64,000 bases of DNA from Desulfuromonadales bacterium (lineage in GTDB: Bacteria > Desulfobacterota > Desulfuromonadia > Geobacterales > Pseudopelobacteraceae). The position numbers and the translations under genes are program-made. This document shows, one piece after another, positions 1 through 64,000 of the stretch. The notes under the pieces were generated by a model. The model saw only the letters and a list, made by a program, of their open reading frames with translations, was not told where the DNA came from and ran no database searches. Position 1 is the stretch's first letter. Every line of letters starts with the position of its first letter. The stretch spans positions 1 through 64,000 of the forward strand of contig JACAAY010000009.1 in the NCBI GenBank assembly GCA_013377095.1, written 5' to 3'.

Positions 1-256
1 ACACTTGGGAACCTACCAGAGCTGGAGGGAACCCACAAATTCTGCTGAAGAACCAAAATACTGAGCACGGCTCCCTAAAGAGCATTACTGGCGCATTGGA
101 CGCACTTACCATGCAAACCGATCATGAATTAATGATAGAGGTAACGTATTTGGTTTCGCTGGAATCCCGGTCAAGCTGGTTTTTGTCGTAGGTCAACGGA
201 TGATGGATAAGAGTGCCGTTGCTCTGCGGCATGGAATCCGGTCAACAGGAGCTCAC
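1..256. other. Left-edge non-coding stretch
   Basis: No convincing gene starts here. The first 60 bases are open on the + strand and end in a stop at 62-64, so they could be the 3' tail of a gene lying to the left, but about 20 codons are too few to identify. The rest is AT-richer and presumably holds the promoter of the binding-protein array that follows. I could not pick out a clear sigma-70 pair. Confidence 0.3.
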
Positions 257-1201
257 ATGGCGTTGAAGACACATGTAATCGCACGTTTTATAGCACTGGC
301 ACTGTTGTGCTGCCTGTTTTGGAGCACGAGTTCGATTTCTGGAACAGAGCATACGGATCCGGCCAGGGATAACATGCTTGTTTTTGGGTACCTGCCAGAG
401 GTGTTTTATAACGTGGATCCCAGGGATGTGACCGGATTAATGGAAGTTTGGGCACGCATGTCTGAGCGCAAAGCAAAAGGTGGCCTTAAATCATTCTCCA
501 TTGTATATAAAACCATCGCTGAAGCGGAAAAAGACCTGGCAAACAGGAGGGTTGACGTACTGGTCATGATCCCCGAGGATTTTATCCGCTTGCGTGCAAA
601 GTTTCATCTGGAGCCGATATTGTCGGCGGACTACGGCAATCACTTCTACAACGAACTACTCCTGCTGGTTCGTGAAGACAGTGGAATCAAGCGAGTTGAG
701 CAACTACGTGGCAAAAGTTTGTTGCTCGATGTGGGCCAACAGGGTTCAATACCGATGAAATGGCTTGATTCCCTGCTGTCAGCACGGCTCTCATCTACCG
801 CCAGGGCGGTTTTCGGAACCATGAAGGAATGCACAAAATCCTCCCAGGCTATCATGCCGGTTTTTTTCCGTCAGGCCGATGCCTGTCTGGTAAGCCGGAG
901 CCACTACGAAACCATGGTTGAGCTGAACCCTCAACTCGGCCGTCAATTGCGTATACTGGAGAGCTCTCCGGGGTTTGTTACCGGGATTCTCGCAACGCGC
1001 AAGGATCTCAAGAAATCAACTCAAGATGCCATCATAAATAATTTGCAGGAAATGTACACAGACCCAAAGGGCAAGCAGATTATGACGGTGTTCCGGATAA
1101 AGCGGCTTGTTCCTTTTAAGGCCGATCATCTGGCATCCGTTGAAAAGATAATCAGGGAACACCGGGGTAAACCTGATGGTGCGGCACTCAGGATCCACTG
1201 A
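257..1201 (+). CDS. PhnD-like periplasmic binding protein, copy 1
   Basis: Secreted solute-binding protein of the PhnD/transferrin-like type 2 periplasmic binding fold, about 314 residues, first of five tandem paralogues. A signal peptide covers roughly residues 1-30 (hydrophobic run IALALLCCLFW). The motifs shared by the array are present: an acidic DVLVMIPEDF segment, LLLVREDSGI, LRGKSLL and, near residue 199, IMPVFFRQADACLVSR. I chose ATG 257 because AGGAG lies five bases upstream and the signal peptide starts there; ATG 200 is an alternative that would add 19 residues. No permease or ATPase gene lies nearby, so transport is unlikely. A role as ligand-presenting partner of the downstream histidine kinases is inferred. 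The ligand is unknown. Confidence 0.8.
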   Translation: MALKTHVIARFIALALLCCLFWSTSSISGTEHTDPARDNMLVFGYLPEVFYNVDPRDVTGLMEVWARMSERKAKGGLKSFSIVYKTIAEAEKDLANRRVDVLVMIPEDFIRLRAKFHLEPILSADYGNHFYNELLLLVREDSGIKRVEQLRGKSLLLDVGQQGSIPMKWLDSLLSARLSSTARAVFGTMKECTKSSQAIMPVFFRQADACLVSRSHYETMVELNPQLGRQLRILESSPGFVTGILATRKDLKKSTQDAIINNLQEMYTDPKGKQIMTVFRIKRLVPFKADHLASVEKIIREHRGKPDGAALRIH

Positions 1202-1203
1202 AC

Positions 1204-2139
1204 ATGCATAAATCCATAAAAAAATACCTGCGTTTCGGTGGAGAAACCTTCGCACTTGCTGTGCTAATTGCCTGCTGTATCTCAGGTTCTCCGGTGGCGG
1301 CGGAAATTGGCCCGTTCCACCTCGGAATCGGTTTTTCCAGCAGAGCCTTTGCCAACGTTCCCAAGGAGGACATCAGGATAGCGGTCAAAGTCCTTTCCGA
1401 GAAGGTGGCCAGAAAAGTCGTCGGATCGGCCGAGTCGAGGGTCTATGACTCTTCAGAGGATTTTGAGAGGGATCTGAAGGCCAAAAAGCTGGATGTCATG
1501 GCTCTGACACCGGAGGAATTCATTCATTTAAGGAATCGCGTCCCCCTTGAAGCAGCCATGGTTACCGTGGCCCAGAAAAACCTCCAGGTCGATCTGCTCC
1601 TGCTTGTCAGGAAAGACAGCGGACTAAACAGCATGGCGGATTTGAAGAAAAAGAGTATTTCGCTCCCCGCCTTGATGTCCCAGCTCGGCTCTACCTACCA
1701 TACCTGGCTGGAAACGCTGGTCATGAAAGAGGGTGGTGACTCGCTGGAAACGCATTTTTCTTCGGTCAAGGATGCGCGCAACGGCTCCCAGGCCGTCATG
1801 GCGGTTTTCTTTCGCTCGGCCGCTGCCGGTGTTGCCTCCAGTCAGGCTTTTGAGGTCACCGCGGAACTGAACCCACAGGTCGCCCGGGATCTGAAGGTGA
1901 TAGCACGCATTGGCGGGTTGGCGGGAGGCGTAATCGCCCTTCGGCAGGACTTGCCCGAGGATCGTAAACAGAAGGTCAGGCAGGCGCTGAAGACTTTGCA
2001 CGAAGACCAGGAGGGACGGCAGATGTTCATGTTGTTTCAATTGAACAGGCTGACCCCCTTCCGCCCCGAATACCTGAAAGGGACGGAGTCGCTCTATGCA
2101 GCGCACCGGAATCTGAAAGCCAGGATGGCGAGAAAATAA
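1204..2139 (+). CDS. PhnD-like periplasmic binding protein, copy 2
   Basis: Second member of the array, 311 residues, starting two bases after the stop of copy 1, so probably translated from the same mRNA. A signal peptide is visible (hydrophobic FALAVLIACCISG, likely cut near VAAE). It keeps LLLVRKDSGL and the VMAVFFR core near residue 199. The following part reads SAAAGVASS, where copies 1 and 3 have QADACL and copies 4 and 5 have QADG. Those residues lie in the most conserved segment of the paralogues, so this copy may bind a different ligand or none. The last third is otherwise collinear (ELNPQVARDLKVIAR). Confidence 0.8.
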   Translation: MHKSIKKYLRFGGETFALAVLIACCISGSPVAAEIGPFHLGIGFSSRAFANVPKEDIRIAVKVLSEKVARKVVGSAESRVYDSSEDFERDLKAKKLDVMALTPEEFIHLRNRVPLEAAMVTVAQKNLQVDLLLLVRKDSGLNSMADLKKKSISLPALMSQLGSTYHTWLETLVMKEGGDSLETHFSSVKDARNGSQAVMAVFFRSAAAGVASSQAFEVTAELNPQVARDLKVIARIGGLAGGVIALRQDLPEDRKQKVRQALKTLHEDQEGRQMFMLFQLNRLTPFRPEYLKGTESLYAAHRNLKARMARK

Positions 2140-2176
2140 GCCCGTCTCTGACACACCAGAACAAAGGGAACATGCA

Positions 2177-3178
2177 ATGACTGGAACGCTCGAAACAACA
2201 TCCGACAGACGTCAGGAGAACATTCCGGTGGGGGGCTGCACACCGCAGTTCCCAACGACCCTGTTCATAACCTGTCATGTCATCTTTGCCATGCTCTTCT
2301 GCCTGGTCAGCAGTGCCTGTGCGGAGGACTTGAACAGCCTCAGAATGGGTTATACGGGGAGTATTTACCTGGATGTGGTCAATACCGACATCAGAGCCGC
2401 AGTCAGCGTGCTTGTAAAAAAAATCGTTCTGAAAAATTTCAGCAAGGGAGAGCCCCGCATCTATGACACTCTCGGGGAAATGGCGACTGACCTAAAAAAT
2501 GGGAAACTGGATGCTGTTGGGATGCCTCCCGATGAATTCATGGAATTGAGAAAAAGAGTGCCCATTGACCCGATCCTGATCACCACCCCCAACAACGGCT
2601 TTGACACGGAACTGCTGCTGCTCGTCCGCAAGGACAGCGGCATCCGCTCCGTTCGCGAACTCAGGGGCAGGAGCCTGGTCATGCCCCTGAGAAACCCGCG
2701 CTGCCTGAACATGTCCGTGGCCTGGCTGGAAACCCTGTTGATTGAGGAAGGTGGCAGGAATATCGCTTCCTATTTCTCGTCGGTCAAGGAAACCAGGACA
2801 ACGGCCAATGCGGTCATGCCGGTGTTTTTCCGCCAGGCTGACGCCTGTCTCATGACCAGACAGGTGCTTGACCTGGCATGCGAACTCAATCCGCAGATCG
2901 CCCGGGAGCTTGTGGTGATTGCCCGGCAGGAGAAGCTGTCCCAGGGCATCATCGCCGTGGACCACCGGCTTTCCGAGGAAATCAGGGAAAAGATTCGTCA
3001 ATCATTCCTGAACCTGCACCAGACCACGGAAGGCAAGCAACTGCTTATGCTGTTCAAGGTCAGGAAACTGATGCCGTACGTTCCGGGCTATCTGAAGGCC
3101 ACGGAGGCGCTCTACGCCAATCACCCCGGCTCAAAGAAAACAACCAACATTGCCAGACATTCGGGAAAACACCCATGA
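2177..3178 (+). CDS. PhnD-like periplasmic binding protein, copy 3
   Basis: Third paralogue, 333 residues, with a longer N-terminus before its signal sequence (hydrophobic VIFAMLFCLVSSACAE). The ATG at 2177 follows AAGGGA at a good distance. Array motifs are intact: LLLVRKDSGIRSV, LRGRSLVMP and VMPVFFRQADACLMTR. Its last four bases overlap the start of copy 4 (ATGA), a translational-coupling arrangement. It is expected to be a periplasmic ligand-binding protein; no partner transporter is encoded in the window. Confidence 0.8.
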   Translation: MTGTLETTSDRRQENIPVGGCTPQFPTTLFITCHVIFAMLFCLVSSACAEDLNSLRMGYTGSIYLDVVNTDIRAAVSVLVKKIVLKNFSKGEPRIYDTLGEMATDLKNGKLDAVGMPPDEFMELRKRVPIDPILITTPNNGFDTELLLLVRKDSGIRSVRELRGRSLVMPLRNPRCLNMSVAWLETLLIEEGGRNIASYFSSVKETRTTANAVMPVFFRQADACLMTRQVLDLACELNPQIARELVVIARQEKLSQGIIAVDHRLSEEIREKIRQSFLNLHQTTEGKQLLMLFKVRKLMPYVPGYLKATEALYANHPGSKKTTNIARHSGKHP

Positions 3179-4116
3179 GAGCGTCACGCACACTGCTTTT
3201 AGGAATGATAACCCTCTGCCTTCTGACGGGTATGCTGCCCCTAGCCGGGCCGGCACGTTCGGCATTGAACCAGACTGATGTATCCAAGACGGTCGTCAAG
3301 GTCGGGTTTTCTTCAAATATGTTCCCTGAAAGTGACCAGAAGGACGCCCGCCTGGCCATGGAACTGTGGAGCAATGAACTGTCCCGTTCCATGGGCTTTG
3401 AATACTCCCCTCAGACAATCATTTTCAATAACTCGACTGAGATGCTGAACGGGATCAGAAAGGGGAGTGTGACCATAATTGCGCTCCCGGTACTGGAGTA
3501 TCTGAAAATGCGCGATACGGTCCAGCTTGTGCCCTTTACCGTTGCAGCGAATCACGTGGGAAAGTCGCGTCAGTTTGTCCTGATAACACGCCGCGACAGC
3601 GGGATCAGGACCTTTGCTGACATGCGGGGGAAGTCGCTGCTGTATCTGCCGTCAGCAAACTATGAAGTCAGTCACATATGGCTGGACGTCCTGCTGATGC
3701 ATGAAGGTAAACATGACCGGAACTCTTTTTTTCGCCTGGCCACCGAATCGCCCTCAGCCTCCAAGGCGATCATGTCGGTCTTCTTTAAACAGGCCGATGG
3801 GGCCATCGTCAACCGCGGCGCCCTGGATGCAAGCGCCAGCCTGAACCCGCAGCTTGTCAACCAACTGTCCGTTGTCGCGGAATCAAAACCGCTGATGGGC
3901 AATGTCACCTGCGTACCCCAAGGGATCAATGAACATCTGAAACGCACTATCCAGCATGCGGCACTGCATCTTCATGAAAAAGCCACCGGGCGGCAGATTT
4001 TTACCCTGTTCCATATAGACAGGGCCATAGAGTTTAACGCCTCCTATCTTGACGGAATAGAGGAGCTGATCAGGGAGCGGGACAGCCTGCGGCTAAAACA
4101 GGGAAGGCGAAAATGA
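3175..4116 (+). CDS. PhnD-like periplasmic binding protein, copy 4
   Basis: Fourth paralogue, 313 residues. The reading frame is open far upstream into copy 3, but the start belongs at ATG 3175, which gives a typical signal peptide (LLLGMITLCLLTGMLPLAG) and a four-base ATGA overlap with the previous stop. It resembles copy 5 more than copies 1-3: both share a FSS..FP...DARLAMELW-type N-terminal block and an EVTC/NVTC segment. The core motif is IMSVFFKQADGAIVNR. It is presumably exported and ligand-binding; its specificity cannot be read from sequence. Confidence 0.8.
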   Translation: MRASRTLLLGMITLCLLTGMLPLAGPARSALNQTDVSKTVVKVGFSSNMFPESDQKDARLAMELWSNELSRSMGFEYSPQTIIFNNSTEMLNGIRKGSVTIIALPVLEYLKMRDTVQLVPFTVAANHVGKSRQFVLITRRDSGIRTFADMRGKSLLYLPSANYEVSHIWLDVLLMHEGKHDRNSFFRLATESPSASKAIMSVFFKQADGAIVNRGALDASASLNPQLVNQLSVVAESKPLMGNVTCVPQGINEHLKRTIQHAALHLHEKATGRQIFTLFHIDRAIEFNASYLDGIEELIRERDSLRLKQGRRK

Positions 4117-5111
4117 GCATCCCGGCACACATAACAGGGGCAGCAAATCCGGACATGCCGCTTCCGTTTAAGTACTGCGTTTGCCCGAGCGGTTGTATGC
4201 TCCATTGGCTGGCGGCGCTGCTGATACTGGTATCTGTTTTTTCTTCAGTACGTCCGGCATGGGCCGAGCACGGAAAAGGTCTGCCGAATGTATTTCAGGC
4301 AGGATTCTCGTCAAAAATTTTTCCCGACATGGACACCCGCGACGCCAAACTGGCCATGGAATTGTGGGCCCGGGAGATTGCCCAGAGAGCGGGCATGTCA
4401 TCAACCCAGGTAATCATCTTCAGCAATCAGGCAGAAATGCTGACTGAACTCCGGCGGGGCAGACTGCACCTGGTTGCGATGCCCGCCGTCGAATTTCTGC
4501 GCAACCGGGCCGAAATCCCGTACTTCCCGGCCTATGTGTCCTCCAACAAGACCGGTAGGAATATGGAGCAGCTGATCATTGTCCACCGCAAAAGCGGCAT
4601 TCAGCAGGTGAAAGATCTGCGGGGCAGGTCGTTTGCAATGCCGAACCCCGCTAAAAACGAGGCGGTTTCCCTCTGGCTCGATCATCTCCTCAGAAAAAAC
4701 GGATATGCCGATCAAAGTGACGGTTTTCGACAGGTGAAAGAGGTTTCCAAGGCGTCCCAGGCGATAATGGCGGTATTTTTCAGACAGGCGGATGGCTGCA
4801 TCGTCAGCCGCGGCTCGTTCGAAACGAGCAAGACCATGAACCCGCAACTGGGAAAGGATCTGCTGGTTATTGCGGAGTCCAACAGCCTGATAGGCGAGGT
4901 TACCTGTCTCCCGGACGGCATCAGCCCGGAATTGAAGGCTGCGATAGACAATGCCGCCCTGAACGCCCATGGCACCAGCAAGGGACGCCAGATACTGACC
5001 ATGTTTCAGACCGAACGGGTTGTTCCACTCAAAAATTCCGATCTGAAGGGCGTTGAAGAACTTCTGGCGGAACGGGGCAAGACGCTGCCAAAGCCGAAGG
5101 GAAGAAAATGA
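4113..5111 (+). CDS. PhnD-like periplasmic binding protein, copy 5
   Basis: Last of the five paralogues, 332 residues, coupled to copy 4 by an ATGA overlap. The signal region is WLAALLILVSVFSSVRPAWA, with probable cleavage after AWA. The core motif IMAVFFRQADGCIVSR is intact, as are LRGRSFAMP and EVTCLPDGI. Close relation to copy 4 suggests the most recent duplication in the array. Its stop is only 57 bases before the start of the hybrid kinase, so the array and the kinase probably share a transcript. Confidence 0.8.
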   Translation: MSIPAHITGAANPDMPLPFKYCVCPSGCMLHWLAALLILVSVFSSVRPAWAEHGKGLPNVFQAGFSSKIFPDMDTRDAKLAMELWAREIAQRAGMSSTQVIIFSNQAEMLTELRRGRLHLVAMPAVEFLRNRAEIPYFPAYVSSNKTGRNMEQLIIVHRKSGIQQVKDLRGRSFAMPNPAKNEAVSLWLDHLLRKNGYADQSDGFRQVKEVSKASQAIMAVFFRQADGCIVSRGSFETSKTMNPQLGKDLLVIAESNSLIGEVTCLPDGISPELKAAIDNAALNAHGTSKGRQILTMFQTERVVPLKNSDLKGVEELLAERGKTLPKPKGRK

Positions 5112-5168
5112 TATTTTTGACTGTCTACAATAGAGTTGAAAAAATTCGCAGAAAGGAACTCGTGCACT

Positions 5169-7529
5169 ATGGAAGTTGGGAAGAACAACCACGATTATAA
5201 TACTCGTCGCATGCTGCTGAGACAATTCTGGCCGAAACGGATCGTTCAGCGGCTGACCCTGCTCTCCTCGGCCCTGATCGTGATCACCCTCGGCCTTTTC
5301 GTGCTTTCGACCATGCCCTACCAGCGCAAGGCGATTCTGGAGGCCATGGAATCGGAGGCGCGCAGCACGGTCACCTCCATTGACCAGGTTACCGCCAGCG
5401 CCATCATCACCGAGGATTTCGGCACGGTTGTGGAGCACTGTCTGCGGGTGGTCAGGGAGAGTCCCTCCATCAGCTATGTGGTTGTTACCCGCAACGACGG
5501 TTTTTCCCTGATCATCACCAAAGACGGCTGGGTACAGGGCACCCTGCACGGGGTCTGGACGCCGTCCGGCGAACGGGTCGCCAGCAGCCGTTTTCTGAAG
5601 AGCGAATACGCTCCCAACGAGGCCTACCATTACAGCCACCCCTTCCAATACTCGGGCATTGACTGGGGCTGGATCCACATCGGGCTTTCCCTGAACAAGT
5701 TCAACAGCGACATCAGGGCGCTGTATCTCCGTACCGGAATGCTCGCACTGCTCTGTCTCTCCGTGGGCATCGCCGTTGCGCTCTATTTCGCCCGCAAAAT
5801 CACCAAACCGATTTCCACCCTTGCCCGCACCACCAATCTGGTTGCCCATGGCGACCTGACCGCGCGCGCCGACATCAGAACCGGCGACGAGTTGGAGCAC
5901 CTGGGGCAATCGTTCAATTCCATGACCGAGAGGCTGCAAAAGACCCAGGGGGAGATGGTCGCCGCCCAGGAGTATACCGACAATATCATCAGGTCCATGA
6001 GCGATACCCTGATCGTTGTTTCCATCACCGGCATTATCGAGCGGGTCAACACGGCAACACTCAAGCTTCTTGATTATTGGGAAGAAGAACTGCTCGGGGA
6101 GCACATCAGCAAGGTGCTTTGCTCGTTCAGCCCGGGAGGCAGTGACGAAACGGCTGCTCCCGACATCGCCGGCATCATTCCCCAGGGGTATGTCAGCAAT
6201 GTGGAGACCTGTTACCGGGCCAAAGACGGACGGCAGATACCGATGATTTTCTCCGCCGCGGTCATGCATGGCACCAGGAGCGTTGTGCAGGGCATAGTCT
6301 GCGTTGCCCTGGACATAACTGAGCGAAAACAGTCTGAAGAGGCGTTACGCATTGCAAAGAACGCTGCCGAAGCTGCCAACAGTGCCAAATCCCAGTTCCT
6401 GGCAAACATGAGTCACGAAATCCGCACCCCCATGAATGGTGTGCTGGGGATGCTGGACCTGCTGATGGATTCCCAATTGGATAACGCCCAGATGAGACTG
6501 GCCCGCATGGCCCACGGTTCGGCTGACAAGCTGCTGGAAGTTATCAACGACATCCTGGATTTTTCCAAGATCGAAGCCGGCAGACTCAAACTGCAATATT
6601 CCGATTTCATTCTCCGCGAACTGGTCCGCGAAGTAATGGATATGTTCTGGATAAAAGGCCGCAGCAAAAAAATAGAGTTGGCTTGCGATACTGATAGTTG
6701 CGTACCTGAAGCGGTTAGCGGCGATTCCATCAGGTTACGTCAGATACTCATAAATCTGATCGGCAATGCGGTGAAATTCACCGATATCGGGCAGGTGTCT
6801 CTAAACGTACACCTGGTGGAATCCACACCCGAATACTCCGAGCTGCGTTTCGAGGTGCGGGATACCGGCCCTGGAATCCCGGTTGATGCGCTTGCGTCCA
6901 TCTTCGATGCTTTTTCCCAGGCGGACAACTCCATGGCGCGACGCCACGAGGGGACCGGTCTTGGCCTGGCGATTTCCAAGGAACTGGCTGAGGCCATGGG
7001 GGGGCAAATCGGTGTCGAGAGCGAACTGAGCAAGGGTTCTCTCTTCTGGTTTACCGCACGTCTGCGGCATGCCACATCCAACCCCGTTCAGGCTTCCGAT
7101 GAATGTGAGACAGCGGAGCCTGCCAATTACTTCCAGAGCGGGTACACGCCACGGGTGCTGCTGGCTGAGGACAATCTGGTGAATCAGGAGCTGGGCAGGC
7201 TGGTGCTTGAATCGCTCAACTGCCAGGTGGATGTGGTGCAGAATGGCCGCCAGGCAGTGGCGGCGGTATTCAACAACCACTACGACCTGGTCTTCATGGA
7301 TTGCCAGATGCCGGAAGTTGACGGCTACGAAGCGACCAGGATCATCAGGCGGCGGGAACCAGAACTGGGAAGGGAGCGCATCGCCATCGTTGCACTGACC
7401 GCCCATGCGCTGGATGGGGACAGGGAACAGTGCCTTGAGGCGGGCATGGACGACTATGCCGCCAAACCGTTCAAGCCGGCCCAGATTCAGGCCATGTTGA
7501 ACCGCTGGTGCGGAGAATTGATGAATTGA
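5169..7529 (+). CDS. Hybrid sensor histidine kinase (HAMP-PAS-HisKA-HATPase-REC)
   Basis: Membrane-bound hybrid histidine kinase, about 786 residues. In order: TM1 (LTLLSSALIVITLGLFVL), a periplasmic sensor of about 150 residues, TM2 (MLALLCLSVGIAVALYFA), HAMP, PAS, HisKA with the H-box FLANMSHEIRTPMNG (phospho-His near 416), HATPase with N box INLIGNAVKF and G boxes DTGPGIP and GTGLGLAI, then a receiver with phospho-Asp near 711 in LVFMDCQMPEVDG. ATG 5169 is preceded by AAGGA at a slightly long distance; TTG 5136 and ATG 5211 are alternatives. Its place after five permease-less binding proteins suggests they deliver its signal (inference). Output may pass to the next gene. Confidence 0.92.
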   Translation: MEVGKNNHDYNTRRMLLRQFWPKRIVQRLTLLSSALIVITLGLFVLSTMPYQRKAILEAMESEARSTVTSIDQVTASAIITEDFGTVVEHCLRVVRESPSISYVVVTRNDGFSLIITKDGWVQGTLHGVWTPSGERVASSRFLKSEYAPNEAYHYSHPFQYSGIDWGWIHIGLSLNKFNSDIRALYLRTGMLALLCLSVGIAVALYFARKITKPISTLARTTNLVAHGDLTARADIRTGDELEHLGQSFNSMTERLQKTQGEMVAAQEYTDNIIRSMSDTLIVVSITGIIERVNTATLKLLDYWEEELLGEHISKVLCSFSPGGSDETAAPDIAGIIPQGYVSNVETCYRAKDGRQIPMIFSAAVMHGTRSVVQGIVCVALDITERKQSEEALRIAKNAAEAANSAKSQFLANMSHEIRTPMNGVLGMLDLLMDSQLDNAQMRLARMAHGSADKLLEVINDILDFSKIEAGRLKLQYSDFILRELVREVMDMFWIKGRSKKIELACDTDSCVPEAVSGDSIRLRQILINLIGNAVKFTDIGQVSLNVHLVESTPEYSELRFEVRDTGPGIPVDALASIFDAFSQADNSMARRHEGTGLGLAISKELAEAMGGQIGVESELSKGSLFWFTARLRHATSNPVQASDECETAEPANYFQSGYTPRVLLAEDNLVNQELGRLVLESLNCQVDVVQNGRQAVAAVFNNHYDLVFMDCQMPEVDGYEATRIIRRREPELGRERIAIVALTAHALDGDREQCLEAGMDDYAAKPFKPAQIQAMLNRWCGELMN

Positions 7530-7547
7530 GGGATTTGGAGACAACCC

Positions 7548-9701
7548 ATGAGTGAAAATACAGACCAGCAGAGCGGCGGACTTGTTCTGATCATTGACGA
7601 TGATCCCATGATCCTGATACTGGCCCGTGAAGCCCTTGAAAAGGAAGGTTTTGTTGTTGAAGAAGCGTCCGACGGCAGCCGGGTCCTGTCGATGTTCAGC
7701 CGGCTGCAACCGGATATCGTCCTGCTGGACGTCATGTTGCCCGGAATCGACGGTTTTACGGTCTGCAGGCAGATTCGCGAACACCCCGAAGGTAAAAACA
7801 CACCGGTGCTGATGATGACGGGACTCGATGATATCGAGTCCATAAAAAGAGCCTATGACTCAGGAGCCACTGATTTCATATCCAAGCCGTTCAACTGGTT
7901 TGTGCTCGGGTACAGGGTGCGCTACATGCTGAGGGCAAGCCGGACACTGCATGCCCTCGACAGCAGCCGGGTCAGCCTCAGTTATGCTCAGCGCATCGCC
8001 CGGTTGGGGAGCTGGGAATGGAATGTGGAGAACGATCGCATGCACTGGTCGGATGCCGTGAATGAGATTTTCAATGTTGATCCGCAGGATCTGGACAAAT
8101 CCTATCAGGCGTTCCTGAATTTTGTCCATCCCCTGGACAAGGAGCTGGTCAGTTCGGCAATCGAAGGTGCGCTTACCAACAACAAACCCTACAGTATCGA
8201 TCACCAGATCCTGCTTCCCGATGGCAGCGAGCGCTTCGTCCATTCCGAGGCAGAGGTCATTGCCGACAAGAACGGTAAGCCGGTGCGCATGTCCGGCATC
8301 ATGCAGGATATCACCGAACGGAAAGAGGCAGAGAAACGGATCAAGGATCTGGCCTACTATGACAGCCTGACCGGCCTGCCCAACAGGATTCTTTTCAAGG
8401 AGAACCTTGAACATGCCCTGGCCCATGCAGAACGCAAGAACACCAAGGTTGCCACGCTGTTTCTGGATCTGGACCGGTTCAAGTGGATCAACGACACCAT
8501 GGGACACAGTGTGGGGGACCTGCTTTTGCAGGCGTTTGCCGGACGTCTTAAAAATACCGTCCGCAAGAGTGACAGCATTACCCATGACAATCTCAGCCAG
8601 TCGTCCTATTCGATCGCGCGTCTCGGCGGGGACGAATTCACCATCATCCTGGATGATATCAATCGTGCCCAGGATGCCGCAATAGTGGCGCGCAGGATTC
8701 TGGAAGAAACGTCGCAACTCTTTGTCATTGACGGTCATGAGGTGTTTGTAACGGCCAGCATCGGCATCAGTATTTTTCCCGATGACGGCAATGATATCGT
8801 CACACTGATCAAGTACGCCGATACGGCCATGTATCACGCCAAGGACCTGGGAAAAAACCACTTCCAGTTCTATTCCAGTGACATGACCGACAACGCCTTC
8901 AAATTTCTCCTGCTGGAGAATCAGTTGCACCACGCCATGGAGAGGAATGAGTTTGAGGTGCACTATCAACCCCAGGTCGACATGCTGAGTGGCGAGGTGA
9001 TCTGTGTGGAGGCTCTGATCCGCTGGCAGAACCCGGAACTCGGCATGATATCTCCCGCAACCTTCATACCGCTGGCAGAAGAAATAGGGTTGATTGTACG
9101 GATTGACGAATGGGTACTAACCTCCGTCTGCAGGCAGATCAAGGCGTGGGAAAAGGACGGTCTGCCCCCGGTACGTGTTGCGGTCAATCTGTCGGGTCAG
9201 AACTTCATGCAAAAAAACCTGTCTGACAGGATCAGTACAATCCTCACCGCAACCGGAGTCAGTCCCGATCGTCTCGAACTGGAGTTGACCGAGGGAGTGC
9301 TCATGCGTGACGGAAAGGAAACCATCACTACTCTGGACGAACTGAAAGGGATGGGACTTTCTCTGGCTATTGACGACTTTGGCACAGGGTATTCCTCACT
9401 CAGTTATCTGAAACGTTTCCGGCTCGATACCCTGAAGATCGACAGGTCGTTCATCAAGGATATTGCTTCGGATAGCGACAGCGAAGCGATTGTTGCAGCC
9501 ATCGTTTCACTGGCAGACAGCATGAAATTAAGGATCATTGCCGAAGGGGTTGAGACTGTGGAGCAGCTCACCTTTCTTTGCGGCTTGCAGTGCAACAGAA
9601 TGCAGGGATTTCTGTTCGATCGTCCGATGACAAGCAGCAATATGTCGTCATTGCTTCGCGAGGGGAAGAATTATTCGGGTAGATTGCACATGGATGCATA
9701 A
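7548..9701 (+). CDS. Response regulator with REC-PAS-GGDEF-EAL domains
   Basis: 717-residue cytoplasmic regulator of cyclic di-GMP. The receiver has its phospho-acceptor Asp near 61 (VLLDVMLPGIDGF). A PAS domain with PAC-like tail follows (about 140-260), then GGDEF with an intact signature at about 360-364 (RLGGDEF) and an EAL domain with EAL at about 488-490 (CVEALIRWQNP). I see no RxxD inhibitory site in the usual place before GGDEF. Both catalytic signatures look functional, so it could make or degrade c-di-GMP. A good ribosome site (TTGGAG) precedes the ATG, 18 bases after the kinase stop. It is the likely phosphorylation target of the neighbouring hybrid kinases (inference). Confidence 0.93.
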   Translation: MSENTDQQSGGLVLIIDDDPMILILAREALEKEGFVVEEASDGSRVLSMFSRLQPDIVLLDVMLPGIDGFTVCRQIREHPEGKNTPVLMMTGLDDIESIKRAYDSGATDFISKPFNWFVLGYRVRYMLRASRTLHALDSSRVSLSYAQRIARLGSWEWNVENDRMHWSDAVNEIFNVDPQDLDKSYQAFLNFVHPLDKELVSSAIEGALTNNKPYSIDHQILLPDGSERFVHSEAEVIADKNGKPVRMSGIMQDITERKEAEKRIKDLAYYDSLTGLPNRILFKENLEHALAHAERKNTKVATLFLDLDRFKWINDTMGHSVGDLLLQAFAGRLKNTVRKSDSITHDNLSQSSYSIARLGGDEFTIILDDINRAQDAAIVARRILEETSQLFVIDGHEVFVTASIGISIFPDDGNDIVTLIKYADTAMYHAKDLGKNHFQFYSSDMTDNAFKFLLLENQLHHAMERNEFEVHYQPQVDMLSGEVICVEALIRWQNPELGMISPATFIPLAEEIGLIVRIDEWVLTSVCRQIKAWEKDGLPPVRVAVNLSGQNFMQKNLSDRISTILTATGVSPDRLELELTEGVLMRDGKETITTLDELKGMGLSLAIDDFGTGYSSLSYLKRFRLDTLKIDRSFIKDIASDSDSEAIVAAIVSLADSMKLRIIAEGVETVEQLTFLCGLQCNRMQGFLFDRPMTSSNMSSLLREGKNYSGRLHMDA

Positions 9702-9742
9702 CAGACTTAAGGGGGAAACAATGGAGTTGAGCCGAAAAAACA

Positions 9743-9850
9743 ATGATGCTGTTCAAAGTTAAAAACATACGCCTGATTGTTGCTACGGTCCTGATGCTGC
9801 TTGGCGGGGCAGTAGCATGCTGATGGACGGTCTCGCGCACTGACCGCGAG
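9743..9850 (+). pseudogene. Interrupted 5' end of the Cache/CHASE kinase gene (in-frame TGA)
   Basis: The frame of the following kinase is open upstream and encodes a membrane anchor beginning MMLFKVKNIRLIVATV at ATG 9743 (or 9746), but codon 27 is TGA at 9821-9823. Beyond it the frame continues without a break into the kinase. A Trp codon (TGG) changed to TGA would explain it. The best ribosome site (AAGGGGG at about 9709) serves ATG 9721 in another frame, which ends after 13 codons at 9762, so a second small lesion is possible. Sequence error is not excluded. Confidence 0.6.
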
Positions 9851-12800
9851 ATGCGCGCCGACCTGCTCCAGCAGACCCAGTTGGTGGCGCAGGCCGTGAA
9901 CATCGAGCGAATCAAGGCGCTCAGCGGCACGCAAGCGGACCTGAAGAATGCCGAATACCTGAGGGTCAAGGAACAGTTTTCCGCGGTTCGCACGCTGTAT
10001 CCGCAGTGCCGTTTTGCCTATCTCGTGGGCCGGAATGCGGATGGAAGCTTCTTTTTCTATCTGGACAGCGAACCGGCAGAATCCAAAGACTGCTCTCCTC
10101 CCGGTCAGATTTACCGGGAGGCGCCGCACGGTTTGCGCCGTGCCTTTAGCACCCGGAATGCGACGGTTGAAGGCCCGTACTCCGACCGCTGGGGCACCTG
10201 GGTTTCGGCGCTGGTCCCGGTCCATGACCCGCGGACAGCCCTGTACGGTCTGGCAACGCCGGATGATGCCCGGGCGCTGGTGCGCAAGGCCGTGGATTTT
10301 TACCGGAGAAACGGCCGGGAGCACTTTCTGAAGGAAGTCAGCAATCCGCGGGGAGCATTCCACCGGGGCGACCTGTATGCCTTTGTCTATGACCGCGGCA
10401 TGACCATGCTGGCGCATCCCGTAAAACCGGAACTGATCGGCCAGAACCAGCTGAACATGAGGGACTGGGCCGGGGGAACGTTTTTCCGCCAGGAGATCCG
10501 GGACGTTGCCCATTTGAAAGGCAGTGGCTGGGTGGATTATGAATACGAGAATCCGGTCAGCAAGGCGATTGATTCCAAGACCACCTATGTGGAAGCGGTT
10601 GACGATGTCATCATCTGTGCCGGGGCATACAAGGGATCCGGTGCAATGCTGGCGTTGCTGGGTATGGATATCGACGCTCGAGCCTGGAACGCGAGGCTTG
10701 CCCGTGCTGCGTTGCCGCCGGCGCTGCTCACGCTGTCGCTGCTCACGCTCTTGGTGGCCGGTTCATCGCTTCTGGAGCGGAGAACATCGCTTGGGGCGTC
10801 TCCGCGATGGATGCGGCATCCTGAACCACTGCTGGTTGCCGCTGTTGGGCTTGTGCTAACCCTGTTTGTCGCCTGGGTGGCGTATGATCGCGAAATTCAT
10901 AACCGAAATGAAAGTTTTGCGCAACTGGCGAAAAGCAGAACAGAAACGATTGCAAATACGCTGCGCGAACTCCGCGCAACCGGAATTGAGAGTTTGGCGC
11001 ACTTTTATGAAAACAGCACCAGGGTGACTCCAGATGAGTTTAAACGATTCAGCAGCTATCTGACGAAGAATACCTCTGTTCAGGCATGGGGCTGGGCTCC
11101 GGCAGTGCCGGTCACGGAAAGATCCCGCTTCGAGGCGGCGACCCGCGCGGCAGGTGTAAAGGGCTTTGAAATCTGGCAGAAGAACGCGGGTGGGCAGCGA
11201 GCTTCTGCCACGGGTCGAGAGATGTACTATCCCGTTGTGCACGTGACGTCCCTGGCCGGCAATGAACGCGCCCAGGGCTATGATATCGGTTCCGAACCGT
11301 TGCGCCGGGCTGCCCTGGAAGAGGCGGCGCGTACCGGCCTGCCCACCGCCACCGATCCCATTACCCTGCTGCAGCAGACGGGTGAGCAGAAGGGGGTACT
11401 GATCTGTCGTCCCGTCTTCAGTGACGGGAACAGAAAGCGGCTGCGCGGTTTTGTCATCGTGGCGCTGCAGATGAAAACCCTGCTGTGGAGCGCGCCCCTG
11501 GATGACTCCGTGCCCATGGGACTTTCTCTCCTGCACAGTGGTGCGCGTCCCGAACTGCTTGCCGCCTCCTGGGATACGGAGAGTCCCCCCGGTTCGAGGC
11601 TGTCCGCAAACCGCCCGGTCTTTGCCTTCGGAAAGGTCTTTGCCGTAACGTCCCTTGCTGGTCCGGAATTCATGCGTCTGCATACGATGTTGGCGGTTTG
11701 GATCTCCGTTGTGACAGGGCTGGTGCTCACCATGGTAGTCACCTTCATGGTCGGCATAATCCTTCGCCGGCGCGAGGAGTTGGAACGCCTGGTCTCCCTG
11801 AGGACCAGCGCGCTGCGCGAAAGCAAGGAACACCTGTCAGCCACGCTCCACTCCATCGGTGACGGGGTGATTGCCACCGATGCCACCGGCAGGGTTACAA
11901 ATCTGAATGGTGTGGCTGAACGCCTTACCGGTTGGACCACAGACGAGGCAATGGGCAAGCCTGTCGTTGATATCTTCCGTATTGTGCATGCCAAGACCCG
12001 CGTCACAGCAGAAAATCCGGTGGAGCAGACCCTCCGCGAGGGCGTAGTCGTGGATTTGTCCAACAATATTGTTCTCATCGCCAGGGGTGGTGTTGAATAC
12101 CAGGTGGCGGACAGTTGCGCACCCATTCTTGATGCGGACGGTCATGTCATTGGCGCCGTGCTTGTCTTCCGCGATGTGACCGAGGAGTATCGCCAGCGTG
12201 AACAGTTGCGCGCGAGTGAAGAAAAACACCGCACCATCCTGCAGACCACCAAGGCCGGCTTCTGTCTGCTGGATACGCGCGGGAATTTGCTGGAGGTGAA
12301 TGAGGCTTTTTGCCGAATGAGCGGCTACAGCGCGCAGGAATTGCTGGATCTGCGGATTTCAGATCTGGATTGCACCGAAACGGATATGGACCTCACCACC
12401 CGCATCCGAAAGATCATGGCACAGGGGGCTGACAGTTTCGAGTCCCGCCACCGCCGCAAGGATGGGAGCGTTTTTGACGTCGAAATCAGCGTCCAGTACC
12501 TGTCTGCCGGAGAAGGGTGGCTGGTGGTGTTTATGCAGGACGTCAGCGAGCGCAAGCAGGCTGAGCGGGAGAAGACCAAGCTTGAGAGTCAGCTTCATCA
12601 GGCTCAGAAGATGGAGTCCGTGGGGCGCTTGGCTGGTGGAGTAGCCCATGATTTCAACAACATGTTGAGTGTCATTCTCGGTCATGCGGAACTGGCCCTG
12701 ATGAAGTCGGACCCGTCTCAGCCGCTCAGTGCAAATCTTAAACAGATCCGTGATGCGGCCATACGCTCTGCCGACCTTACGCGGCAGCTGTTGGCCTTTG

Positions 12801-13777
12801 CCCGACAACAGGCAATTACCCCCAAGGTGCTCGACCTGAACGAAACCGTGGCGGGCATGCTCAATATGCTGCAACGGCTGATTGGAGAGAACATAGATCT
12901 CAGTTGGCACCCCAAGGCGAATCTGTGGCCGGTAAAAGTGGATCCGTCCCAGGTTGACCAGATCCTGGCCAACCTCTGTGTCAATGCACGAGACGCGATT
13001 TCAGGCGTCGGTTCACTGATAATCGAAACAGGGAATTGCGTTCTCGATGATAATTTCTGTGCCGATCATGTCGGTTTTGTGGCCGGGGAGTATGTGCGGC
13101 TCGCGGTGAGCGACAATGGTTGCGGAATGGATCCAGAAACACTGGAGCACATCTTCGAGCCCTTTTTCACTACCAAGGAACTGGGCAAGGGGACCGGCCT
13201 GGGGCTGTCCACAGTCTATGGCGCGGTCAGGCAGAACAACGGGTTTATAGATGCATGCAGCAAACCGGGGAGGGGTACGACGTTTACCATCTACCTGCCC
13301 CGTCATGCGGCCGGGGAGGAACAGGCGCTTCAGCCTGCCTCGGTGCTCCCTGCGGCACGGGGCGCGGAAACCATCCTGCTGGTGGAGGATGAACCGTCGA
13401 TCCTGGAAATGGCGGCAACCATGCTCGAACTGCAGGGGTACACCGTGCTGCCTGCGAGTACTCCCGGCGAGGCCATGTATCTTTCAGGCGTACACGCAGG
13501 TAAGATTCACCTGTTGATGACCGACGTTGTCATGCCTGAAATGAACGGTCGGGAACTGTTTGACAGGCTTCTGCCACAGTATCCCGATCTTGCCTGTCTG
13601 TTCATGTCCGGTTACACCGCCGACGTCATCGCCCACCACGGCGTGTTGAACGAAGGAGTTCATTTCATCCACAAGCCCTTCTCCATCCAAAGCCTGGCTG
13701 CCAGCGTTCGTAATGTGCTGGCTGCACACAGTGAAAGTATCCGCGGATCTCAAAGGTCTGCTCCGGATGTCTATTGA
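9851..13777 (+). CDS. Cache/CHASE hybrid histidine kinase (5' truncated)
   Basis: 1308 residues from the first ATG after the in-frame TGA. Visible parts: a Cache-like extracytoplasmic domain (about 1-270), two hydrophobic segments ([15 protein letters not shown] and [18 protein letters not shown]), a CHASE1-type domain (about 350-600), another TM ([18 protein letters not shown]), two PAS domains, HisKA with phospho-His near 933 ([18 protein letters not shown]), HATPase ([16 protein letters not shown]) and a receiver with Asp near 1225 ([13 protein letters not shown]). Two stacked extracytoplasmic sensors in one kinase are notable. Without the lost N-terminal anchor the Cache domain would stay in the cytoplasm, so a product started here is probably not a normal sensor. 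The true gene likely begins at 9721-9746. Confidence 0.85.
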
Positions 13778-13815
13778 CTGCAAGGGGTCCCGCCGCCCGC
13801 AACTGTTTAACTTGT

Positions 13816-13843
13816 TTGACAACGTTGAGATAACCGCTATAGT
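13816..13843 (+). promoter_or_regulatory. Sigma-70 promoter of the fecR-ompA-CHASE2 operon
   Basis: TTGACA at 13816-13821 and TATAGT at 13838-13843 are separated by 16 bases. This predicts an mRNA start near 13850 and a leader of about 135 bases before the FecR gene. It makes that operon transcriptionally independent of the kinase gene upstream. Confidence 0.65.
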
Positions 13844-13985
13844 TTTAAACACTTTGCAGGCATATCATGGCATTGCGCATTCGGTCGCCGTTCCATGAGC
13901 TACACGGCCAGAGAGGGTATTGAACCTATCTTGACGTTTGGTGTGATCTTACCTCCTGAACTGAATTTTCCGCGAGGATCGAGAC

Positions 13986-14432
13986 ATGAGATCAATTATT
14001 ATTGAGTTACTCATTACGGCACTGGTGCTGACAGCTACGCTGTCATACGGGGCCACGGCAGATCACGTCGGCATTGTCAAGGCCATGGCCGGCGAGGTTG
14101 TCATTACCCGAAACGACCACACCATGAAAGCCGCGCCAAACATGAAACTGAGGGAAGGTGATATCGTCCAGACCGGGCCCGATGGCAAGGCCGGACTTAT
14201 CCTCGAAGACGATACGGTTATTTCCATGGGATTTAACACCCGAATTGCCATCAAAAGTTTCCTGTTTCAGCCGAATGATAAAAAGCTGTCGCTCATTGCC
14301 CGTATCTTCCAGGGGACGGTGTCCTTTGTCTCCGGGCAGATTGCCAGGCTGGCGCCCCATCTCGTGCATATCGAAACCCCCACGGCGACAGTCGGGCTGC
14401 GGGGTACCCACGTGCTGATCCAGGTGGACTGA
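13986..14432 (+). CDS. FecR-domain protein
   Basis: 148-residue exported protein with an N-terminal signal segment (IIIELLITALVLTATLSYG) followed by a FecR domain. Typical features are GEVVITR, LREGDIVQTGPDGKAGLIL, DDTVISM and the end LVHIETPTATVGLRGTHVLI. Such stand-alone FecR domains in Desulfuromonadia are periplasmic and often sit beside OmpA and CHASE2 genes, as here. GAGGAT precedes ATG 13986. It has no cytoplasmic anti-sigma region, so it is not a FecR of the iron-citrate type. A structural or sensory envelope role is inferred. First gene of a three-gene operon. Confidence 0.85.
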   Translation: MRSIIIELLITALVLTATLSYGATADHVGIVKAMAGEVVITRNDHTMKAAPNMKLREGDIVQTGPDGKAGLILEDDTVISMGFNTRIAIKSFLFQPNDKKLSLIARIFQGTVSFVSGQIARLAPHLVHIETPTATVGLRGTHVLIQVD

Positions 14433-14484
14433 CGTGGCTTCAGGCAAGACCTGAAGCACATTGAGATGGAAGGGGGGGAGGCAT

Positions 14485-15087
14485 ATGATGTGTAGGGCAC
14501 AACGACTCGCGGTGATGTTACTCCTGATTTTCCTGTCAAATGGCTGCGCCAAGAGAACGTTGATCGCCCTGGCGCCGGATCCTGACGGCAAGACCGGCAG
14601 CATCACCGTCGGCAATCAAGCCGGCAGCGTTGCCATCGATGCTCCCTACCAGGCTACTACCGTCACGGATGTCATGGGGCGACCTTCTGAGCCGGAACTC
14701 CTCGGTAAGGAGGCTCTTGACAGGATCTTCGCGGAATCCCTCTCCATCCAGCCCAAACGCCCGCTCCATTTCCTGCTGTATTTTGAAAAAGATACCACGC
14801 TCACCCCTGATTCAACGAAAGTCCTGACCTCGATTATCTCGACCATCCGTGAACGGAACTCAACGGATATCTCGGTGGTTGGGCATACGGACACCGTCGG
14901 AACCAAGGAGTACAATACAACGCTTTCAAGCAACAGGGCCAGGGCTGTAAAAGACCTGCTGGTCAGGTTGGGAGCGGAGCCAGGCGCTATCCAGACCACG
15001 TCGCACGGCAAGGAAAATCTGTTGATTCCGACCAGTGACAATGTAAACGAACCAAGAAACCGCCGGGTAGAGGTGGTCGTCAGATAG
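14485..15087 (+). CDS. OmpA-family lipoprotein
   Basis: About 200 residues. A lipoprotein signal peptide ends in the lipobox LSNGC, with the lipidated Cys at residue 21, so it should be membrane-anchored, probably in the outer membrane. The C-terminal half is an OmpA-like peptidoglycan-binding domain (LLYFEKDTTLTPDS, VVGHTDTVGTKEYN, LSSNRARAVKDLL, NEPRNRRVEV). I chose ATG 14485 over an upstream TTG because GGGGGGAGG precedes it. It lies between the FecR protein and the CHASE2 kinase and may tie the periplasmic sensor assembly to the cell wall (inference). Confidence 0.88.
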   Translation: MMCRAQRLAVMLLLIFLSNGCAKRTLIALAPDPDGKTGSITVGNQAGSVAIDAPYQATTVTDVMGRPSEPELLGKEALDRIFAESLSIQPKRPLHFLLYFEKDTTLTPDSTKVLTSIISTIRERNSTDISVVGHTDTVGTKEYNTTLSSNRARAVKDLLVRLGAEPGAIQTTSHGKENLLIPTSDNVNEPRNRRVEVVVR

Positions 15088-15102
15088 TGGAATAGGGTGG
15101 AT

Positions 15103-18021
15103 ATGCAGCAACCCATTCATAACGAACGACGGTTAACCTGGATACTGCTACTTGCGGGGCTTTTCTTCAGTCTGTTCATTTGTGTTGTCTACCTGATGTA
15201 TCCCTCCTCTGTTGCCTCAACAAACAATAGAACAACCGATGTCGTCATGTCACTTGTGCATACGAAACCGGCATCGGGTTCAATCGTCATTGTCGACATC
15301 GACGAAAACAGCCTGTCCAGGTATGGTCAATGGCCGTGGTCCCGTGACCGCCTGGCGCAACTGCTGCGCGCCATAAACGCAGCTGGTGCGGCCGGCATTG
15401 GCCTGGATCTGATCCTGGCTGAGCCGGATCGCACATTCACAACCAAACGTCCAAAGGGCAGCACTCCCGGGCTTGACTACGACAACAGCTCCCCAGGTAA
15501 CCCGGTCGACCCGAATGACAACGATCATATTCTGGCAAATACGTTGGCCAAGGGACCCTTTGTCCTCGGCTATGAGTTTTTGTTCGGGGGCAAAGCGAAA
15601 CCGGAAGCAGCGTGTGGGTTGCATCCGCCAGGTATTGTCTGGATCAATAAGGCTGATAAGGTTTACGATCAACACAATTTTATCAATGCACAGGATGTTG
15701 TTTGTAACCGTCAGGTGCTTTCCGGCGCAGTGTCTTATTCGGGCTTTTTGAATGCGACTCCGGATGACGATGGCATCCTGAGGCGCATGCCCATGCTGAT
15801 CCAGTTTAACGACGATCTTTACCCCTCTCTGGCGCTGGCACTTCTGCTGCAGCACGGGAAGCACAACCAGATTGAGATACTGCGGAAAAAAAGTGGCCGC
15901 ATCGAACTGATCGTGGGTAACAAGTCTATTCCTGTCGACACCCAGGGGAATATGGTTGTGCCGTTTTCCCAACGGGCCGACGTAACCTCACGGATCTCCG
16001 CCGAGGATCTTCTTGCAGGAAAAAACCTGTCATCAGGGATCAGGGGCAAGATTGTCCTTGTCGGTTCCTCGGCTGCCGGTCTGACGCACGTCTATCAGAC
16101 ACCCGCCGGTCCGCTTCACACCCATGTGGATGTCCATGCGCAGGTGCTGGAAACAGTGTTGACCGGTCAGCACGTTATCCGGGCCAGGGAATTTCTGTTT
16201 TGGGAAGTCCTGATTGGTTTGCTGGTCGTGGTATGCGCCAGCCTGACCGTTTCCCGGATGGGGATTCTGCCCAGCGCGGCTGTGTGCGCAGCAGTCCTGG
16301 CTGGAATCTGGGCCGGCATGCTGTTCCTTTTTCAATCACGGGGCTATCTGTTTTCTCCATTGCTGCCAACCGTTCTGGTGGTGACGAACTATGCGGTTCT
16401 CACCATCTTCAAGTCCTGGAAAATCCAGGTCTACGCCCGGGAAAGGGCCGAGAGCACCCTGATACTCTTGAAATCCAGCGAGAATACGTTGAGTTCCATT
16501 GTCAGGGTAGTGCCGGATATCATCTTTCGTCTTGATCCCTCCGGCAGTATTACGTTTATCAGCCCTGCCATTTCAAAATATACCGCTTCCCCCGATGACC
16601 TGATCGGCCATTCCATATTCGATCTGGTGGTGCCGAACGATATGCCCAAGGCTCAGTATCGCTTGAATGAGAAACGAACCGGAGAACGGGCGACCCGAGA
16701 TCTGGAACTGCGTCTGCTGCTGCCGAACAGCCTTGACGAAGGCGCGGGGGACATAAGATATTTCCGCGTTTCGGCGGAAGGTGTCTATCAGGGGGATACC
16801 CCCTGTTCCATGGGTTTTATCGGCACACAGGGGATAATTCACGATATTACCGAGCAGAAAAAGCTCGAAGAAAAATTGCTTGATGCCCAGAAAATGGAGG
16901 CTATCGGCAGCCTGGCAGCCGGAGTCGCCCATGATTTGAACAATGTGTTGTCCGGCCTGGTTTCCTATCCCGAACTGCTGTTGATGGAGCTTCCTCCGGA
17001 CAGCCCGTTGCGCGAAAAGATTTCCATCATCCAGCGATCCGGTGAGAAGGCGGCGGCGATTGTCCAGGATCTTCTCGCACTGGGCAGGCGCGGAGCAAAA
17101 AACTCGGAACTCATCAACCTGAATGAAATTATTTTTGATTACCTCATGTCACTCGAATTCGACACCATTCAAAAAGATCATCCGGGTGCGACACTGGAGA
17201 CGGATCTTGCGCCGGACCTTCTGAACATAATGGGCTCCAGATTCCATCTGGCCAAGGTGATCATGAACCTTCTATCCAATGCATGCGAGGCCATGCCTGC
17301 CGGTGGCAAGGTGAAGCTTTCTTCCTGTAACAGGTATATTGATACACCGCTGATGCTCTACGAAGAGATCCCGCCTGGCGAGTATGTCAGCGTCAGTGTT
17401 ACCGATGAAGGCATCGGCATTGCGGACGAAGATCTCCGCAAGGTTTTCGAACCGTTCTATAGCAAGAAGTCGATGCGGCGAAGTGGCTCTGGTCTGGGGA
17501 TGACTATCATCTGGGCAACGGTCAAGGATTTTGGCGGGTACATCGATCTGCAGAGTCGGGAGGGTCAGGGAACACGTTTCGAGCTCTTTCTTCCTGCCAC
17601 CCGAGATGGGGCGGGGTCACCATCTCGGGTGGCAGTTCTTGATGATTACATTGGGACTGAGAATATTTTAGTTGTTGATGACGTGCCTGAACAGCGGATG
17701 ATTGCGACGAATATGCTCACCAAACTTGGTTATGCGGTAACATCCGTTGCCAGCGGCGAGGCTGCCGTTGAACACCTGCGTGAACATGTCGCCGATCTGG
17801 TCGTGCTCGACATGATCATGCCTGGTGGAATGGACGGCCTGGAAACCTATCTGCATGTCATTGCGCTTCGGCCGGGACTGAGAGCAATCATAACCAGCGG
17901 TTTTTCCGAATCGGATAGAGTAAAGGCGCTCCGGCAGATGGGTGTCGGAGAATATGTCCAAAAGCCGTACACGCTTGAAAAACTTGGCATGGCCGTCAGA
18001 AGTGAACTGGATCGTACGTAG
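15103..18021 (+). CDS. CHASE2-domain hybrid histidine kinase
   Basis: About 972 residues. After an N-terminal TM (WILLLAGLFFSLFICVVYLMY) comes a CHASE2 extracytoplasmic sensor (about 50-340; IVIVDIDENSLSRYGQWPWS, GFLNATPDDDGILRRMPM, VLVGSSAAGL), then three TM segments (about 360-435), a PAS domain, HisKA with His near 610 (GVAHDLNNVLSGL), HATPase (NLLSNACEAM, DEGIGIAD, GSGLGMTI) and a receiver with Asp near 903 (LVVLDMIMPGGMDG). ATG 15103 follows AGGGTGG; GTG 15097 is an alternative. Third gene of the operon with FecR and OmpA proteins, which suggests a shared envelope-sensing function (inference). The ligand is unknown. Confidence 0.92.
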   Translation: MQQPIHNERRLTWILLLAGLFFSLFICVVYLMYPSSVASTNNRTTDVVMSLVHTKPASGSIVIVDIDENSLSRYGQWPWSRDRLAQLLRAINAAGAAGIGLDLILAEPDRTFTTKRPKGSTPGLDYDNSSPGNPVDPNDNDHILANTLAKGPFVLGYEFLFGGKAKPEAACGLHPPGIVWINKADKVYDQHNFINAQDVVCNRQVLSGAVSYSGFLNATPDDDGILRRMPMLIQFNDDLYPSLALALLLQHGKHNQIEILRKKSGRIELIVGNKSIPVDTQGNMVVPFSQRADVTSRISAEDLLAGKNLSSGIRGKIVLVGSSAAGLTHVYQTPAGPLHTHVDVHAQVLETVLTGQHVIRAREFLFWEVLIGLLVVVCASLTVSRMGILPSAAVCAAVLAGIWAGMLFLFQSRGYLFSPLLPTVLVVTNYAVLTIFKSWKIQVYARERAESTLILLKSSENTLSSIVRVVPDIIFRLDPSGSITFISPAISKYTASPDDLIGHSIFDLVVPNDMPKAQYRLNEKRTGERATRDLELRLLLPNSLDEGAGDIRYFRVSAEGVYQGDTPCSMGFIGTQGIIHDITEQKKLEEKLLDAQKMEAIGSLAAGVAHDLNNVLSGLVSYPELLLMELPPDSPLREKISIIQRSGEKAAAIVQDLLALGRRGAKNSELINLNEIIFDYLMSLEFDTIQKDHPGATLETDLAPDLLNIMGSRFHLAKVIMNLLSNACEAMPAGGKVKLSSCNRYIDTPLMLYEEIPPGEYVSVSVTDEGIGIADEDLRKVFEPFYSKKSMRRSGSGLGMTIIWATVKDFGGYIDLQSREGQGTRFELFLPATRDGAGSPSRVAVLDDYIGTENILVVDDVPEQRMIATNMLTKLGYAVTSVASGEAAVEHLREHVADLVVLDMIMPGGMDGLETYLHVIALRPGLRAIITSGFSESDRVKALRQMGVGEYVQKPYTLEKLGMAVRSELDRT

Positions 18022-18082
18022 ATGGACCGGATGGGGAAAGAGGGGTACATAGGGACATTTTCCTGTATTTTAAATCGTGTAG

Positions 18083-18113
18083 GGCGGCCAATCGGCTGCC
18101 TTTGCAGTTTTCT
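18083..18113 (+). terminator. Intrinsic terminator after the CHASE2 kinase
   Basis: A 7-bp stem (GGCGGCC with GGCTGCC, one G-U pair) with the four-base loop AATC is followed by a T-rich stretch ending TTTTC. It lies 62 bases after the kinase stop and would close the fecR-ompA-CHASE2 transcript. Confidence 0.55.
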
Positions 18114-18121
18114 GGAGCATG

Positions 18122-18436
18122 CTAGCGCCCGAATCCTCCGCTCTGCACAGCTTCCAGGATGCCATTGCTGAAAATGAGTGTATGTATCAGCCGATTCGGA
18201 CCTTCGTTATAGGTCCATTCCTGGACCTCTATATACACCGTTTTACCTCTGTTGCTGGATGCCGGTTCTTCGCGTCGGGCAACAAATGAGGGGGTGTCGC
18301 ACTTGACCGCCACAACCGAGATGCTGTCTCCGGTGGAGACGATGCTGCCGTTGGGGCAGCGAAAATTGTCGGCATACGCCGCTTGAGCCGCCAGTGAGCA
18401 GCATACCAGTATCAATACCCTGATAATCATCATCAA
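18122..18436 (-). CDS. DUF2845-type exported protein
   Basis: 104-residue small periplasmic protein. The signal peptide (RVLILVCCSLAAQAAYA) is followed by FRCPNGSIVSTGDSISVVAVKC, the pattern of DUF2845: a short Cys-containing repeat with a GDS turn that links to the next Cys. The remainder forms beta strands around QEWTYNEGPNRLIHTLIF. Function unknown in the family. GAGGAG precedes ATG 18436. It is a single gene on the opposite strand from both neighbours. Confidence 0.8.
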   Translation of the reverse strand: MMMIIRVLILVCCSLAAQAAYADNFRCPNGSIVSTGDSISVVAVKCDTPSFVARREEPASSNRGKTVYIEVQEWTYNEGPNRLIHTLIFSNGILEAVQSGGFGR

Positions 18437-18590
18437 TCTCCTCTTTCTGAAGTCGCATGGCTGAAAACCGACTTGTGCAATTCATTGCTGAGTGCTGATG
18501 TTCACGTCATCACTATTCAAGACGTCTTTCCGCTTCGAAAGGTTTCATGTATTGTTGAAACTATACACCACAGAGATCGACAGGGGAAAC

Positions 18591-19841
18591 ATGATGAACA
18601 GAGAACCCCAACCAACTGTTTTTCTCGGACGTCAACCAATTCTGGATCTCCGTCAGGAGATAGTGGCCTACGAACTCCTGTTCCGCTCGGCTGATATCGC
18701 CGTCAGCGATTATGCCAACCAGGATCAGGCCTGTATCAGCGTGATCGAAAACGCCCTTTCCGGTTTCGGATTACGGCATGTGCTGGGAGACAAGGACGGT
18801 TTCTTCAATATTACCGAAACGGTGCTGTTGTCCGAGTTTGTCGAAATTTTGCCCAAAGATCAGGTTGTTTTGGAACTGATGGAAAACATTCCATTTAACG
18901 ACAGGGTCCGTGAACGGGTGCTGGAGCTCAAATCCAGGGGTTTTCGGCTTGCGCTCGACGATTATGTCTACTCGCCGGAGCACGCGAGCATCTGCCGGTT
19001 GGTGGATGTGATCAAGATCAACATACTTGAAACCTCGCCAGAAATGCTGCGGGAGGTGGCGCGTGAATTGCGCGCATCCCCGGTCAGTCTCCTTGCTGAA
19101 TGCGTGGAAACCATGGAATAGTTCAGGGAATGCCGTGAACTCGGTTTCGAGTTGTTTCAGGGGTACTTTTTCGAACGACCGGTGGTGCTCAGGAGGAAAG
19201 AGCTGGAAAGCTCGAAGATCGGCGTGCTGAGGCTTCTGGACAGCCTGAGGGGGGACATGGTGGTTGCGCAGGTCGAGGCAGTTTTTAAAGATCATCCCGA
19301 TCTGAGCTACAACCTGCTCAAGCTGGTCAATTCGGTGCACATCAATCTGCGGGAAAAGATCAAGAGTCTCCGTCACGCCATCATGATTCTCGGTCTTGAG
19401 AACCTTCGGCGCTGGGCCCGGCTGACGATCTTTGTCTGTTCCGACAGCAGGGGTATCAACAATCCGCTACTGGAGATGGCCGCGGTTCGTGGACGGCTGA
19501 TGGAATCTCTGGTCATGCGGCGACATTCGCTCCCTCTCAACGATGAGCTGGTTGAGTCCGCTTTCATGACCGGTATCATGTCACTGGTGGACGTCCTGTT
19601 TGGAGTATCCATGGAGGAGATCGTGGGGGAGTTGCATCTGAATGATGCCGTGTCACTGTCTCTGCTCCATCGTAAGGGGGAGTTGGGAGCCCTTCTGACG
19701 CTGGCGGAAACGCTGGAAATGGTTGATTTCAGAGAGGTTCAACGCTTGGTTGAGGCCAGTGACATTCCGTCTGACGAACTTCTGAAGGCGCAACTGGTGG
19801 CATACAACTGGCGCTCCAGCATGTGGAGGTCGGATGAGTAG
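18591..19841 (+). pseudogene. EAL-HDOD signalling protein, split by an in-frame TAG
   Basis: The frame encodes an N-terminal EAL-like domain (FLGRQPILDLRQEIVAYELL, LELMENIP, LALDDYVYS) and a C-terminal HDOD domain (YNLLKLVNSVHINLREKI, LRHAIMILGLENLRRWARL), the YuxH-type two-domain architecture. TAG at 19119-19121, just before FRECRELGFELFQGYFFERP, cuts the last part of the EAL domain from HDOD. The frame is the same on both sides and no other damage is visible, so one base change (for example GAG to TAG) explains it. The EAL half lacks the canonical EAL triplet (YELL), as usual for this non-enzymatic family. ATG 18591 follows AGGGG. Two separate polypeptides (18591-19121, 19152-19841) could still be made. 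Confidence 0.8.
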
Positions 19842-19929
19842 AACGGTCGAGCACTGGCAATACCGTTTTTTCTGAATCCAGGGAGTCCCTGTCAAAACAA
19901 ACGAAATCGATCCATCCGGCCTTATGCCG

Positions 19930-20262
19930 TCAGAGCGCAGTCTGTCCCCATGTGTCCACAATCTGGCACTTGTGGAGGAAGTTATGGATATTTACTTCCC
20001 CGACAATGACCTCAACCTCTGTGGGAGAGAGGCCGATCTTCGGCCTGACGCCCATCCAGTGCGACACCGTTGCGTTCGGCTCCTCCAGCGGTCGCGGCAG
20101 CGGTGGTCCCGGTTTGTACAGACCGTTCACGAAAAGCATCGCTTCAAACCAGCGAGGGCGCTTGACAAGTTTGACCTGCGCAAGCATCCCGTTGGACAGC
20201 TTCTTTTCTACCAGTGTTTCATGGATCTCCGCATCCTCAGGTATTCTGTGTGTATCGTCCAT
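19930..20262 (-). CDS. Riboswitch-controlled protein of unknown function
   Basis: 110-residue soluble protein with no signal peptide and no family I recognise. It has a basic first half (LVEKKLSNGMLAQVKLVKRPRWFEAMLF), a proline-rich middle (KPGPPLPRPLEEP) and an acidic or hydrophobic end (GLSPTEVEVIVGEVNIHNF). I chose ATG 20262 because GAGGAG stands just upstream; a longer frame reaches 20322 but would run through the terminator hairpin. The gene has its own promoter, a GEMM-I riboswitch and an intrinsic terminator directly ahead of the ribosome site, so its expression should respond to c-di-GMP (or cGAMP). Confidence 0.75.
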   Translation of the reverse strand: MDDTHRIPEDAEIHETLVEKKLSNGMLAQVKLVKRPRWFEAMLFVNGLYKPGPPLPRPLEEPNATVSHWMGVRPKIGLSPTEVEVIVGEVNIHNFLHKCQIVDTWGQTAL

Positions 20263-20280
20263 ATTCTCCTCACGATCTTG

Positions 20281-20318
20281 AAAACAAAAAGCCCACCTCT
20301 TCATACAAAAAGGTGGGC
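20281..20318 (-). terminator. Intrinsic terminator in the riboswitch leader
   Basis: On the - strand GCCCACCT and AGGTGGGC form an 8-bp stem with a 12-base loop, followed by TTTTTGTTTT. It lies 22 bases after the GEMM-I aptamer and about 18 bases before the ATG of the downstream gene, the normal position for a transcription-control expression platform. Confidence 0.85.
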
Positions 20319-20340
20319 GCACGCACGTACAGCTAATGCG

Positions 20341-20428
20341 ATACTGACGTCTACTTCGACTACCCCTCTGCCCGTTCTGGGAGGTGGCTTTGCGTCACCC
20401 GGTTCCCCGGATTTTGCCTTTTCGGTAT
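20341..20428 (-). promoter_or_regulatory. GEMM-I (c-di-GMP / cGAMP) riboswitch
   Basis: Read on the - strand, the RNA has the GEMM-I core: GGCAAA, a CCGG-GGAA-CCGG stem with a GNRA tetraloop, then GACGCAAAGCC. A second stem with a GGGUAG receptor-like element follows. The outer helix can close with AUAC (20428-20425) and GUAU (20344-20341), giving 88 nucleotides, the usual size. A promoter lies upstream and an intrinsic terminator downstream. Whether it reads c-di-GMP or the 3',3'-cGAMP of Geobacter type Ib I cannot decide by eye. Confidence 0.88.
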
Positions 20429-20480
20429 ATTTCTATTCGATTGTCATTACAGCCGCTGTCTGGAGATTTGTTCCGGACGT

Positions 20481-20509
20481 ACAATAGTAAATATTGTTAC
20501 GTTTTGCAA
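20481..20509 (-). promoter_or_regulatory. Probable promoter of the riboswitch transcript
   Basis: On the - strand TTGCAA (20509-20504) and TATTGT (20486-20481) are 17 bases apart. Transcription would start near 20474, about 45 bases before the aptamer, which matches a dedicated riboswitch leader. Confidence 0.5.
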
Positions 20510-20550
20510 ATAAAAACACCACGGCCTGCCGAAGCGCTCTTCACAGACGC

Positions 20551-21603
20551 CTAAAACCGGTAGCCGAGACCCAGGAGGAAGATATCGGTGTCCCTGTCGT
20601 AGTTGGTTACGATCCGGTTCATGATAAAGCGCAGGGAAAGATCGGGGTTGAAACCGAAGTCCCTGACACTTGCCGTTACCGAGAGGACACCCGAAGCGAA
20701 GGAAGAGCCCCCCTGACCAGCGGTCGCCCCTTTTCTTTTGTCGATGGCGAGATAGGCCCCAAAACCGCCACCCAGGGAGAGATGATCATTGAGGAACGAT
20801 CGAACCAGCCAGAACTGCCCCAGGGCGCCGTTGCGCCGGACCAGCTCGTTGTCCCCCTCGTTAAGCCAGGCAAGGCTGACGTCAAGGTAGCGTAACAACC
20901 CACGCCGGTATTCGACACAGGTGGCGACTGACTTGGGGGAACCGGGATTGTTGACGACCGTCTGACCGACATACACGGAGAGTTCGTTGTTGGTGGTCTT
21001 TTCCGCTTGAGTTGGCGGTGTTGGCAGCGGTCCGGTCGAAAGTGGCGGATCGAGTTGGTAACCTATGCCGACGAGACCGGTGAGGGTGTCGATGCTCTTG
21101 CCGGTGACGACCCAGTTGGCCCTCGCCTGAAGCAGGATGCGGGATTGGGTATAGAGTGTGGCGGAGACCGCAAAGAGGCCGCCCACGTTGTGGTCATCCC
21201 TGACGATACCGTTGATTTTAGTGGTATCGGCAAAGAGGTACGGGCCGGCACCTATGGCCAGAGACAGCCTGCGGTCGAGAAGGTTGGTCCGTCCCCAGAG
21301 CATGATCGGTGTCAATCCGTCCCTGTGGTGATTTGGAAGGTGCCCCTCGTTCAGATAGGAAGCGCTGGCAGCAAAGTTTTCCCCCAACCCTTCCCGGTAT
21401 TCAACCTGATAGGCAAAGGAATTGTAAGGGCTGTCAACCTCTTTGGTTACACCGTACAAACCGAACAGTTCCCCTGCCGTCGCCATCTCGGGTATGACCA
21501 TAAGCAACAACAGCAGAATGATCCGGTACAGGTGAGACGTTGAAGAAGTTGATAAACAGACCGTACGACAACAGTGAGTCAGCAGTGTCTGATATGCACC
21601 CAT
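20551..21603 (-). CDS. Outer-membrane beta-barrel protein with internal duplication
   Basis: 350 residues. After a long N-region and hydrophobic signal core (IILLLLLMVIPEMATA) the protein is made of alternating amphipathic strands and ends in an aromatic C-terminus (LLGLGYRF), as outer-membrane barrels do. The two halves repeat each other: VEYREGLGENFAASASYLNE, then LSLAIGAGPYLFADT in the first, and VEYRRGLLRYLDVSLAWLNE, then LSLGGGFGAYLAIDK in the second, joined by a proline-rich linker (PLSTGPLPTPPTQAEK). It could be one barrel with duplicated hairpins or two small barrels. AGGGGAGGG precedes ATG 21603. The function is not recognisable. Confidence 0.7.
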   Translation of the reverse strand: MGAYQTLLTHCCRTVCLSTSSTSHLYRIILLLLLMVIPEMATAGELFGLYGVTKEVDSPYNSFAYQVEYREGLGENFAASASYLNEGHLPNHHRDGLTPIMLWGRTNLLDRRLSLAIGAGPYLFADTTKINGIVRDDHNVGGLFAVSATLYTQSRILLQARANWVVTGKSIDTLTGLVGIGYQLDPPLSTGPLPTPPTQAEKTTNNELSVYVGQTVVNNPGSPKSVATCVEYRRGLLRYLDVSLAWLNEGDNELVRRNGALGQFWLVRSFLNDHLSLGGGFGAYLAIDKRKGATAGQGGSSFASGVLSVTASVRDFGFNPDLSLRFIMNRIVTNYDRDTDIFLLGLGYRF

Positions 21604-21651
21604 GTCATGAACCCTCCCCTTATATTCTCCATCACATCACCTGTTTCTGAT

Positions 21652-22167
21652 TCACCGGACCCTCTCCGGTACCTGCTTTGCCAGGTCCAGATGGGTCAGA
21701 TACAGCCTCATGTCGAATTCCAGCTGGTGGTAGGCCGGTTCCATGTATTCGCACAGTTTGTAGAAGGCCCTGTTGTGGTCCTTCTCCTTCAGGTGCGCCA
21801 ACTCGTGTACGACAATCATTCTGAGAAATTCGGCCGGAGCCTGCCTGAATACGGACGCGATCCGGATTTCGTGCTTTGCCTTGAGTTTTCCGCCCTGCAC
21901 TCTGGATACGAAGGTATGACTCCCCAGTGCGTGTTGAATGACATGGATTTTTCCGTCGTATGCCACCCTGCTCAATGGTTGCGCGGTGCGCAGAAATTCG
22001 TTTTTCAGATCCACGGTAAAATCATAGAGCGCTTTATCGGTTCTGATGGTATGCGCCGTTGGATATTTTCGCTTCAGGAAACCGCATAATCTGTTTTCCG
22101 CAATCAGTTTGCTCACCTGATTGGTAATCTGCTCCGAATACCCTGCCAAATAGTTGAGTTGTTGCAT
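21652..22167 (-). CDS. YgjP-type metallopeptidase-like protein (DUF45)
   Basis: 171 residues. The zinc-peptidase signature HELAHLKEKDH is followed by FYKLCEYMEPAYHQLEFDMR, the layout of the YgjP/DUF45 family of M48-like minimal metalloproteins. No signal peptide or TM segment, so cytoplasmic. The family usually has a third metal ligand after the HExxH helix, here probably in KDHNRAFYKL. The ribosome site before ATG 22167 is weak, so the start is less certain than the body. Substrate unknown. Confidence 0.82.
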   Translation of the reverse strand: MQQLNYLAGYSEQITNQVSKLIAENRLCGFLKRKYPTAHTIRTDKALYDFTVDLKNEFLRTAQPLSRVAYDGKIHVIQHALGSHTFVSRVQGGKLKAKHEIRIASVFRQAPAEFLRMIVVHELAHLKEKDHNRAFYKLCEYMEPAYHQLEFDMRLYLTHLDLAKQVPERVR

Positions 22168-22339
22168 CGACCAGGTGACTTCCTTTGTTTTGAGTTGTAC
22201 TTCCAGTCGTGGTGATGTTTATCACCCCTCAACGTCAATGGCTCCTGGTTACGTATCACTTCTCCGCTCCGGGCCGATGAATTGTCGTTCGGATACTCGA
22301 ATTGGAGCTGTGCCGATAGTTACCCACCCGTCGGTTCTC

Positions 22340-22675
22340 TTAAATAACAGAAGTGCTAAAATCACTCAAGTCCCACAAGGTGCCCCGCCAGTTGCTGATT
22401 GTACCTCCGTCCTTGCATTTTGGGCACATCCAAATGATATTGTCGTCGGTTTCAGGCCCAACATATGCGATAATTTCTTCCATACATGGTTTGCGATTCG
22501 GACGCCGACGGCATTTAACGATGTACTCGGAAGGATATTCCGGCGCGGGGAATGAAGACATGAGCACGATAGCGGCTAGGTATGTAACGTGGTTTTTTTC
22601 CTGTGTGGATTCTGTAACAATACGTCCTTTTTCGTCCAGGAAGCGAGTGATGTCCGTTATCCGGGTCTCTGCCAT
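22340..22675 (-). CDS. Small protein with a C-terminal zinc-ribbon-like motif
   Basis: 111 residues, family not recognised. The N-terminal half (ITRFLDEKGRIVTESTQEKN) is followed by a Cys-rich end with CRRRPNRKPC and CPKC spaced like a zinc ribbon, then GTISNWRGTLWDLS. ATG 22675 follows AAGGGA, and the longer open frame upstream overlaps glgX and is not needed. It lies 70 bases after glgX on the same strand and may be cotranscribed, though nothing in the sequence links it to glycogen metabolism. Confidence 0.6.
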   Translation of the reverse strand: MAETRITDITRFLDEKGRIVTESTQEKNHVTYLAAIVLMSSFPAPEYPSEYIVKCRRRPNRKPCMEEIIAYVGPETDDNIIWMCPKCKDGGTISNWRGTLWDLSDFSTSVI

Positions 22676-22745
22676 TTTATTCCCTTTTAACCGGAGCCTG
22701 ATATTCTGGCTTTTGTCAGTCGGATGTTCTCCTGCCGGGTATGGG

Positions 22746-24857
22746 TCACGCGTATAATTTGTCGCTCCCTTTCTTGGCAATCAGAACCACGATCGAGCGA
22801 CCGGGTAAGCGATAGCAGTTGGCGGCGATGACCGGCATTGCATCCCATGGCACGATATCATCGGGTGATGTTCGTGACGTGTCGATCCAGCGATGCCAGG
22901 CGCCACCCGGCATTTTTTTCGGGGACGGGAGACGGAAGGTGAGCGGTTTCCAGTAGGCATTGATTATGTAATGAAAGACGATCCGCCTGGTCACGCTCCA
23001 GGCCGTCAAGGCGATGCTGTGTGAAACATAGCTCAAGTCGGGCGCTTGCAGCCTGACACCATGCCATTCCAACCGCGCCTGATCGAGAAGTTGGTTCAGT
23101 GTCAGATAATCCTGGGCAGTGTCGCCGTGCATGATGCGTGCGGCAATCAGCAGCTTGGTGAAACGGTGGATGTCTTTGTGACGCGCCAGCAACCCCCAGT
23201 CAAGCCAACTGGTCTCGTTGTCCTGACAGTAGGCGTTATTGTTTCCCCCCTGACTCCTGCGCGCTTCATCTCCCATCAGGATCATGGGAGTGCCGAGGGC
23301 CAGCAAGGTTACCGCCAGGAAGTTTTTTACCTGACGGTTGCGTAGTTCCTCAACAGCCGGATCATCGGTCGGCCCCTCAATACCGCAGTTCCAGCTCACA
23401 TTGGCATCGGCACCATCCCGATTCTGCTCGCCGTTTGCCTGGTTGTGTTTGATGTTGTACGAGACCAGATCGTTGAGGGTGAAACCGTCGTGGCAGGTGA
23501 TGAAGTTGATGCTCTGTTCGGGCTCACGCTCCTGGTGGCCGTAGATGTCGGGGCTGGCCAAAAGGCGCGAAACAAAGCGGTAGATGACCCCGTTGTCACC
23601 CTTGAGGAAACTGCGCACATCGTCGCGGAACTCTCCATTCCATTCTTTCCAGCTGTCACCGATGAAACTGCCGACCTGGTACAGTCCGCCCGCATCCCAT
23701 GCTTCGGCAATCAGCTTTATCCCCGCCAACGCCGGGTCAGATTCTATGTCCCAGATGATGGGCGGGTTCTTGAGCGGATGTCCCTGACCATCCCGTGACA
23801 GTATGGATGCCAGGTCGAAGCGGAAGCCATCAACATGCATCTCCTTGACCCAGTAGTTGAGGCTGTCAATGATAAGCCTGCGCACCACGTGATGATTGGC
23901 ATTCAGGGTATTGCCGCAGCCGGAGTGGTCAACTTGGGTTCCTGCAGAATCCATGCTGTAGTACACGTCATTGGCAAAGCCGCGAAAACAGAGGGTCGGG
24001 CCTCGATGGTCACCTTCGGAAGTGTGGTTGTAGACCACATCAAGGATCACCTCAATCCCTGCGCGATGCAGTGCCTTGACCATGTCGCGGAATTCGTTCA
24101 GGGGGCCCAGCGGGTCCTTGTGTGAGCTGTATGCCGCATGGGGAGCGAAAAACGAGATCGGGCTGTAGCCCCAATAGTTGCTCAGCCCAAAGGGGGCGTC
24201 ATAGGGGTCGAACTGGAAGACCGGCAAGAGTTCGACGGCGGTGATGCCCAGATCCTGAAGATAGGGAATCTTTTCGATCAGGCCGGCATAGGTGCCGCGT
24301 TTTTCCACCGCAACCCCGGAGGATGGGTGTTTGGTGAACCCCGCCACATGCATCTCATAGATGATTGTTTGGGAGTACGGGCGTTTGAGTGGCGTGTCTC
24401 CCTCCCAGTCGTAACCGCGGGGGTCGGCCACCACACTCTTCATGGCCAGGGCCAGGTTGTCGCCCGGCACGCATGCGGCACTGCGGTCATATCCGGCAGG
24501 CACCGCTACTGCGCGGCCATAGGGATCAAGCAGGAGCTTGTCAGGATCGAAGAGAAGTCCCCTTTGGGGGACAAAGGGTCCCGCCACACGAAAGCCGTAC
24601 AGCTGTCCTGCTGCGATGTCCGGAACGAAGGTATGCCAATAGTGGTAGGTGCGATTGTGTCGGGGGTCGAAGCTGATGATTCGGGAGGCTGTCCCGTCGT
24701 CGACATGATCGAAGAGGAGCAGCTCGATGCCGGTGCAGTCCCTCGCAAAAACGCTGAAGTTCACGCCATCGTGGCAAACGGTTGCGCCGAGAGGGGATGT
24801 GCTCCCCTTGTGTAGTTCGCAAGATACACTGACAGCTCTTTCGGGAACGGTTGTCAT
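22746..24857 (-). CDS. glgX: Glycogen debranching enzyme (isoamylase type)
   Basis: 703-residue GH13 enzyme that hydrolyses alpha-1,6 branches of the limit dextrin left by phosphorylase. An N-terminal carbohydrate-binding domain (PLGATVCHDGVNFSVFA) precedes the catalytic barrel, with VVYNHTSEGDH, nucleophile region VDGFRFDLASIL, acid/base LIAEAWDAGG and third carboxylate region TCHDGFTLNDLVSYN. I set the start at ATG 24857, 15 bases after the glgP stop; a longer open frame to 25073 would overlap glgP. The ribosome site is weak, which fits coupling to the upstream gene. With glgP it forms a glycogen-mobilising pair. Confidence 0.93.
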   Translation of the reverse strand: MTTVPERAVSVSCELHKGSTSPLGATVCHDGVNFSVFARDCTGIELLLFDHVDDGTASRIISFDPRHNRTYHYWHTFVPDIAAGQLYGFRVAGPFVPQRGLLFDPDKLLLDPYGRAVAVPAGYDRSAACVPGDNLALAMKSVVADPRGYDWEGDTPLKRPYSQTIIYEMHVAGFTKHPSSGVAVEKRGTYAGLIEKIPYLQDLGITAVELLPVFQFDPYDAPFGLSNYWGYSPISFFAPHAAYSSHKDPLGPLNEFRDMVKALHRAGIEVILDVVYNHTSEGDHRGPTLCFRGFANDVYYSMDSAGTQVDHSGCGNTLNANHHVVRRLIIDSLNYWVKEMHVDGFRFDLASILSRDGQGHPLKNPPIIWDIESDPALAGIKLIAEAWDAGGLYQVGSFIGDSWKEWNGEFRDDVRSFLKGDNGVIYRFVSRLLASPDIYGHQEREPEQSINFITCHDGFTLNDLVSYNIKHNQANGEQNRDGADANVSWNCGIEGPTDDPAVEELRNRQVKNFLAVTLLALGTPMILMGDEARRSQGGNNNAYCQDNETSWLDWGLLARHKDIHRFTKLLIAARIMHGDTAQDYLTLNQLLDQARLEWHGVRLQAPDLSYVSHSIALTAWSVTRRIVFHYIINAYWKPLTFRLPSPKKMPGGAWHRWIDTSRTSPDDIVPWDAMPVIAANCYRLPGRSIVVLIAKKGSDKLYA

Positions 24858-24871
24858 CGTGGTTCTATCCA

Positions 24872-27352
<2,481 letters not shown>

Positions 27353-27706
27353 CAGGTTGTGTTTAAGCTGTTTGTCTTTGATGGGATATCTCCATGGTGA
27401 ATCTCTTTTCTGGTCATTCAGTTATAATGTTTAGTTGCCGATTTCGACTGCATGCTCGCAAGGATGAACGGCGCAATGCCGAATGATTGTATCCTGGAGA
27501 TGAAGATGTCGCAACCGTTGTCTGATAACGAGCATGGTTACTCATGATATCCGAGCAAAAACAGCGTCTGGAAAACCGGCATCAAAATATGAGCCTGGAT
27601 TATAATACATACTACGCTGCTTCAATCTGTTAAGGGTCGATACGGTGATCTGACAGAATCATTGACAGGTATGGACGCATGTGAATCCCCTGCCCATGCC
27701 GCTCGG
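27353..27706. other. Intergenic region between glgP and fbp
   Basis: 354 bases without a convincing gene. It is AT-richer than its surroundings. An ATTATAAT block near 27597-27604 could act as a -10 element for glgP on the - strand, but no good -35 box accompanies it. I saw no riboswitch core and no clear terminator for fbp. Confidence 0.4.
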
Positions 27707-28648
27707 TCAACCAGCGCCAAGGAGTTCCGCGGCCTTTTCCACGTCCTCGCGGCAGCCGATGTAGATGGGCGCCCGCTGATCGAGTACTTCGGGAACTATG
27801 TCCAGAATGGGGGTTACACCGTTGGTCGCCGCTCCACCGGCCTGCTCCACCAGGAAGGCCATGGGGTTAAGTTCAAATATGAGACGCAGTTTGCCCTGGG
27901 GCGCATCCTGGAGCCCCGGATACATGAAGATCCCCTTTCCCTTTAGCAGGACCTGGTTGATGTCCGCCACGAACCCTCCTGAATAGCGCAGCTTGGCGCC
28001 CTTGTCCTCCAAATAGTTGATCACCCGGTCGTGCTGCGGTGAATATTTCGCGCGCAGCCCACCCGGAGAGTAGATGTTGGCAGATGGTGACATGCTGATA
28101 TGCTCGCGTGTCAGGTTGAATTCCATCAACTGGTTCATGGTGAATTCAAAGACCCCCTTGCCCGCCGAATAGACCAGGGAAACACGGGGGCCGTAGAGGA
28201 TATACATGGCGCCGACCATGTTTCTTCCCGGCTGGAGCAGGTCGTTTCCCTGGTAAATTCCCACGATGGTTCCTACAGCCAGATTGAGCTCCACCAGCGA
28301 CGCGCCGTCCAGTGAGTCGTAGACAACGGAGAACAGGCCCTGGGGATTGCTGGAAATCGTAACGATTTCGTCTGTCTTTTCGGAGGCGATGGTGCTGACA
28401 ACCCCCGAATGCAGCAGCCGTTTTTGCATGATTCGGTCGGAGAGCACGTCCAGCGTCACATGCTCCTCTCCATAGAGGTTTGATGTGCCGGCAACGCCCA
28501 GATCACCGGTACGGATTGAGTTGACCACATATTTGCTTGCTTCAGCGATTTCGCAGACCAGGTGAATGAAGTTGCCGCTCAGATTCTGGCTACGCAGATG
28601 CTGGCGCAGGTCGATCTGGAATTTGGTTTTGCCCGCTTCCTTGTACAC
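27707..28648 (-). CDS. fbp: Fructose-1,6-bisphosphatase, class I
   Basis: 313 residues. It catalyses the gluconeogenic dephosphorylation of fructose-1,6-bisphosphate in the cytoplasm. Visible family features are GEEHVTLDVLSDRIMQ, the metal-binding motif as YDSLDGASL (usual form DPLDGSS) and the substrate region LRYSGGFVADINQVLLKGKG. Translation starts at GTG 28648, preceded by a perfect AAGGAGG; no ATG competes. It is slightly shorter than the 330-340 residues of proteobacterial enzymes. Its place near glgP/glgX groups storage and gluconeogenic genes. Confidence 0.92.
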   Translation of the reverse strand: MYKEAGKTKFQIDLRQHLRSQNLSGNFIHLVCEIAEASKYVVNSIRTGDLGVAGTSNLYGEEHVTLDVLSDRIMQKRLLHSGVVSTIASEKTDEIVTISSNPQGLFSVVYDSLDGASLVELNLAVGTIVGIYQGNDLLQPGRNMVGAMYILYGPRVSLVYSAGKGVFEFTMNQLMEFNLTREHISMSPSANIYSPGGLRAKYSPQHDRVINYLEDKGAKLRYSGGFVADINQVLLKGKGIFMYPGLQDAPQGKLRLIFELNPMAFLVEQAGGAATNGVTPILDIVPEVLDQRAPIYIGCREDVEKAAELLGAG

Positions 28649-29165
28649 GACGTCCTCCTTGAAAATGGATTGATATTCCTGATACCGGGTCTTCTGTAAC
28701 AGGTGGGAAACTTCCGCCCGGCAAGGCGGGGAGAGTCGCTTTAGAAAAAATTTACAAGAAACTCTTCTGAAAATAGTACTGCAATCCGCCGGTCATGCAA
28801 TAGGGGGAAATTGCTGCCACCAGATACGGAATTTTCTAACGCTTGGTATGTAACTTGGTACTACCAACTGTGCGGATCTGAACAGAAGTGGCCCGTGGGC
28901 AATGTCCCGAGTGGCGCTTGTTAAAGCTATAATGGGTTCCCTACTCGGAAAAAATGGGCACCAATGGGAAGAGAGGGTATACCGTGCTGCATCAGGTCTC
29001 GAATGACCTCACTGCTTTTGAGCAGGTCATGTATTGAATTTCCTCAACCTTGTCTTGAAACAGCATAAAATTTCAATGAATCCTCTCCTTCGTCACGTTT
29101 TATACTGGTATCGCTTTGCCTGGAAACAATCAGAGGAGAATTGGACTCTACTTTTATGGCATATT
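28649..29165. other. Intergenic region between fbp and the HAF-repeat gene
   Basis: 517 bases with no supported gene. A G+C-rich hairpin (CCGCC...GGCGG) lies near 28716-28735 and a TATAAT-like block near 28929-28934, but neither is part of a recognisable promoter or terminator set. A 65-codon frame at 29034-29231 has no ribosome site and overlaps the end of the next gene, so I leave it out. Confidence 0.4.
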
Positions 29166-30671
29166 TTATTTGATAGTAATGTTGCCGATTACCGCCGATC
29201 CTTTTTCCACGATAACGCTTTTCACTGTTGAATAATCTGTGGTCGGGTTGAAAATGCCGTCCATGCCGCCAGTCAGGGTGACGTCTGTGTCATTGCCGAA
29301 GAGCAGGTCCTCCGGGAAAGACCAGGTCTGGGCTAGGATCGTTATGTCCCCCGATGAAATGCTGGCATAGGCATGCTGGATGCTGGCGAAGAGAACGCCG
29401 TCGGGGAGCAGTTTCGCTTTGTAGTTGGGTTCATTTACCGCAATGTTGTTGGAAGTCCCGGATATCGCCACTGTCACCGTGTCGGTCGCCGTGATGGTCC
29501 GGATTCCCGCGGTAGTCAAGGTCGCCACAAACGTCCCCGTTCCACTGTTCAGCGTCGCATTGGCGGGGAGCACGGCTGTGGAGTTGCTGGTGAAGTGGAC
29601 CGTGCCAGAGTAGCCGGTGACCGTAGCATTGGAGTCGTCGAGCGCAGTAACCGTGAAGCTGAGCGCAGTACCAGCCGTGGCCGTGGCCGGTGCAGTCACT
29701 GCAAAGTGGGTGGCAGGCTCCGCAACGGGAGTGGCAATAAAACCATGTACGATCCCGTCGGTTAACTTGTAAATCCCGGTCACCTGGCCGTTGTTATTGA
29801 TGTCATAAGCATGTGTCAGGGAGGCGGATGGGTAGTCGATCATGGTGTTTGTCAGGCCGTCGGCGCTTCTAATAAAACCGTGGAAATGGTTGTCGGTACC
29901 TTTGTAACTCCCAACTACCTGGCCGCTGCTATTGATGCCATATGCATAGGTAAAGCCTAAGGTGGAATTGGGAACTTCAAAGGCAGTGAATGCACCGTCC
30001 GCGTTTCTTACAAAACCATGGGTCCCCGGCCCGCTCGAATAATATCCGGTCACCCAGCCGCTGTTATTGATACCACGAGCATAGGTTGTGCCAGCGTTTG
30101 CAGAAGGGTAGTCAATCGTGGTGAACTGCGTATGGTCGGCGTTTGTCAGAAAACCGTGGGTAGCGCTGCTAACCGTATAGTATCCCGTTACCTGGCCGTT
30201 GTCGTTTACGCCAGTGACTGAGGTTCCTGATGCATCACTGACAGGGGCATGGACAACGGCTGGGTCATCGATGGCCGGGGTGAACGTCAAGCCGTCGGCG
30301 CTTCGCACATAACCATAGTGGTACCCCCAATAGCCGCCGAGGCAATACCCGGCTACCTGGCCGCTGCCGTTAATTGCAAAGGCACGTGTCACGTTGCTGC
30401 CATTACAATAGCTTGACGTATTTTCAAACGTGGTGATTGAGCCGTTGGTGCTTCTCATGAAACCGTGGACAGGGGTAGGAGTATGGTTGGGCATGAAATA
30501 TCCGGCTACCTGGCCACTGTCGTTTATGCCCTGGGGCCAGGTTTCGGCAGCAGACGGGGCGTCAAACGTCTGGAAGGTGTAGGGCGCAGCCTGGGCGCCG
30601 GAAGCAATTAGCGTAAGGCTGAACAGAAACGGAATGACCCTCTTTAACGATTTCACTAACACTGTCTTCAT
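29166..30671 (-). CDS. Secreted HAF-repeat protein with Ig-like domain
   Basis: 501 residues. The signal peptide (VIPFLFSLTLIASGAQA) is followed by about seven repeats with the signature GIN.SGQV.GYY and a FVRNADG/FIRSADG partner, the HAF family thought to form a beta-propeller-like fold (residues about 25-300). Next comes an Ig-like domain (FAVTAPATATAGTALSFTV ... GTGTFVATLTTAGIRTI), then an 80-residue tail ending VIVEKGSAVIGNITIK that resembles the tail of the protein encoded at 35239-36270. ATG 30671 has GGAGG at the right distance; a longer open frame to 30932 lacks a ribosome site. Probably cell-surface; function unknown. Confidence 0.82.
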   Translation of the reverse strand: MKTVLVKSLKRVIPFLFSLTLIASGAQAAPYTFQTFDAPSAAETWPQGINDSGQVAGYFMPNHTPTPVHGFMRSTNGSITTFENTSSYCNGSNVTRAFAINGSGQVAGYCLGGYWGYHYGYVRSADGLTFTPAIDDPAVVHAPVSDASGTSVTGVNDNGQVTGYYTVSSATHGFLTNADHTQFTTIDYPSANAGTTYARGINNSGWVTGYYSSGPGTHGFVRNADGAFTAFEVPNSTLGFTYAYGINSSGQVVGSYKGTDNHFHGFIRSADGLTNTMIDYPSASLTHAYDINNNGQVTGIYKLTDGIVHGFIATPVAEPATHFAVTAPATATAGTALSFTVTALDDSNATVTGYSGTVHFTSNSTAVLPANATLNSGTGTFVATLTTAGIRTITATDTVTVAISGTSNNIAVNEPNYKAKLLPDGVLFASIQHAYASISSGDITILAQTWSFPEDLLFGNDTDVTLTGGMDGIFNPTTDYSTVKSVIVEKGSAVIGNITIK

Positions 30672-31371
30672 ATCCAATCCTCCCGACATTGTGACTGATG
30701 ATAGTAGCAGGACCGTTAATTCGTCTTCGTATAATAAGTTAAAGAGACTTCGTTTATTTGGGTTATGGAAGGAAAGGGTGAATTTCGAAATTGACGTAAA
30801 AAAGGTGCGTCGATAATTCGTTAAACTATTGAAATCGTACCATAATAAAAAAGACAATGGAATAGTTATAAACATCGTGAACGGGACATTTTCCGCTCTT
30901 TTTACGTGGTCATGGGTTGACAAAGGTACCAATGTGGCTGGCAGGTAAGGCTGAAAAAAAATTAATTTTCATGTGTGGTAAAAGTTTAAGACGAGTGATC
31001 ACCATGGGTTCCATTGACTGGCTCACGCTTAATACTGATTCATTCTACAGCACTATATCATGTGCTTTTAGCCGCTATCAATTGGTATTCATTATTGTTG
31101 TTTCCTGGTTCTAATTTGGTTTAGTTTTGGCTCGAATTTATCTGTTGTTTCTGGCAATGTCCTGTTAGACTTTTTTGCACTAAGCCAAAACCTCCCCATC
31201 CGCCACTCCGGGGCACCTTCTCCCCACGGGAGAAGGGACAATAACAATCACCCCCTCTCCTATTGGGAGAGGGAGGCTGAAGGCCGGGCGAAGGAATAAG
31301 GCAGGGCTTTGATCAATAACAATAATCAAACCGGACAACTGTGGCTGGATTTTTGAAAGAGGGGGTTCTCC
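30672..31371. other. AT-rich intergenic region
   Basis: 700 bases between two divergently oriented genes. Most of it (30672-31190) is clearly poorer in G+C than the flanking genes and has no supported reading frame; 31153-31310 is a G+C-rich block containing two hairpins described separately. Promoters for the flanking genes must lie here, but I could not identify strong -35/-10 pairs. Confidence 0.4.
31216..31273. repeat. Pair of REP-like hairpins
   Basis: Two near-perfect inverted repeats lie 16 bases apart: CCTTCTCCC/GGGAGAAGG (31216-31236) and CCCTCTCC/GGAGAGGG (31253-31273). They share the core TCTCC...GGAGA, have short loops and no T-run, and are embedded in a G+C-rich block inside AT-rich DNA. 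This is the look of a dispersed extragenic palindromic element rather than a terminator. Confidence 0.5.
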
Positions 31372-31992
31372 ATGAACAAACCCATAACCGTAACCGCTAT
31401 CGTCGGAAGCTATCGCAGAGGCGGTATTATTGACCGTGCGGTGGATGAGATCCTTGCCGCAGCGCGGGAAGCTGGCGCCGATACGGAAAAGATCCTCCTG
31501 ATGGACAGGCGAATCGAGTTCTGTACGAACTGTCGGACCTGCACGCAGCAGGCTGGAGCAGGGCGGGGTGCCTGCGCTACCGTTGATGATATGGGCCCAA
31601 TTTTGGACAGGATCGAAGCTTCCGACGCCATTGTGCTGGCCTCACCCATGAATTTCGGAACCGTGACGGCGATAATGAAGCGCTTCATCGAACGGTTGGC
31701 CTGCTATGCGTATTGGCCCTGGGGTCAGCCCTCCCCAAAGATGCGCAATCAGCTGAAGGGGAAACGGGCCGTGCTGGTGGCCTCATCGGCGGCGCCCGCT
31801 CTCCTTGCCCGTCTGCTGTCGAAGATCGTCGGGTCGCTGAAGCAGGCGGCGGATGTGCTGGGCGCGAAAACCATTGGCGTGCTCTTTATGGGGTTGGCAG
31901 CGCAACAGCCACATCAGGAGTTGGGAGAGCGGACTAGAGAAAAGGCCCGCAAGCTGGGGAAAAAGCTGGCTTCGCAGCGGCGGAAGGAATAG
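31372..31992 (+). CDS. Flavodoxin-family NAD(P)H-dependent oxidoreductase
   Basis: 206 residues. The N-terminal VTAIVGSYRRGGIIDRAVDEI fits the FMN-phosphate loop of the NADPH-dependent FMN reductase / iron-sulfur flavoprotein group. The motif FCTNCRTCTQQAGAGRGAC (Cys spaced 2, 2 and about 8) may bind a metal cluster or be redox-active, and ASPMNFGTVTAIMKRFIER is the second FMN-binding stretch. GAGGGGG precedes the ATG. It is a single gene with no obvious partner; the substrate is unknown. Confidence 0.83.
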   Translation: MNKPITVTAIVGSYRRGGIIDRAVDEILAAAREAGADTEKILLMDRRIEFCTNCRTCTQQAGAGRGACATVDDMGPILDRIEASDAIVLASPMNFGTVTAIMKRFIERLACYAYWPWGQPSPKMRNQLKGKRAVLVASSAAPALLARLLSKIVGSLKQAADVLGAKTIGVLFMGLAAQQPHQELGERTREKARKLGKKLASQRRKE

Positions 31993-32022
31993 CAGGGCGC
32001 GGCTGGCCGCGCCCCCTGTGGT

Positions 32023-32481
32023 TCAGCGGTTTGTGTGCGTGGCGGTCGCGGTCAGGCCATCCGCCAATTGTTGCCGCTCTTGCTTTGTCAGCCGTGACTC
32101 GGCATGCATGAGCGTATACTGGAGCGGCGGCATTTCTCCTTCAAGCAGTTCCTCATTGATTTTCTTAGGATTTTCCCCTTCCTGCACACCATTCTGCCAT
32201 TCAGAGAAATTCAATTCATTTCTCCCGTTTGTGATGTCCCACTGGATCAGCCAGGAGACGGGCGCAACCCGGCTATACCATGGCCATACGGTTTCGTTGC
32301 TGTGGCAGTCAAAGCAGGCCCGCTTTGCCAATGCTCTGGTTTCCGGAGAATTCCAGGCCGGCTCTCTGATGATGGGAGGGTTGCTCTGCTTTCGGCCATA
32401 GGGTACAAGCTGGATGCCCGCCAGGATGACGATAACGGCGAATGCAGCAAACCCTGCTGTTTTTGTGGTTGATTTTTGCAT
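32023..32481 (-). CDS. Membrane-anchored heme-binding-domain protein
   Basis: 152 residues. An N-terminal membrane anchor (AAFAVIVILAGIQLV) leads into the short 'haem-binding domain' family, with ACFDCHSNETVWPWYSRVAP, where CFDCH is a c-type heme site, and further conserved WLIQWDI and LNFSEW segments. The C-terminal MPPLQYTLMHAESRLT is also typical. I set the start at ATG 32481, preceded by AAAGGA; an ATG at 32508 is in frame. It should face the periplasm. The redox partner is not apparent. Confidence 0.83.
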   Translation of the reverse strand: MQKSTTKTAGFAAFAVIVILAGIQLVPYGRKQSNPPIIREPAWNSPETRALAKRACFDCHSNETVWPWYSRVAPVSWLIQWDITNGRNELNFSEWQNGVQEGENPKKINEELLEGEMPPLQYTLMHAESRLTKQERQQLADGLTATATHTNR

Positions 32482-32677
32482 GATTGAAATCCTTTGTTTT
32501 AATGACATTAAGAAGAGAGAGAAACGTCAAGTTCATGTTCCATCAATGGTAACACCTCCGCACTGCAACTCAAGAGAATCATTATTCACATTGCATGAAC
32601 GGGAATTTGCCCGCTTGACTTATTGCCCAGGCGGTTCAAACTTGAAATAATAAATTCAACTGTACGGGGTGTCTACC

Positions 32678-33955
32678 ATGAAAGATCCCTGGACAAACAC
32701 ATTTCCCCTGCCGCTTTCCGGCAGGAAATGCAAGGCGAGTACTGCTGAAAAGGTCACTGCTGTCGATCGATGGCTGGTTCACAAATTTCTGCATGCCATT
32801 GGAGAACCTCCAATGCGGGTGGTTTTGTGGAATGAGGAAGAAGTAACGCCGCCCAATTCCATCCCTGCCGTCGGCATGCGGATTCGCAGTCGGTCCACTC
32901 TCTGGCGTTTGTTGACTAATCCCCTGCTGCACTTTGGCGATGACTACTGTGCTGGCCGGATCGAGATCGAAGGGGGACTGGTACTGTTTTTGGAGACGGT
33001 CTACCGGTCCATGGCCAGCACATCCCACTTCCGGCGCAGGTCCGATCCGCTCGCCTACCGCCGCAATCAGCCAAACCTCAACTCCCCTGCAGAATCGCAA
33101 AAGAATATCCACCACCACTACGATATCGGTAACGAGTTTTATCAGCTCTGGCTGGACAGGGAACTGCTCTATACCTGCGCCTACTTTCCCCATCCGGATG
33201 CCTCGCTGGAAGTCGCTCAGGTCGCCAAGATGGACCTGGTCTGCCGCAAGTTGCGCCTGCGTCCGGGGCAGAGCGTGGTGGAGGCGGGCTGCGGTTGGGG
33301 AGCGCTGGCACTCCACATGGCCGGTCATTACGGGGTCAGGGTCAAGGCGTACAATATTTCCCGCCAGCAGATTGCCTATGCGCGTGAACGTGCCAGGGCC
33401 GAAGGGCTGGAGGGGCGGGTAGAGTATGTGGAGGATGATTATCGGGCCATAACGGGAAGCTATGATGTGTTTGTTTCGGTGGGGATGCTGGAGCATGTGG
33501 GCCCTGACCACTACCAGGAACTGGGAAGTGTGGTCAATCGTTGCCTGGTACAGGATGGACTTGGTCTGATCCACTGCATCGGGCAAAATATTTCCACCCC
33601 CATGAGCCCCTGGTTTCTGAAGCGTATCTTCCCCGGTGGGTATCCCCCAACGTTGCGGGAGATGATGGCGCTTTTCGAACCCTGGGAGTTCAGCGTCCTG
33701 GATGTGGAAAACCTGCGCTTGCACTATGCGAAGACCTGCGAGCACTGGCTGGAGCGATTTGAACACAATCGGGAGCGGGTGCGGGATATGTTCGACGAAT
33801 GTTTTATCCGGGCCTGGCAACTCTACCTGTCCGGCTGCATCGTAAACTTCACCATCGGCAACCTGCAACTGTACCAGGTCCTGTTTTCGCGCCCCTCCAA
33901 CAACCGCATTCCCTGGACACGCTCCCACCTTTCCGTCCCATCGGACGTGCCCTGA
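32678..33955 (+). CDS. Cyclopropane-fatty-acyl-phospholipid synthase family methyltransferase
   Basis: 425 residues. SAM-dependent enzyme of the CFA synthase/mycolic acid cyclopropane synthase family, which modifies unsaturated acyl chains of membrane phospholipids. Features: HHHYDIGNEFYQLWLD, YTCAYF, the SAM-binding VVEAGCGWGALALHMA, VSVGMLEHVG and the C-terminal RAWQLYLSGCIVNFTIGNLQLYQ. ATG 32678 is chosen; GTG 32669 is in frame. The stop overlaps the start of the next gene (TGATG), so it is translationally coupled to an FAD-dependent reductase. That pairing raises the chance that the product is a methyl-branched or otherwise processed chain rather than a plain cyclopropane (inference). Confidence 0.9.
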   Translation: MKDPWTNTFPLPLSGRKCKASTAEKVTAVDRWLVHKFLHAIGEPPMRVVLWNEEEVTPPNSIPAVGMRIRSRSTLWRLLTNPLLHFGDDYCAGRIEIEGGLVLFLETVYRSMASTSHFRRRSDPLAYRRNQPNLNSPAESQKNIHHHYDIGNEFYQLWLDRELLYTCAYFPHPDASLEVAQVAKMDLVCRKLRLRPGQSVVEAGCGWGALALHMAGHYGVRVKAYNISRQQIAYARERARAEGLEGRVEYVEDDYRAITGSYDVFVSVGMLEHVGPDHYQELGSVVNRCLVQDGLGLIHCIGQNISTPMSPWFLKRIFPGGYPPTLREMMALFEPWEFSVLDVENLRLHYAKTCEHWLERFEHNRERVRDMFDECFIRAWQLYLSGCIVNFTIGNLQLYQVLFSRPSNNRIPWTRSHLSVPSDVP

Positions 33956-35067
33956 TGGAGCGCTGCGAAGTGCTCGTTGTCGGCGGTGGCCCGGCTGGAT
34001 CAGTTTGTGCCGGAAAGCTCGTCCAGGCAGGGCTCGATGTGCTGCTGTTGGACAGGGAAGTGTTTCCGCGCCCCAAGCCCTGCGCCGGCTGGATTACACC
34101 GCCGGTGCTGGAGATACTGAAACTTGACCCGGAGGAGTATGGCCAGGGGCGGGTGCTACAGGCTATCAACGCCTTCCGCACCGGCTTGATACACGGGGCC
34201 GAGGTGTGTACCCGCTATGACGCGATAGTCAGTTTCGGTATCCGGCGTTACGAATTCGATCATTTCCTGCTGCAGCGCAGTGGTGTGCGCCGGATTCTGG
34301 GTGAGCCGGTGTTTTCACTGGAACGGCACCATGGCGGCTGGCTCGTGAACGGGAGCATCAGTGCACGGCTTTTGGTTGGTGCCGGTGGTCATTTCTGCCC
34401 GGTGGCTCGTCTGCTGGGGGCGCCTGTCGGCAGAGAGGATGTGGTAGTCGCACAGGTGGCCGAGTTTGCCATGAACCGGGAGCAGCAACGGCTGTGCCGC
34501 GTCCCGGCCGAAACGCCGGCGCTCTATTTCTGCCGGGACATGAAAGGGTATGGATGGCTGTTCCGTAAGGAGGGTTTTCTCAATGTCGGCTTGGGACGCA
34601 TGGATAGAGCTGACCTTAGCCGCCACAGGAGGGACTTCTGCACGTTTATTGGAGAACGATGGGGAGTGGATCCGGGCATGGTCGACCACTTCCAGGGACA
34701 TGCCTATCGTGTCTGCCAGCGACGGGGAGGGCGCACCTGCGTGGGGGATGGCGCGCTGCTGGTCGGTGATGCGGCCGGGCTTGCCCATCCTCAGAGTGGT
34801 GAAGGGATCCTGCCCGCGATCGAGTCAGCCCTGCTGGCGGCCGATACCATTCTGGCGGCTGGTGGAGATTATAGACGCGACAGACTGGAGCCGTACGCGG
34901 CCGGACTGACCAGCCTTTGTGGCGGTAAGAGTATGAAAATTCCTGCTGCAACCAGTTCATCAGCTATTGCACGCTTTCTCGGCTCTCGTCTGCTGTGCAA
35001 CAGCTGGTTTGCCCGTCATGTGGTGCTGGAGCGCTGGTTTCTCCATACGGATCCCCATCCGGCGTGA
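33955..35067 (+). CDS. FAD-dependent oxidoreductase, geranylgeranyl-reductase-like
   Basis: 370 residues. An N-terminal dinucleotide fold (VLVVGGGPAGSVCAGKL), the KPCAGWITPP segment of the geranylgeranyl reductase group and the second FAD motif VGDGALLVGDAAGLAHPQSGEG are present. Members reduce isoprenoid or acyl double bonds or hydroxylate aromatic compounds. The start overlaps the stop of the CFA-synthase-like gene, so the two probably act on the same membrane lipid (inference). It lacks the C-terminal lipid-associated region of some archaeal homologues. Confidence 0.85.
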   Translation: MERCEVLVVGGGPAGSVCAGKLVQAGLDVLLLDREVFPRPKPCAGWITPPVLEILKLDPEEYGQGRVLQAINAFRTGLIHGAEVCTRYDAIVSFGIRRYEFDHFLLQRSGVRRILGEPVFSLERHHGGWLVNGSISARLLVGAGGHFCPVARLLGAPVGREDVVVAQVAEFAMNREQQRLCRVPAETPALYFCRDMKGYGWLFRKEGFLNVGLGRMDRADLSRHRRDFCTFIGERWGVDPGMVDHFQGHAYRVCQRRGGRTCVGDGALLVGDAAGLAHPQSGEGILPAIESALLAADTILAAGGDYRRDRLEPYAAGLTSLCGGKSMKIPAATSSSAIARFLGSRLLCNSWFARHVVLERWFLHTDPHPA

Positions 35068-35238
35068 GCCGAGTGCCTTTGGCTGTTAGAGAACGTTCCG
35101 TCTCATCAGGAAAAAAGCCCATTTTGTATACTCAGTACCTCACTCCAGGTGCAGTTCGTCAACGAAATTACCTTGTTTTTGGTTCCCGACTACGTCATAG
35201 TCAGGCTAATTTGCATTCTCATTAAGTGGGGGCCGATC

Positions 35239-36270
35239 TTGATTGCGACGAAACTGCTATCCTGTTTTGCCTGCTTGTTCATAATTGCGGCAACCCTTGT
35301 TATCCCGCCCACAATGGTTACGGCTGCCACCTACACCTACGATGCTCTCAATCGAATCAAAACAGTAAGTTATGAAACCGGCGGCAGTATCAGCTATACC
35401 TACGATGCTGCCGGCAATACCATTGGCATGAGTGTGTTGCCGGATGCTACAGCTCCCACCATTACCGGTAGGACCCCTGCAAGCAATGCAAGCGGGGTCA
35501 CGGTATCGACCGCAATCACCATTACCCTGTCGGAACCGGTGTCCGATGCCAGTGCCCTGTCTGCTATCACCCTTACCGGCCCGGGCGGCTCCACAGCCGG
35601 GCAGGTAACCCGCGGCCCGCTCAGTGTTACCTTCACCCCCAGCAGTCCGTTGGCAACCGGCACAGTGTACACCGTTTCCGTGGCCGGCCTGAAAGATCTG
35701 TCGGGCAATACGATGGCCGGACCGGTGTCCTGGACTTTCGCCACCGCACCGCAACCCACCTCAACCGTTACGGTCCGCTATTCTGGGGACGGGGCGGGCA
35801 ATATCCACAGTGTTCCCGGCGGCATCTCCTGCACCGAGGAACCCTGTTCCGTGCTCTTCACCACCGGCGCCGGCCTCACCCTGCACGCCGATCCGAGCAG
35901 CGGTTCGCTCTTTGACGGCTGGTTCAACGGTGGCTGCAGCGGCACGGGGGACTGTGCCCTGACCCCCGGCGGTAACACCGAGGTGACATCACGCTTCATT
36001 CTCATCCAGCCGGCGCGCATATCAGCCACACCACCAACCTATTTCGACAGCCTGAACTCGGCCTGCAATGCCATCACTTCCGGGAATGTTACGGTCGAGG
36101 CAATGGCAACCACCTTTACGGAAAACCTCTCCCTGAACCAGGGCAGCAACGTACTCATTCGCGGCGGATTCGACGCCGGCTATGGCAGCGTGGTTGGTTC
36201 CACCGTTGTTCAGGGAGTGTTTTCCATACAGAGTGGAGCGGCGACTGTGGATCGCCTGGTGCTGCGATGA
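35239..36270 (+). CDS. Secreted YD-repeat / Ig-like surface protein
   Basis: About 343 residues from a TTG at 35239, chosen because GTGGGGG precedes it and a signal peptide follows (CLFIIAATLVIPPTMVTA); an upstream frame reaches 35149. In order: two YD repeats (YTYDALNRIKTVSY and YTYDAAGNTIG), a Big_5-type Ig-like domain (APTITGRTPASNASGVTV ... LATGTVYTVSVAGLKDLSGN), a divergent repeat with Cys pairs (GISCTEEPC, GGCSGTGDC), and a tail with LIRGGFDAGYGS ending VDRLVLR. That tail is similar to the end of the HAF protein at 29166-30671. It lies just before the RHS gene and probably belongs to the same surface cassette. Confidence 0.75.
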   Translation: MIATKLLSCFACLFIIAATLVIPPTMVTAATYTYDALNRIKTVSYETGGSISYTYDAAGNTIGMSVLPDATAPTITGRTPASNASGVTVSTAITITLSEPVSDASALSAITLTGPGGSTAGQVTRGPLSVTFTPSSPLATGTVYTVSVAGLKDLSGNTMAGPVSWTFATAPQPTSTVTVRYSGDGAGNIHSVPGGISCTEEPCSVLFTTGAGLTLHADPSSGSLFDGWFNGGCSGTGDCALTPGGNTEVTSRFILIQPARISATPPTYFDSLNSACNAITSGNVTVEAMATTFTENLSLNQGSNVLIRGGFDAGYGSVVGSTVVQGVFSIQSGAATVDRLVLR

Positions 36271-36323
36271 AGGGAAAAGTTGGGGAGCATGCCATGAACG
36301 AATCAGTGACAAGGAGCAGACCG

Positions 36324-36935
36324 ATGCGCATTGATCTGTCTCGAATCATCCTTCTTCTGTTGCAACTGGCCCTGTTTCGCCCCATGGCCGGTTATGCCGA
36401 TACAAGCATATCTGCCGGTGGCGAAACCATCACCTGGAATCTCCAGGGTATTCCGCAGACCAGTTTTTTCGGCTCCGGTAGCTGCGGCTACATTGAGGCA
36501 ACAAATTTCTGGTCCTGCGACTATGGATTGATGGACCCTCCCTATGGGACAGAGATCACCTTTACCGCTTCGATCAAACCAACCTCCGCAACCTATCCCT
36601 CCCTGTACTTCGGTTACTACGATGTCAACAACCAGTTTCATGGTGTCAATCTTAGGCAGGGTGTGGGCACGGCTACCCTGAATATGGCCACCTCCTTCTA
36701 TATCCCGGCCAGCGCAAAAAAATTCGCCTTGATCTACCACAGTGACGGCTCCGGCATCAGCGGGACCAGTATCCAGATCAACTGGGCCATCGCCAATTAT
36801 GATCCGGTGCGGGCCAACCTGCTGGGGGGCGACGACATCAGCCCCGATACGGAGTATTGCGATGATAACCCGCAACCGGGACAGCCCCGTATCAGGAAAT
36901 TCAAGAACAAGCGGGGCGCCGGGCCGGGTGGCTGA
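36324..36935 (+). CDS. N-terminal part of RHS protein (exported), ending at an in-frame TGA
   Basis: 203 residues. ATG 36324 has AAGGAG seven bases upstream and begins a signal peptide (IILLLLQLALFRPMAGYA); ATGs at 36267 and 36294 are in frame. The mature part is beta-rich with paired Cys (GSCGYIEATNFWSCDYG) and ends in a low-complexity linker (KFKNKRGAGPGG) directly before TGA 36933-36935. The same frame continues after the stop into the large YD-repeat protein, so this is most likely the cut-off N-terminus of one larger gene. If the stop is real, it would yield a free secreted protein of unknown role. Confidence 0.65.
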   Translation: MRIDLSRIILLLLQLALFRPMAGYADTSISAGGETITWNLQGIPQTSFFGSGSCGYIEATNFWSCDYGLMDPPYGTEITFTASIKPTSATYPSLYFGYYDVNNQFHGVNLRQGVGTATLNMATSFYIPASAKKFALIYHSDGSGISGTSIQINWAIANYDPVRANLLGGDDISPDTEYCDDNPQPGQPRIRKFKNKRGAGPGG

Positions 36936-36959
36936 AGCAAGTCCGGATTACCCAGGTTC

Positions 36960-39900
36960 TTGGTAAACACAGCAGCACTCAGTCTCGTCATAGCGGATAC
37001 GGATTTTTCCTACGCAAGCATTGGTCCCGACCTGGAGATGACCCGCACCTACAACTCCAACAACGGTGAGGTCGACATGTTCGGCAGGGGCTGGACCTTT
37101 GAGTATGAATCGAAGGTAAAGACCACCGTCTGCTCTGCCAGCCAGGTTGCCCTGTTCCAGGGGGGAGGCAACTTCCTGAAATTCGACAAGACCACCGCGG
37201 TCTGTCCGGGCGTTAGCAACTTGCAGTTGGCAGTCACCCCATCATCTCCGTCGGGTAACCGCGACCGGCTCACCTGGTACTATAACAGTGCCGGCTCCTA
37301 CGATTACTGGATCCATGAACCGAGGGGCAAGGGTATCAGGTACCGTTTTGATTTCACCCCCCCTATTTTGTACGGTACCTGGCCGTTGAAGTCCATTAGC
37401 GACGCCAACGGTCGTAGCGTCACCATCGCCTACAATGCCAACGGCATGATCAGCACCATCACCGATGCAGCCGGCCGGGTTACCTCGTTCGGTTACGACC
37501 TGTCCAACCGCTGTACCTCCATGACGGTACCGAGTGGCCTGATTGCCCGCTACGAATACAATGCCTCCGGTTTTCTGACGAAAAGCATCGACCTGCTGGG
37601 CAACCAGACTGTCTTCGCCTACGACGCCGAAGGCTATCTGCTCTCCATGACCCTGGGGGACAAGGTCACCAGTTTTGGATATGACGGGAGCGTTGCACCG
37701 AAACGGCTGAAAACGGTAACCGATCCCTTGGGCCGGAGCCAGACCTATACGAAGGAGTATTCGTACGACGGCAACAGCGCCACCGACGCAACCGGCAATG
37801 TCTCATACTTCGCCTCCACCGAGGAGGGGCTCTCCACATCTGCCAAGGATCCGCTCGGGTTCACGGCCACTAAAACCTACACCGGGGGACTCCTTGCCTC
37901 CTATACTGACCCCATGGGATGGGCGACCCAGAAGACCTACGACGCCGGAGGAAACACCCTCACCACCACCCAGCGGATCGATAAAACCACCACCTATACC
38001 TATGATGCCGTCGGCAACCGCACCAGCATGAGAAATCCGGAGGGGGAAACCTGGCGCTACGAGTACGACGCCAACCGCAACCGCACCAGAGTGATCCGCC
38101 CCTCGGGCAGCAGCACCACTTTCACCTATACCAACGGGCTGCCCACCAGGATCACCGATGCCCGGGGCAAGAGCAGCTTCCTGGGCTACGATGCCTACGG
38201 CAACGTCACCTCGGTCACGGACCCCCGTGGAGCGATCTGGCGCTACGGCTACGACGCCAAGGGACTTAGGAAGGTTTCGGAAACCGACCCCCTGGGCAAC
38301 ACGACCTCCTACAGCTACGACAACAATGACCGGGTCACCGCCATCACCAACGCCGACGGCTCGATCAGGAGGTTTACCTACGACTGCTGCGCATTGATCG
38401 CCGTAACCGATGAAAACAACCACAGCACATCCATTGCCCGGAACAAATTGCTCCAGCCGGTGCGCGTCACTGATCCGCTCGGTTACGTCACGACCATGGA
38501 GTACGACGCAACCAATACCCTGGTGCGGACCGTCTTTCCCAATGGCGCCGCCGCTTCCACCACCGTGGACAAGCTCTACCGCCCCTCGCTGATCACTGAT
38601 GCGCTGGGTGGAACCAAATCTCTGACCTATGATGGAAGCTGGAATATCTCCACGATCACCGATGAGCGGGGAAAAACCACGAACTTTGCCTTTGACCAGG
38701 GGTTGCCCTGGATCATCAGGGATATGGCGGAGAACCGTCTGATCTTCTCCTGGGACGGGGCGAACCGGCTGAACAGGTGGATCAATTCGCGCTGGGATGG
38801 CCTTACTTACTCCTATTCAGTTGATGGTCTTCTCACGGGAAAAAACAGTTACTCTTCAGGTGCTTCGCTGGCATCCTATGCCTATGATGCCGTCGGCAAC
38901 ATGACCCAGGCCGCCGATCCATCCGGAACAACCTCCTATGCCTATGACGATGCCGGCAACACGACCGCCATAACCTGGCCGGGAGGAAGGTCGGCAACCT
39001 TTACCTACAACCTGGCCGGACGGCTCAGTTCCATCAACTATCCCGGTGGCGTGCTCGTCACCTATGTCTACGACAAGCGCAACCGGATAGCCTCCATGAC
39101 CCTGGGAGGGCAAACTGTCAGCTTCCAGCGCGATCCGGCAGGCAATGTCCTCAGTGAAAACCGTTCCAATGGCACGGTTTCAAGCTACAGCTATGATCAG
39201 AAGAACCAGCTTTCCTCCATGAACCACAAGAAAGGCGGTGTTCCCTTTGTGCAGCTGACCTACACCAGGGATGCCATGGGCAATGTCATCGGAGAGGGGA
39301 GGGTCCTGCCTCTGTATCCGGCCCTTACGCCCAAAACCGTCTCGCCGATCTACAACGATCTGAACCAGGTTGCCTCCTGGGGAGGGGATGTCTTTTCCTA
39401 TGACTGGGACGGCAATTTGACAGGAGTTTCCGGAAGCAGAAGTCTGTCAGCCGGTTATGACAGCATGAACCGGCTCTCCACGCTGACACGCGCCGGAGGG
39501 ACGACCACGTTCACCTACAATGCCCTGGGGCAGAGGACAAAGGCCGTAACCGGCGCCCAGACGGTGAACTCCCACTATGACCAGCAGGGCAGGCTCCTGT
39601 TCCAGAGCGACGGCTCCGGACAGGTGATCGCCTACTACTTCTATGTTGGCAGGCGCCTGGTTGCCATGGCGACCCCGGCCGGAGCGTACTACTTCTACCA
39701 CTACGACAAGACCGGCAACACCATCGCCCTGTCCGACACGTCGGGAAAAATGGCCGCTGCCTACGCCTACCTCCCTTCCGGTGAAATATCCCAGTCCAGT
39801 GGCAGCGTACCCAATCCGTTCACCTTTGTGGGCGCATCCGGCGTTATGGACGATGGCAACGGTCTCTTTTTCATGAAAAACCGGCAGTACGATGCAATCA

Positions 39901-40400
39901 CCGGCAGGTTCATGCAGAAGGACCCGATCGGCATCCTGGGGGGAGCGAACCTGTATGCCTACGTGGGGAACAACCCGCTCAACGCCGTTGATCCCGAGGG
40001 TCTGGTGCGGGATGAGGCACTTATGGCTGAGCCGGGAGAACGCTACAAGGGTCTCTATGATCCGGCCATCAAATCGGCTGCCGGCTGGGCGGGGTACGTG
40101 GGGGACAAGGCGATGAACTATGCTTCCGAAAAGCCGGGCACCTACTATTCGCTGGGCAAAGCCATCGCCTATTCCATGTATTATGGTGGCACGGAAGGCT
40201 TCATGCGTGGATCGATCGAGCTGGTCAAGATGGCAGTCGGTTCATACTGTGGCAGCACCTGGGGGCTGGCCGCGGATTTTACCCAGGATACCTATGAATA
40301 CACTGTCCAGAGGATGCCGGAGATCGCCAGGGAACAGGCGGAGTCGGATCCTGATCAGGAAGAACCGCCCATCGGCATGGGCAGGGTCAATGACCTGTGA
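36960..40400 (+). CDS. RHS/YD-repeat protein
   Basis: 1146 residues as an open frame from a TTG at 36960 with no good ribosome site. The opening (VNTAALSLVIADTDFSYASI, then LEMTRTYNSN) is the usual start of the RHS barrel region rather than of a whole protein. More than 20 YD repeats follow (YTYDAVGNRTSMRN, YAYDDAGNTTAITW), then the RHS core boundary with RFMQKDPIGILGGANLYAYV and PLNAVDPEGL. The roughly 125-residue variable C-terminus (after DPEGL) is Gly/Ala-rich and resembles no toxin I know; no small immunity-like gene follows. It probably forms the shell domain of a surface or secreted RHS protein whose N-terminus is the preceding frame. Confidence 0.8.
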   Translation: MVNTAALSLVIADTDFSYASIGPDLEMTRTYNSNNGEVDMFGRGWTFEYESKVKTTVCSASQVALFQGGGNFLKFDKTTAVCPGVSNLQLAVTPSSPSGNRDRLTWYYNSAGSYDYWIHEPRGKGIRYRFDFTPPILYGTWPLKSISDANGRSVTIAYNANGMISTITDAAGRVTSFGYDLSNRCTSMTVPSGLIARYEYNASGFLTKSIDLLGNQTVFAYDAEGYLLSMTLGDKVTSFGYDGSVAPKRLKTVTDPLGRSQTYTKEYSYDGNSATDATGNVSYFASTEEGLSTSAKDPLGFTATKTYTGGLLASYTDPMGWATQKTYDAGGNTLTTTQRIDKTTTYTYDAVGNRTSMRNPEGETWRYEYDANRNRTRVIRPSGSSTTFTYTNGLPTRITDARGKSSFLGYDAYGNVTSVTDPRGAIWRYGYDAKGLRKVSETDPLGNTTSYSYDNNDRVTAITNADGSIRRFTYDCCALIAVTDENNHSTSIARNKLLQPVRVTDPLGYVTTMEYDATNTLVRTVFPNGAAASTTVDKLYRPSLITDALGGTKSLTYDGSWNISTITDERGKTTNFAFDQGLPWIIRDMAENRLIFSWDGANRLNRWINSRWDGLTYSYSVDGLLTGKNSYSSGASLASYAYDAVGNMTQAADPSGTTSYAYDDAGNTTAITWPGGRSATFTYNLAGRLSSINYPGGVLVTYVYDKRNRIASMTLGGQTVSFQRDPAGNVLSENRSNGTVSSYSYDQKNQLSSMNHKKGGVPFVQLTYTRDAMGNVIGEGRVLPLYPALTPKTVSPIYNDLNQVASWGGDVFSYDWDGNLTGVSGSRSLSAGYDSMNRLSTLTRAGGTTTFTYNALGQRTKAVTGAQTVNSHYDQQGRLLFQSDGSGQVIAYYFYVGRRLVAMATPAGAYYFYHYDKTGNTIALSDTSGKMAAAYAYLPSGEISQSSGSVPNPFTFVGASGVMDDGNGLFFMKNRQYDAITGRFMQKDPIGILGGANLYAYVGNNPLNAVDPEGLVRDEALMAEPGERYKGLYDPAIKSAAGWAGYVGDKAMNYASEKPGTYYSLGKAIAYSMYYGGTEGFMRGSIELVKMAVGSYCGSTWGLAADFTQDTYEYTVQRMPEIAREQAESDPDQEEPPIGMGRVNDL

Positions 40401-40501
40401 TTGCGGGTGGGGTACCTGTCCTGTTCCGGGACATGCGCATCTGGGAAACATGACCATGTTAACGATACCATAGCTACCGATTTCCAAACGGAGGATCAAA
40501 T

Positions 40502-40537
40502 CAAGCGGTGACAGGCTCTTTGGCCTGTCCCCGCTTG
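40502..40537. terminator. Convergent hairpin between RHS gene and polA
   Basis: CAAGCGG-t-GACAGGC and GCCTGTC-c-CCGCTTG form a 14-bp stem with two single mismatched bases and a six-base loop. It lies between the converging ends of the RHS gene and polA. No T-run follows on either strand, so its strength as an intrinsic terminator is uncertain. Confidence 0.55.
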
Positions 40538-40564
40538 GTATTCTAACGAGCTATTGGATTTTTC

Positions 40565-43246
40565 TCAGTGCGCCTCGCTCCAGTTGGCACCGTGGCTGAT
40601 ATCGACCTTGAGCGGCACTCGCACCTCGACCGCCCGCGACATCTCTTCCTCCACCAGCAGTTCCATGCGTAGCAGTTCATCCTCCCGCACTTCAAAGACC
40701 AGTTCATCATGCACCTGCATAATCAGGCGGCTTTGCAGCCCCTCTGCCCGAATGCGGCTGTCAACCCGGATCATGGCGCTCTTGATGATGTCGGCCGCCG
40801 AGCCCTGAATCGGGTAGTTGATGGCGTTGCGCTGGGCAAAGGCGCGGATGTTGCCGTTGCTGCTGGTGATCTCCGGAATCGGTAGCCTGCGCCCCAGGAT
40901 GGTGGTGACAAATCCGTTTTCTTCCGCCTGGCGGATGCAGTCATCCAGGAACCCGACCGCCTGGCGATGGCGGTCCTTGTAGGCAGCGATGAATTCCTCG
41001 GCGGTTTTGCGGGCGATGCCCAGCTGCTTGGCCAGGCTGAAGGAACCCTGGCCGTAGATGATGCCGAAGTTGATGGTCTTGGCCTGACGACGCATCTCGG
41101 GAGTGACCATTTCGGGGAACAGGCCGAATACCTCGCTGGCGGTGCGGGTGTGGATGTCTTCATCGTTCTCGAAGGCGCGGCAGAAAACCGGGTCGCCGGA
41201 GAGATGGGCCAACACGCGCAGTTCGATCTGGGAATAGTCGGCCGAGAGGATGACCTGTCCCGGAGGCGCGATAAAGGCGTGTCGGATCATGCGTCCTTCC
41301 TCGCTGCGGATCGGGATGTTCTGAAGGTTGGGGTCGGATGATGACAGGCGGCCGGTGTTGGTGACGGTCTGGTTGTAGGATGTGTGCACCCGTCCGGTGC
41401 GGGGATGAACCAGACGCGGAAGCGCATCGCTGTAGGTGGATTTGAGCTTGGAGACTCCCCGGTAATCCAGGATCAAACGGGCAATTTCGTGCTCCTCGGC
41501 CAGGGTGGTGAGCACCTCGTTGTCCGTGGACCAGCCGGTCTTGCCCTTGGTCTTTTTGCCGGTTTTCAGTTCCAGGCGCTCAAAAAGCACCTCACCCATC
41601 TGTTTGGGGGAATTGAGGTTGAAACGTGCGCCGGCCAGTTCAAATATATGCTCCTCCAGCGTGGCCATACGTAAAGAAAAATCCGTGGAGAGACCCGCCA
41701 GGAGTTGTGTGTCGAGCAGAACGCCGTGGTTTTCCATCTCCGCCAGAATGGGAACCAGCGGCATCTCGATGCGATGAAACAGTGTTTCCACATTGTTTTC
41801 GGCCAGCAGTGGGGCAAATTTACGATGCAGGAGCCAGGTCGCATCGGCGTCTTCGCAAGCGTAACCTGACGCCGCTTCGACCTCAACGTGGGAAAAATTG
41901 ATCTGCGTCTTGCCGCTACCGGTTACTTCGCTGTAGCTGATCATTCTGTGGTTGAGATGCTCCTGGGCCAGGGCATCCAGGCCGTGCCCCTGACGGGAGG
42001 GGTTGATAACGTAAGAGGCCAGCATGGTGTCGAACCAGACACCCTGCAGGGGAATGCCGTTTACGGCCAATACCTGCATGTCGAATTTGATGTTCTGGCC
42101 GACTTTTCGGAGAGCGGGATTCTCCAGTAGCGGGCGCAATCGTTCCAATACCATGCTGCCGGGGAGCTGGCCGGGCTGGAGGCCGGTGTCACCACTGTGT
42201 CCGATCGGGATATACCAGGCCTGGTGATCCCTGAAGGAGAAGGATAGGCCGACGATGCCGGCATCCCGGGGGTTGAGGCTGGTTGTCTCCAGGTCGATGG
42301 CGAACTCGCCGGCCTGCTCAAGCGCTTGCACGAGCTCATCCAGCTCAAGCGCGGTTGTGACTGTGCGGTAATCGTCGTTTGAGAGAGTCGGACGTCCGGT
42401 CAGCTCCTTGATCAGTGAGGTGAATCCATATTGTTTGAAGAGGCTGTTCAGGGCTTCCCGGTCCGGTTCCCGGCTGAGCAGGTCGGCCATGCTGATCTCA
42501 ATCGGGACATTGCATTCGATGGTTGCCAGACGGCGCGACAGCAGGGCCTGCTCACGGAATTCCCGTAGTTTTTCGCCATTTTTACCCTTGACCTCGCTGG
42601 CCCGCTCCAGCAGCTGGTCCAGTGAGCCGAATTCAGTGATCAGCTTGGTGGCGGTTTTCTCACCGATTCCCGGCACGCCGGGTATGTTGTCCGAGGTGTC
42701 ACCGGCCAGAGCGAGGATGTCCGTGACCCGGTCCGGTCCCACACCGAAACGCTCGATGACATCGCTAATACCCGATTGCTTGTCCTTCATGGTGTCCAGC
42801 AGGGTGACCCGCTCGGTTACGATCTGCATCAGGTCTTTGTCGCCGGTTACAACCACAACCTTGCCCCCAGTGGCGCTGAAACGGGCTGCCAGGCAGCCGA
42901 TGATGTCATCGGCCTCAAAACCGGCCAACTCCAAAGCCGGGATATTGAAGGCGCGTACCAGCTCGCGGATTGGCTCCATCTGTGCCCGCAGGTCGTCCGG
43001 CATGGCGGCGCGGTTGGCTTTGTATTCGGGATACAGTTCCGTTCGAAATGTTGTCCTGCCGACATCGAACACCACCGCCACATGCTGCGGCTGGTGGTCT
43101 TTGAGCAGTTTCAGCAGCATCTGGGTGAAGCCGTAAATGGCGTTGGTGGGGTGTCCCGTTGGGGAGGAGAGATGGCGGATGGCGAAGTAGGCCCGGTAGA
43201 TGTAGGATGAGCCGTCCACCAGATAGAGGGTGTTGTCGTGACTCAT
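40565..43246 (-). CDS. polA: DNA polymerase I
   Basis: 893 residues, full length. The 5'-nuclease domain (DGSSYIYRAYFAIRH, VVVTGDKDLMQIV, GIGEKTA) occupies about 1-290. The 3'-5' exonuclease domain (about 300-490) keeps its DxE motif (AIDLETTSLNP). The polymerase domain has motif A (ILSADYSQIELRVLAHLSGD), motif B (RRQAKTINFGIIYGQG) and motif C (LIMQVHDELVFEV). All three activities therefore look intact. It acts in gap filling and Okazaki fragment processing. The ATG overlaps the stop of the small gene upstream (ATGA), so the two are coupled. Confidence 0.97.
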   Translation of the reverse strand: MSHDNTLYLVDGSSYIYRAYFAIRHLSSPTGHPTNAIYGFTQMLLKLLKDHQPQHVAVVFDVGRTTFRTELYPEYKANRAAMPDDLRAQMEPIRELVRAFNIPALELAGFEADDIIGCLAARFSATGGKVVVVTGDKDLMQIVTERVTLLDTMKDKQSGISDVIERFGVGPDRVTDILALAGDTSDNIPGVPGIGEKTATKLITEFGSLDQLLERASEVKGKNGEKLREFREQALLSRRLATIECNVPIEISMADLLSREPDREALNSLFKQYGFTSLIKELTGRPTLSNDDYRTVTTALELDELVQALEQAGEFAIDLETTSLNPRDAGIVGLSFSFRDHQAWYIPIGHSGDTGLQPGQLPGSMVLERLRPLLENPALRKVGQNIKFDMQVLAVNGIPLQGVWFDTMLASYVINPSRQGHGLDALAQEHLNHRMISYSEVTGSGKTQINFSHVEVEAASGYACEDADATWLLHRKFAPLLAENNVETLFHRIEMPLVPILAEMENHGVLLDTQLLAGLSTDFSLRMATLEEHIFELAGARFNLNSPKQMGEVLFERLELKTGKKTKGKTGWSTDNEVLTTLAEEHEIARLILDYRGVSKLKSTYSDALPRLVHPRTGRVHTSYNQTVTNTGRLSSSDPNLQNIPIRSEEGRMIRHAFIAPPGQVILSADYSQIELRVLAHLSGDPVFCRAFENDEDIHTRTASEVFGLFPEMVTPEMRRQAKTINFGIIYGQGSFSLAKQLGIARKTAEEFIAAYKDRHRQAVGFLDDCIRQAEENGFVTTILGRRLPIPEITSSNGNIRAFAQRNAINYPIQGSAADIIKSAMIRVDSRIRAEGLQSRLIMQVHDELVFEVREDELLRMELLVEEEMSRAVEVRVPLKVDISHGANWSEAH

Positions 43247-43434
43247 GAGGGAACGCTCTCAGCGGCGTCTTCGCGGGTGAAAAGGATAAAGGCCATGGAC
43301 GGGCGCCTGCTTGAGTCGCGCATGGCAAACTGGATGCCATCGTAGCGCCATCCCAGTGCGGTCTGTTCATTCAGGGCATCCTGGATAGTCTCTTCTGTGA
43401 CGGTGCTGAGTTCAATAACTTTATAGGTCAACAT
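43243..43434 (-). CDS. Small DUF4177-like protein
   Basis: 63 residues: a YKVIELSTVTEETIQDALNE start, GWRYDGIQFAMRDSSRRPSMAFILFTR core and acidic end. The beta-alpha-beta-beta pattern with GW in the middle is that of DUF4177, short soluble proteins of unknown function. ATG 43434 follows GAGG; the longer frame upstream would run through the IclR terminator. The stop overlaps the polA start by four bases, so it is the first gene of a polA operon. Confidence 0.7.
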   Translation of the reverse strand: MLTYKVIELSTVTEETIQDALNEQTALGWRYDGIQFAMRDSSRRPSMAFILFTREDAAESVPS

Positions 43435-43490
43435 CTGAATGCCTCGCTCTGTCTGCAGTGGCTGATGAATGTCTGCTTCGGGTGGAAATG

Positions 43491-43515
43491 AAAAAAGGCG
43501 ACTAAAAGCCGCCTT
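43491..43515 (-). terminator. Intrinsic terminator after the IclR gene
   Basis: On the - strand AAGGCGGCT and AGTCGCCTT pair around a TTT loop (one G-U pair) and are followed by TTTT. The hairpin lies 25 bases after the IclR stop. Confidence 0.8.
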
Positions 43516-43539
43516 CAAAATTGCATTGAATTCAATGGT

Positions 43540-44322
43540 TTATTTCTGGAAGCCGAGCTTGGTTGAGATCTCTTCTGCGGCCTTCAGCGTCAGCGGGATA
43601 AGCTCCTTTTCCATGCGATCATTTTCAAAACGCATGGATGGTCCGGAGATGCTAACCGCGCCGATGATGCGGCGGGTGTAGTCGCGGATAGGGGCGCTGA
43701 CGCACTTGACACCGTTATCAAGTTCTTCGTCGTCGATGGCATACCCCTTTTCGGCCACCTCCAGGAGCTGTTTTTTGAGGACCTCACGGTCGGTGATGGT
43801 GTGTTCGGTAAAAGCTTTCAGTTCCCTGGAGTTCAGGTATTCTTCCAGTTCCTCGTCGCTCATGAAGGCGATCTGGGTCTTGCCCGCGGCAGTGCAGTAG
43901 GCTGGCAGCCATGAGCCCACCCGGGGAACGACGCGCACCGTCATGCTTGTTTCAACGGCATCCAGGTAGATGATGTTGAAGTCTTTGAGGATTGCCACAT
44001 AGGTGGTCTCGTTGCACTCCTTGACCAGCGACTCGAGTATCGGTTTGGATTGACGCAGGAGTCCCATCTGGCGGATAAAGGTCTGACCGATCTCCAGCGT
44101 CTTGAGGCCCAGGCGGTAATTCTCCGTAACCTTGTTCTGTTCGATGTAGCCACGGGACTCGAGGGTTGCTAATAGTCTGAAAACGTTGTTTTTATGGAGT
44201 TTGAGGCGTTTGCTGAGTTCGGTGACTCCCAGTTCGTCCACTTCTCCATGGAACTGTTCTAAAAGATCCAGGGCATGGGAGACAGCCTGGATAAGATATT
44301 CCGTTTTTTCTTTTCTGGCCAT
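43540..44322 (-). CDS. IclR-family transcriptional regulator
   Basis: 260 residues. An N-terminal winged helix-turn-helix (LGVTELSKRLKLHKNNVFRLLATLESRGYIEQ) is followed by the IclR effector domain (PAYCTAAGKTQIAF, CVSAPIRDYTRRIIGAVSISGP). The effector cannot be predicted. ATG 44322 follows AGGA and is preferred over ATG 44343. The gene is divergent from the polysaccharide deacetylase gene, and its promoter overlaps that gene's promoter, so control of its neighbour and of itself is plausible. It stands alone, with its own terminator. Confidence 0.9.
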   Translation of the reverse strand: MARKEKTEYLIQAVSHALDLLEQFHGEVDELGVTELSKRLKLHKNNVFRLLATLESRGYIEQNKVTENYRLGLKTLEIGQTFIRQMGLLRQSKPILESLVKECNETTYVAILKDFNIIYLDAVETSMTVRVVPRVGSWLPAYCTAAGKTQIAFMSDEELEEYLNSRELKAFTEHTITDREVLKKQLLEVAEKGYAIDDEELDNGVKCVSAPIRDYTRRIIGAVSISGPSMRFENDRMEKELIPLTLKAAEEISTKLGFQK

Positions 44323-44450
44323 GATAGTATCCTGTTTATGCACTTAAATAATGATGGTAGTGAATAAATTCGTGTGATTTTTTGAAAAGCGAAAATAATA
44401 GCGCTCATGAACAAAAAAATCAAGGTAAAATTATCGAGGTGTACCTAATT

Positions 44451-44478
44451 TTGAAAGATTAGAATATTGTTCTATAAT
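44451..44478 (+). promoter_or_regulatory. Promoter of the polysaccharide deacetylase gene
   Basis: TTGAAA (44451-44456) and a perfect TATAAT (44473-44478) are 16 bases apart. Transcription would start near 44485, about 80 bases before the deacetylase ATG. The element overlaps the IclR promoter on the other strand. Confidence 0.55.
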
Positions 44479-44484
44479 TGTCAA
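44456..44484 (-). promoter_or_regulatory. Promoter of the IclR gene
   Basis: On the - strand TTGACA (44484-44479) and TAATCT (44461-44456) are 17 bases apart. It shares almost all of its bases with the + strand deacetylase promoter, so RNA polymerase can occupy only one at a time. Confidence 0.6.
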
Positions 44485-44565
44485 GGGCAAAACGTGAGCT
44501 TTGTTCGAGCGCTAAATATATTTCGAAATGTGTAGGGTATAATTTACAGGGAAAGGTAATGTTGT

Positions 44566-45360
44566 ATGTTTTGTGGACCACTTTTGCGTTTCTTTTTTTG
44601 TGCTGTATTCATCATGTTGACCTGTACCGCCAGTTGTGCCGATTCTTTCCGGGTTCCGATCCTGCTGTACCATCGCTTGGGAGCAAAGGTTGTCGATGGT
44701 ATGACCATTACTACTCCAGTGTTCGAATCGCAGATGAAATACCTGCAGGACAACGGCTACACTGTGATCCCGTTACGACGTCTGATTGACTATTATCGTG
44801 GCAAAGGTGCTGCACCTGCGCCAAAATCGGTGGTGATAGTTGAGGATGATGCCCATAAAACGGTGTATGAGGAGATGTTACCGATTATCCGGCGCTATCG
44901 TTATCCGGTCACTGTTTTTGTATATCCTTCTGCTATTTCAAATGCAAAATACGCCATGACCTGGGACCAGTTACGTGAACTTAAGAAGAGCGGTTTGTTT
45001 GACGTTCAGTCGCATACTTACTGGCATCCCAACTTCAAAAAAGAGAGAAAAAAACGTACCGCTGAAGCCCTGGACAAGTTTGTCATGAGCCAGCTGGAAA
45101 AATCAAAAGCCAAGCTGGAAGCAGAATTGGGTGGCGTCGTAGATCTGCTTGCATGGCCATTCGGCATATACGATGACGCTTTGATCAGGAAAGCTTCCCA
45201 GGCCGGTTATGTGGCCACATTTACCATTGAACGCCGTCATGCCACAGAACGGGATACGGTGATGAAACTTCCCCGTTATCTGTTGGTTAACGCCGACAGG
45301 GGCACAGCATTTGCGCGGTTGCTGGAAGGCAACGCCGTCAAGCGAAACGAGGTGTACTGA
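44566..45360 (+). CDS. Polysaccharide deacetylase (NodB-type)
   Basis: 264 residues with a signal peptide (FFFCAVFIMLTCTASCA) that could place it in the periplasm. The NodB fold is recognised from VPILLYHRLG, the metal/catalytic pair in VVIVEDDAHKTVYE (usual TFDDG, here EDDA), the histidine motif SHTYWHP and the late motif LLAWPFGIYDD. It would remove acetyl groups from a cell-surface or wall polysaccharide. The first motif is altered (A for G after DD), but both Asp remain. A TGATG overlap couples it to the Cys-rich small gene downstream. Confidence 0.85.
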   Translation: MFCGPLLRFFFCAVFIMLTCTASCADSFRVPILLYHRLGAKVVDGMTITTPVFESQMKYLQDNGYTVIPLRRLIDYYRGKGAAPAPKSVVIVEDDAHKTVYEEMLPIIRRYRYPVTVFVYPSAISNAKYAMTWDQLRELKKSGLFDVQSHTYWHPNFKKERKKRTAEALDKFVMSQLEKSKAKLEAELGGVVDLLAWPFGIYDDALIRKASQAGYVATFTIERRHATERDTVMKLPRYLLVNADRGTAFARLLEGNAVKRNEVY

Positions 45361-45557
45361 TGGGTGAGGACACTCCCCAAAAACATCCCTGTCCCGATTG
45401 CACATTCTGTCAATGGTGCTCGGATGATCGCTGCCGTCTCTGTCTGAACATCGAAGGATGCTGTCGCCGCAAACTCTCGCTGGCAGAGCAGATCAAGCTG
45501 TATGATGATCTGAATTCTGGTGATATGCCCTCCACCGATAAAAAGAGATCAACTTGA
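45360..45557 (+). CDS. Cysteine-rich small protein
   Basis: 65 residues with eight Cys in the first 36: CPDCTFCQWC, then CRLC and CC after a short spacer. The three leading C-x2-C steps suggest binding of zinc or an iron-sulfur cluster. There is no signal peptide. The start codon shares a base with the stop of the deacetylase gene, so it is probably made with it. I know no function for this family; conserved context would be the best clue. Confidence 0.6.
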   Translation: MGEDTPQKHPCPDCTFCQWCSDDRCRLCLNIEGCCRRKLSLAEQIKLYDDLNSGDMPSTDKKRST

Positions 45558-45698
45558 GATGTGGGAGCGGTGCGGATTTGGTGCGCTGTTATGCGGATGC
45601 AGGCACAGCTTGACATCACATAACGTCCAGCACGTCAAATCTGTGGTACAGTATTCTATGAAAAAATCCCAAGGTGTGGGTTTTGGAAGGGGGCAAGA

Positions 45699-45971
45699 AT
45701 GGACAGTGAAGCACGGCGTGGCAGGCGGGTCGCATGCAATGACAAATGCCTTCTTGTTTTCAAGGGTGATTTCTATTCCTGCAAGCTCGAAAATATTTCC
45801 ATATCAGGGGTGTTGGTGCGTTGCGATGACACAATTCCCGCCAGTATCTCTCCCGGAGACAGCTGTGGTCTTTTACTGTGTCGTGATCCCAAGATTTGTC
45901 CCGGTGAGTATCCTGCCAGAGTTACCCGTCTGGATACATCGAAAGTCGCATTGCAATTTCTTGATATCTGA
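45699..45971 (+). CDS. PilZ-domain protein
   Basis: 90 residues, a single PilZ domain. The c-di-GMP-binding residues are visible: the Arg-rich start RRGRRV and NISISG about 20 residues later, matching the [D/N]xSxxG motif. The ATG follows GAAGGGGG. Such stand-alone PilZ proteins bind c-di-GMP and act on motility, pili or polysaccharide machinery. Two of three neighbouring genes concern the cell surface, but the target is unknown. Confidence 0.85.
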   Translation: MDSEARRGRRVACNDKCLLVFKGDFYSCKLENISISGVLVRCDDTIPASISPGDSCGLLLCRDPKICPGEYPARVTRLDTSKVALQFLDI

Positions 45972-46009
45972 TGGAGCTTCGCTTCCCTGGCGTACCTGCA
46001 CAAAGCGGA

Positions 46010-46027
46010 AACGGGGCATACCCCGTT
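46010..46027 (-). terminator. Hairpin downstream of nfnB
   Basis: AACGGGG and CCCCGTT form a perfect 7-bp stem with a four-base loop, 66 bases after the NfnB stop and close to the end of the converging PilZ gene. Only two T follow on the - strand, so it may be a weak terminator or just a palindrome. Confidence 0.35.
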
Positions 46028-46092
46028 AGGGCTGCCCCGCGTGTCCGTGCAGATGGTGCGAGCGACGCTCAAGCCAGAAGATTAAACCAAGC

Positions 46093-47511
46093 CTACCCCT
46101 TTTTTCCGCTTAGATACCGATTGATTGCTGCCGCGGCTTTTTTTCCGTCACCCATGGCCAGGATGACCGTGGCACCGCCACGGACAATATCTCCGCCGGC
46201 AAAGACTCCCTCAAGGCTGGTCAAACCGTTTTCATCCGTATCGATATTTCCCCATTTGTTCAGCTTCAGGTCCGGGGCGCTGGCTGTCAGGAGCGGGTTG
46301 GCGCGTGTGCCGATTGCATTTATCACCACCTCAGTGGGGAGATCAAAAAAAGCTCCCTCTATTGGCACCGGTCTGCGTCGTCCGGATTCATCCGGTTCAC
46401 CCAGTTCCATGCGCTGGCAGGAGAGTGTCGCAACCCAGCCTTTGTCATCGCTCAGAATTGCAACCGGGGCGGTAAGTAGCAGGAATTCAACCCCCTCTTC
46501 TTTGGCGTGTTTGATCTCCTCCGCCCTGGCAGGCATTTCAGCCTCGGTGCGGCGGTAGACGATCATGGCCCGCTCCGCTCCGAGACGTTTGGCGGTGCGA
46601 ACGCAATCCATAGCCGTGTTGCCGCCACCAATAACAGCCACATTCCTGCCCTTGATAATCGGTGTGGCGGCATGCTCGGAACGACCCGCTCCCATCAGGT
46701 TGACCCTGGTCAGGTATTCATTGGCCGCATAGACACCTTTCAGGTTTTCTCCCGGTATCTTGAGCAGTGTGGGAAGGCCGGCGCCATTGGCGATAAAGAT
46801 GGCGTCGTACTCCTCCTGTAGTTGCGGTAATGTCAGGGTTTTGCCGACAACCACGTTGAACTCTATTTCTACGCCAACTGTTTTCAGCAGGTTGACTTCT
46901 GAGTCGATGATGTCATTGGGCAGCCGGAACTCCGGAATGCCGTATCTCAGGACGCCGCCGGTGTCGTGGAGTGCTTCAAAGATAATCACACTGTGACCGG
47001 CGCGCGCAAGCTCTCCGGCCGCGGTCAGTCCGGCCGGGCCGCTTCCGACAACGGCAACTTTTTTGCCGGTCAGGGTGGGGCGCACCTCAGCTTCGAGCTG
47101 GTCATCATGTTCCATGGCCCAATCTGCCACGAAACGCTCAAGGTAACCGATGGCAACGGACTCACCCTTGATTCCGCAGACGCACTTTTCCTCGCACTGG
47201 GTTTCCTGGGGGCACACCCGTCCGCAGATGGCGGGCAGGGCGTTGTCACCACGCAGAATCTGGGCTGCTCCCACGAGATCGCCCTCAGCCAGCCTGGCGA
47301 TGAATTCGGGAATCGATACGCTTACCGGGCAGCCCGCAACACAGGGGCGGGTCTTGCACATGAGGCAGCGTTGCGCTTCACGGATGGCGTCTTCCAATGA
47401 AAGTCCCTTGTTAACTTCTGAAAATTCCTTGTTGCGTACATGTGCGTCCCGCTCGGGCATGTGGACCCGTTGTATGGCAAGGCGTTCTTTGATGGAGATG
47501 TTGGAGGTCAT
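46093..47511 (-). CDS. NfnB-type NADPH:ferredoxin oxidoreductase / GltD-like flavoprotein
   Basis: 472 residues of the glutamate-synthase-small-subunit fold. The N-terminal domain holds two iron-sulfur sites (CLMCKTRPCVAGCPV and CGRVCPQETQCEEKC); then come an FAD fold (VAVVGSGPAGLTAAGEL) and an NADPH fold (VAVIGGGNTAMDCVRTAKRL) with the final FAD motif GVFAGGDIVRGGATVI. Coupled by an ATGA overlap to the NfnA-like subunit, it forms the electron-bifurcating NADH-dependent reduced ferredoxin:NADP+ oxidoreductase, also called sulfide dehydrogenase SudAB in some annotations. Without gltB nearby, glutamate synthase is unlikely. Confidence 0.88.
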   Translation of the reverse strand: MTSNISIKERLAIQRVHMPERDAHVRNKEFSEVNKGLSLEDAIREAQRCLMCKTRPCVAGCPVSVSIPEFIARLAEGDLVGAAQILRGDNALPAICGRVCPQETQCEEKCVCGIKGESVAIGYLERFVADWAMEHDDQLEAEVRPTLTGKKVAVVGSGPAGLTAAGELARAGHSVIIFEALHDTGGVLRYGIPEFRLPNDIIDSEVNLLKTVGVEIEFNVVVGKTLTLPQLQEEYDAIFIANGAGLPTLLKIPGENLKGVYAANEYLTRVNLMGAGRSEHAATPIIKGRNVAVIGGGNTAMDCVRTAKRLGAERAMIVYRRTEAEMPARAEEIKHAKEEGVEFLLLTAPVAILSDDKGWVATLSCQRMELGEPDESGRRRPVPIEGAFFDLPTEVVINAIGTRANPLLTASAPDLKLNKWGNIDTDENGLTSLEGVFAGGDIVRGGATVILAMGDGKKAAAAINRYLSGKKG

Positions 47512-48341
47512 GGTTTCACCTGTTGATGTAAGCGGCAATCGGCGGCTTCGTGGTTGCGATAGGTGCCGAGCCGGTCAAAGAGGTTGTCGAAATCTACTTT
47601 ATGTGCGTCGAACTCCGGTCCGTTGACACAGGCAAAGCGGGTCTCGCCGTCCACCAGCACCCGACAGCCGCCGCACATGCCGGTGCCATCGATCATGATC
47701 GGGTTAAGGCTGACGATGGTGGGGATCGCCTGGGGGCGGGTGAGTTCGGCAACGGCTTTCATCATCGGCACCGGGCCGATGGCAAACACCGCCTGGGGGC
47801 AGGTGGCCGGATCGGCCATCATGTCGGAAAGTTCCATGGTCACAAAGCCCTTGCGGCCCATGCTGCCGTCCTCAGTGGTGATCGCTACCCGTTTGGAGAA
47901 GGCGGACAGTTCATCTTTCAGGATGATGACCGAGGCGTTGCGACCGCCGATAATGGTGGTCACTTCGTTGCCGGCGTCAGCCAGCGCCTTGGCCAGCGGA
48001 AAAAGCACCGCAGTTCCGACACCGCCACCCACGCAGGCGACGCGCCCCCATTTTTCAATGTGGGTTGGCAGTCCAAGGGGGCCTGACACGTCACGAAAAA
48101 AACCGCCAACGGGCACGGCAACGATAAAACGGGTTGATGCTCCCGCAGCCTGGATGAAAAGCGTGATGGTACCTTCGCCCGCGTCGGCATCGGCTATGGT
48201 AAGGGGGATGCGCTCTTCACCCTCAGCGGCGCGTACAATAACGAACTGGCCCGGCTTGCGGGCAGCGGCAACCCGCGGTGCCCTGATCACCATGCGGTGG
48301 AGCAGGGGGGTGAGTGAGACATTGCTCAAAACCTCAAACAT
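47508..48341 (-). CDS. NfnA-type ferredoxin-NADP reductase subunit
   Basis: 277 residues of the ferredoxin-NADP reductase family, like dihydroorotate dehydrogenase electron-transfer subunits. The FAD-binding domain (PGQFVIVRAAEGEERIPLTI), NAD domain (VACVGGGVGTAVLFPLAKAL) and a C-terminal [2Fe-2S] site (GMCGGCRVLVDGETRFACV) are visible. In Nfn this subunit takes electrons from NADH and passes them to the larger subunit. GGAGG precedes the ATG, and the stop overlaps the NfnB start by four bases. It lies 77 bases after proC on the same strand. Confidence 0.88.
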   Translation of the reverse strand: MFEVLSNVSLTPLLHRMVIRAPRVAAARKPGQFVIVRAAEGEERIPLTIADADAGEGTITLFIQAAGASTRFIVAVPVGGFFRDVSGPLGLPTHIEKWGRVACVGGGVGTAVLFPLAKALADAGNEVTTIIGGRNASVIILKDELSAFSKRVAITTEDGSMGRKGFVTMELSDMMADPATCPQAVFAIGPVPMMKAVAELTRPQAIPTIVSLNPIMIDGTGMCGGCRVLVDGETRFACVNGPEFDAHKVDFDNLFDRLGTYRNHEAADCRLHQQVKP

Positions 48342-48418
48342 GTGGATACCTCCGAGGGGAGTGTCTGGCTTTTATTGAAAAACAGTTTGCGTGCTCTTTT
48401 AGTTGTTCCACTTCGGCG

Positions 48419-49231
48419 CTACTTCCCGGACAACTCCTTTGATCTGTTGCAGGCGCTGTCAACGGCATCCATGACCAGGCCATGGAAACGTCCGTTTTCA
48501 AGGGTATGCAGACCAGCGATGGTTGTACCACCCGGAGAGGTGACCTTCTCCTTCAACAGGGCCGGGTGTTCGCCGGTTTCGGATACCATACGGGCAGCTC
48601 CCAGAACGGTCTGTACTGACAGCGCCAGGGAAACGTCCCGCGCCAGGCCATTTTTTACGCCGGCATCGGATAGTGCCTCTATGAAACCGAATACATAGGC
48701 AGGACCACTGCCGGACAAGCCGGTAACGGCATCCATCAGCTTTTCCGAGGTGGTAACCACGGTTCCGACACGGGAGAAAATCTCGCGGGTCATTTCAAGA
48801 TCCTTTTCAGCGGCTTTTTTGCCCGGACAGATGGCGGTGGCTGCTGCCTGGATCAGCGCCGCTGCGTTGGGCATGACCCGAACTACTCGCAATCCGCTGG
48901 AGAGGTGTTCTTCGATAAATCCGGTGGAGATGCCGGCCATGATCGAGATGACGAGTTTTTCCGAGGAAATTGCCGGGGCCAGATCGCTCAATACGCTGTC
49001 AGCCACCTGCGGCTTGATCGCCAGAATAATGATGTCGGCATTGCCGGCCACGTTCTGACAACTCTCACTTGCCGCCACGGCATATCGGGAGGCAAGAAAC
49101 TCACGTCTCGATTGCAGTGGTTCCGCAACCGTGATGCTGTCCGGCGTGACACCACCCGCCAGAAGCCCCTTAATGATAGCCTCGGCCATGTTACCGCCGC
49201 CAATGAAGCCGATGTTATGGTTTGTCAGCAT
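48419..49231 (-). CDS. proC: Pyrroline-5-carboxylate reductase
   Basis: 270 residues, full length. It performs the last step of proline synthesis, reducing pyrroline-5-carboxylate with NAD(P)H. The N-terminal NAD fold (IGFIGGGNMAEAIIKGLL), VMPNAAALIQAAATAI and the C-terminal family signature region GLSGSGPAYVFGFIEAL and VTSPGGTTIAGLHTLE are intact. It starts two bases after the stop of the small DMT permease, so it is probably part of the hpnJ-hpnK transcript, an unusual place for a proline gene. Confidence 0.95.
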   Translation of the reverse strand: MLTNHNIGFIGGGNMAEAIIKGLLAGGVTPDSITVAEPLQSRREFLASRYAVAASESCQNVAGNADIIILAIKPQVADSVLSDLAPAISSEKLVISIMAGISTGFIEEHLSSGLRVVRVMPNAAALIQAAATAICPGKKAAEKDLEMTREIFSRVGTVVTTSEKLMDAVTGLSGSGPAYVFGFIEALSDAGVKNGLARDVSLALSVQTVLGAARMVSETGEHPALLKEKVTSPGGTTIAGLHTLENGRFHGLVMDAVDSACNRSKELSGK

Positions 49232-49233
49232 GT

Positions 49234-49674
49234 TCAGCCCCCGATCTTGGAATCTGCATGGGATAATTCAACAACAGCCTTGTTCTTCTGTTCGTCAGTG
49301 TTGCTGGAAGAGGTTATCAGCATGACGCCGATGCATACCAGAATGATCCCCGTCCAGCGAAGCGGTGACACCTGTTCGTGCAACATGTACTTTGCCAGGA
49401 CTGCCACCAGAACATAGTTGAGCGCCTGCATGGGGAGAGCGACGGAGAGGTCCTCCCATGAAAGTACGGCCAGCCAGAGAAAGAAGAATACGGCCAGCAT
49501 GGTGGTGCCGAGCATGAGCTTGGGGCTTGTCAGCGCCCGTAGTGATGCATCCAGGATGGCTCTCAGGTTCATGGCCGAGAGGTCTCCGATTTCCCGCATC
49601 CCTTTGGTCAGCAGGATGTCGCCAATGGTACCGGCGGTAATGGCAAGCAGCATGACAATGATCGTTTTAAGCAT
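49234..49674 (-). CDS. Small DMT-superfamily permease (EamA-type)
   Basis: 146 residues with four predicted TM segments (TIIVMLLAITAGTIGDILL, LGTTMLAVFFFLWLAVLS, VALPMQALNYVLVAVLA, WTGIILVCIGVMLI). The size and the LPMQALNYV..A motif fit the four-TM half-size DMT proteins, like ArnE/F-type lipid-carrier translocases. It overlaps the end of hpnK by eight bases. Transport or flipping of a hopanoid or head-group precursor is a reasonable guess from context only. Confidence 0.8.
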   Translation of the reverse strand: MLKTIIVMLLAITAGTIGDILLTKGMREIGDLSAMNLRAILDASLRALTSPKLMLGTTMLAVFFFLWLAVLSWEDLSVALPMQALNYVLVAVLAKYMLHEQVSPLRWTGIILVCIGVMLITSSSNTDEQKNKAVVELSHADSKIGG

Positions 49675-50533
49675 GGTTTTTTCTGTCTCCCCGATAGTTT
49701 ACCAGTTCAATTCCCAAATCGATAAGTTTTTGCTGAACCCTGGGGCTCGTGATGGCTGCCAATTCTTCCTGGTGCCGGTAATCGGGCATGCGGCGGGTGA
49801 TTTCCGCATCCGGCAGGTAACCGGGATGAAAATAGATTTCGGTCAGCCCTACGTTCAGCCCGTCGAGAATATCCAGGATATACCGTTCGGTCATGCAACC
49901 CGAGTTGAGGACGCCCTTGACTTCCGTGGCGTACCCCGTCCCCATGCGATCAAGCCTGTGCCGTGCATGGTGTGCCAGGGAACCGAAGACGAGCCGTTCA
50001 ATTGCTTTTCCGGCCAGGCGCTCCCGGTTGAAACGCAGGTTGTGGGTGAGTCGTTCCCGAGAGAGTCGCACGCTGGTGATGCCATAATGGGGCATCATGT
50101 CGGCGAGCAGTGAAAAAATCGTTGGGTGCAGATGGATGTTGAGATGGCCGTCGATATGCGACAGAGCAATGCCGGCGTCCCTGACCCGTTCAATCTGTGC
50201 CCGTATCTCCCGTTCCAGCTGGTTTCTCAACTTCTTGTCGAAGAAGTAACGCATTCCGGCTGTTATGGGATTGTTGGGAAAGTGTCCCTGCTCATCCACC
50301 AGATCGGGTATTTTGTCCGGAGCCAGGACCGAGCGTCCCTGAACCAGGGTCAGGTGCAGCCCAACTTGCAGCCCTGGGTTATGTCCGGCAATTTCAACAG
50401 CCTCTTCAAATGCTCTGCCAGCCGGCATGATCGAGGCGCAGGTCAGGATGCCGTCTTGCCAGGCCTTCTCAACCGCACGGTTGACGCCGCCGGACAGTCC
50501 GAAGTCGTCTGAGGTAATTATCAGCTGCTTCAT
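49667..50533 (-). CDS. hpnK: Hopanoid biosynthesis-associated protein HpnK
   Basis: 288 residues of the YdjC/carbohydrate-deacetylase-like family, with the metal-binding TSDDFG at the start, GLHLTLVQG, HIDGHLNIH and YFHPGYLPDAE. The context after hpnJ and the match in length support HpnK, a protein regularly found in hopanoid clusters whose exact reaction is not settled (deacetylation of a hopanoid head group is the likely role). It starts 21 bases after the hpnJ stop. Cytoplasmic. Confidence 0.88.
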   Translation of the reverse strand: MKQLIITSDDFGLSGGVNRAVEKAWQDGILTCASIMPAGRAFEEAVEIAGHNPGLQVGLHLTLVQGRSVLAPDKIPDLVDEQGHFPNNPITAGMRYFFDKKLRNQLEREIRAQIERVRDAGIALSHIDGHLNIHLHPTIFSLLADMMPHYGITSVRLSRERLTHNLRFNRERLAGKAIERLVFGSLAHHARHRLDRMGTGYATEVKGVLNSGCMTERYILDILDGLNVGLTEIYFHPGYLPDAEITRRMPDYRHQEELAAITSPRVQQKLIDLGIELVNYRGDRKNHA

Positions 50534-50554
50534 TGCTTTCAGGACATGTGACCG

Positions 50555-51985
50555 CTACGTGCGGTCGGAACAGGATTCTTTACGCTTGCGCATGTACTGC
50601 AGGTACTGCTTGCCTTCCCTGAGCAGCTTCCTGCGCTCCTCGCCGTCAACGATCATCTTGCCTATGCTGCGCAGGATATATTTGGGGCGGAAGTAGAATT
50701 TGTTGTAGAACTCTTCCACTGCCTTGAAAATCTCGGCGTTTGAGAGGTGGGGATAATTGATGATGCACATCTGGTGTCCCGTGTCGTCGATGTAGGAGTC
50801 AGATGTGATCCAGCCTTCCCGTTTGCACTGTTCAAAGAACTCGGTGCCGGGGTAGGGGGAGGCCAGCGAAACCTGGATCGACTCCAGGTCCAGCATCTTG
50901 GCGAAGTCGATGGTTTCGCGGATGGTCTCCTTTGTTTCGCCCGGAAGCCCCATGATAAAGGCGCCATGGATGGTTATCCCCAGTTTTTTGCAATCCTTGA
51001 CGAACTGGATGGCCTGTTCCTTGGTGACCCCTTTCTTGATGTTTTTGAGTATCTGGGCGTTGCCGGTCTCAAATCCGACGATGACATGATGCAGGCCGGC
51101 GTCGCGCATGACCTTGAGTGTCTCATAGTCGCAGTTTGCGCGTGCATTTATCACCCAGGATACACCCAGGGGTTTGATCAGTTCAGCTATTGCGCGGGCG
51201 TGTTTCTTGTCTGCCGAGAAGGTGTCGTCATCAAAGGAAATATCACGAACCTCGGGGAGATTTTCCTTGATCCATTTGACCTCTTCGTAGACGCTTTGCG
51301 GAGAGCGGGTACGCATCTTCTGGCCGGAATAGGTCTGGGGCCAGAGACAGAAGGTGCATTTTGCGGGGCAGCCCCGGCTGGTGTAGATCGCCACATAGGG
51401 GCTTTTGAAATGGGGGATGACATATTCCTTGATCGGAAGATCGCGTTTGTAGATCGGTGCCACAAACGGTAACGAATCCAGGTCGGTCAAAATCGGCCGG
51501 TCCGGGGTATGAACAGCCTTCCCCCCGCGCAAAAAGCTGATCCCCGCCACTTTTTCCCATTCCCGTCCCTCACACAACTCCTTGACGGCGTAATCAAATT
51601 CTCCGCGGCAGACGATGTCGATGGCATCCATGCCGGCTTTGAGCGATTCCTCCGGCAGGATGGTGACGTGTGGGCCGGTCAGGACCGTGACAGTGGACGG
51701 TTTCTGGGCCTTGATGCGTCGCGCCGTCTCTATGTCGATCTTCAGGGTGGGAGTAGAGGTGTACATCACCACCAGATCGTAATCCTTGGCAATTTCCAGG
51801 CACTTCTCCACGTCGAACTTCTGCACCGGGGCATCAACAACGCGGCTTCCCTCAATCATGGCTGCGGGAAAGCAGAGCCAGGTGGGATACCAGAACGAGG
51901 TCACTTCGCGGGATGCCTGATAGCGCGCGCCGGCGCCGCCGTCAAAGTCCTCGAAGGTAGGGGGGTTCAGAAAAAGCGGTTTCAT
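50555..51985 (-). CDS. hpnJ: Hopanoid-associated radical SAM protein HpnJ
   Basis: 476 residues. An N-terminal cobalamin-binding-like domain (PTFEDFDGGAGARYQ, LVVMYTSTPT, VTVLTGPHVTILPEES) is followed by the radical SAM core with its cluster motif CPAKCTFC and GLPGETKETIRETIDFA. HpnJ acts on bacteriohopanetetrol to form the cyclitol ether head group in other bacteria. A promoter lies upstream and AAGGAG precedes the ATG. First gene of hpnJ-hpnK-DMT-proC. Squalene-hopene cyclase and hpnH are not in this window. Confidence 0.9.
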   Translation of the reverse strand: MKPLFLNPPTFEDFDGGAGARYQASREVTSFWYPTWLCFPAAMIEGSRVVDAPVQKFDVEKCLEIAKDYDLVVMYTSTPTLKIDIETARRIKAQKPSTVTVLTGPHVTILPEESLKAGMDAIDIVCRGEFDYAVKELCEGREWEKVAGISFLRGGKAVHTPDRPILTDLDSLPFVAPIYKRDLPIKEYVIPHFKSPYVAIYTSRGCPAKCTFCLWPQTYSGQKMRTRSPQSVYEEVKWIKENLPEVRDISFDDDTFSADKKHARAIAELIKPLGVSWVINARANCDYETLKVMRDAGLHHVIVGFETGNAQILKNIKKGVTKEQAIQFVKDCKKLGITIHGAFIMGLPGETKETIRETIDFAKMLDLESIQVSLASPYPGTEFFEQCKREGWITSDSYIDDTGHQMCIINYPHLSNAEIFKAVEEFYNKFYFRPKYILRSIGKMIVDGEERRKLLREGKQYLQYMRKRKESCSDRT

Positions 51986-52015
51986 TACAACTCCTTGTCT
52001 GCTCTTAAAACAGTC

Positions 52016-52044
52016 AGAATACTGATATTACGACATAAAGTCAA
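52016..52044 (-). promoter_or_regulatory. Promoter of the hpnJ operon
   Basis: On the - strand TTGACT (52044-52039) and TATTCT (52021-52016) are 17 bases apart, each one or two bases from the sigma-70 consensus. Transcription would start near 52009, 24 bases before the hpnJ ATG. Confidence 0.65.
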
Positions 52045-52129
52045 GGTTTATGGGTTTGGTTTGCCGGTTCGATCCGGAAATACAAGAGGGTTGATTTGAG
52101 TGGGATGCTCTCGTTTTTGATGCAGTGCG

Positions 52130-52158
52130 AAAAAAAAGACGCCCGCTGCCGGACGCCC
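52130..52158 (-). terminator. Intrinsic terminator after the HHH protein gene
   Basis: On the - strand GCGTCCG and CGGGCGT pair around GCAG (two G-U pairs), followed by C and eight T. It lies 30 bases after the stop of the helix-hairpin-helix gene. Confidence 0.7.
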
Positions 52159-52188
52159 TTTCATGTTGCGCAATGCAATGCAGCAGGA

Positions 52189-52647
52189 CTATTTTTTCTT
52201 GGCCGGGGCTGCGCTTTTTACAGCCTGCTTGGCTATGACCAGATCCTTGACTTTTTCATACACTGGAGCAGGAAGAATGTTACGAGTCTTGAGCTGGGTC
52301 TTGTTGGCATAGGGACGACCGGCGATGATTTTTGCGGCGTAGGCATCCCCCACACCGGGAATTGCTTTCAGTTCTGCTTCAGAGGCGCTGTTGACATCAA
52401 CGATCTTTGCTTTGGCGGCCGCCTTGGCATCTGCTGCTGCTGTCTTGGCGCTGCCCTTGGTTGCATCGGCGGCTGCCTTGGTTTTGTCGACCGTGGCTTT
52501 GGCGCCTGCCTTGGTGCTATCCAAGGATGTTTTGGCTGCACCCTTTACATCAGGCGTTTTAACGGTGACTTCCGTGGCGGAGACGAGACTGGTGGATAGT
52601 AACAGGGCTGTTGCGGCCAAGGTGATTCTGACGATCCCGTTTTTCAT
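52189..52647 (-). CDS. Exported Ala/Lys-rich protein with ComEA-type helix-hairpin-helix
   Basis: 152 residues. A signal peptide ([17 protein letters not shown]) is followed by a low-complexity Ala/Lys/Thr helix of about 55 residues ([20 protein letters not shown]) and a C-terminal helix-hairpin-helix domain ([31 protein letters not shown]) of the ComEA type, then a basic tail. This architecture can bind DNA in the periplasm; a role in DNA uptake or a histone-like function is only a guess, as no com genes are near. AAGGAGG precedes the ATG. Confidence 0.82.
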
Positions 52648-52678
52648 GAAAAACCTCCTTGAATGAAATAGTTAGTAC

Positions 52679-52707
52679 TTTCTATCAGGAGTTGACCGGG
52701 ATGTCAA
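52679..52707 (-). promoter_or_regulatory. Promoter of the HHH protein gene
   Basis: On the - strand a perfect TTGACA (52707-52702) is followed after 17 bases by TAGAAA (52684-52679). Transcription would start near 52672, 25 bases before the ATG. Confidence 0.5.
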
Positions 52708-52844
52708 TGCATGGCTTTTTTTCGGCTCAGCTGGCACGAAGCGGCTGTCAACTCTACGCGGGCGAACGTGACAGAGTGCAAACCGATACCAGGGGATGCA
52801 CTTTTATTTTCATGATTACTCCGGAATATGATAAGTGAAAGGGG

Positions 52845-52873
52845 TTGATATGCCGGATCGCATGTCATACTAC
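52845..52873 (+). promoter_or_regulatory. Probable promoter of the gene at 52900
   Basis: TTGATA (52845-52850) and TACTAC (52868-52873) are 17 bases apart. A start near 52880 would give a leader of about 20 bases holding AAGGAG before the ATG. Confidence 0.4.
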
Positions 52874-52899
52874 TTTGATGAAATGCAAGGAGATCTAGA

Positions 52900-53274
52900 A
52901 TGAGTCAAAAAAAACCGGAAATAACCTTCAAGTACGTTTTTAACTACGGCTACAACCCGAACTATGTCAATGGCGCCCAGGGAGGCTTTTCGCCGCGTGG
53001 CGAAATGGTGATCAATTTTTATCTTGAGCGACAGCCGCTGCCCGAATCAATCAGCCACGAGATTACCCCGGAAGGCGCCATCGGACGCGAAACCGCAGTT
53101 GAGCCGGAAGACCTGCCCAACAGCATGGTGAGGTTCATCGATACCGGTGTGGTCATGAGCTATGAAAATGCAAAGATTTTCCATGCCTGGATGGGTGAGA
53201 AGCTGCGCGAGGTGGAGGAGATGCATCAGGCCAGGACCGCTTTTGAAAACTCTCCGGCGGCAGGTCAGGCTTAG
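52900..53274 (+). CDS. Small protein, possibly DUF3467-like
   Basis: 124 residues, no signal peptide. A beta-rich first half (ITFKYVFNYGYNPNYVNGAQ, GEMVINFYLERQPLP) is followed by MVRFIDTGVVMSYENAKIFHAWMGEKL, in which the 'V.MS...AK.F...L' helix pattern recalls DUF3467 proteins. The family call is weak. AAGGAG lies just upstream of the ATG. It is followed after 41 bases by the DUF3108 gene on the same strand; I see no functional link. Confidence 0.65.
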   Translation: MSQKKPEITFKYVFNYGYNPNYVNGAQGGFSPRGEMVINFYLERQPLPESISHEITPEGAIGRETAVEPEDLPNSMVRFIDTGVVMSYENAKIFHAWMGEKLREVEEMHQARTAFENSPAAGQA

Positions 53275-53315
53275 TTCGCGGGACATGGATTGAGCCGGTG
53301 ACAAGGAGCAGGCTG

Positions 53316-54080
53316 ATGCGTTCACAATGCTACATGGGTGCAGCCATGATCCTCATGGTTTCCATCTTGCTGTTGACGTTTTCAACTTTGGGAATGGCTT
53401 TTCCCCTTCCCGAACGTCTGGATTTCGAAATATCCTATGCCGGGGTGCCGGCTGGTCGAGCGGTGCAGCAGGTGAGTCGGGTCGGAAACGAGCTTTTTAT
53501 CGTCTCCACCGCCCGTTCGGCTGACTGGCTGAAATACTTTTTCCCGGTTGAGGATCGGATCGAATCGGTGCTTGCGTCCGCTGCACCGCCGCAGCTGTTC
53601 GGTGCGACGCGTCTCTACCGCGAGCGCATCAGGGAAGGGTGGACTCGTTTCCAGAAGGACGCGGTCTTTGATCGGCATAAATTGCTGGTTACGACAAAGG
53701 ACTTGCTGAAAAAGACGGAGAACACCCAGAAGATTACCCCTCAGACCTACGATATGCTCTCCAGCTTTTTCCATGTCCGCACAATCCCGCTCCAGGTGGG
53801 AACATCTACCTACATCGATATCTTTGATTGCAAAAAGCTCTGGAATACTGAAATACAGGTGTTGCGGCGTGAGGAGATCGAGATCCCGCTGGGGCGTTTC
53901 AAGACTATTGTTATTAAACCGGTCCTCAAGTCGGAGGGCATTTTTGCCCGAACCGGTGACATGTTTATCTGGCTGTCGGATGATGACCGTCGCATTCCGG
54001 TGCAGATGAAATCCAAGGTGCGGGTCGGAAGTATTACGGTGACACTGGTGGGGGGGAATTACTGGCCGGAAAAAAAGTAA
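53316..54080 (+). CDS. DUF3108-domain exported protein
   Basis: About 254 residues. After a signal peptide (MILMVSILLLTFSTLGMA) the mature protein starts LPERLDFEISYAGVPAGRAVQ, the standard DUF3108 opening, and keeps the late LGRFKTIVIKPVL and MFIWLSDDDRRIPVQMKSKV segments. The family is periplasmic and of unknown function, possibly lipocalin-like beta structure. ATG 53316 is preferred to GTG 53298 because AAGGAG lies seven bases before it. Confidence 0.85.
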   Translation: MRSQCYMGAAMILMVSILLLTFSTLGMAFPLPERLDFEISYAGVPAGRAVQQVSRVGNELFIVSTARSADWLKYFFPVEDRIESVLASAAPPQLFGATRLYRERIREGWTRFQKDAVFDRHKLLVTTKDLLKKTENTQKITPQTYDMLSSFFHVRTIPLQVGTSTYIDIFDCKKLWNTEIQVLRREEIEIPLGRFKTIVIKPVLKSEGIFARTGDMFIWLSDDDRRIPVQMKSKVRVGSITVTLVGGNYWPEKK

Positions 54081-54131
54081 ACCCGGCCCATTTCTCTCAG
54101 GGACGATTCTTTGCCCCGAAACTTTAACGGC

Positions 54132-54159
54132 TTGACGGGCTGTTATTTTGATCTATTGT
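54132..54159 (+). promoter_or_regulatory. Promoter of gap
   Basis: TTGACG (54132-54137) and TATTGT (54154-54159) are 16 bases apart. Transcription would begin near 54166, leaving about 78 bases before the gap start codon. Confidence 0.5.
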
Positions 54160-54243
54160 TTGTGGTGTTGATTAGGGATCGGGTTGGTATTTCAATGTGT
54201 TCCAGGTGTCTTTGTTGAAAAGGCACCATGGAGGAGGCGGCTC

Positions 54244-55248
54244 ATGGTGTTGCGCGTAGCCATCAATGGCTTTGGCAGGATCGGCAGGATGGTAACGAAG
54301 CTGGCGCTCGGAGGAAAGGGTATCGATGTCGTTGCGATCAATGATCTGACCGATGCTGCCACTCTGGCGCATCTTTTTAAGTATGATTCGGTCCACGGTA
54401 TCTTTCCCGGCACGGTTGAGCATACTGCAGACAGCCTGATCCTTAACGGGAAACCGATCAGGATCTATGCAACCAACAACCATGACGAATTGCCCTGGAA
54501 AAAGGAGCGTATCGATGTGGTTCTGGAATCCACCGGCCTGCTCACGTCCCGGGAGAAGAACGAGCCGCATCTCCGGGCAGGAGCCGGACAGGTGGTTGTT
54601 TCCGCTCCGGCTGAAGATGCGGATATCACCATAGTCATGGGGGTCAATGACCATCTGTATGACCCGCGGCAACACACGGTCATCTCAGGCGCTTCCTGTA
54701 CCACCAACTGTCTGGCGCCGGTGGCAAAGGTGCTGAATGACTGTTTCGGTATTGAAAAGGGGCTGGTGACCTCGGTTCATGCCTATACCAACGATCAGTG
54801 TGTTCTCGACCTGCCGCACAAAGACCTGCACCGTGCCCGTGCGGCGGCCCTTTCCATGATTCCAACTACTACGGGTGCTGCCAGGACGGTTTCACGGGTG
54901 CTGCCCGAACTTGAGGGCAAGCTGGATTGTATGGCAATCCATGTGCCGATCCCTAATGTGTCAGCCATCGATCTGGTTGCGACCCTCGCCAAAAAGGTTG
55001 ACGAGGCCAGTGTCAACGCGGCTTTTGAGAAGGCCTCCAAGGGCATTCTGGCGGGAATTCTCGGATTTAGTGATGTACTGCTCGTCTCCGTCGATTACTA
55101 CGGCAACCCGCTCTCCGCCATTATCGATGCTTCCAGCACCAAGGTGATCGGTGACAACATGATAAAGGTAATTGCCTGGTATGATAACGAAACCGGCTTT
55201 TCTCACCGGGTGGTTGACCTGCTCAACCTGATCGCTTCGAAACGCTGA
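54244..55248 (+). CDS. gap: Glyceraldehyde-3-phosphate dehydrogenase, type I
   Basis: 334 residues, full length. Oxidises glyceraldehyde-3-phosphate to 1,3-bisphosphoglycerate, or the reverse in gluconeogenesis. The NAD fold starts RVAINGFGRIGRMV, the catalytic Cys lies in SGASCTTNCLAPVAKVL and the C-terminal WYDNETGFSHRVVDL is standard. ATG 54244 follows GGAGG; the longer frame to 54184 has no ribosome site. It stands alone between its promoter and a strong terminator, not in a glycolytic operon with pgk. Confidence 0.96.
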   Translation: MVLRVAINGFGRIGRMVTKLALGGKGIDVVAINDLTDAATLAHLFKYDSVHGIFPGTVEHTADSLILNGKPIRIYATNNHDELPWKKERIDVVLESTGLLTSREKNEPHLRAGAGQVVVSAPAEDADITIVMGVNDHLYDPRQHTVISGASCTTNCLAPVAKVLNDCFGIEKGLVTSVHAYTNDQCVLDLPHKDLHRARAAALSMIPTTTGAARTVSRVLPELEGKLDCMAIHVPIPNVSAIDLVATLAKKVDEASVNAAFEKASKGILAGILGFSDVLLVSVDYYGNPLSAIIDASSTKVIGDNMIKVIAWYDNETGFSHRVVDLLNLIASKR

Positions 55249-55297
55249 ACCTGCCAGGGGGACGATTTAGGCATACTGCATCGCATACAGGATATTT

Positions 55298-55337
55298 AAA
55301 AAAACGGCGTCCGTTGATCAGCGGACGCCGTTTTTTT
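55298..55337. terminator. Bidirectional terminator between gap and the flavodiiron gene
   Basis: ACGGCGTCCG and CGGACGCCGT form a 10-bp G+C-rich stem with an 8-base loop. It is flanked by seven A on the left and seven T on the right, so it can stop transcription from both converging genes. Confidence 0.9.
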
Positions 55338-55384
55338 ATGCTCACATCAAAGCAGAATGAATCTGGTTACATCGACTCCGGGAA

Positions 55385-56599
55385 TCAGAACTGTGCCTGA
55401 TACTCCTTGAGCCTGATTGCGAAGTCCTGGCCGAATTTGTAGCATTTTTCCTCATCCTCGGATGAAGGCTTGAAAACGACCTGGAGACCGGGTTCAAATT
55501 TCTCCAGTCCCATCTTGGTGAAGGTTTCATAGGCTTCCTTGACCGCTCCGCCGCCCCAACCGTAACTGCCGAAAGCTCCGACCAGACGGTTTTTGGGCCG
55601 CAGGCCGCGCAGGTGGGTCAGGCACTCCGCAACGGTGGGATACATGATGTTGTTGAGCGTGGGGGAACCGAAGAGTGTGCCGCGAGCCTTCCAGAACTCC
55701 TTGATGATGACGTTCATGGGTGTTGCGCGCAGTTTCAGGACCCGGCAGTCAACACCTTCGCTGCGAATGCCGTCGGCGATGGGAGTGCACATGATTTCGG
55801 TGCTTTTCCACATGGTGTCATAGACGATGATTGCCCGGAGATCAGCCTTGCCGGTGGCCATATCCACATAGGCGTCAAGCACACGCTGCGGGTTTTTCCT
55901 CCAGATAATGCCGTGGTCCGGGGCGATGATTTCGGGCTGGATGCCCAGTTTGCCCAGGTCGCCGACCTTGTCCAGAATCAGCTGTCCGAACGGCATCAGG
56001 ATATTGGCGTAGTAGTCAACGACCGAATCGTCCAGTACGGTCGGGGAAACGCATTCGTCAAATTCGTCGTCGAAGCGGGCCGATGAGGCCACATGCTGTC
56101 CAAAGGCGTCCTGGCTGAACAGGATGTTCGCTTCCGGGCAGAACGATACCATGGAGTCCGGCCAGTGCAGCATCGGAGTTTCGATGAACACCAGGGAGTG
56201 TTTGCCGATCTTGAGCGTGTCACCGGTTTTGACGATATTGAATTTCCAGCGCGAGGTGTCAAAGAAACGGTCCAGTCCCTTTTTGCCTCGGGCGGAGATG
56301 TGGATGGTCGCATTGGGGGTCAGCGCCATGATGTCGTCAATACTGGAAACATGGTCATTTTCGATGTGATTGATGACAACGTGTTTGATCTTGGCAGGAT
56401 CAACAATGTTGGCGATCTGTTTGATGGTGATATCGGAAAAGTCATATTTCACGGTATCAATGAGGGTGATTTCCTCATCCATGATCAGGTAGTTATTGTA
56501 GGAGGTGCCGCGCGGCGTCTCATAGCCATGAAAATCACGCACGGACCAGTCTATTGCTCCTACCCAGTAAATATCCTTTTTCAGTTCAACGGGTTTCAT
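55385..56599 (-). CDS. Flavodiiron protein (FprA/ROO family)
   Basis: 404 residues. The N-terminal metallo-beta-lactamase-like domain carries the diiron ligands: HIENDH (79-84 region), MLHWPDSM, LFSQDAFG and APDHGIIW. The C-terminal flavodoxin domain begins AIIVYDTMWKSTEIM and includes GSPTLNN and GSYGWGGGAVK. These proteins reduce O2 to water or NO to N2O and protect anaerobes. AAGGAGG precedes the ATG. It lies 57 bases after the PerR-like regulator on the same strand, which suggests peroxide- or oxygen-linked control. Confidence 0.93.
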   Translation of the reverse strand: MKPVELKKDIYWVGAIDWSVRDFHGYETPRGTSYNNYLIMDEEITLIDTVKYDFSDITIKQIANIVDPAKIKHVVINHIENDHVSSIDDIMALTPNATIHISARGKKGLDRFFDTSRWKFNIVKTGDTLKIGKHSLVFIETPMLHWPDSMVSFCPEANILFSQDAFGQHVASSARFDDEFDECVSPTVLDDSVVDYYANILMPFGQLILDKVGDLGKLGIQPEIIAPDHGIIWRKNPQRVLDAYVDMATGKADLRAIIVYDTMWKSTEIMCTPIADGIRSEGVDCRVLKLRATPMNVIIKEFWKARGTLFGSPTLNNIMYPTVAECLTHLRGLRPKNRLVGAFGSYGWGGGAVKEAYETFTKMGLEKFEPGLQVVFKPSSEDEEKCYKFGQDFAIRLKEYQAQF

Positions 56600-56656
56600 A
56601 CTTCCTCCTTGTGAGAATTATGTGCGGCAAGCTGATGCTTGGTGCTGCCAGTGTGT

Positions 56657-57136
56657 TCAGGTGATTGATCTGTCTGGCCGGCCGCAGGTTGCTTCGTTGC
56701 ATGATGCGCACAGGCCGGTGAAGGTGACTGAATAGTCCAGTATCCTGAATTCGTCCTCGATACCGCTCGGAAGCTGCAGGTCGCTCAGGTTGGCGTCGAA
56801 CATGTCCAGAACCAGGCCGCACCTCAGGCATGTCAGGTGGTGATGGCGGTTCATCTCCGCATCGAAGCGGGCTTTTGACTGGGGATTGCTGACCTTCTTC
56901 GCAATGCCGATGGACACAAAGGTGTCAAGTACCCGGTAGACCGTGGTGCGGGAAACACCCTTCATTCTGGCGCTGACAGCCTCATAGACCTGATCAGCGG
57001 TGGGATGATCCGTTCTGGATACGAGGGTTTCCAGAATGGCTCTGCGTTGGATGGTCAGGGCCAGACCATGTTTCTTGCAGATGGACTCCAGCTCGCTGCG
57101 ATTGTTGTCGCCTGTTTTGTGTGTGCGCCTTTGCAT
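56657..57136 (-). CDS. Fur-family regulator, PerR-like
   Basis: 159 residues. The winged helix (HGLALTIQRRAILETLV ... GVSRTTVYRVLDTF) is followed by the metal domain. Regulatory-site residues look PerR-like: RFDAEMNRHHHLTC and an Asp in GLVLDMFDA, where Fur proteins commonly have Glu. Structural zinc Cys pairs (CLRC, CASC) are present. PerR senses peroxide by iron-catalysed His oxidation. ATG 57136 sits only seven bases after the -10 box of a good promoter, so the mRNA may be leaderless. A TTG at 57172 is in frame but coincides with the -35 box. Likely controls itself and the flavodiiron gene. Confidence 0.88.
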   Translation of the reverse strand: MQRRTHKTGDNNRSELESICKKHGLALTIQRRAILETLVSRTDHPTADQVYEAVSARMKGVSRTTVYRVLDTFVSIGIAKKVSNPQSKARFDAEMNRHHHLTCLRCGLVLDMFDANLSDLQLPSGIEDEFRILDYSVTFTGLCASCNEATCGRPDRSIT

Positions 57137-57143
57137 GAAAGGG

Positions 57144-57172
57144 AATGTATGTCGTTTGGTACAAATTGTCAA
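57144..57172 (-). promoter_or_regulatory. Promoter and possible operator of perR-fprA
   Basis: On the - strand a perfect TTGACA (57172-57167) and TACATT (57149-57144) are 17 bases apart. Just upstream, 57183-57193 holds the near-palindrome ACCAAATTGGT and the spacer has a related TTGGTACAAATTG; these paired AT-rich repeats are candidates for autoregulatory binding by the Fur-family protein. Confidence 0.6.
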
Positions 57173-57243
57173 TCAAAAAAATACCAAATTGGTCTTTTAT
57201 GTCCTTGTTGGTTGATCTGTGCCTCTCAGTCGCTCACGCCATG

Positions 57244-57283
57244 AAAAAGGGAGGCGGGACGAATGCTCTGTCCGGTCTCCCTT
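57244..57283 (-). terminator. Terminator of the Rieske-cytochrome operon
   Basis: On the - strand AAGGGAG and CTCCCTT form a 7-bp stem enclosing a longer partly paired loop, followed by TTT. It lies 25 bases after the pentaheme cytochrome stop. Confidence 0.6.
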
Positions 57284-57307
57284 CCGAGTGATACTACCGT
57301 ACAAATA

Positions 57308-58114
57308 CTAGGAATAGGTTTTGCGGAGCAGGTTAAGCAGCAGTGCAAGCAGCAGGACGGCTCCGACGGCGATGCCACCAATCAGCTTGCGCTGGTGGAA
57401 CTCCGCATCTATGGCATCCAGGCTTCCCTTTATACGAGTCAGCTCAGCGGCAATTTTCGCCGATTCAGCGGTGATTCTGGTCGGATTCACTTCGTGGAAC
57501 AGCGAATGGTAGCTGTTGCGCTGGCTAAAGAGGCTTTTTTCCAGGGCAGAGGTATCTACTCCGCTCACTTTGAACTGCTCAATCCGCCGGGAGAGTGTTA
57601 CCAGGTTTGCTTCGGTCTGTTCCATGGCGTTACGGATTATGCGGGCTCGCTCATAGCTGTGGCAGCGGGTACAGTTCTTTTCGCTGATCAGTTCGATGGA
57701 TACTTTGGTTACCCCATGGCTGTCGTGACAGGTCACGCAGGTTGGTCCGCCCTTGCCAAGCGCCCGACCGTGGGCACTGCGCAGATAGTCGGTCTTGATG
57801 CCGATGTGGCAGCGTCCGCAGAAGTCGGGGATGGCCCCTTCCCTGGGTGCACCCAGAAAACCGCGTTGCGGGCTCATGGCGTTGGCGGAGTCCGCCGGGT
57901 CGCCACCGTGGCAGTTATGGCAGGAAATGCCATTTTCGGCATGGATGCTGGCTTGCCATGGTTTTACCGGCACCAGCCCCCTGCCGGTCTGGGAACCGTG
58001 ACACTGGATACAGACCGTTTCTCCCCCTGCCATGACAGGCGTAACCGCTGCCAGCAGGAGTATGATCGCGGCGTTTGCCAGGCGGCCGAGGATGATTTTG
58101 CTGTGATTGTTCAT
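57308..58114 (-). CDS. Pentaheme c-type cytochrome with C-terminal membrane anchor
   Basis: 268 residues. The signal peptide (ANAAIILLLAAVTPVMA) precedes five CxxCH heme sites in the first 160 residues (CIQCH, CHNCH, CGRCH, CVTCH, CTRCH). A predicted coiled-coil stretch (about 165-240, RIIRNAMEQTEANLVTLSRR onwards) leads to a C-terminal TM (IAVGAVLLLALLLNLL). It is the likely periplasmic electron acceptor of the quinol-oxidising complex encoded with it. The ATG overlaps the cytochrome b stop (ATGA), the tightest coupling in the operon. Confidence 0.9.
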   Translation of the reverse strand: MNNHSKIILGRLANAAIILLLAAVTPVMAGGETVCIQCHGSQTGRGLVPVKPWQASIHAENGISCHNCHGGDPADSANAMSPQRGFLGAPREGAIPDFCGRCHIGIKTDYLRSAHGRALGKGGPTCVTCHDSHGVTKVSIELISEKNCTRCHSYERARIIRNAMEQTEANLVTLSRRIEQFKVSGVDTSALEKSLFSQRNSYHSLFHEVNPTRITAESAKIAAELTRIKGSLDAIDAEFHQRKLIGGIAVGAVLLLALLLNLLRKTYS

Positions 58115-59214
58115 GAGTAGTGCCCCCATATCATCAGACCGATCCAGAGCAGGATGCCACCCATCGTACAGGCCATGAAGAGCGGCCGCTTGAGCGGATG
58201 CCGCTCCTGACCGCGATCGATAAAGGGGAGCAGCGCCAGAAACGTCATGGCGACCCCCTGGGCCATCAGCCCGAGAAATTCATTGGGAAAAATCTTCAGG
58301 GTCTGATAGTTGGGGAGGAAGTACCATTCCGGCTTGATATGCGCCGGAGTCTGGAACGGGTTGGCCGGGATAAAGGCATCCTTGGGGAAGAATATGTTCG
58401 GGGCAAAAAACAGGATCAGCAGGAAGAACGCCAGGTAGAGGGCAGCGGAGGTCAGGTCGCTGAGCATGAAATTGGGGAAGAAGGGGATGCCGCCCGGATG
58501 GTCCTCATGCTGGAAACGGTCACCATTCCAGGTGCTCTTCGTATCCGGTCGACCAAAGGGAGGCGCGGATACGCCGATGCGCTCCAGCAGGAACAGATGC
58601 AGACCGATCATGGCAGCAATAGCGATAGGGATTACCGCCACATGCAGGGCAAAGAAACGGCCGAGGGTGTATGGCCCAACCAGTGCACCTCCACGCAGAA
58701 ACTCAACCAGATAGCTGCCCACGTATGGAATTGCACCGGCGCTGTTGGTGGCAACCGTGGTTGCCCAGAACGAGAGCTGGCTCCAGGGTAGCAGATAGCC
58801 GGTCAGTGAGATGGCCATGACCAGGTTGAGGATAACAAAGCCCGAAAGCCAGTTCAATTCCCGCGGACGCTTGTAGCTGCCCATGAAGAGGACCGAGAGC
58901 ATGTGCAGGATCAGCACCAGCACCATCATGTTGGATCCGACCACGTGACAGAGACGGATCAGCCAGCCGTAGGGCACCCTGTTCATGATGGTGGTGACAC
59001 TGGAAAACGCCTTGTCGGCGTCCGGAACGTAATAGACCAGCAACAGGATACCGCTGATGACCTGCAGGGCGAAGATAAACAGCAGCACGCTCCCCAGGGA
59101 ATACCAGCGATTTATGTTGGTCGGCAGCAGATAGCCGGTGAGTTGCTTTTCCACCAGTTGATCAACTCCGAGGCGCACGTTTAACCAGTGATGGATTTTT
59201 TTGAACAGGAACAT
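58111..59214 (-). CDS. Cytochrome b of a bc-type complex
   Basis: 367 residues, a fused b6/subunit-IV style cytochrome b. It has the N-terminal four-helix heme domain (SGILLLVYYVPDADKAF, paired His in RLCHVVGSNMM and LHVAVIPIAIAAMIGLHLF) and the C-terminal part with the quinol-oxidation-site motif PEWYFLP. It takes electrons from menaquinol and delivers them to the Rieske protein and heme b. Shorter than mitochondrial-type cytochrome b because the last helices are missing. It lies 36 bases after the Rieske gene. Confidence 0.93.
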   Translation of the reverse strand: MFLFKKIHHWLNVRLGVDQLVEKQLTGYLLPTNINRWYSLGSVLLFIFALQVISGILLLVYYVPDADKAFSSVTTIMNRVPYGWLIRLCHVVGSNMMVLVLILHMLSVLFMGSYKRPRELNWLSGFVILNLVMAISLTGYLLPWSQLSFWATTVATNSAGAIPYVGSYLVEFLRGGALVGPYTLGRFFALHVAVIPIAIAAMIGLHLFLLERIGVSAPPFGRPDTKSTWNGDRFQHEDHPGGIPFFPNFMLSDLTSAALYLAFFLLILFFAPNIFFPKDAFIPANPFQTPAHIKPEWYFLPNYQTLKIFPNEFLGLMAQGVAMTFLALLPFIDRGQERHPLKRPLFMACTMGGILLWIGLMIWGHYS

Positions 59215-59250
59215 CTGACCTCCGGGTGTCTCCGTCTTTTGGCTGGGGAA

Positions 59251-59670
59251 TTAACCGATGGTGATGGTTGTTCCCTGAACAACGAGGGGTAACTTTTCAA
59301 GCGGTTTGGGTGGCGGTCCGCCCAGTACTGTTCCCTGGGCGGAAAACTGTCCGCCGTGGCAGGGACAGAGAAACTGGTCCTGACCCTTCTGCCACTGAAC
59401 GATGCATCCCAGGTGGGTGCAGACGGCGGAAAAGGCGACAACGGTCCCTCCCTTTGGTTTTACCAGCACAGCGGCCGTGCCGTTCAGTTCGAAGTATTTT
59501 GCTCCCCCCTCCGGTACATCGGACATCTGGAAGGTCATTTTTTGCTTTATACCAGCGCCCTTTGAAGGAGCCAGATAGCGAAAGAGCGGATACAGCGCCG
59601 CCCCAAGCCCGGCAATTCCCAGTGTGCCAAGGCAGGCCGTCAAAAACTTCCTCCTGCTGGACATCTCCAT
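59251..59670 (-). CDS. Rieske iron-sulfur protein
   Basis: 139 residues. A twin-positive membrane-anchor or Tat-like start (MSSRRKFLTACLGTLGIAGLGAALY) is followed by the Rieske fold with cluster ligands CTHLGC and CPCHGG. It accepts electrons from quinol in the bc-type complex with the next two genes. I chose ATG 59670 because GAGGAG lies seven bases upstream; further in-frame ATGs reach 59730. A twin arginine (RR) with K and F fits Tat export. Confidence 0.93.
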   Translation of the reverse strand: MEMSSRRKFLTACLGTLGIAGLGAALYPLFRYLAPSKGAGIKQKMTFQMSDVPEGGAKYFELNGTAAVLVKPKGGTVVAFSAVCTHLGCIVQWQKGQDQFLCPCHGGQFSAQGTVLGGPPPKPLEKLPLVVQGTTITIG

Positions 59671-59731
59671 CTCTGCACTCCTCATTTTGTTAATCTTGTA
59701 TCCGGTGGTAAGCGGACTGAAAAGCATCACC

Positions 59732-59759
59732 AGATTACCATTAAAAAGTGCCTTGTCAA
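59732..59759 (-). promoter_or_regulatory. Promoter of the Rieske-cytochrome b-cytochrome c operon
   Basis: On the - strand a perfect TTGACA (59759-59754) and TAATCT (59737-59732) are 16 bases apart. Transcription would start near 59725, about 55 bases before the Rieske ATG. Confidence 0.65.
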
Positions 59760-59936
59760 TGCAGAGTTATAAACAGAACGTACGTGGGGACCCCGCCGTT
59801 CACGTCTGTTCCCGGCGGCCTGGGAGTTGTTGATAGAAAAAATGTTTATGAAGTGATGAAAGTCAAGTCTAAAACGGGTTGATGTCAATTTTGGGAGCGT
59901 TGGAAGGATTTTTTTCTGAAGACAGTATGGCTGCAG

Positions 59937-59969
59937 TAAAAACAAAGAAGCCGGAACCTCACCAGCTTC
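59937..59969 (-). terminator. Terminator after the HNH nuclease gene
   Basis: On the - strand GAAGCTGG and CCGGCTTC pair fully (one G-U) around a seven-base loop and are followed by TTTGTTTTT. It closes the ilvB-like, cobC-like, HNH transcript 44 bases after the last stop. Confidence 0.8.
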
Positions 59970-60013
59970 AAAAACAATGGGCAATCCGGAAATCCAGGCT
60001 GGCCGGGAAAAGG

Positions 60014-60337
60014 TTACTCAGGTTTGGAAAGATACTCTCCCAGAACACCACGTGAATGCTCGTCATCGTGGCAGTGGCTGCAGAGATTCTCCCAATTGCT
60101 TCCGTCGGGCGGGTTGTTGTGGTGGTTGCCATCCTTGTGATGGACGGTCAACTGGCCGATGCTGGCGGCATCGAACTCCCGTCCGCATTTGGCGCAGACC
60201 GGGCCGTGGATTTTCAGAGATTTTGTGCGGTAATTGCTGTTGCTCTCCGCTCCGTCCCGCATTCGTTTGACAAGGGCGCTGGCCTGCTCGGCGCTGGGGA
60301 GAATTACGGTCCTGGGTCCTCGTGGTCGTGCCACCAT
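60014..60337 (-). CDS. HNH nuclease, YajD-like
   Basis: 107 residues. The HNH core is complete: CAKCGREFDAASIGQLTVHHKDGNHHNNPPDGSNWENLCSHC is seen as a zinc-binding CxxC, the HHKDGN catalytic centre and a second CxxC (CSHCH). YajD-type small nucleases are of unknown biological role. AGGAG precedes the ATG. It follows the phosphatase gene by three bases, an operon partner that makes no obvious functional sense. Confidence 0.85.
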   Translation of the reverse strand: MVARPRGPRTVILPSAEQASALVKRMRDGAESNSNYRTKSLKIHGPVCAKCGREFDAASIGQLTVHHKDGNHHNNPPDGSNWENLCSHCHDDEHSRGVLGEYLSKPE

Positions 60338-60340
60338 GCG

Positions 60341-60949
60341 TTACTCCTGACTGTTCAGCAATTTCACCGTGGCGAGGCCGTCGGCGTAATAATCGATGAT
60401 GTTATAGCAGCCGTAGTTCTGCTCTATGTTGAACATTCTGGCCAGGGGTGCGCCGATGGCGTTGAGCAGGATGACGCGATTGACCCCGCCATGCCCCACC
60501 ACCAGCACCTCCTGGCCTCGATGTTGTCCGATTATTTCGGCCAGCACCGGCATGACGCGGGCTTCCAGGTCCAGCAGGTTTTCCCCCTGCGGAACCCGGT
60601 AGTTGACCAGATCGGCCATTCTGGCCTGCCACTCCTCGGGCCAGCGCCGGGTAATCTCGTCCCAGGCCAGACCCTCCCAGATGCCGATATTCAGCTCCCT
60701 CAGCTGGCTGCTTTGTATCGGCTGGATACCGAACGGGGCGCAGATGATGTTAGCCCCGATAACGCAGCGGGAGAGGTCGCTGGTGTAGCAGGCTGAAATC
60801 GGCGTGGAAGCCAGACGCTCCCTGAGGCGGTGGTACTGTTGTACTCCCAGATCGGTCAAGGCCACATCGGTCTGACCGTTGTAGCGCGGCTGGTCGTGGC
60901 CGGCCACCTGGCCGTGGCGAATGAGATGGATGCGGGTGGCGGAGGTCAT
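60341..60949 (-). CDS. Histidine phosphatase, CobC-like
   Basis: 202 residues. The catalytic motif LIRHGQV is near residue 10, with LTDLGVQQYHRLRERL, CYTSDLSRC, LRELNIGIWEGL and VVGHGGVNRVIL, typical of the branch that includes alpha-ribazole phosphatase CobC. The natural substrate cannot be fixed without context, and no cobalamin genes are near. The ATG overlaps the stop of the IlvB-like gene (ATGA). Confidence 0.85.
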   Translation of the reverse strand: MTSATRIHLIRHGQVAGHDQPRYNGQTDVALTDLGVQQYHRLRERLASTPISACYTSDLSRCVIGANIICAPFGIQPIQSSQLRELNIGIWEGLAWDEITRRWPEEWQARMADLVNYRVPQGENLLDLEARVMPVLAEIIGQHRGQEVLVVGHGGVNRVILLNAIGAPLARMFNIEQNYGCYNIIDYYADGLATVKLLNSQE

Positions 60950-62670
60950 TCGGTACCTTCGTTTTTTATATAGGGACCCAGGATCATGTCCTTGTAGCCC
61001 TTGCCCTGGGGTATCAGCGGATAGACGACCTCTTCACGGTCGGTCACGATTTCCAGGAAGCAGGGGCCCTGCGCGTCGAGAAATTCATCCAGAGCATCCT
61101 CCAGATAGGGGCGGCTGCGTATTTTGCGGCACCACTGGAAGCCGCATTCCCGGGCGATGTGGGCGAAGTTGGCGTCAAAGTCCCGTTCGGAAGCGGTGTA
61201 CTGTTTGTTGTAGGAGGCGTCCTGGATCGATCTGACCATGCCGTCGGCATGATTGTTGAGCAGAAGCACCTTGATCGGGATAGTGAGGGAGCCGATGGTA
61301 TGCAGCTCTCCCAGGTTCATCTTGATGCTGCTGTCGCCGTCAATGGCGATGATGCGCGCATCGGGATTGGCAAAATGCGCTCCGATGGAGCAGGGCAGGG
61401 AGAAGCCCATGGTGCCGAAGGCGCCGGATGTGAGAAACGAACGGGGCTGGGCGGTCTTGAGATACTGGGCCGCCAGCATCTGGTGATTGCCCACGCCGGT
61501 GGTGATGATGGTCCTGTCGGTCATGCGTTTGGACAGCAGGTCCATGACCTCGGCCGCCTGGATCTGCTGTGCGTCACGGTTGCAGTTGAGCGGAAAACTG
61601 CGTTTCAGAGTTGCCGCTTCCTGTTGCCACTCCCCGATGTTCAGTGTGATCGGGTGCAGCTTGGCGTACTCCACCAAGTCTTCCAGCACCGCCCGGGCAT
61701 CGCCGATAAAGGAAAATTTGGGGTTACGGGTAACCCTGACCTCCTGCATTTTTTCGGCATTGATGTCGATATAGGCAATCTCGGCCTGCAGCCCGGATTC
61801 CCCCACTTTCTGCACAACCCGGTCATTCCAGCGCACGCCAAAGGCTACGAACAGGTCGGTTTTCTGGATGGCCATGTTGGCGTAGGGGGTGCCGTACATG
61901 CCGAGCATGCCCAGGGAGGTGTCCAGGGATTCGTCCAGAATGCCCTTGCCCATCAGGCTGTTGATGGAGGGGATGTTGAAAATGCGGTTGAATTCGCGGA
62001 TCTTGTCGCTGGCCGCCCGGGAGTTGAGTCCACCGCCGATGTAGAGCAGCGGACGTCGGGAATGTTGGAGCAGGTCGAAGAACTGTTGGCACTGGTTGGC
62101 GCCCAGGTGCGACTCCTGGTCGTATTTGTAGCGAAAGCGTTCAATATCCAACCCGTGATAGATGCCGTTCTTGCGTTGGGAATCCAGGGGGAAATCGATC
62201 ACCACCGGGCCGGGCTTGCCCGCCTTGGCGAAAAAGTAGGCATCCTTGACCGTCTCCTCGATGTCGGAGCTGTCGTTGATCAGGATGACTCTCTTGGCGG
62301 CCTTGGAAAAAACTTCCTTGACGTTGATATGCTGAAACTCGTCGGTGTCCAGCCTGCTCTGCTGCACCTGACCGGCAAAGACCAGCAGGGGGATCGAGTC
62401 GGCGTAGGAATCGGCAACGGCCGTCAGGGTGTTGGTAATGGCCGGACCGGAGGTGACAACTGCCACGCCGACCTGGTCGCTCGACCGGGAATAGCCCGCA
62501 GCGCTGAATGCGCATGATTGCTCGTTGGCGTTGACGTTGATGGCCAGGGGGCTCTGTCCCAGGGCATGGAAAACCGGTAGGATGGCGGCGCCCGTGTACC
62601 CGAAGATCCGGCTGACCCCCAGATCCACCAGGCTTTTAACCATTATTTCTGCACCCGTCAGTGTTTGCAC
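60946..62670 (-). CDS. Thiamine-diphosphate enzyme, acetolactate-synthase-like
   Basis: 574 residues with the three domains of the ThDP-dependent acetolactate synthase family. The catalytic Glu lies in NANEQSCAFSAAGYSR, the central domain is present, and the ThDP motif runs from IDGDSSIKMN to LLLNN. It lacks a partner regulatory subunit gene (ilvN/H) and the HE pair usual at the catalytic Glu is NE, so it may be a related decarboxylase or carboligase rather than IlvB itself. It leads a three-gene unit with a CobC-like phosphatase and an HNH protein. Confidence 0.8.
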   Translation of the reverse strand: MQTLTGAEIMVKSLVDLGVSRIFGYTGAAILPVFHALGQSPLAINVNANEQSCAFSAAGYSRSSDQVGVAVVTSGPAITNTLTAVADSYADSIPLLVFAGQVQQSRLDTDEFQHINVKEVFSKAAKRVILINDSSDIEETVKDAYFFAKAGKPGPVVIDFPLDSQRKNGIYHGLDIERFRYKYDQESHLGANQCQQFFDLLQHSRRPLLYIGGGLNSRAASDKIREFNRIFNIPSINSLMGKGILDESLDTSLGMLGMYGTPYANMAIQKTDLFVAFGVRWNDRVVQKVGESGLQAEIAYIDINAEKMQEVRVTRNPKFSFIGDARAVLEDLVEYAKLHPITLNIGEWQQEAATLKRSFPLNCNRDAQQIQAAEVMDLLSKRMTDRTIITTGVGNHQMLAAQYLKTAQPRSFLTSGAFGTMGFSLPCSIGAHFANPDARIIAIDGDSSIKMNLGELHTIGSLTIPIKVLLLNNHADGMVRSIQDASYNKQYTASERDFDANFAHIARECGFQWCRKIRSRPYLEDALDEFLDAQGPCFLEIVTDREEVVYPLIPQGKGYKDMILGPYIKNEGTE

Positions 62671-62771
62671 CGTGGAATCTCCTCATCTCTGTTTCGATTG
62701 AATACTGGCGACAACCAGTCATAGCACATTTTTCAGCCGTGGTCCATGCGAGCTTGTACTGATCGCGGGAC

Positions 62772-62812
62772 AAAAAAACCCGGTGCGGCGAGGGATCGCC
62801 GGACCGGGTTTT
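62772..62812 (-). terminator. Intrinsic terminator of thiC
   Basis: On the - strand ACCCGGTCCGGCGA and TCGCCGCACCGGGT pair around a short loop with one mismatch, followed by TTTTTTT. It lies 19 bases after the thiC stop. Confidence 0.85.
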
Positions 62813-62830
62813 GCGCTGCAGGGCAGGCTT

Positions 62831-64000
62831 TTAGATCTTGTCGCCCTTCAGGTCATTACAGAACAGCTTGTTCGCCCCGCGCGAGGCGCAGAAGTCGCCG
62901 CACATGGTGCAGGTGTTCTCGTCCTCGGGGGTGCGGCTGGCGCGGATTGCTCTGGCGTCTTCCGGGAAGAGGGCCAGTTCGAACTGTTTTTCCCAGTTCA
63001 GGTCGCGGCGGGCTTTAGACATCTCCTTGTCGCGCCGACGCCCCTTTTCCGGGTATTTGTTCATGTCGCCGATGTAGGCGGCCACCTTGGCGGCCTTGAC
63101 GCCCATGCGTACGTCCTCTTCGTTGGGCAGGGCCAGGTGCTCGGCCGGGGTGATGTAGCAGATCAGGTCGGCGCCGAAGCGGCTGGACTGGGCCGCACCG
63201 ATGGCGGCGCTGATGTGGTCGTAACCGGGAGCGATATCGGTGGCGATGGGGCCGAGCATGTAGTAGGGCGCATCGCCGCTCATGCGTTTCTGCAGCTGGA
63301 TGTTGCCTTCGATCTCATCCAGAGGCACGTGTCCCGGACCTTCCACCAGCATCTGGCAGCCCATGTCGCGGCCCAGTTCGGCCAGTTCGCAGTTGATCAG
63401 CAGTTCCTGGATCTGGGCCCGGTCCGAACTGTCGTGGATGGCGCCGGCGCGCAGGCCGTTGCCCAGGGAGAGCACGGTGTCGTACTTTTTGAGGATCGCA
63501 CAGACCCGGTCGAACTTCTCATAGAGCGGGTTTTCGCGGTTGTTGGCCAGCATCCAGGCCACCATGCTGACGCCGCCCTTGCTGACCAGTCCGCCGTAGC
63601 GGTAGCCCTGCTTGCGCAGGCGTTCGATGGTGTACAGGTTGATGCCGCAGTGGACCGCCATGAAGGCCATGCCGTCTTCACACTGCTGTTCGATCAGGTC
63701 AAAGAGCATCTCTTCGTCCAGCTTGTTGGGGTTGCCGTATTTCTTGGCCGCCTCGCAGAAGGCCTGGTAGAGCGGCACATTGCCCACCGGCAGATTCGTG
63801 GCGGCGATAACTTCGCGGCGCACGCGGTCCAGGTCGCCCCCCACGGAGAGTTCCATCAGGGTGTCGGCGCCCGCTTCCTCGGCAATCTTTGCCTTACGGA
63901 CCTCGGCGGCATAATCGACGATGTCGGACGAGGTGCCGATGGAGGCGTTTACTTTTGTGCGCAGACCCTTGCCGATTCCGGCTATTTTAGACGGCTTGCG
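62831..64000 (-). CDS. thiC: Phosphomethylpyrimidine synthase (partial, 5' end beyond window)
   Basis: The last about 389 residues of ThiC, which converts aminoimidazole ribotide to the pyrimidine of thiamine by radical SAM chemistry. The frame stays open to the right edge, where RTKVNASIGTSS and EEAGADTLMELSVGGD match the middle of the family, so the start lies outside. The C-terminal iron-sulfur motif CTMCGDFC is present. The TPP riboswitch that often precedes thiC would be beyond the window. Confidence 0.95.
   Translation of the reverse strand, partial: RKPSKIAGIGKGLRTKVNASIGTSSDIVDYAAEVRKAKIAEEAGADTLMELSVGGDLDRVRREVIAATNLPVGNVPLYQAFCEAAKKYGNPNKLDEEMLFDLIEQQCEDGMAFMAVHCGINLYTIERLRKQGYRYGGLVSKGGVSMVAWMLANNRENPLYEKFDRVCAILKKYDTVLSLGNGLRAGAIHDSSDRAQIQELLINCELAELGRDMGCQMLVEGPGHVPLDEIEGNIQLQKRMSGDAPYYMLGPIATDIAPGYDHISAAIGAAQSSRFGADLICYITPAEHLALPNEEDVRMGVKAAKVAAYIGDMNKYPEKGRRRDKEMSKARRDLNWEKQFELALFPEDARAIRASRTPEDENTCTMCGDFCASRGANKLFCNDLKGDKI

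Follow-up and report, generated by a model that had tools for sequence, protein, structure and literature searches.

The 64,000-nucleotide stretch of DNA analysed here (hereafter the window) carries on its minus strand a riboswitch of the known class GEMM-I, positioned ahead of a gene for a 110-residue protein, P0001, whose family is termed FAM below. This riboswitch most likely senses c-di-GMP and would turn transcription of the 110-residue gene OFF by means of an antiterminator that, on folding predictions and comparison with related leaders, is formed by the 5' strand of the aptamer's own binding core. The parts of this system, their conservation and their associations are solid, and c-di-GMP as the ligand with OFF as the direction is likely. 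New here are an OFF platform located on the binding strand, a rule relating to a C at aptamer position 46, and the gene module with which such switches are associated; the base-46 rule may already stand in Kellenberger 2015 / Nelson 2015 on Geobacter cGAMP riboswitches.

The leader and its aptamer

The features to which the text refers are as follows.

20481..20509, minus strand: weak sigma-70-like promoter, TTGCAA-17-TATTGT (8/12 consensus bases)
20355..20428, minus strand: GEMM-I (c-di-GMP-I) aptamer, by RF01051 and model R1
20418, 20417 and 20392, minus strand: aptamer pocket bases G20, G21 and C46, respectively, by sequence
20417..20424, minus strand: predicted antiterminator 5' strand CGAAAAGG, within the aptamer core and including G20 and G21; 8 pairs with 20313-20306
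20306..20313, minus strand: antiterminator 3' strand CCUUUUUG, being the terminator 5' arm plus the first loop base, by predicted fold
20291..20318, minus strand: predicted intrinsic terminator hairpin of 12 bp, apart from the aptamer
20281..20290, minus strand: U tract TTTTTGTTTT, following the terminator hairpin
20266..20270, minus strand: ribosome-binding site AGGAG, by sequence
19930..20262, minus strand: 110-residue protein P0001 (FAM), of an order-restricted family, by ORF and family searches
18492-19841, plus strand: EAL-HDOD gene, adjoining the FAM gene
7530-9698, plus strand: GGDEF-EAL frame, about 10 kb from the FAM gene

The Rfam model RF01051 matched the minus strand at 20428-20355 over its whole length (positions 1-87 of 87) with 47.4 bits (E 3.7e-6), the gathering score being 35 bits, and this aptamer was the only Rfam match in the 64-kb window; model R1 scores it at 74.6 bits. 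The first-pass annotation had named a GEMM-I riboswitch and proposed such a covariance search as a check, and its identification is confirmed by this significant match as well as by the motifs on which it relied (GGCAAA, a GNRA-capped stem and GACGCAAAGCC), all of which are found in the window sequence. The letters of an AUAC/GUAU closing helix, as letters alone, lie at 20428-20425 and 20344-20341. As the genome of the window holds 41 GEMM-I matches, the aptamer is one among many in the cell.

Inspection of the specificity position, likewise proposed at first pass, revealed G20, with pair 21-46 being G-C (Vc2 numbering); we take this to be the c-di-GMP combination, as in Vc2, and A20 with C21-G46 to be that of cGAMP switches. 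The cGAMP GEMM-Ib signature (A20, C21-G46) is therefore not the one borne by the window aptamer, whose bases suggest c-di-GMP rather than cGAMP as its ligand. Aptamers with A20 and G46 do occur elsewhere in the genome (e.g. L019, L027 and L028). Base 20 has been described as tuning selectivity rather than acting as a hard filter (PMC9262584).

Regarding the remaining parts of the leader, the promoter of the first-pass annotation is weak in the window, where the candidate at 20509-20481 scores under the cut-off of the promoter scan, although TTGACA occupies the equivalent place in most orthologous leaders. The terminator hairpin is real, but it comprises 12 bp and not the 8 bp ascribed to it; 36 nt separate it from the end of the aptamer, with no overlap, and AGGAG begins 10 nt past the end of the U tract. 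Within the aptamer-terminator interval (columns 86-115 of alignment A5, which comprises 12 related leaders), a hairpin, possibly a pause or spacer hairpin, occurs in most orthologous leaders (e.g. AUGUUGCA...UGCAACAU); it remains able to form despite changes in its sequence.

Antiterminator, base 46 and the direction of switching

Transcripts ending before the terminator 3' arm were folded for the window and nine complete orthologous leaders. In these truncated folds the terminator 5' arm pairs upstream in 75-91% (87% in the window), the chief partner being the core strand CGAAAAGGCA, which holds G20, G21 and C22. The resulting helix has 8 bp in the window (CGAAAAGG with CCUUUUUG), 9-10 bp with UGCCUUUUCG in the main ortholog group, and 8 bp in Pelobacter propionicus, where the terminator sequence differs. 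In alignment A5, 90.8% of the cells of this helix pair, as against 34-50% when it is slid by 1-3 columns, and RNAalifold proposes it unaided from the 12 related leaders. A compensatory double change in L237 (A-U to U-A) keeps the helix, this being a single event that is reached by 251 of 500 shuffles. Before the 3' arm emerges, the ligand-free fold beats the aptamer-held fold by 2.9-11.9 kcal/mol (7.3 in the window). Taken by itself, the window does not show significant core complementarity (p about 0.1), the support coming from the relatives. Since the terminator is already present when the full-length window leader is folded freely, the decision must fall during transcription, i.e. under kinetic control.

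In the mechanism that we propose, the 5' core strand CGAAAAGG, with G20 and G21, would in the absence of ligand pair with the emerging terminator 5' arm, so that the terminator would not close in time and the gene would be read. With ligand, this strand would be held in the pocket, leaving the terminator 5' arm free to form the 12-bp hairpin, whereupon transcription would stop. Because the terminator lies apart from the aptamer and its 5' arm is able to pair with the core strand, we infer that the window element is an OFF switch.

An OFF switch whose antiterminator instead employs the aptamer 3' strand (GGCAGAGGGG), as in Cd1, is a reading to which we assign a rather low probability, though a higher one than to the other alternatives weighed below. 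This strand is the nearest upstream partner in the sequence and, as an isolated duplex in the window, its pairing with the terminator arm is the more stable (-13.7 vs -8.8 kcal/mol for the core strand); such pairing would likewise disrupt the aptamer and so give OFF. However, the truncated window fold gives the core strand nearly all of the pairs (6.9 vs 0.1 bp), and the pairing that is conserved is that with the core. The preferred reading is thus the core-strand antiterminator for the window and its orthologs. The idea that every C46 switch uses one and the same antiterminator partner was considered and rejected: in truncated folds, half or more of the terminator arm pairs with the aptamer in only 20 of 40, and several use the 3' strand or the linker.

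Among described systems, the Vc2-type GEMM-I resembles the window element in its full-length covariance match, G20 with G21-C46 and a GNRA-capped P2. Vc2 is described as translational (PMC9262584), whereas the window has an intrinsic terminator and, by prediction, an antiterminator on the 5' core strand. In the OFF switch Cd1 of Clostridioides difficile, terminator and aptamer can coexist, and an antiterminator competes against the two of them (PMC9262584); the window shares this arrangement in its predicted structure, and the promotion of termination by ligand in the proposed mechanism. The switching strand of Cd1 pairs with the aptamer 3' A strand, while the window favours the 5' strand that bears the pocket bases. 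The cGAMP GEMM-Ib ON switches of Geobacter (pilM, pgcA) belong to the same aptamer superfamily, and both layouts occur in the window's genome; in pilM the terminator is built from the aptamer 3' strand (PMC9262584), unlike that of the window, which lacks this strand and starts 36 nt later. As modelled here, the expression platform differs in detail from those described for GEMM-I.

The layout of the platform follows base 46. The window's genome has 14 C46 and 26 G46 aptamers, one of its 41 being unassigned; the terminator of the former is separate in 12, overlapping in one and ambiguous in one, while for the latter it overlaps in 23, is ambiguous in three and was counted as separate in none. 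Across five other genomes the C46 aptamers comprise 20 with a separate terminator, one overlapping and three without a terminator, and the G46 aptamers 21 overlapping, none separate and one without. Pooling all six genomes, the terminator is separate in 32/34 C46 and 0/44 G46 aptamers (Fisher p 7e-20, a value that overstates the evidence owing to shared aptamer ancestry, three second-set members orthologous to the window element and some calls made by eye), and it is of the overlapping, ON type in 44/44 G46 aptamers. The terminators were picked partly by eye, with L013 reassigned to separate and L008, L022, L030 and L126 left out of the test. The platform tracks base 46 and not base 20, given that L001, L012, L015 and L016 combine A20 and C46 and are OFF-type; in the ON-type aptamers of the window's genome base 46 is G, base 20 is A in about half, and the aptamer 3' strand forms part of the terminator.

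The combination of A20, C46 and a separate terminator was observed in these four aptamers of the window's own genome and in L234 and L238; such A20/C46 aptamers are possibly cGAMP or dual-ligand OFF switches. In each of the two species of the genus, a C46 OFF-type GEMM-I element also stands ahead of a FIST-domain protein (L001, L215), the two proteins being similar.

The FAM family and its genomic setting

The FAM open reading frame comprises 110 codons (ATG at 20262, stop at 19932-19930). P0001 has no significant match in Pfam, NCBIfam, PHROGs, PADLOC or PDB sequences, and the 65-member FAM family gave chance-level matches at best against Pfam, NCBIfam, PHROG, PADLOC and PDB profiles. The AlphaFold model of P0001 is confident, with a mean pLDDT of 88.9; for it Foldseek returned no significant structural neighbour, the matches being partial throughout and the best having E 0.54 in the PDB and E 0.09 among viral structures. 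A literature search found no paper on the FAM gene or its link to any riboswitch. The first-pass annotation's description of an uncharacterised protein accordingly stands, but its further statement that the gene is wholly unknown does not hold for the context of the gene: the FAM family extends across an order, its paralogues have a fixed place behind mglBA, and among relatives an HD-GYP protein belongs to the same operon under the same riboswitch.

FAM relatives are encoded in 93 of 147 related genomes, and a class-wide search gave 91 positives among 277 genomes, every one of them within a single order. A single-sequence protein search of the genome contigs with P0001 gave zero matches, while an alignment-based search of the contigs yielded 59 FAM loci. 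Named hosts are Geomonas, Citrifermentans, Geotalea, Oryzomonas, Pelotalea and Pelobacter propionicus DSM 2379. The conserved core of the family consists of a strand-rich segment, GPPxPRPL, a WMGVRPKxGLxxEE-like motif and a helix. A third FAM copy in the window's genome (G000:C229:8719-9004) is apparently frameshifted.

Employing a search model built from the window genome's own aptamers, GEMM-I was found to precede FAM genes in 11 genomes, which belong to several genera and include Pelobacter propionicus; five of the 11 were also found by the Rfam model itself. On the tree these FAM members fall into a single group of 25, of which 11 have the aptamer and 14 lack it. All 10 complete FAM leaders retain an intact binding core and terminator; among them the terminator sequence diverges while the complementarity stays.

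In three loci (L053, L041, L049) one GEMM-I precedes FAM, a gene for a small, probably helical protein (SMALL) and an HD-GYP gene on the same strand, SMALL lying about 50 nt downstream of FAM in L053 and L049; the HD-GYP protein of L053 has the motif HHERYDGNGYP and matches Pfam HD_5 (E 1e-23). FAM and SMALL occur together in L057, L038, L043 and L054. In P. propionicus, FAM (L034/L221) and SMALL-HD-GYP (L216) stand at two places, each with its own GEMM-I, while the switch lies directly ahead of the HD-GYP gene in Pelotalea chapellei (L264), heads SMALL alone in L265 and heads a response regulator-HD-GYP gene in L237; a core-complementary terminator is present in L216, L264, L265 and L237. The three module genes occur without the aptamer in L048 and L052. 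Neither a SMALL nor an HD-GYP orthologue was found in the window's genome, and the module is therefore deduced from the relatives. The module HD-GYP proteins are likely c-di-GMP phosphodiesterases. Since the switch of the relatives controls FAM, SMALL and HD-GYP, in one operon or in pieces, FAM would belong to a c-di-GMP-turnover module that is itself repressed by c-di-GMP.

In 16 genomes, that of the window among them (L132, 11907-12239, minus strand), mglB and mglA are followed, as third gene, by a FAM paralogue with about 44% identity. The identity of MglA and MglB was confirmed by their matches to Myxococcus proteins of solved structure (E 1e-101 and 2e-63). The riboswitch-controlled FAM copy forms a transcription unit separate from these mglBA polarity operons. 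The linked paralogue is a candidate for an accessory role in the system of the polarity GTPase MglA, and FAM itself may act as an accessory to c-di-GMP turnover or to MglA-dependent surface behaviour.

The first-pass annotation had placed FAM beside EAL-HDOD and GGDEF-EAL genes. The EAL-HDOD gene does adjoin it, though interrupted by an in-frame TAG at 19119-19121 (either a nonsense mutation or a sequencing error, the frame running on both sides), whereas the GGDEF-EAL frame is about 10 kb distant. The EAL-HDOD gene was rejected as FAM's functional partner, being interrupted and not a conserved neighbour. Upstream, the gene at 20551-21603 (minus strand) encodes 350 residues, possibly outer-membrane-barrel-like (Pfam below cut-off), without a family.

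Competing interpretations and biological meaning

The same OFF logic with 3',3'-cGAMP, or with both cyclic dinucleotides, as the ligand appears unlikely. G20 with G21-C46 is, as in Vc2, the c-di-GMP combination, and the co-regulated HD-GYP genes point to c-di-GMP as well. For cGAMP or a dual response speak the A20/G46 cGAMP-type aptamers of the genome, from which it follows that cGAMP is probably made, together with the role of base 20 in selectivity (PMC9262584) and a Geobacter switch reported to answer both cyclic dinucleotides (PMC6456294). Slightly less probable still is an ON switch, in which ligand binding would prevent termination: the known Geobacter GEMM-Ib switches are activating (PMC6456294) and 23 of the 26 G46 aptamers of the window's genome show the ON layout, yet GEMM-Ib terminators use the aptamer 3' strand, while that of the window starts 36 nt further on such that both can coexist, and none of the structures found has the bound aptamer standing in the way of the terminator. 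Least credible, at a very low probability, is a decayed or constitutive leader, with a relic aptamer and a terminator that merely attenuates. The absence of GEMM-I from 14 members of the same 25-member protein clade would fit such decay, but every complete leader retains its binding core and terminator intact, the complementarity having been kept despite divergence of the terminator.

With the c-di-GMP-responsive OFF switch as the preferred reading for the window, a wider picture may tentatively be drawn, which we consider rather less probable than its negation: the GEMM-I elements of the order would form two opposed sets, C46 (OFF) and G46 (ON), with a pocket-sequestering subset of the OFF switches governing FAM-SMALL-HD-GYP, such that high c-di-GMP would shut off its own destroyer, and with the FAM paralogue tied to MglA.

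Base 46 provides a simple sequence rule that predicts ON or OFF for the GEMM-I elements of Geobacter relatives, and by this rule one cell could have opposite sets of genes driven by c-di-GMP and by cGAMP. If the OFF direction is true, c-di-GMP would repress its predicted destroyer, which amounts to positive feedback, and such feedback on the HD-GYP genes could keep cells attached. The links of FAM with c-di-GMP control, an HD-GYP phosphodiesterase and the mglBA polarity operon place this protein family in a testable biological setting.
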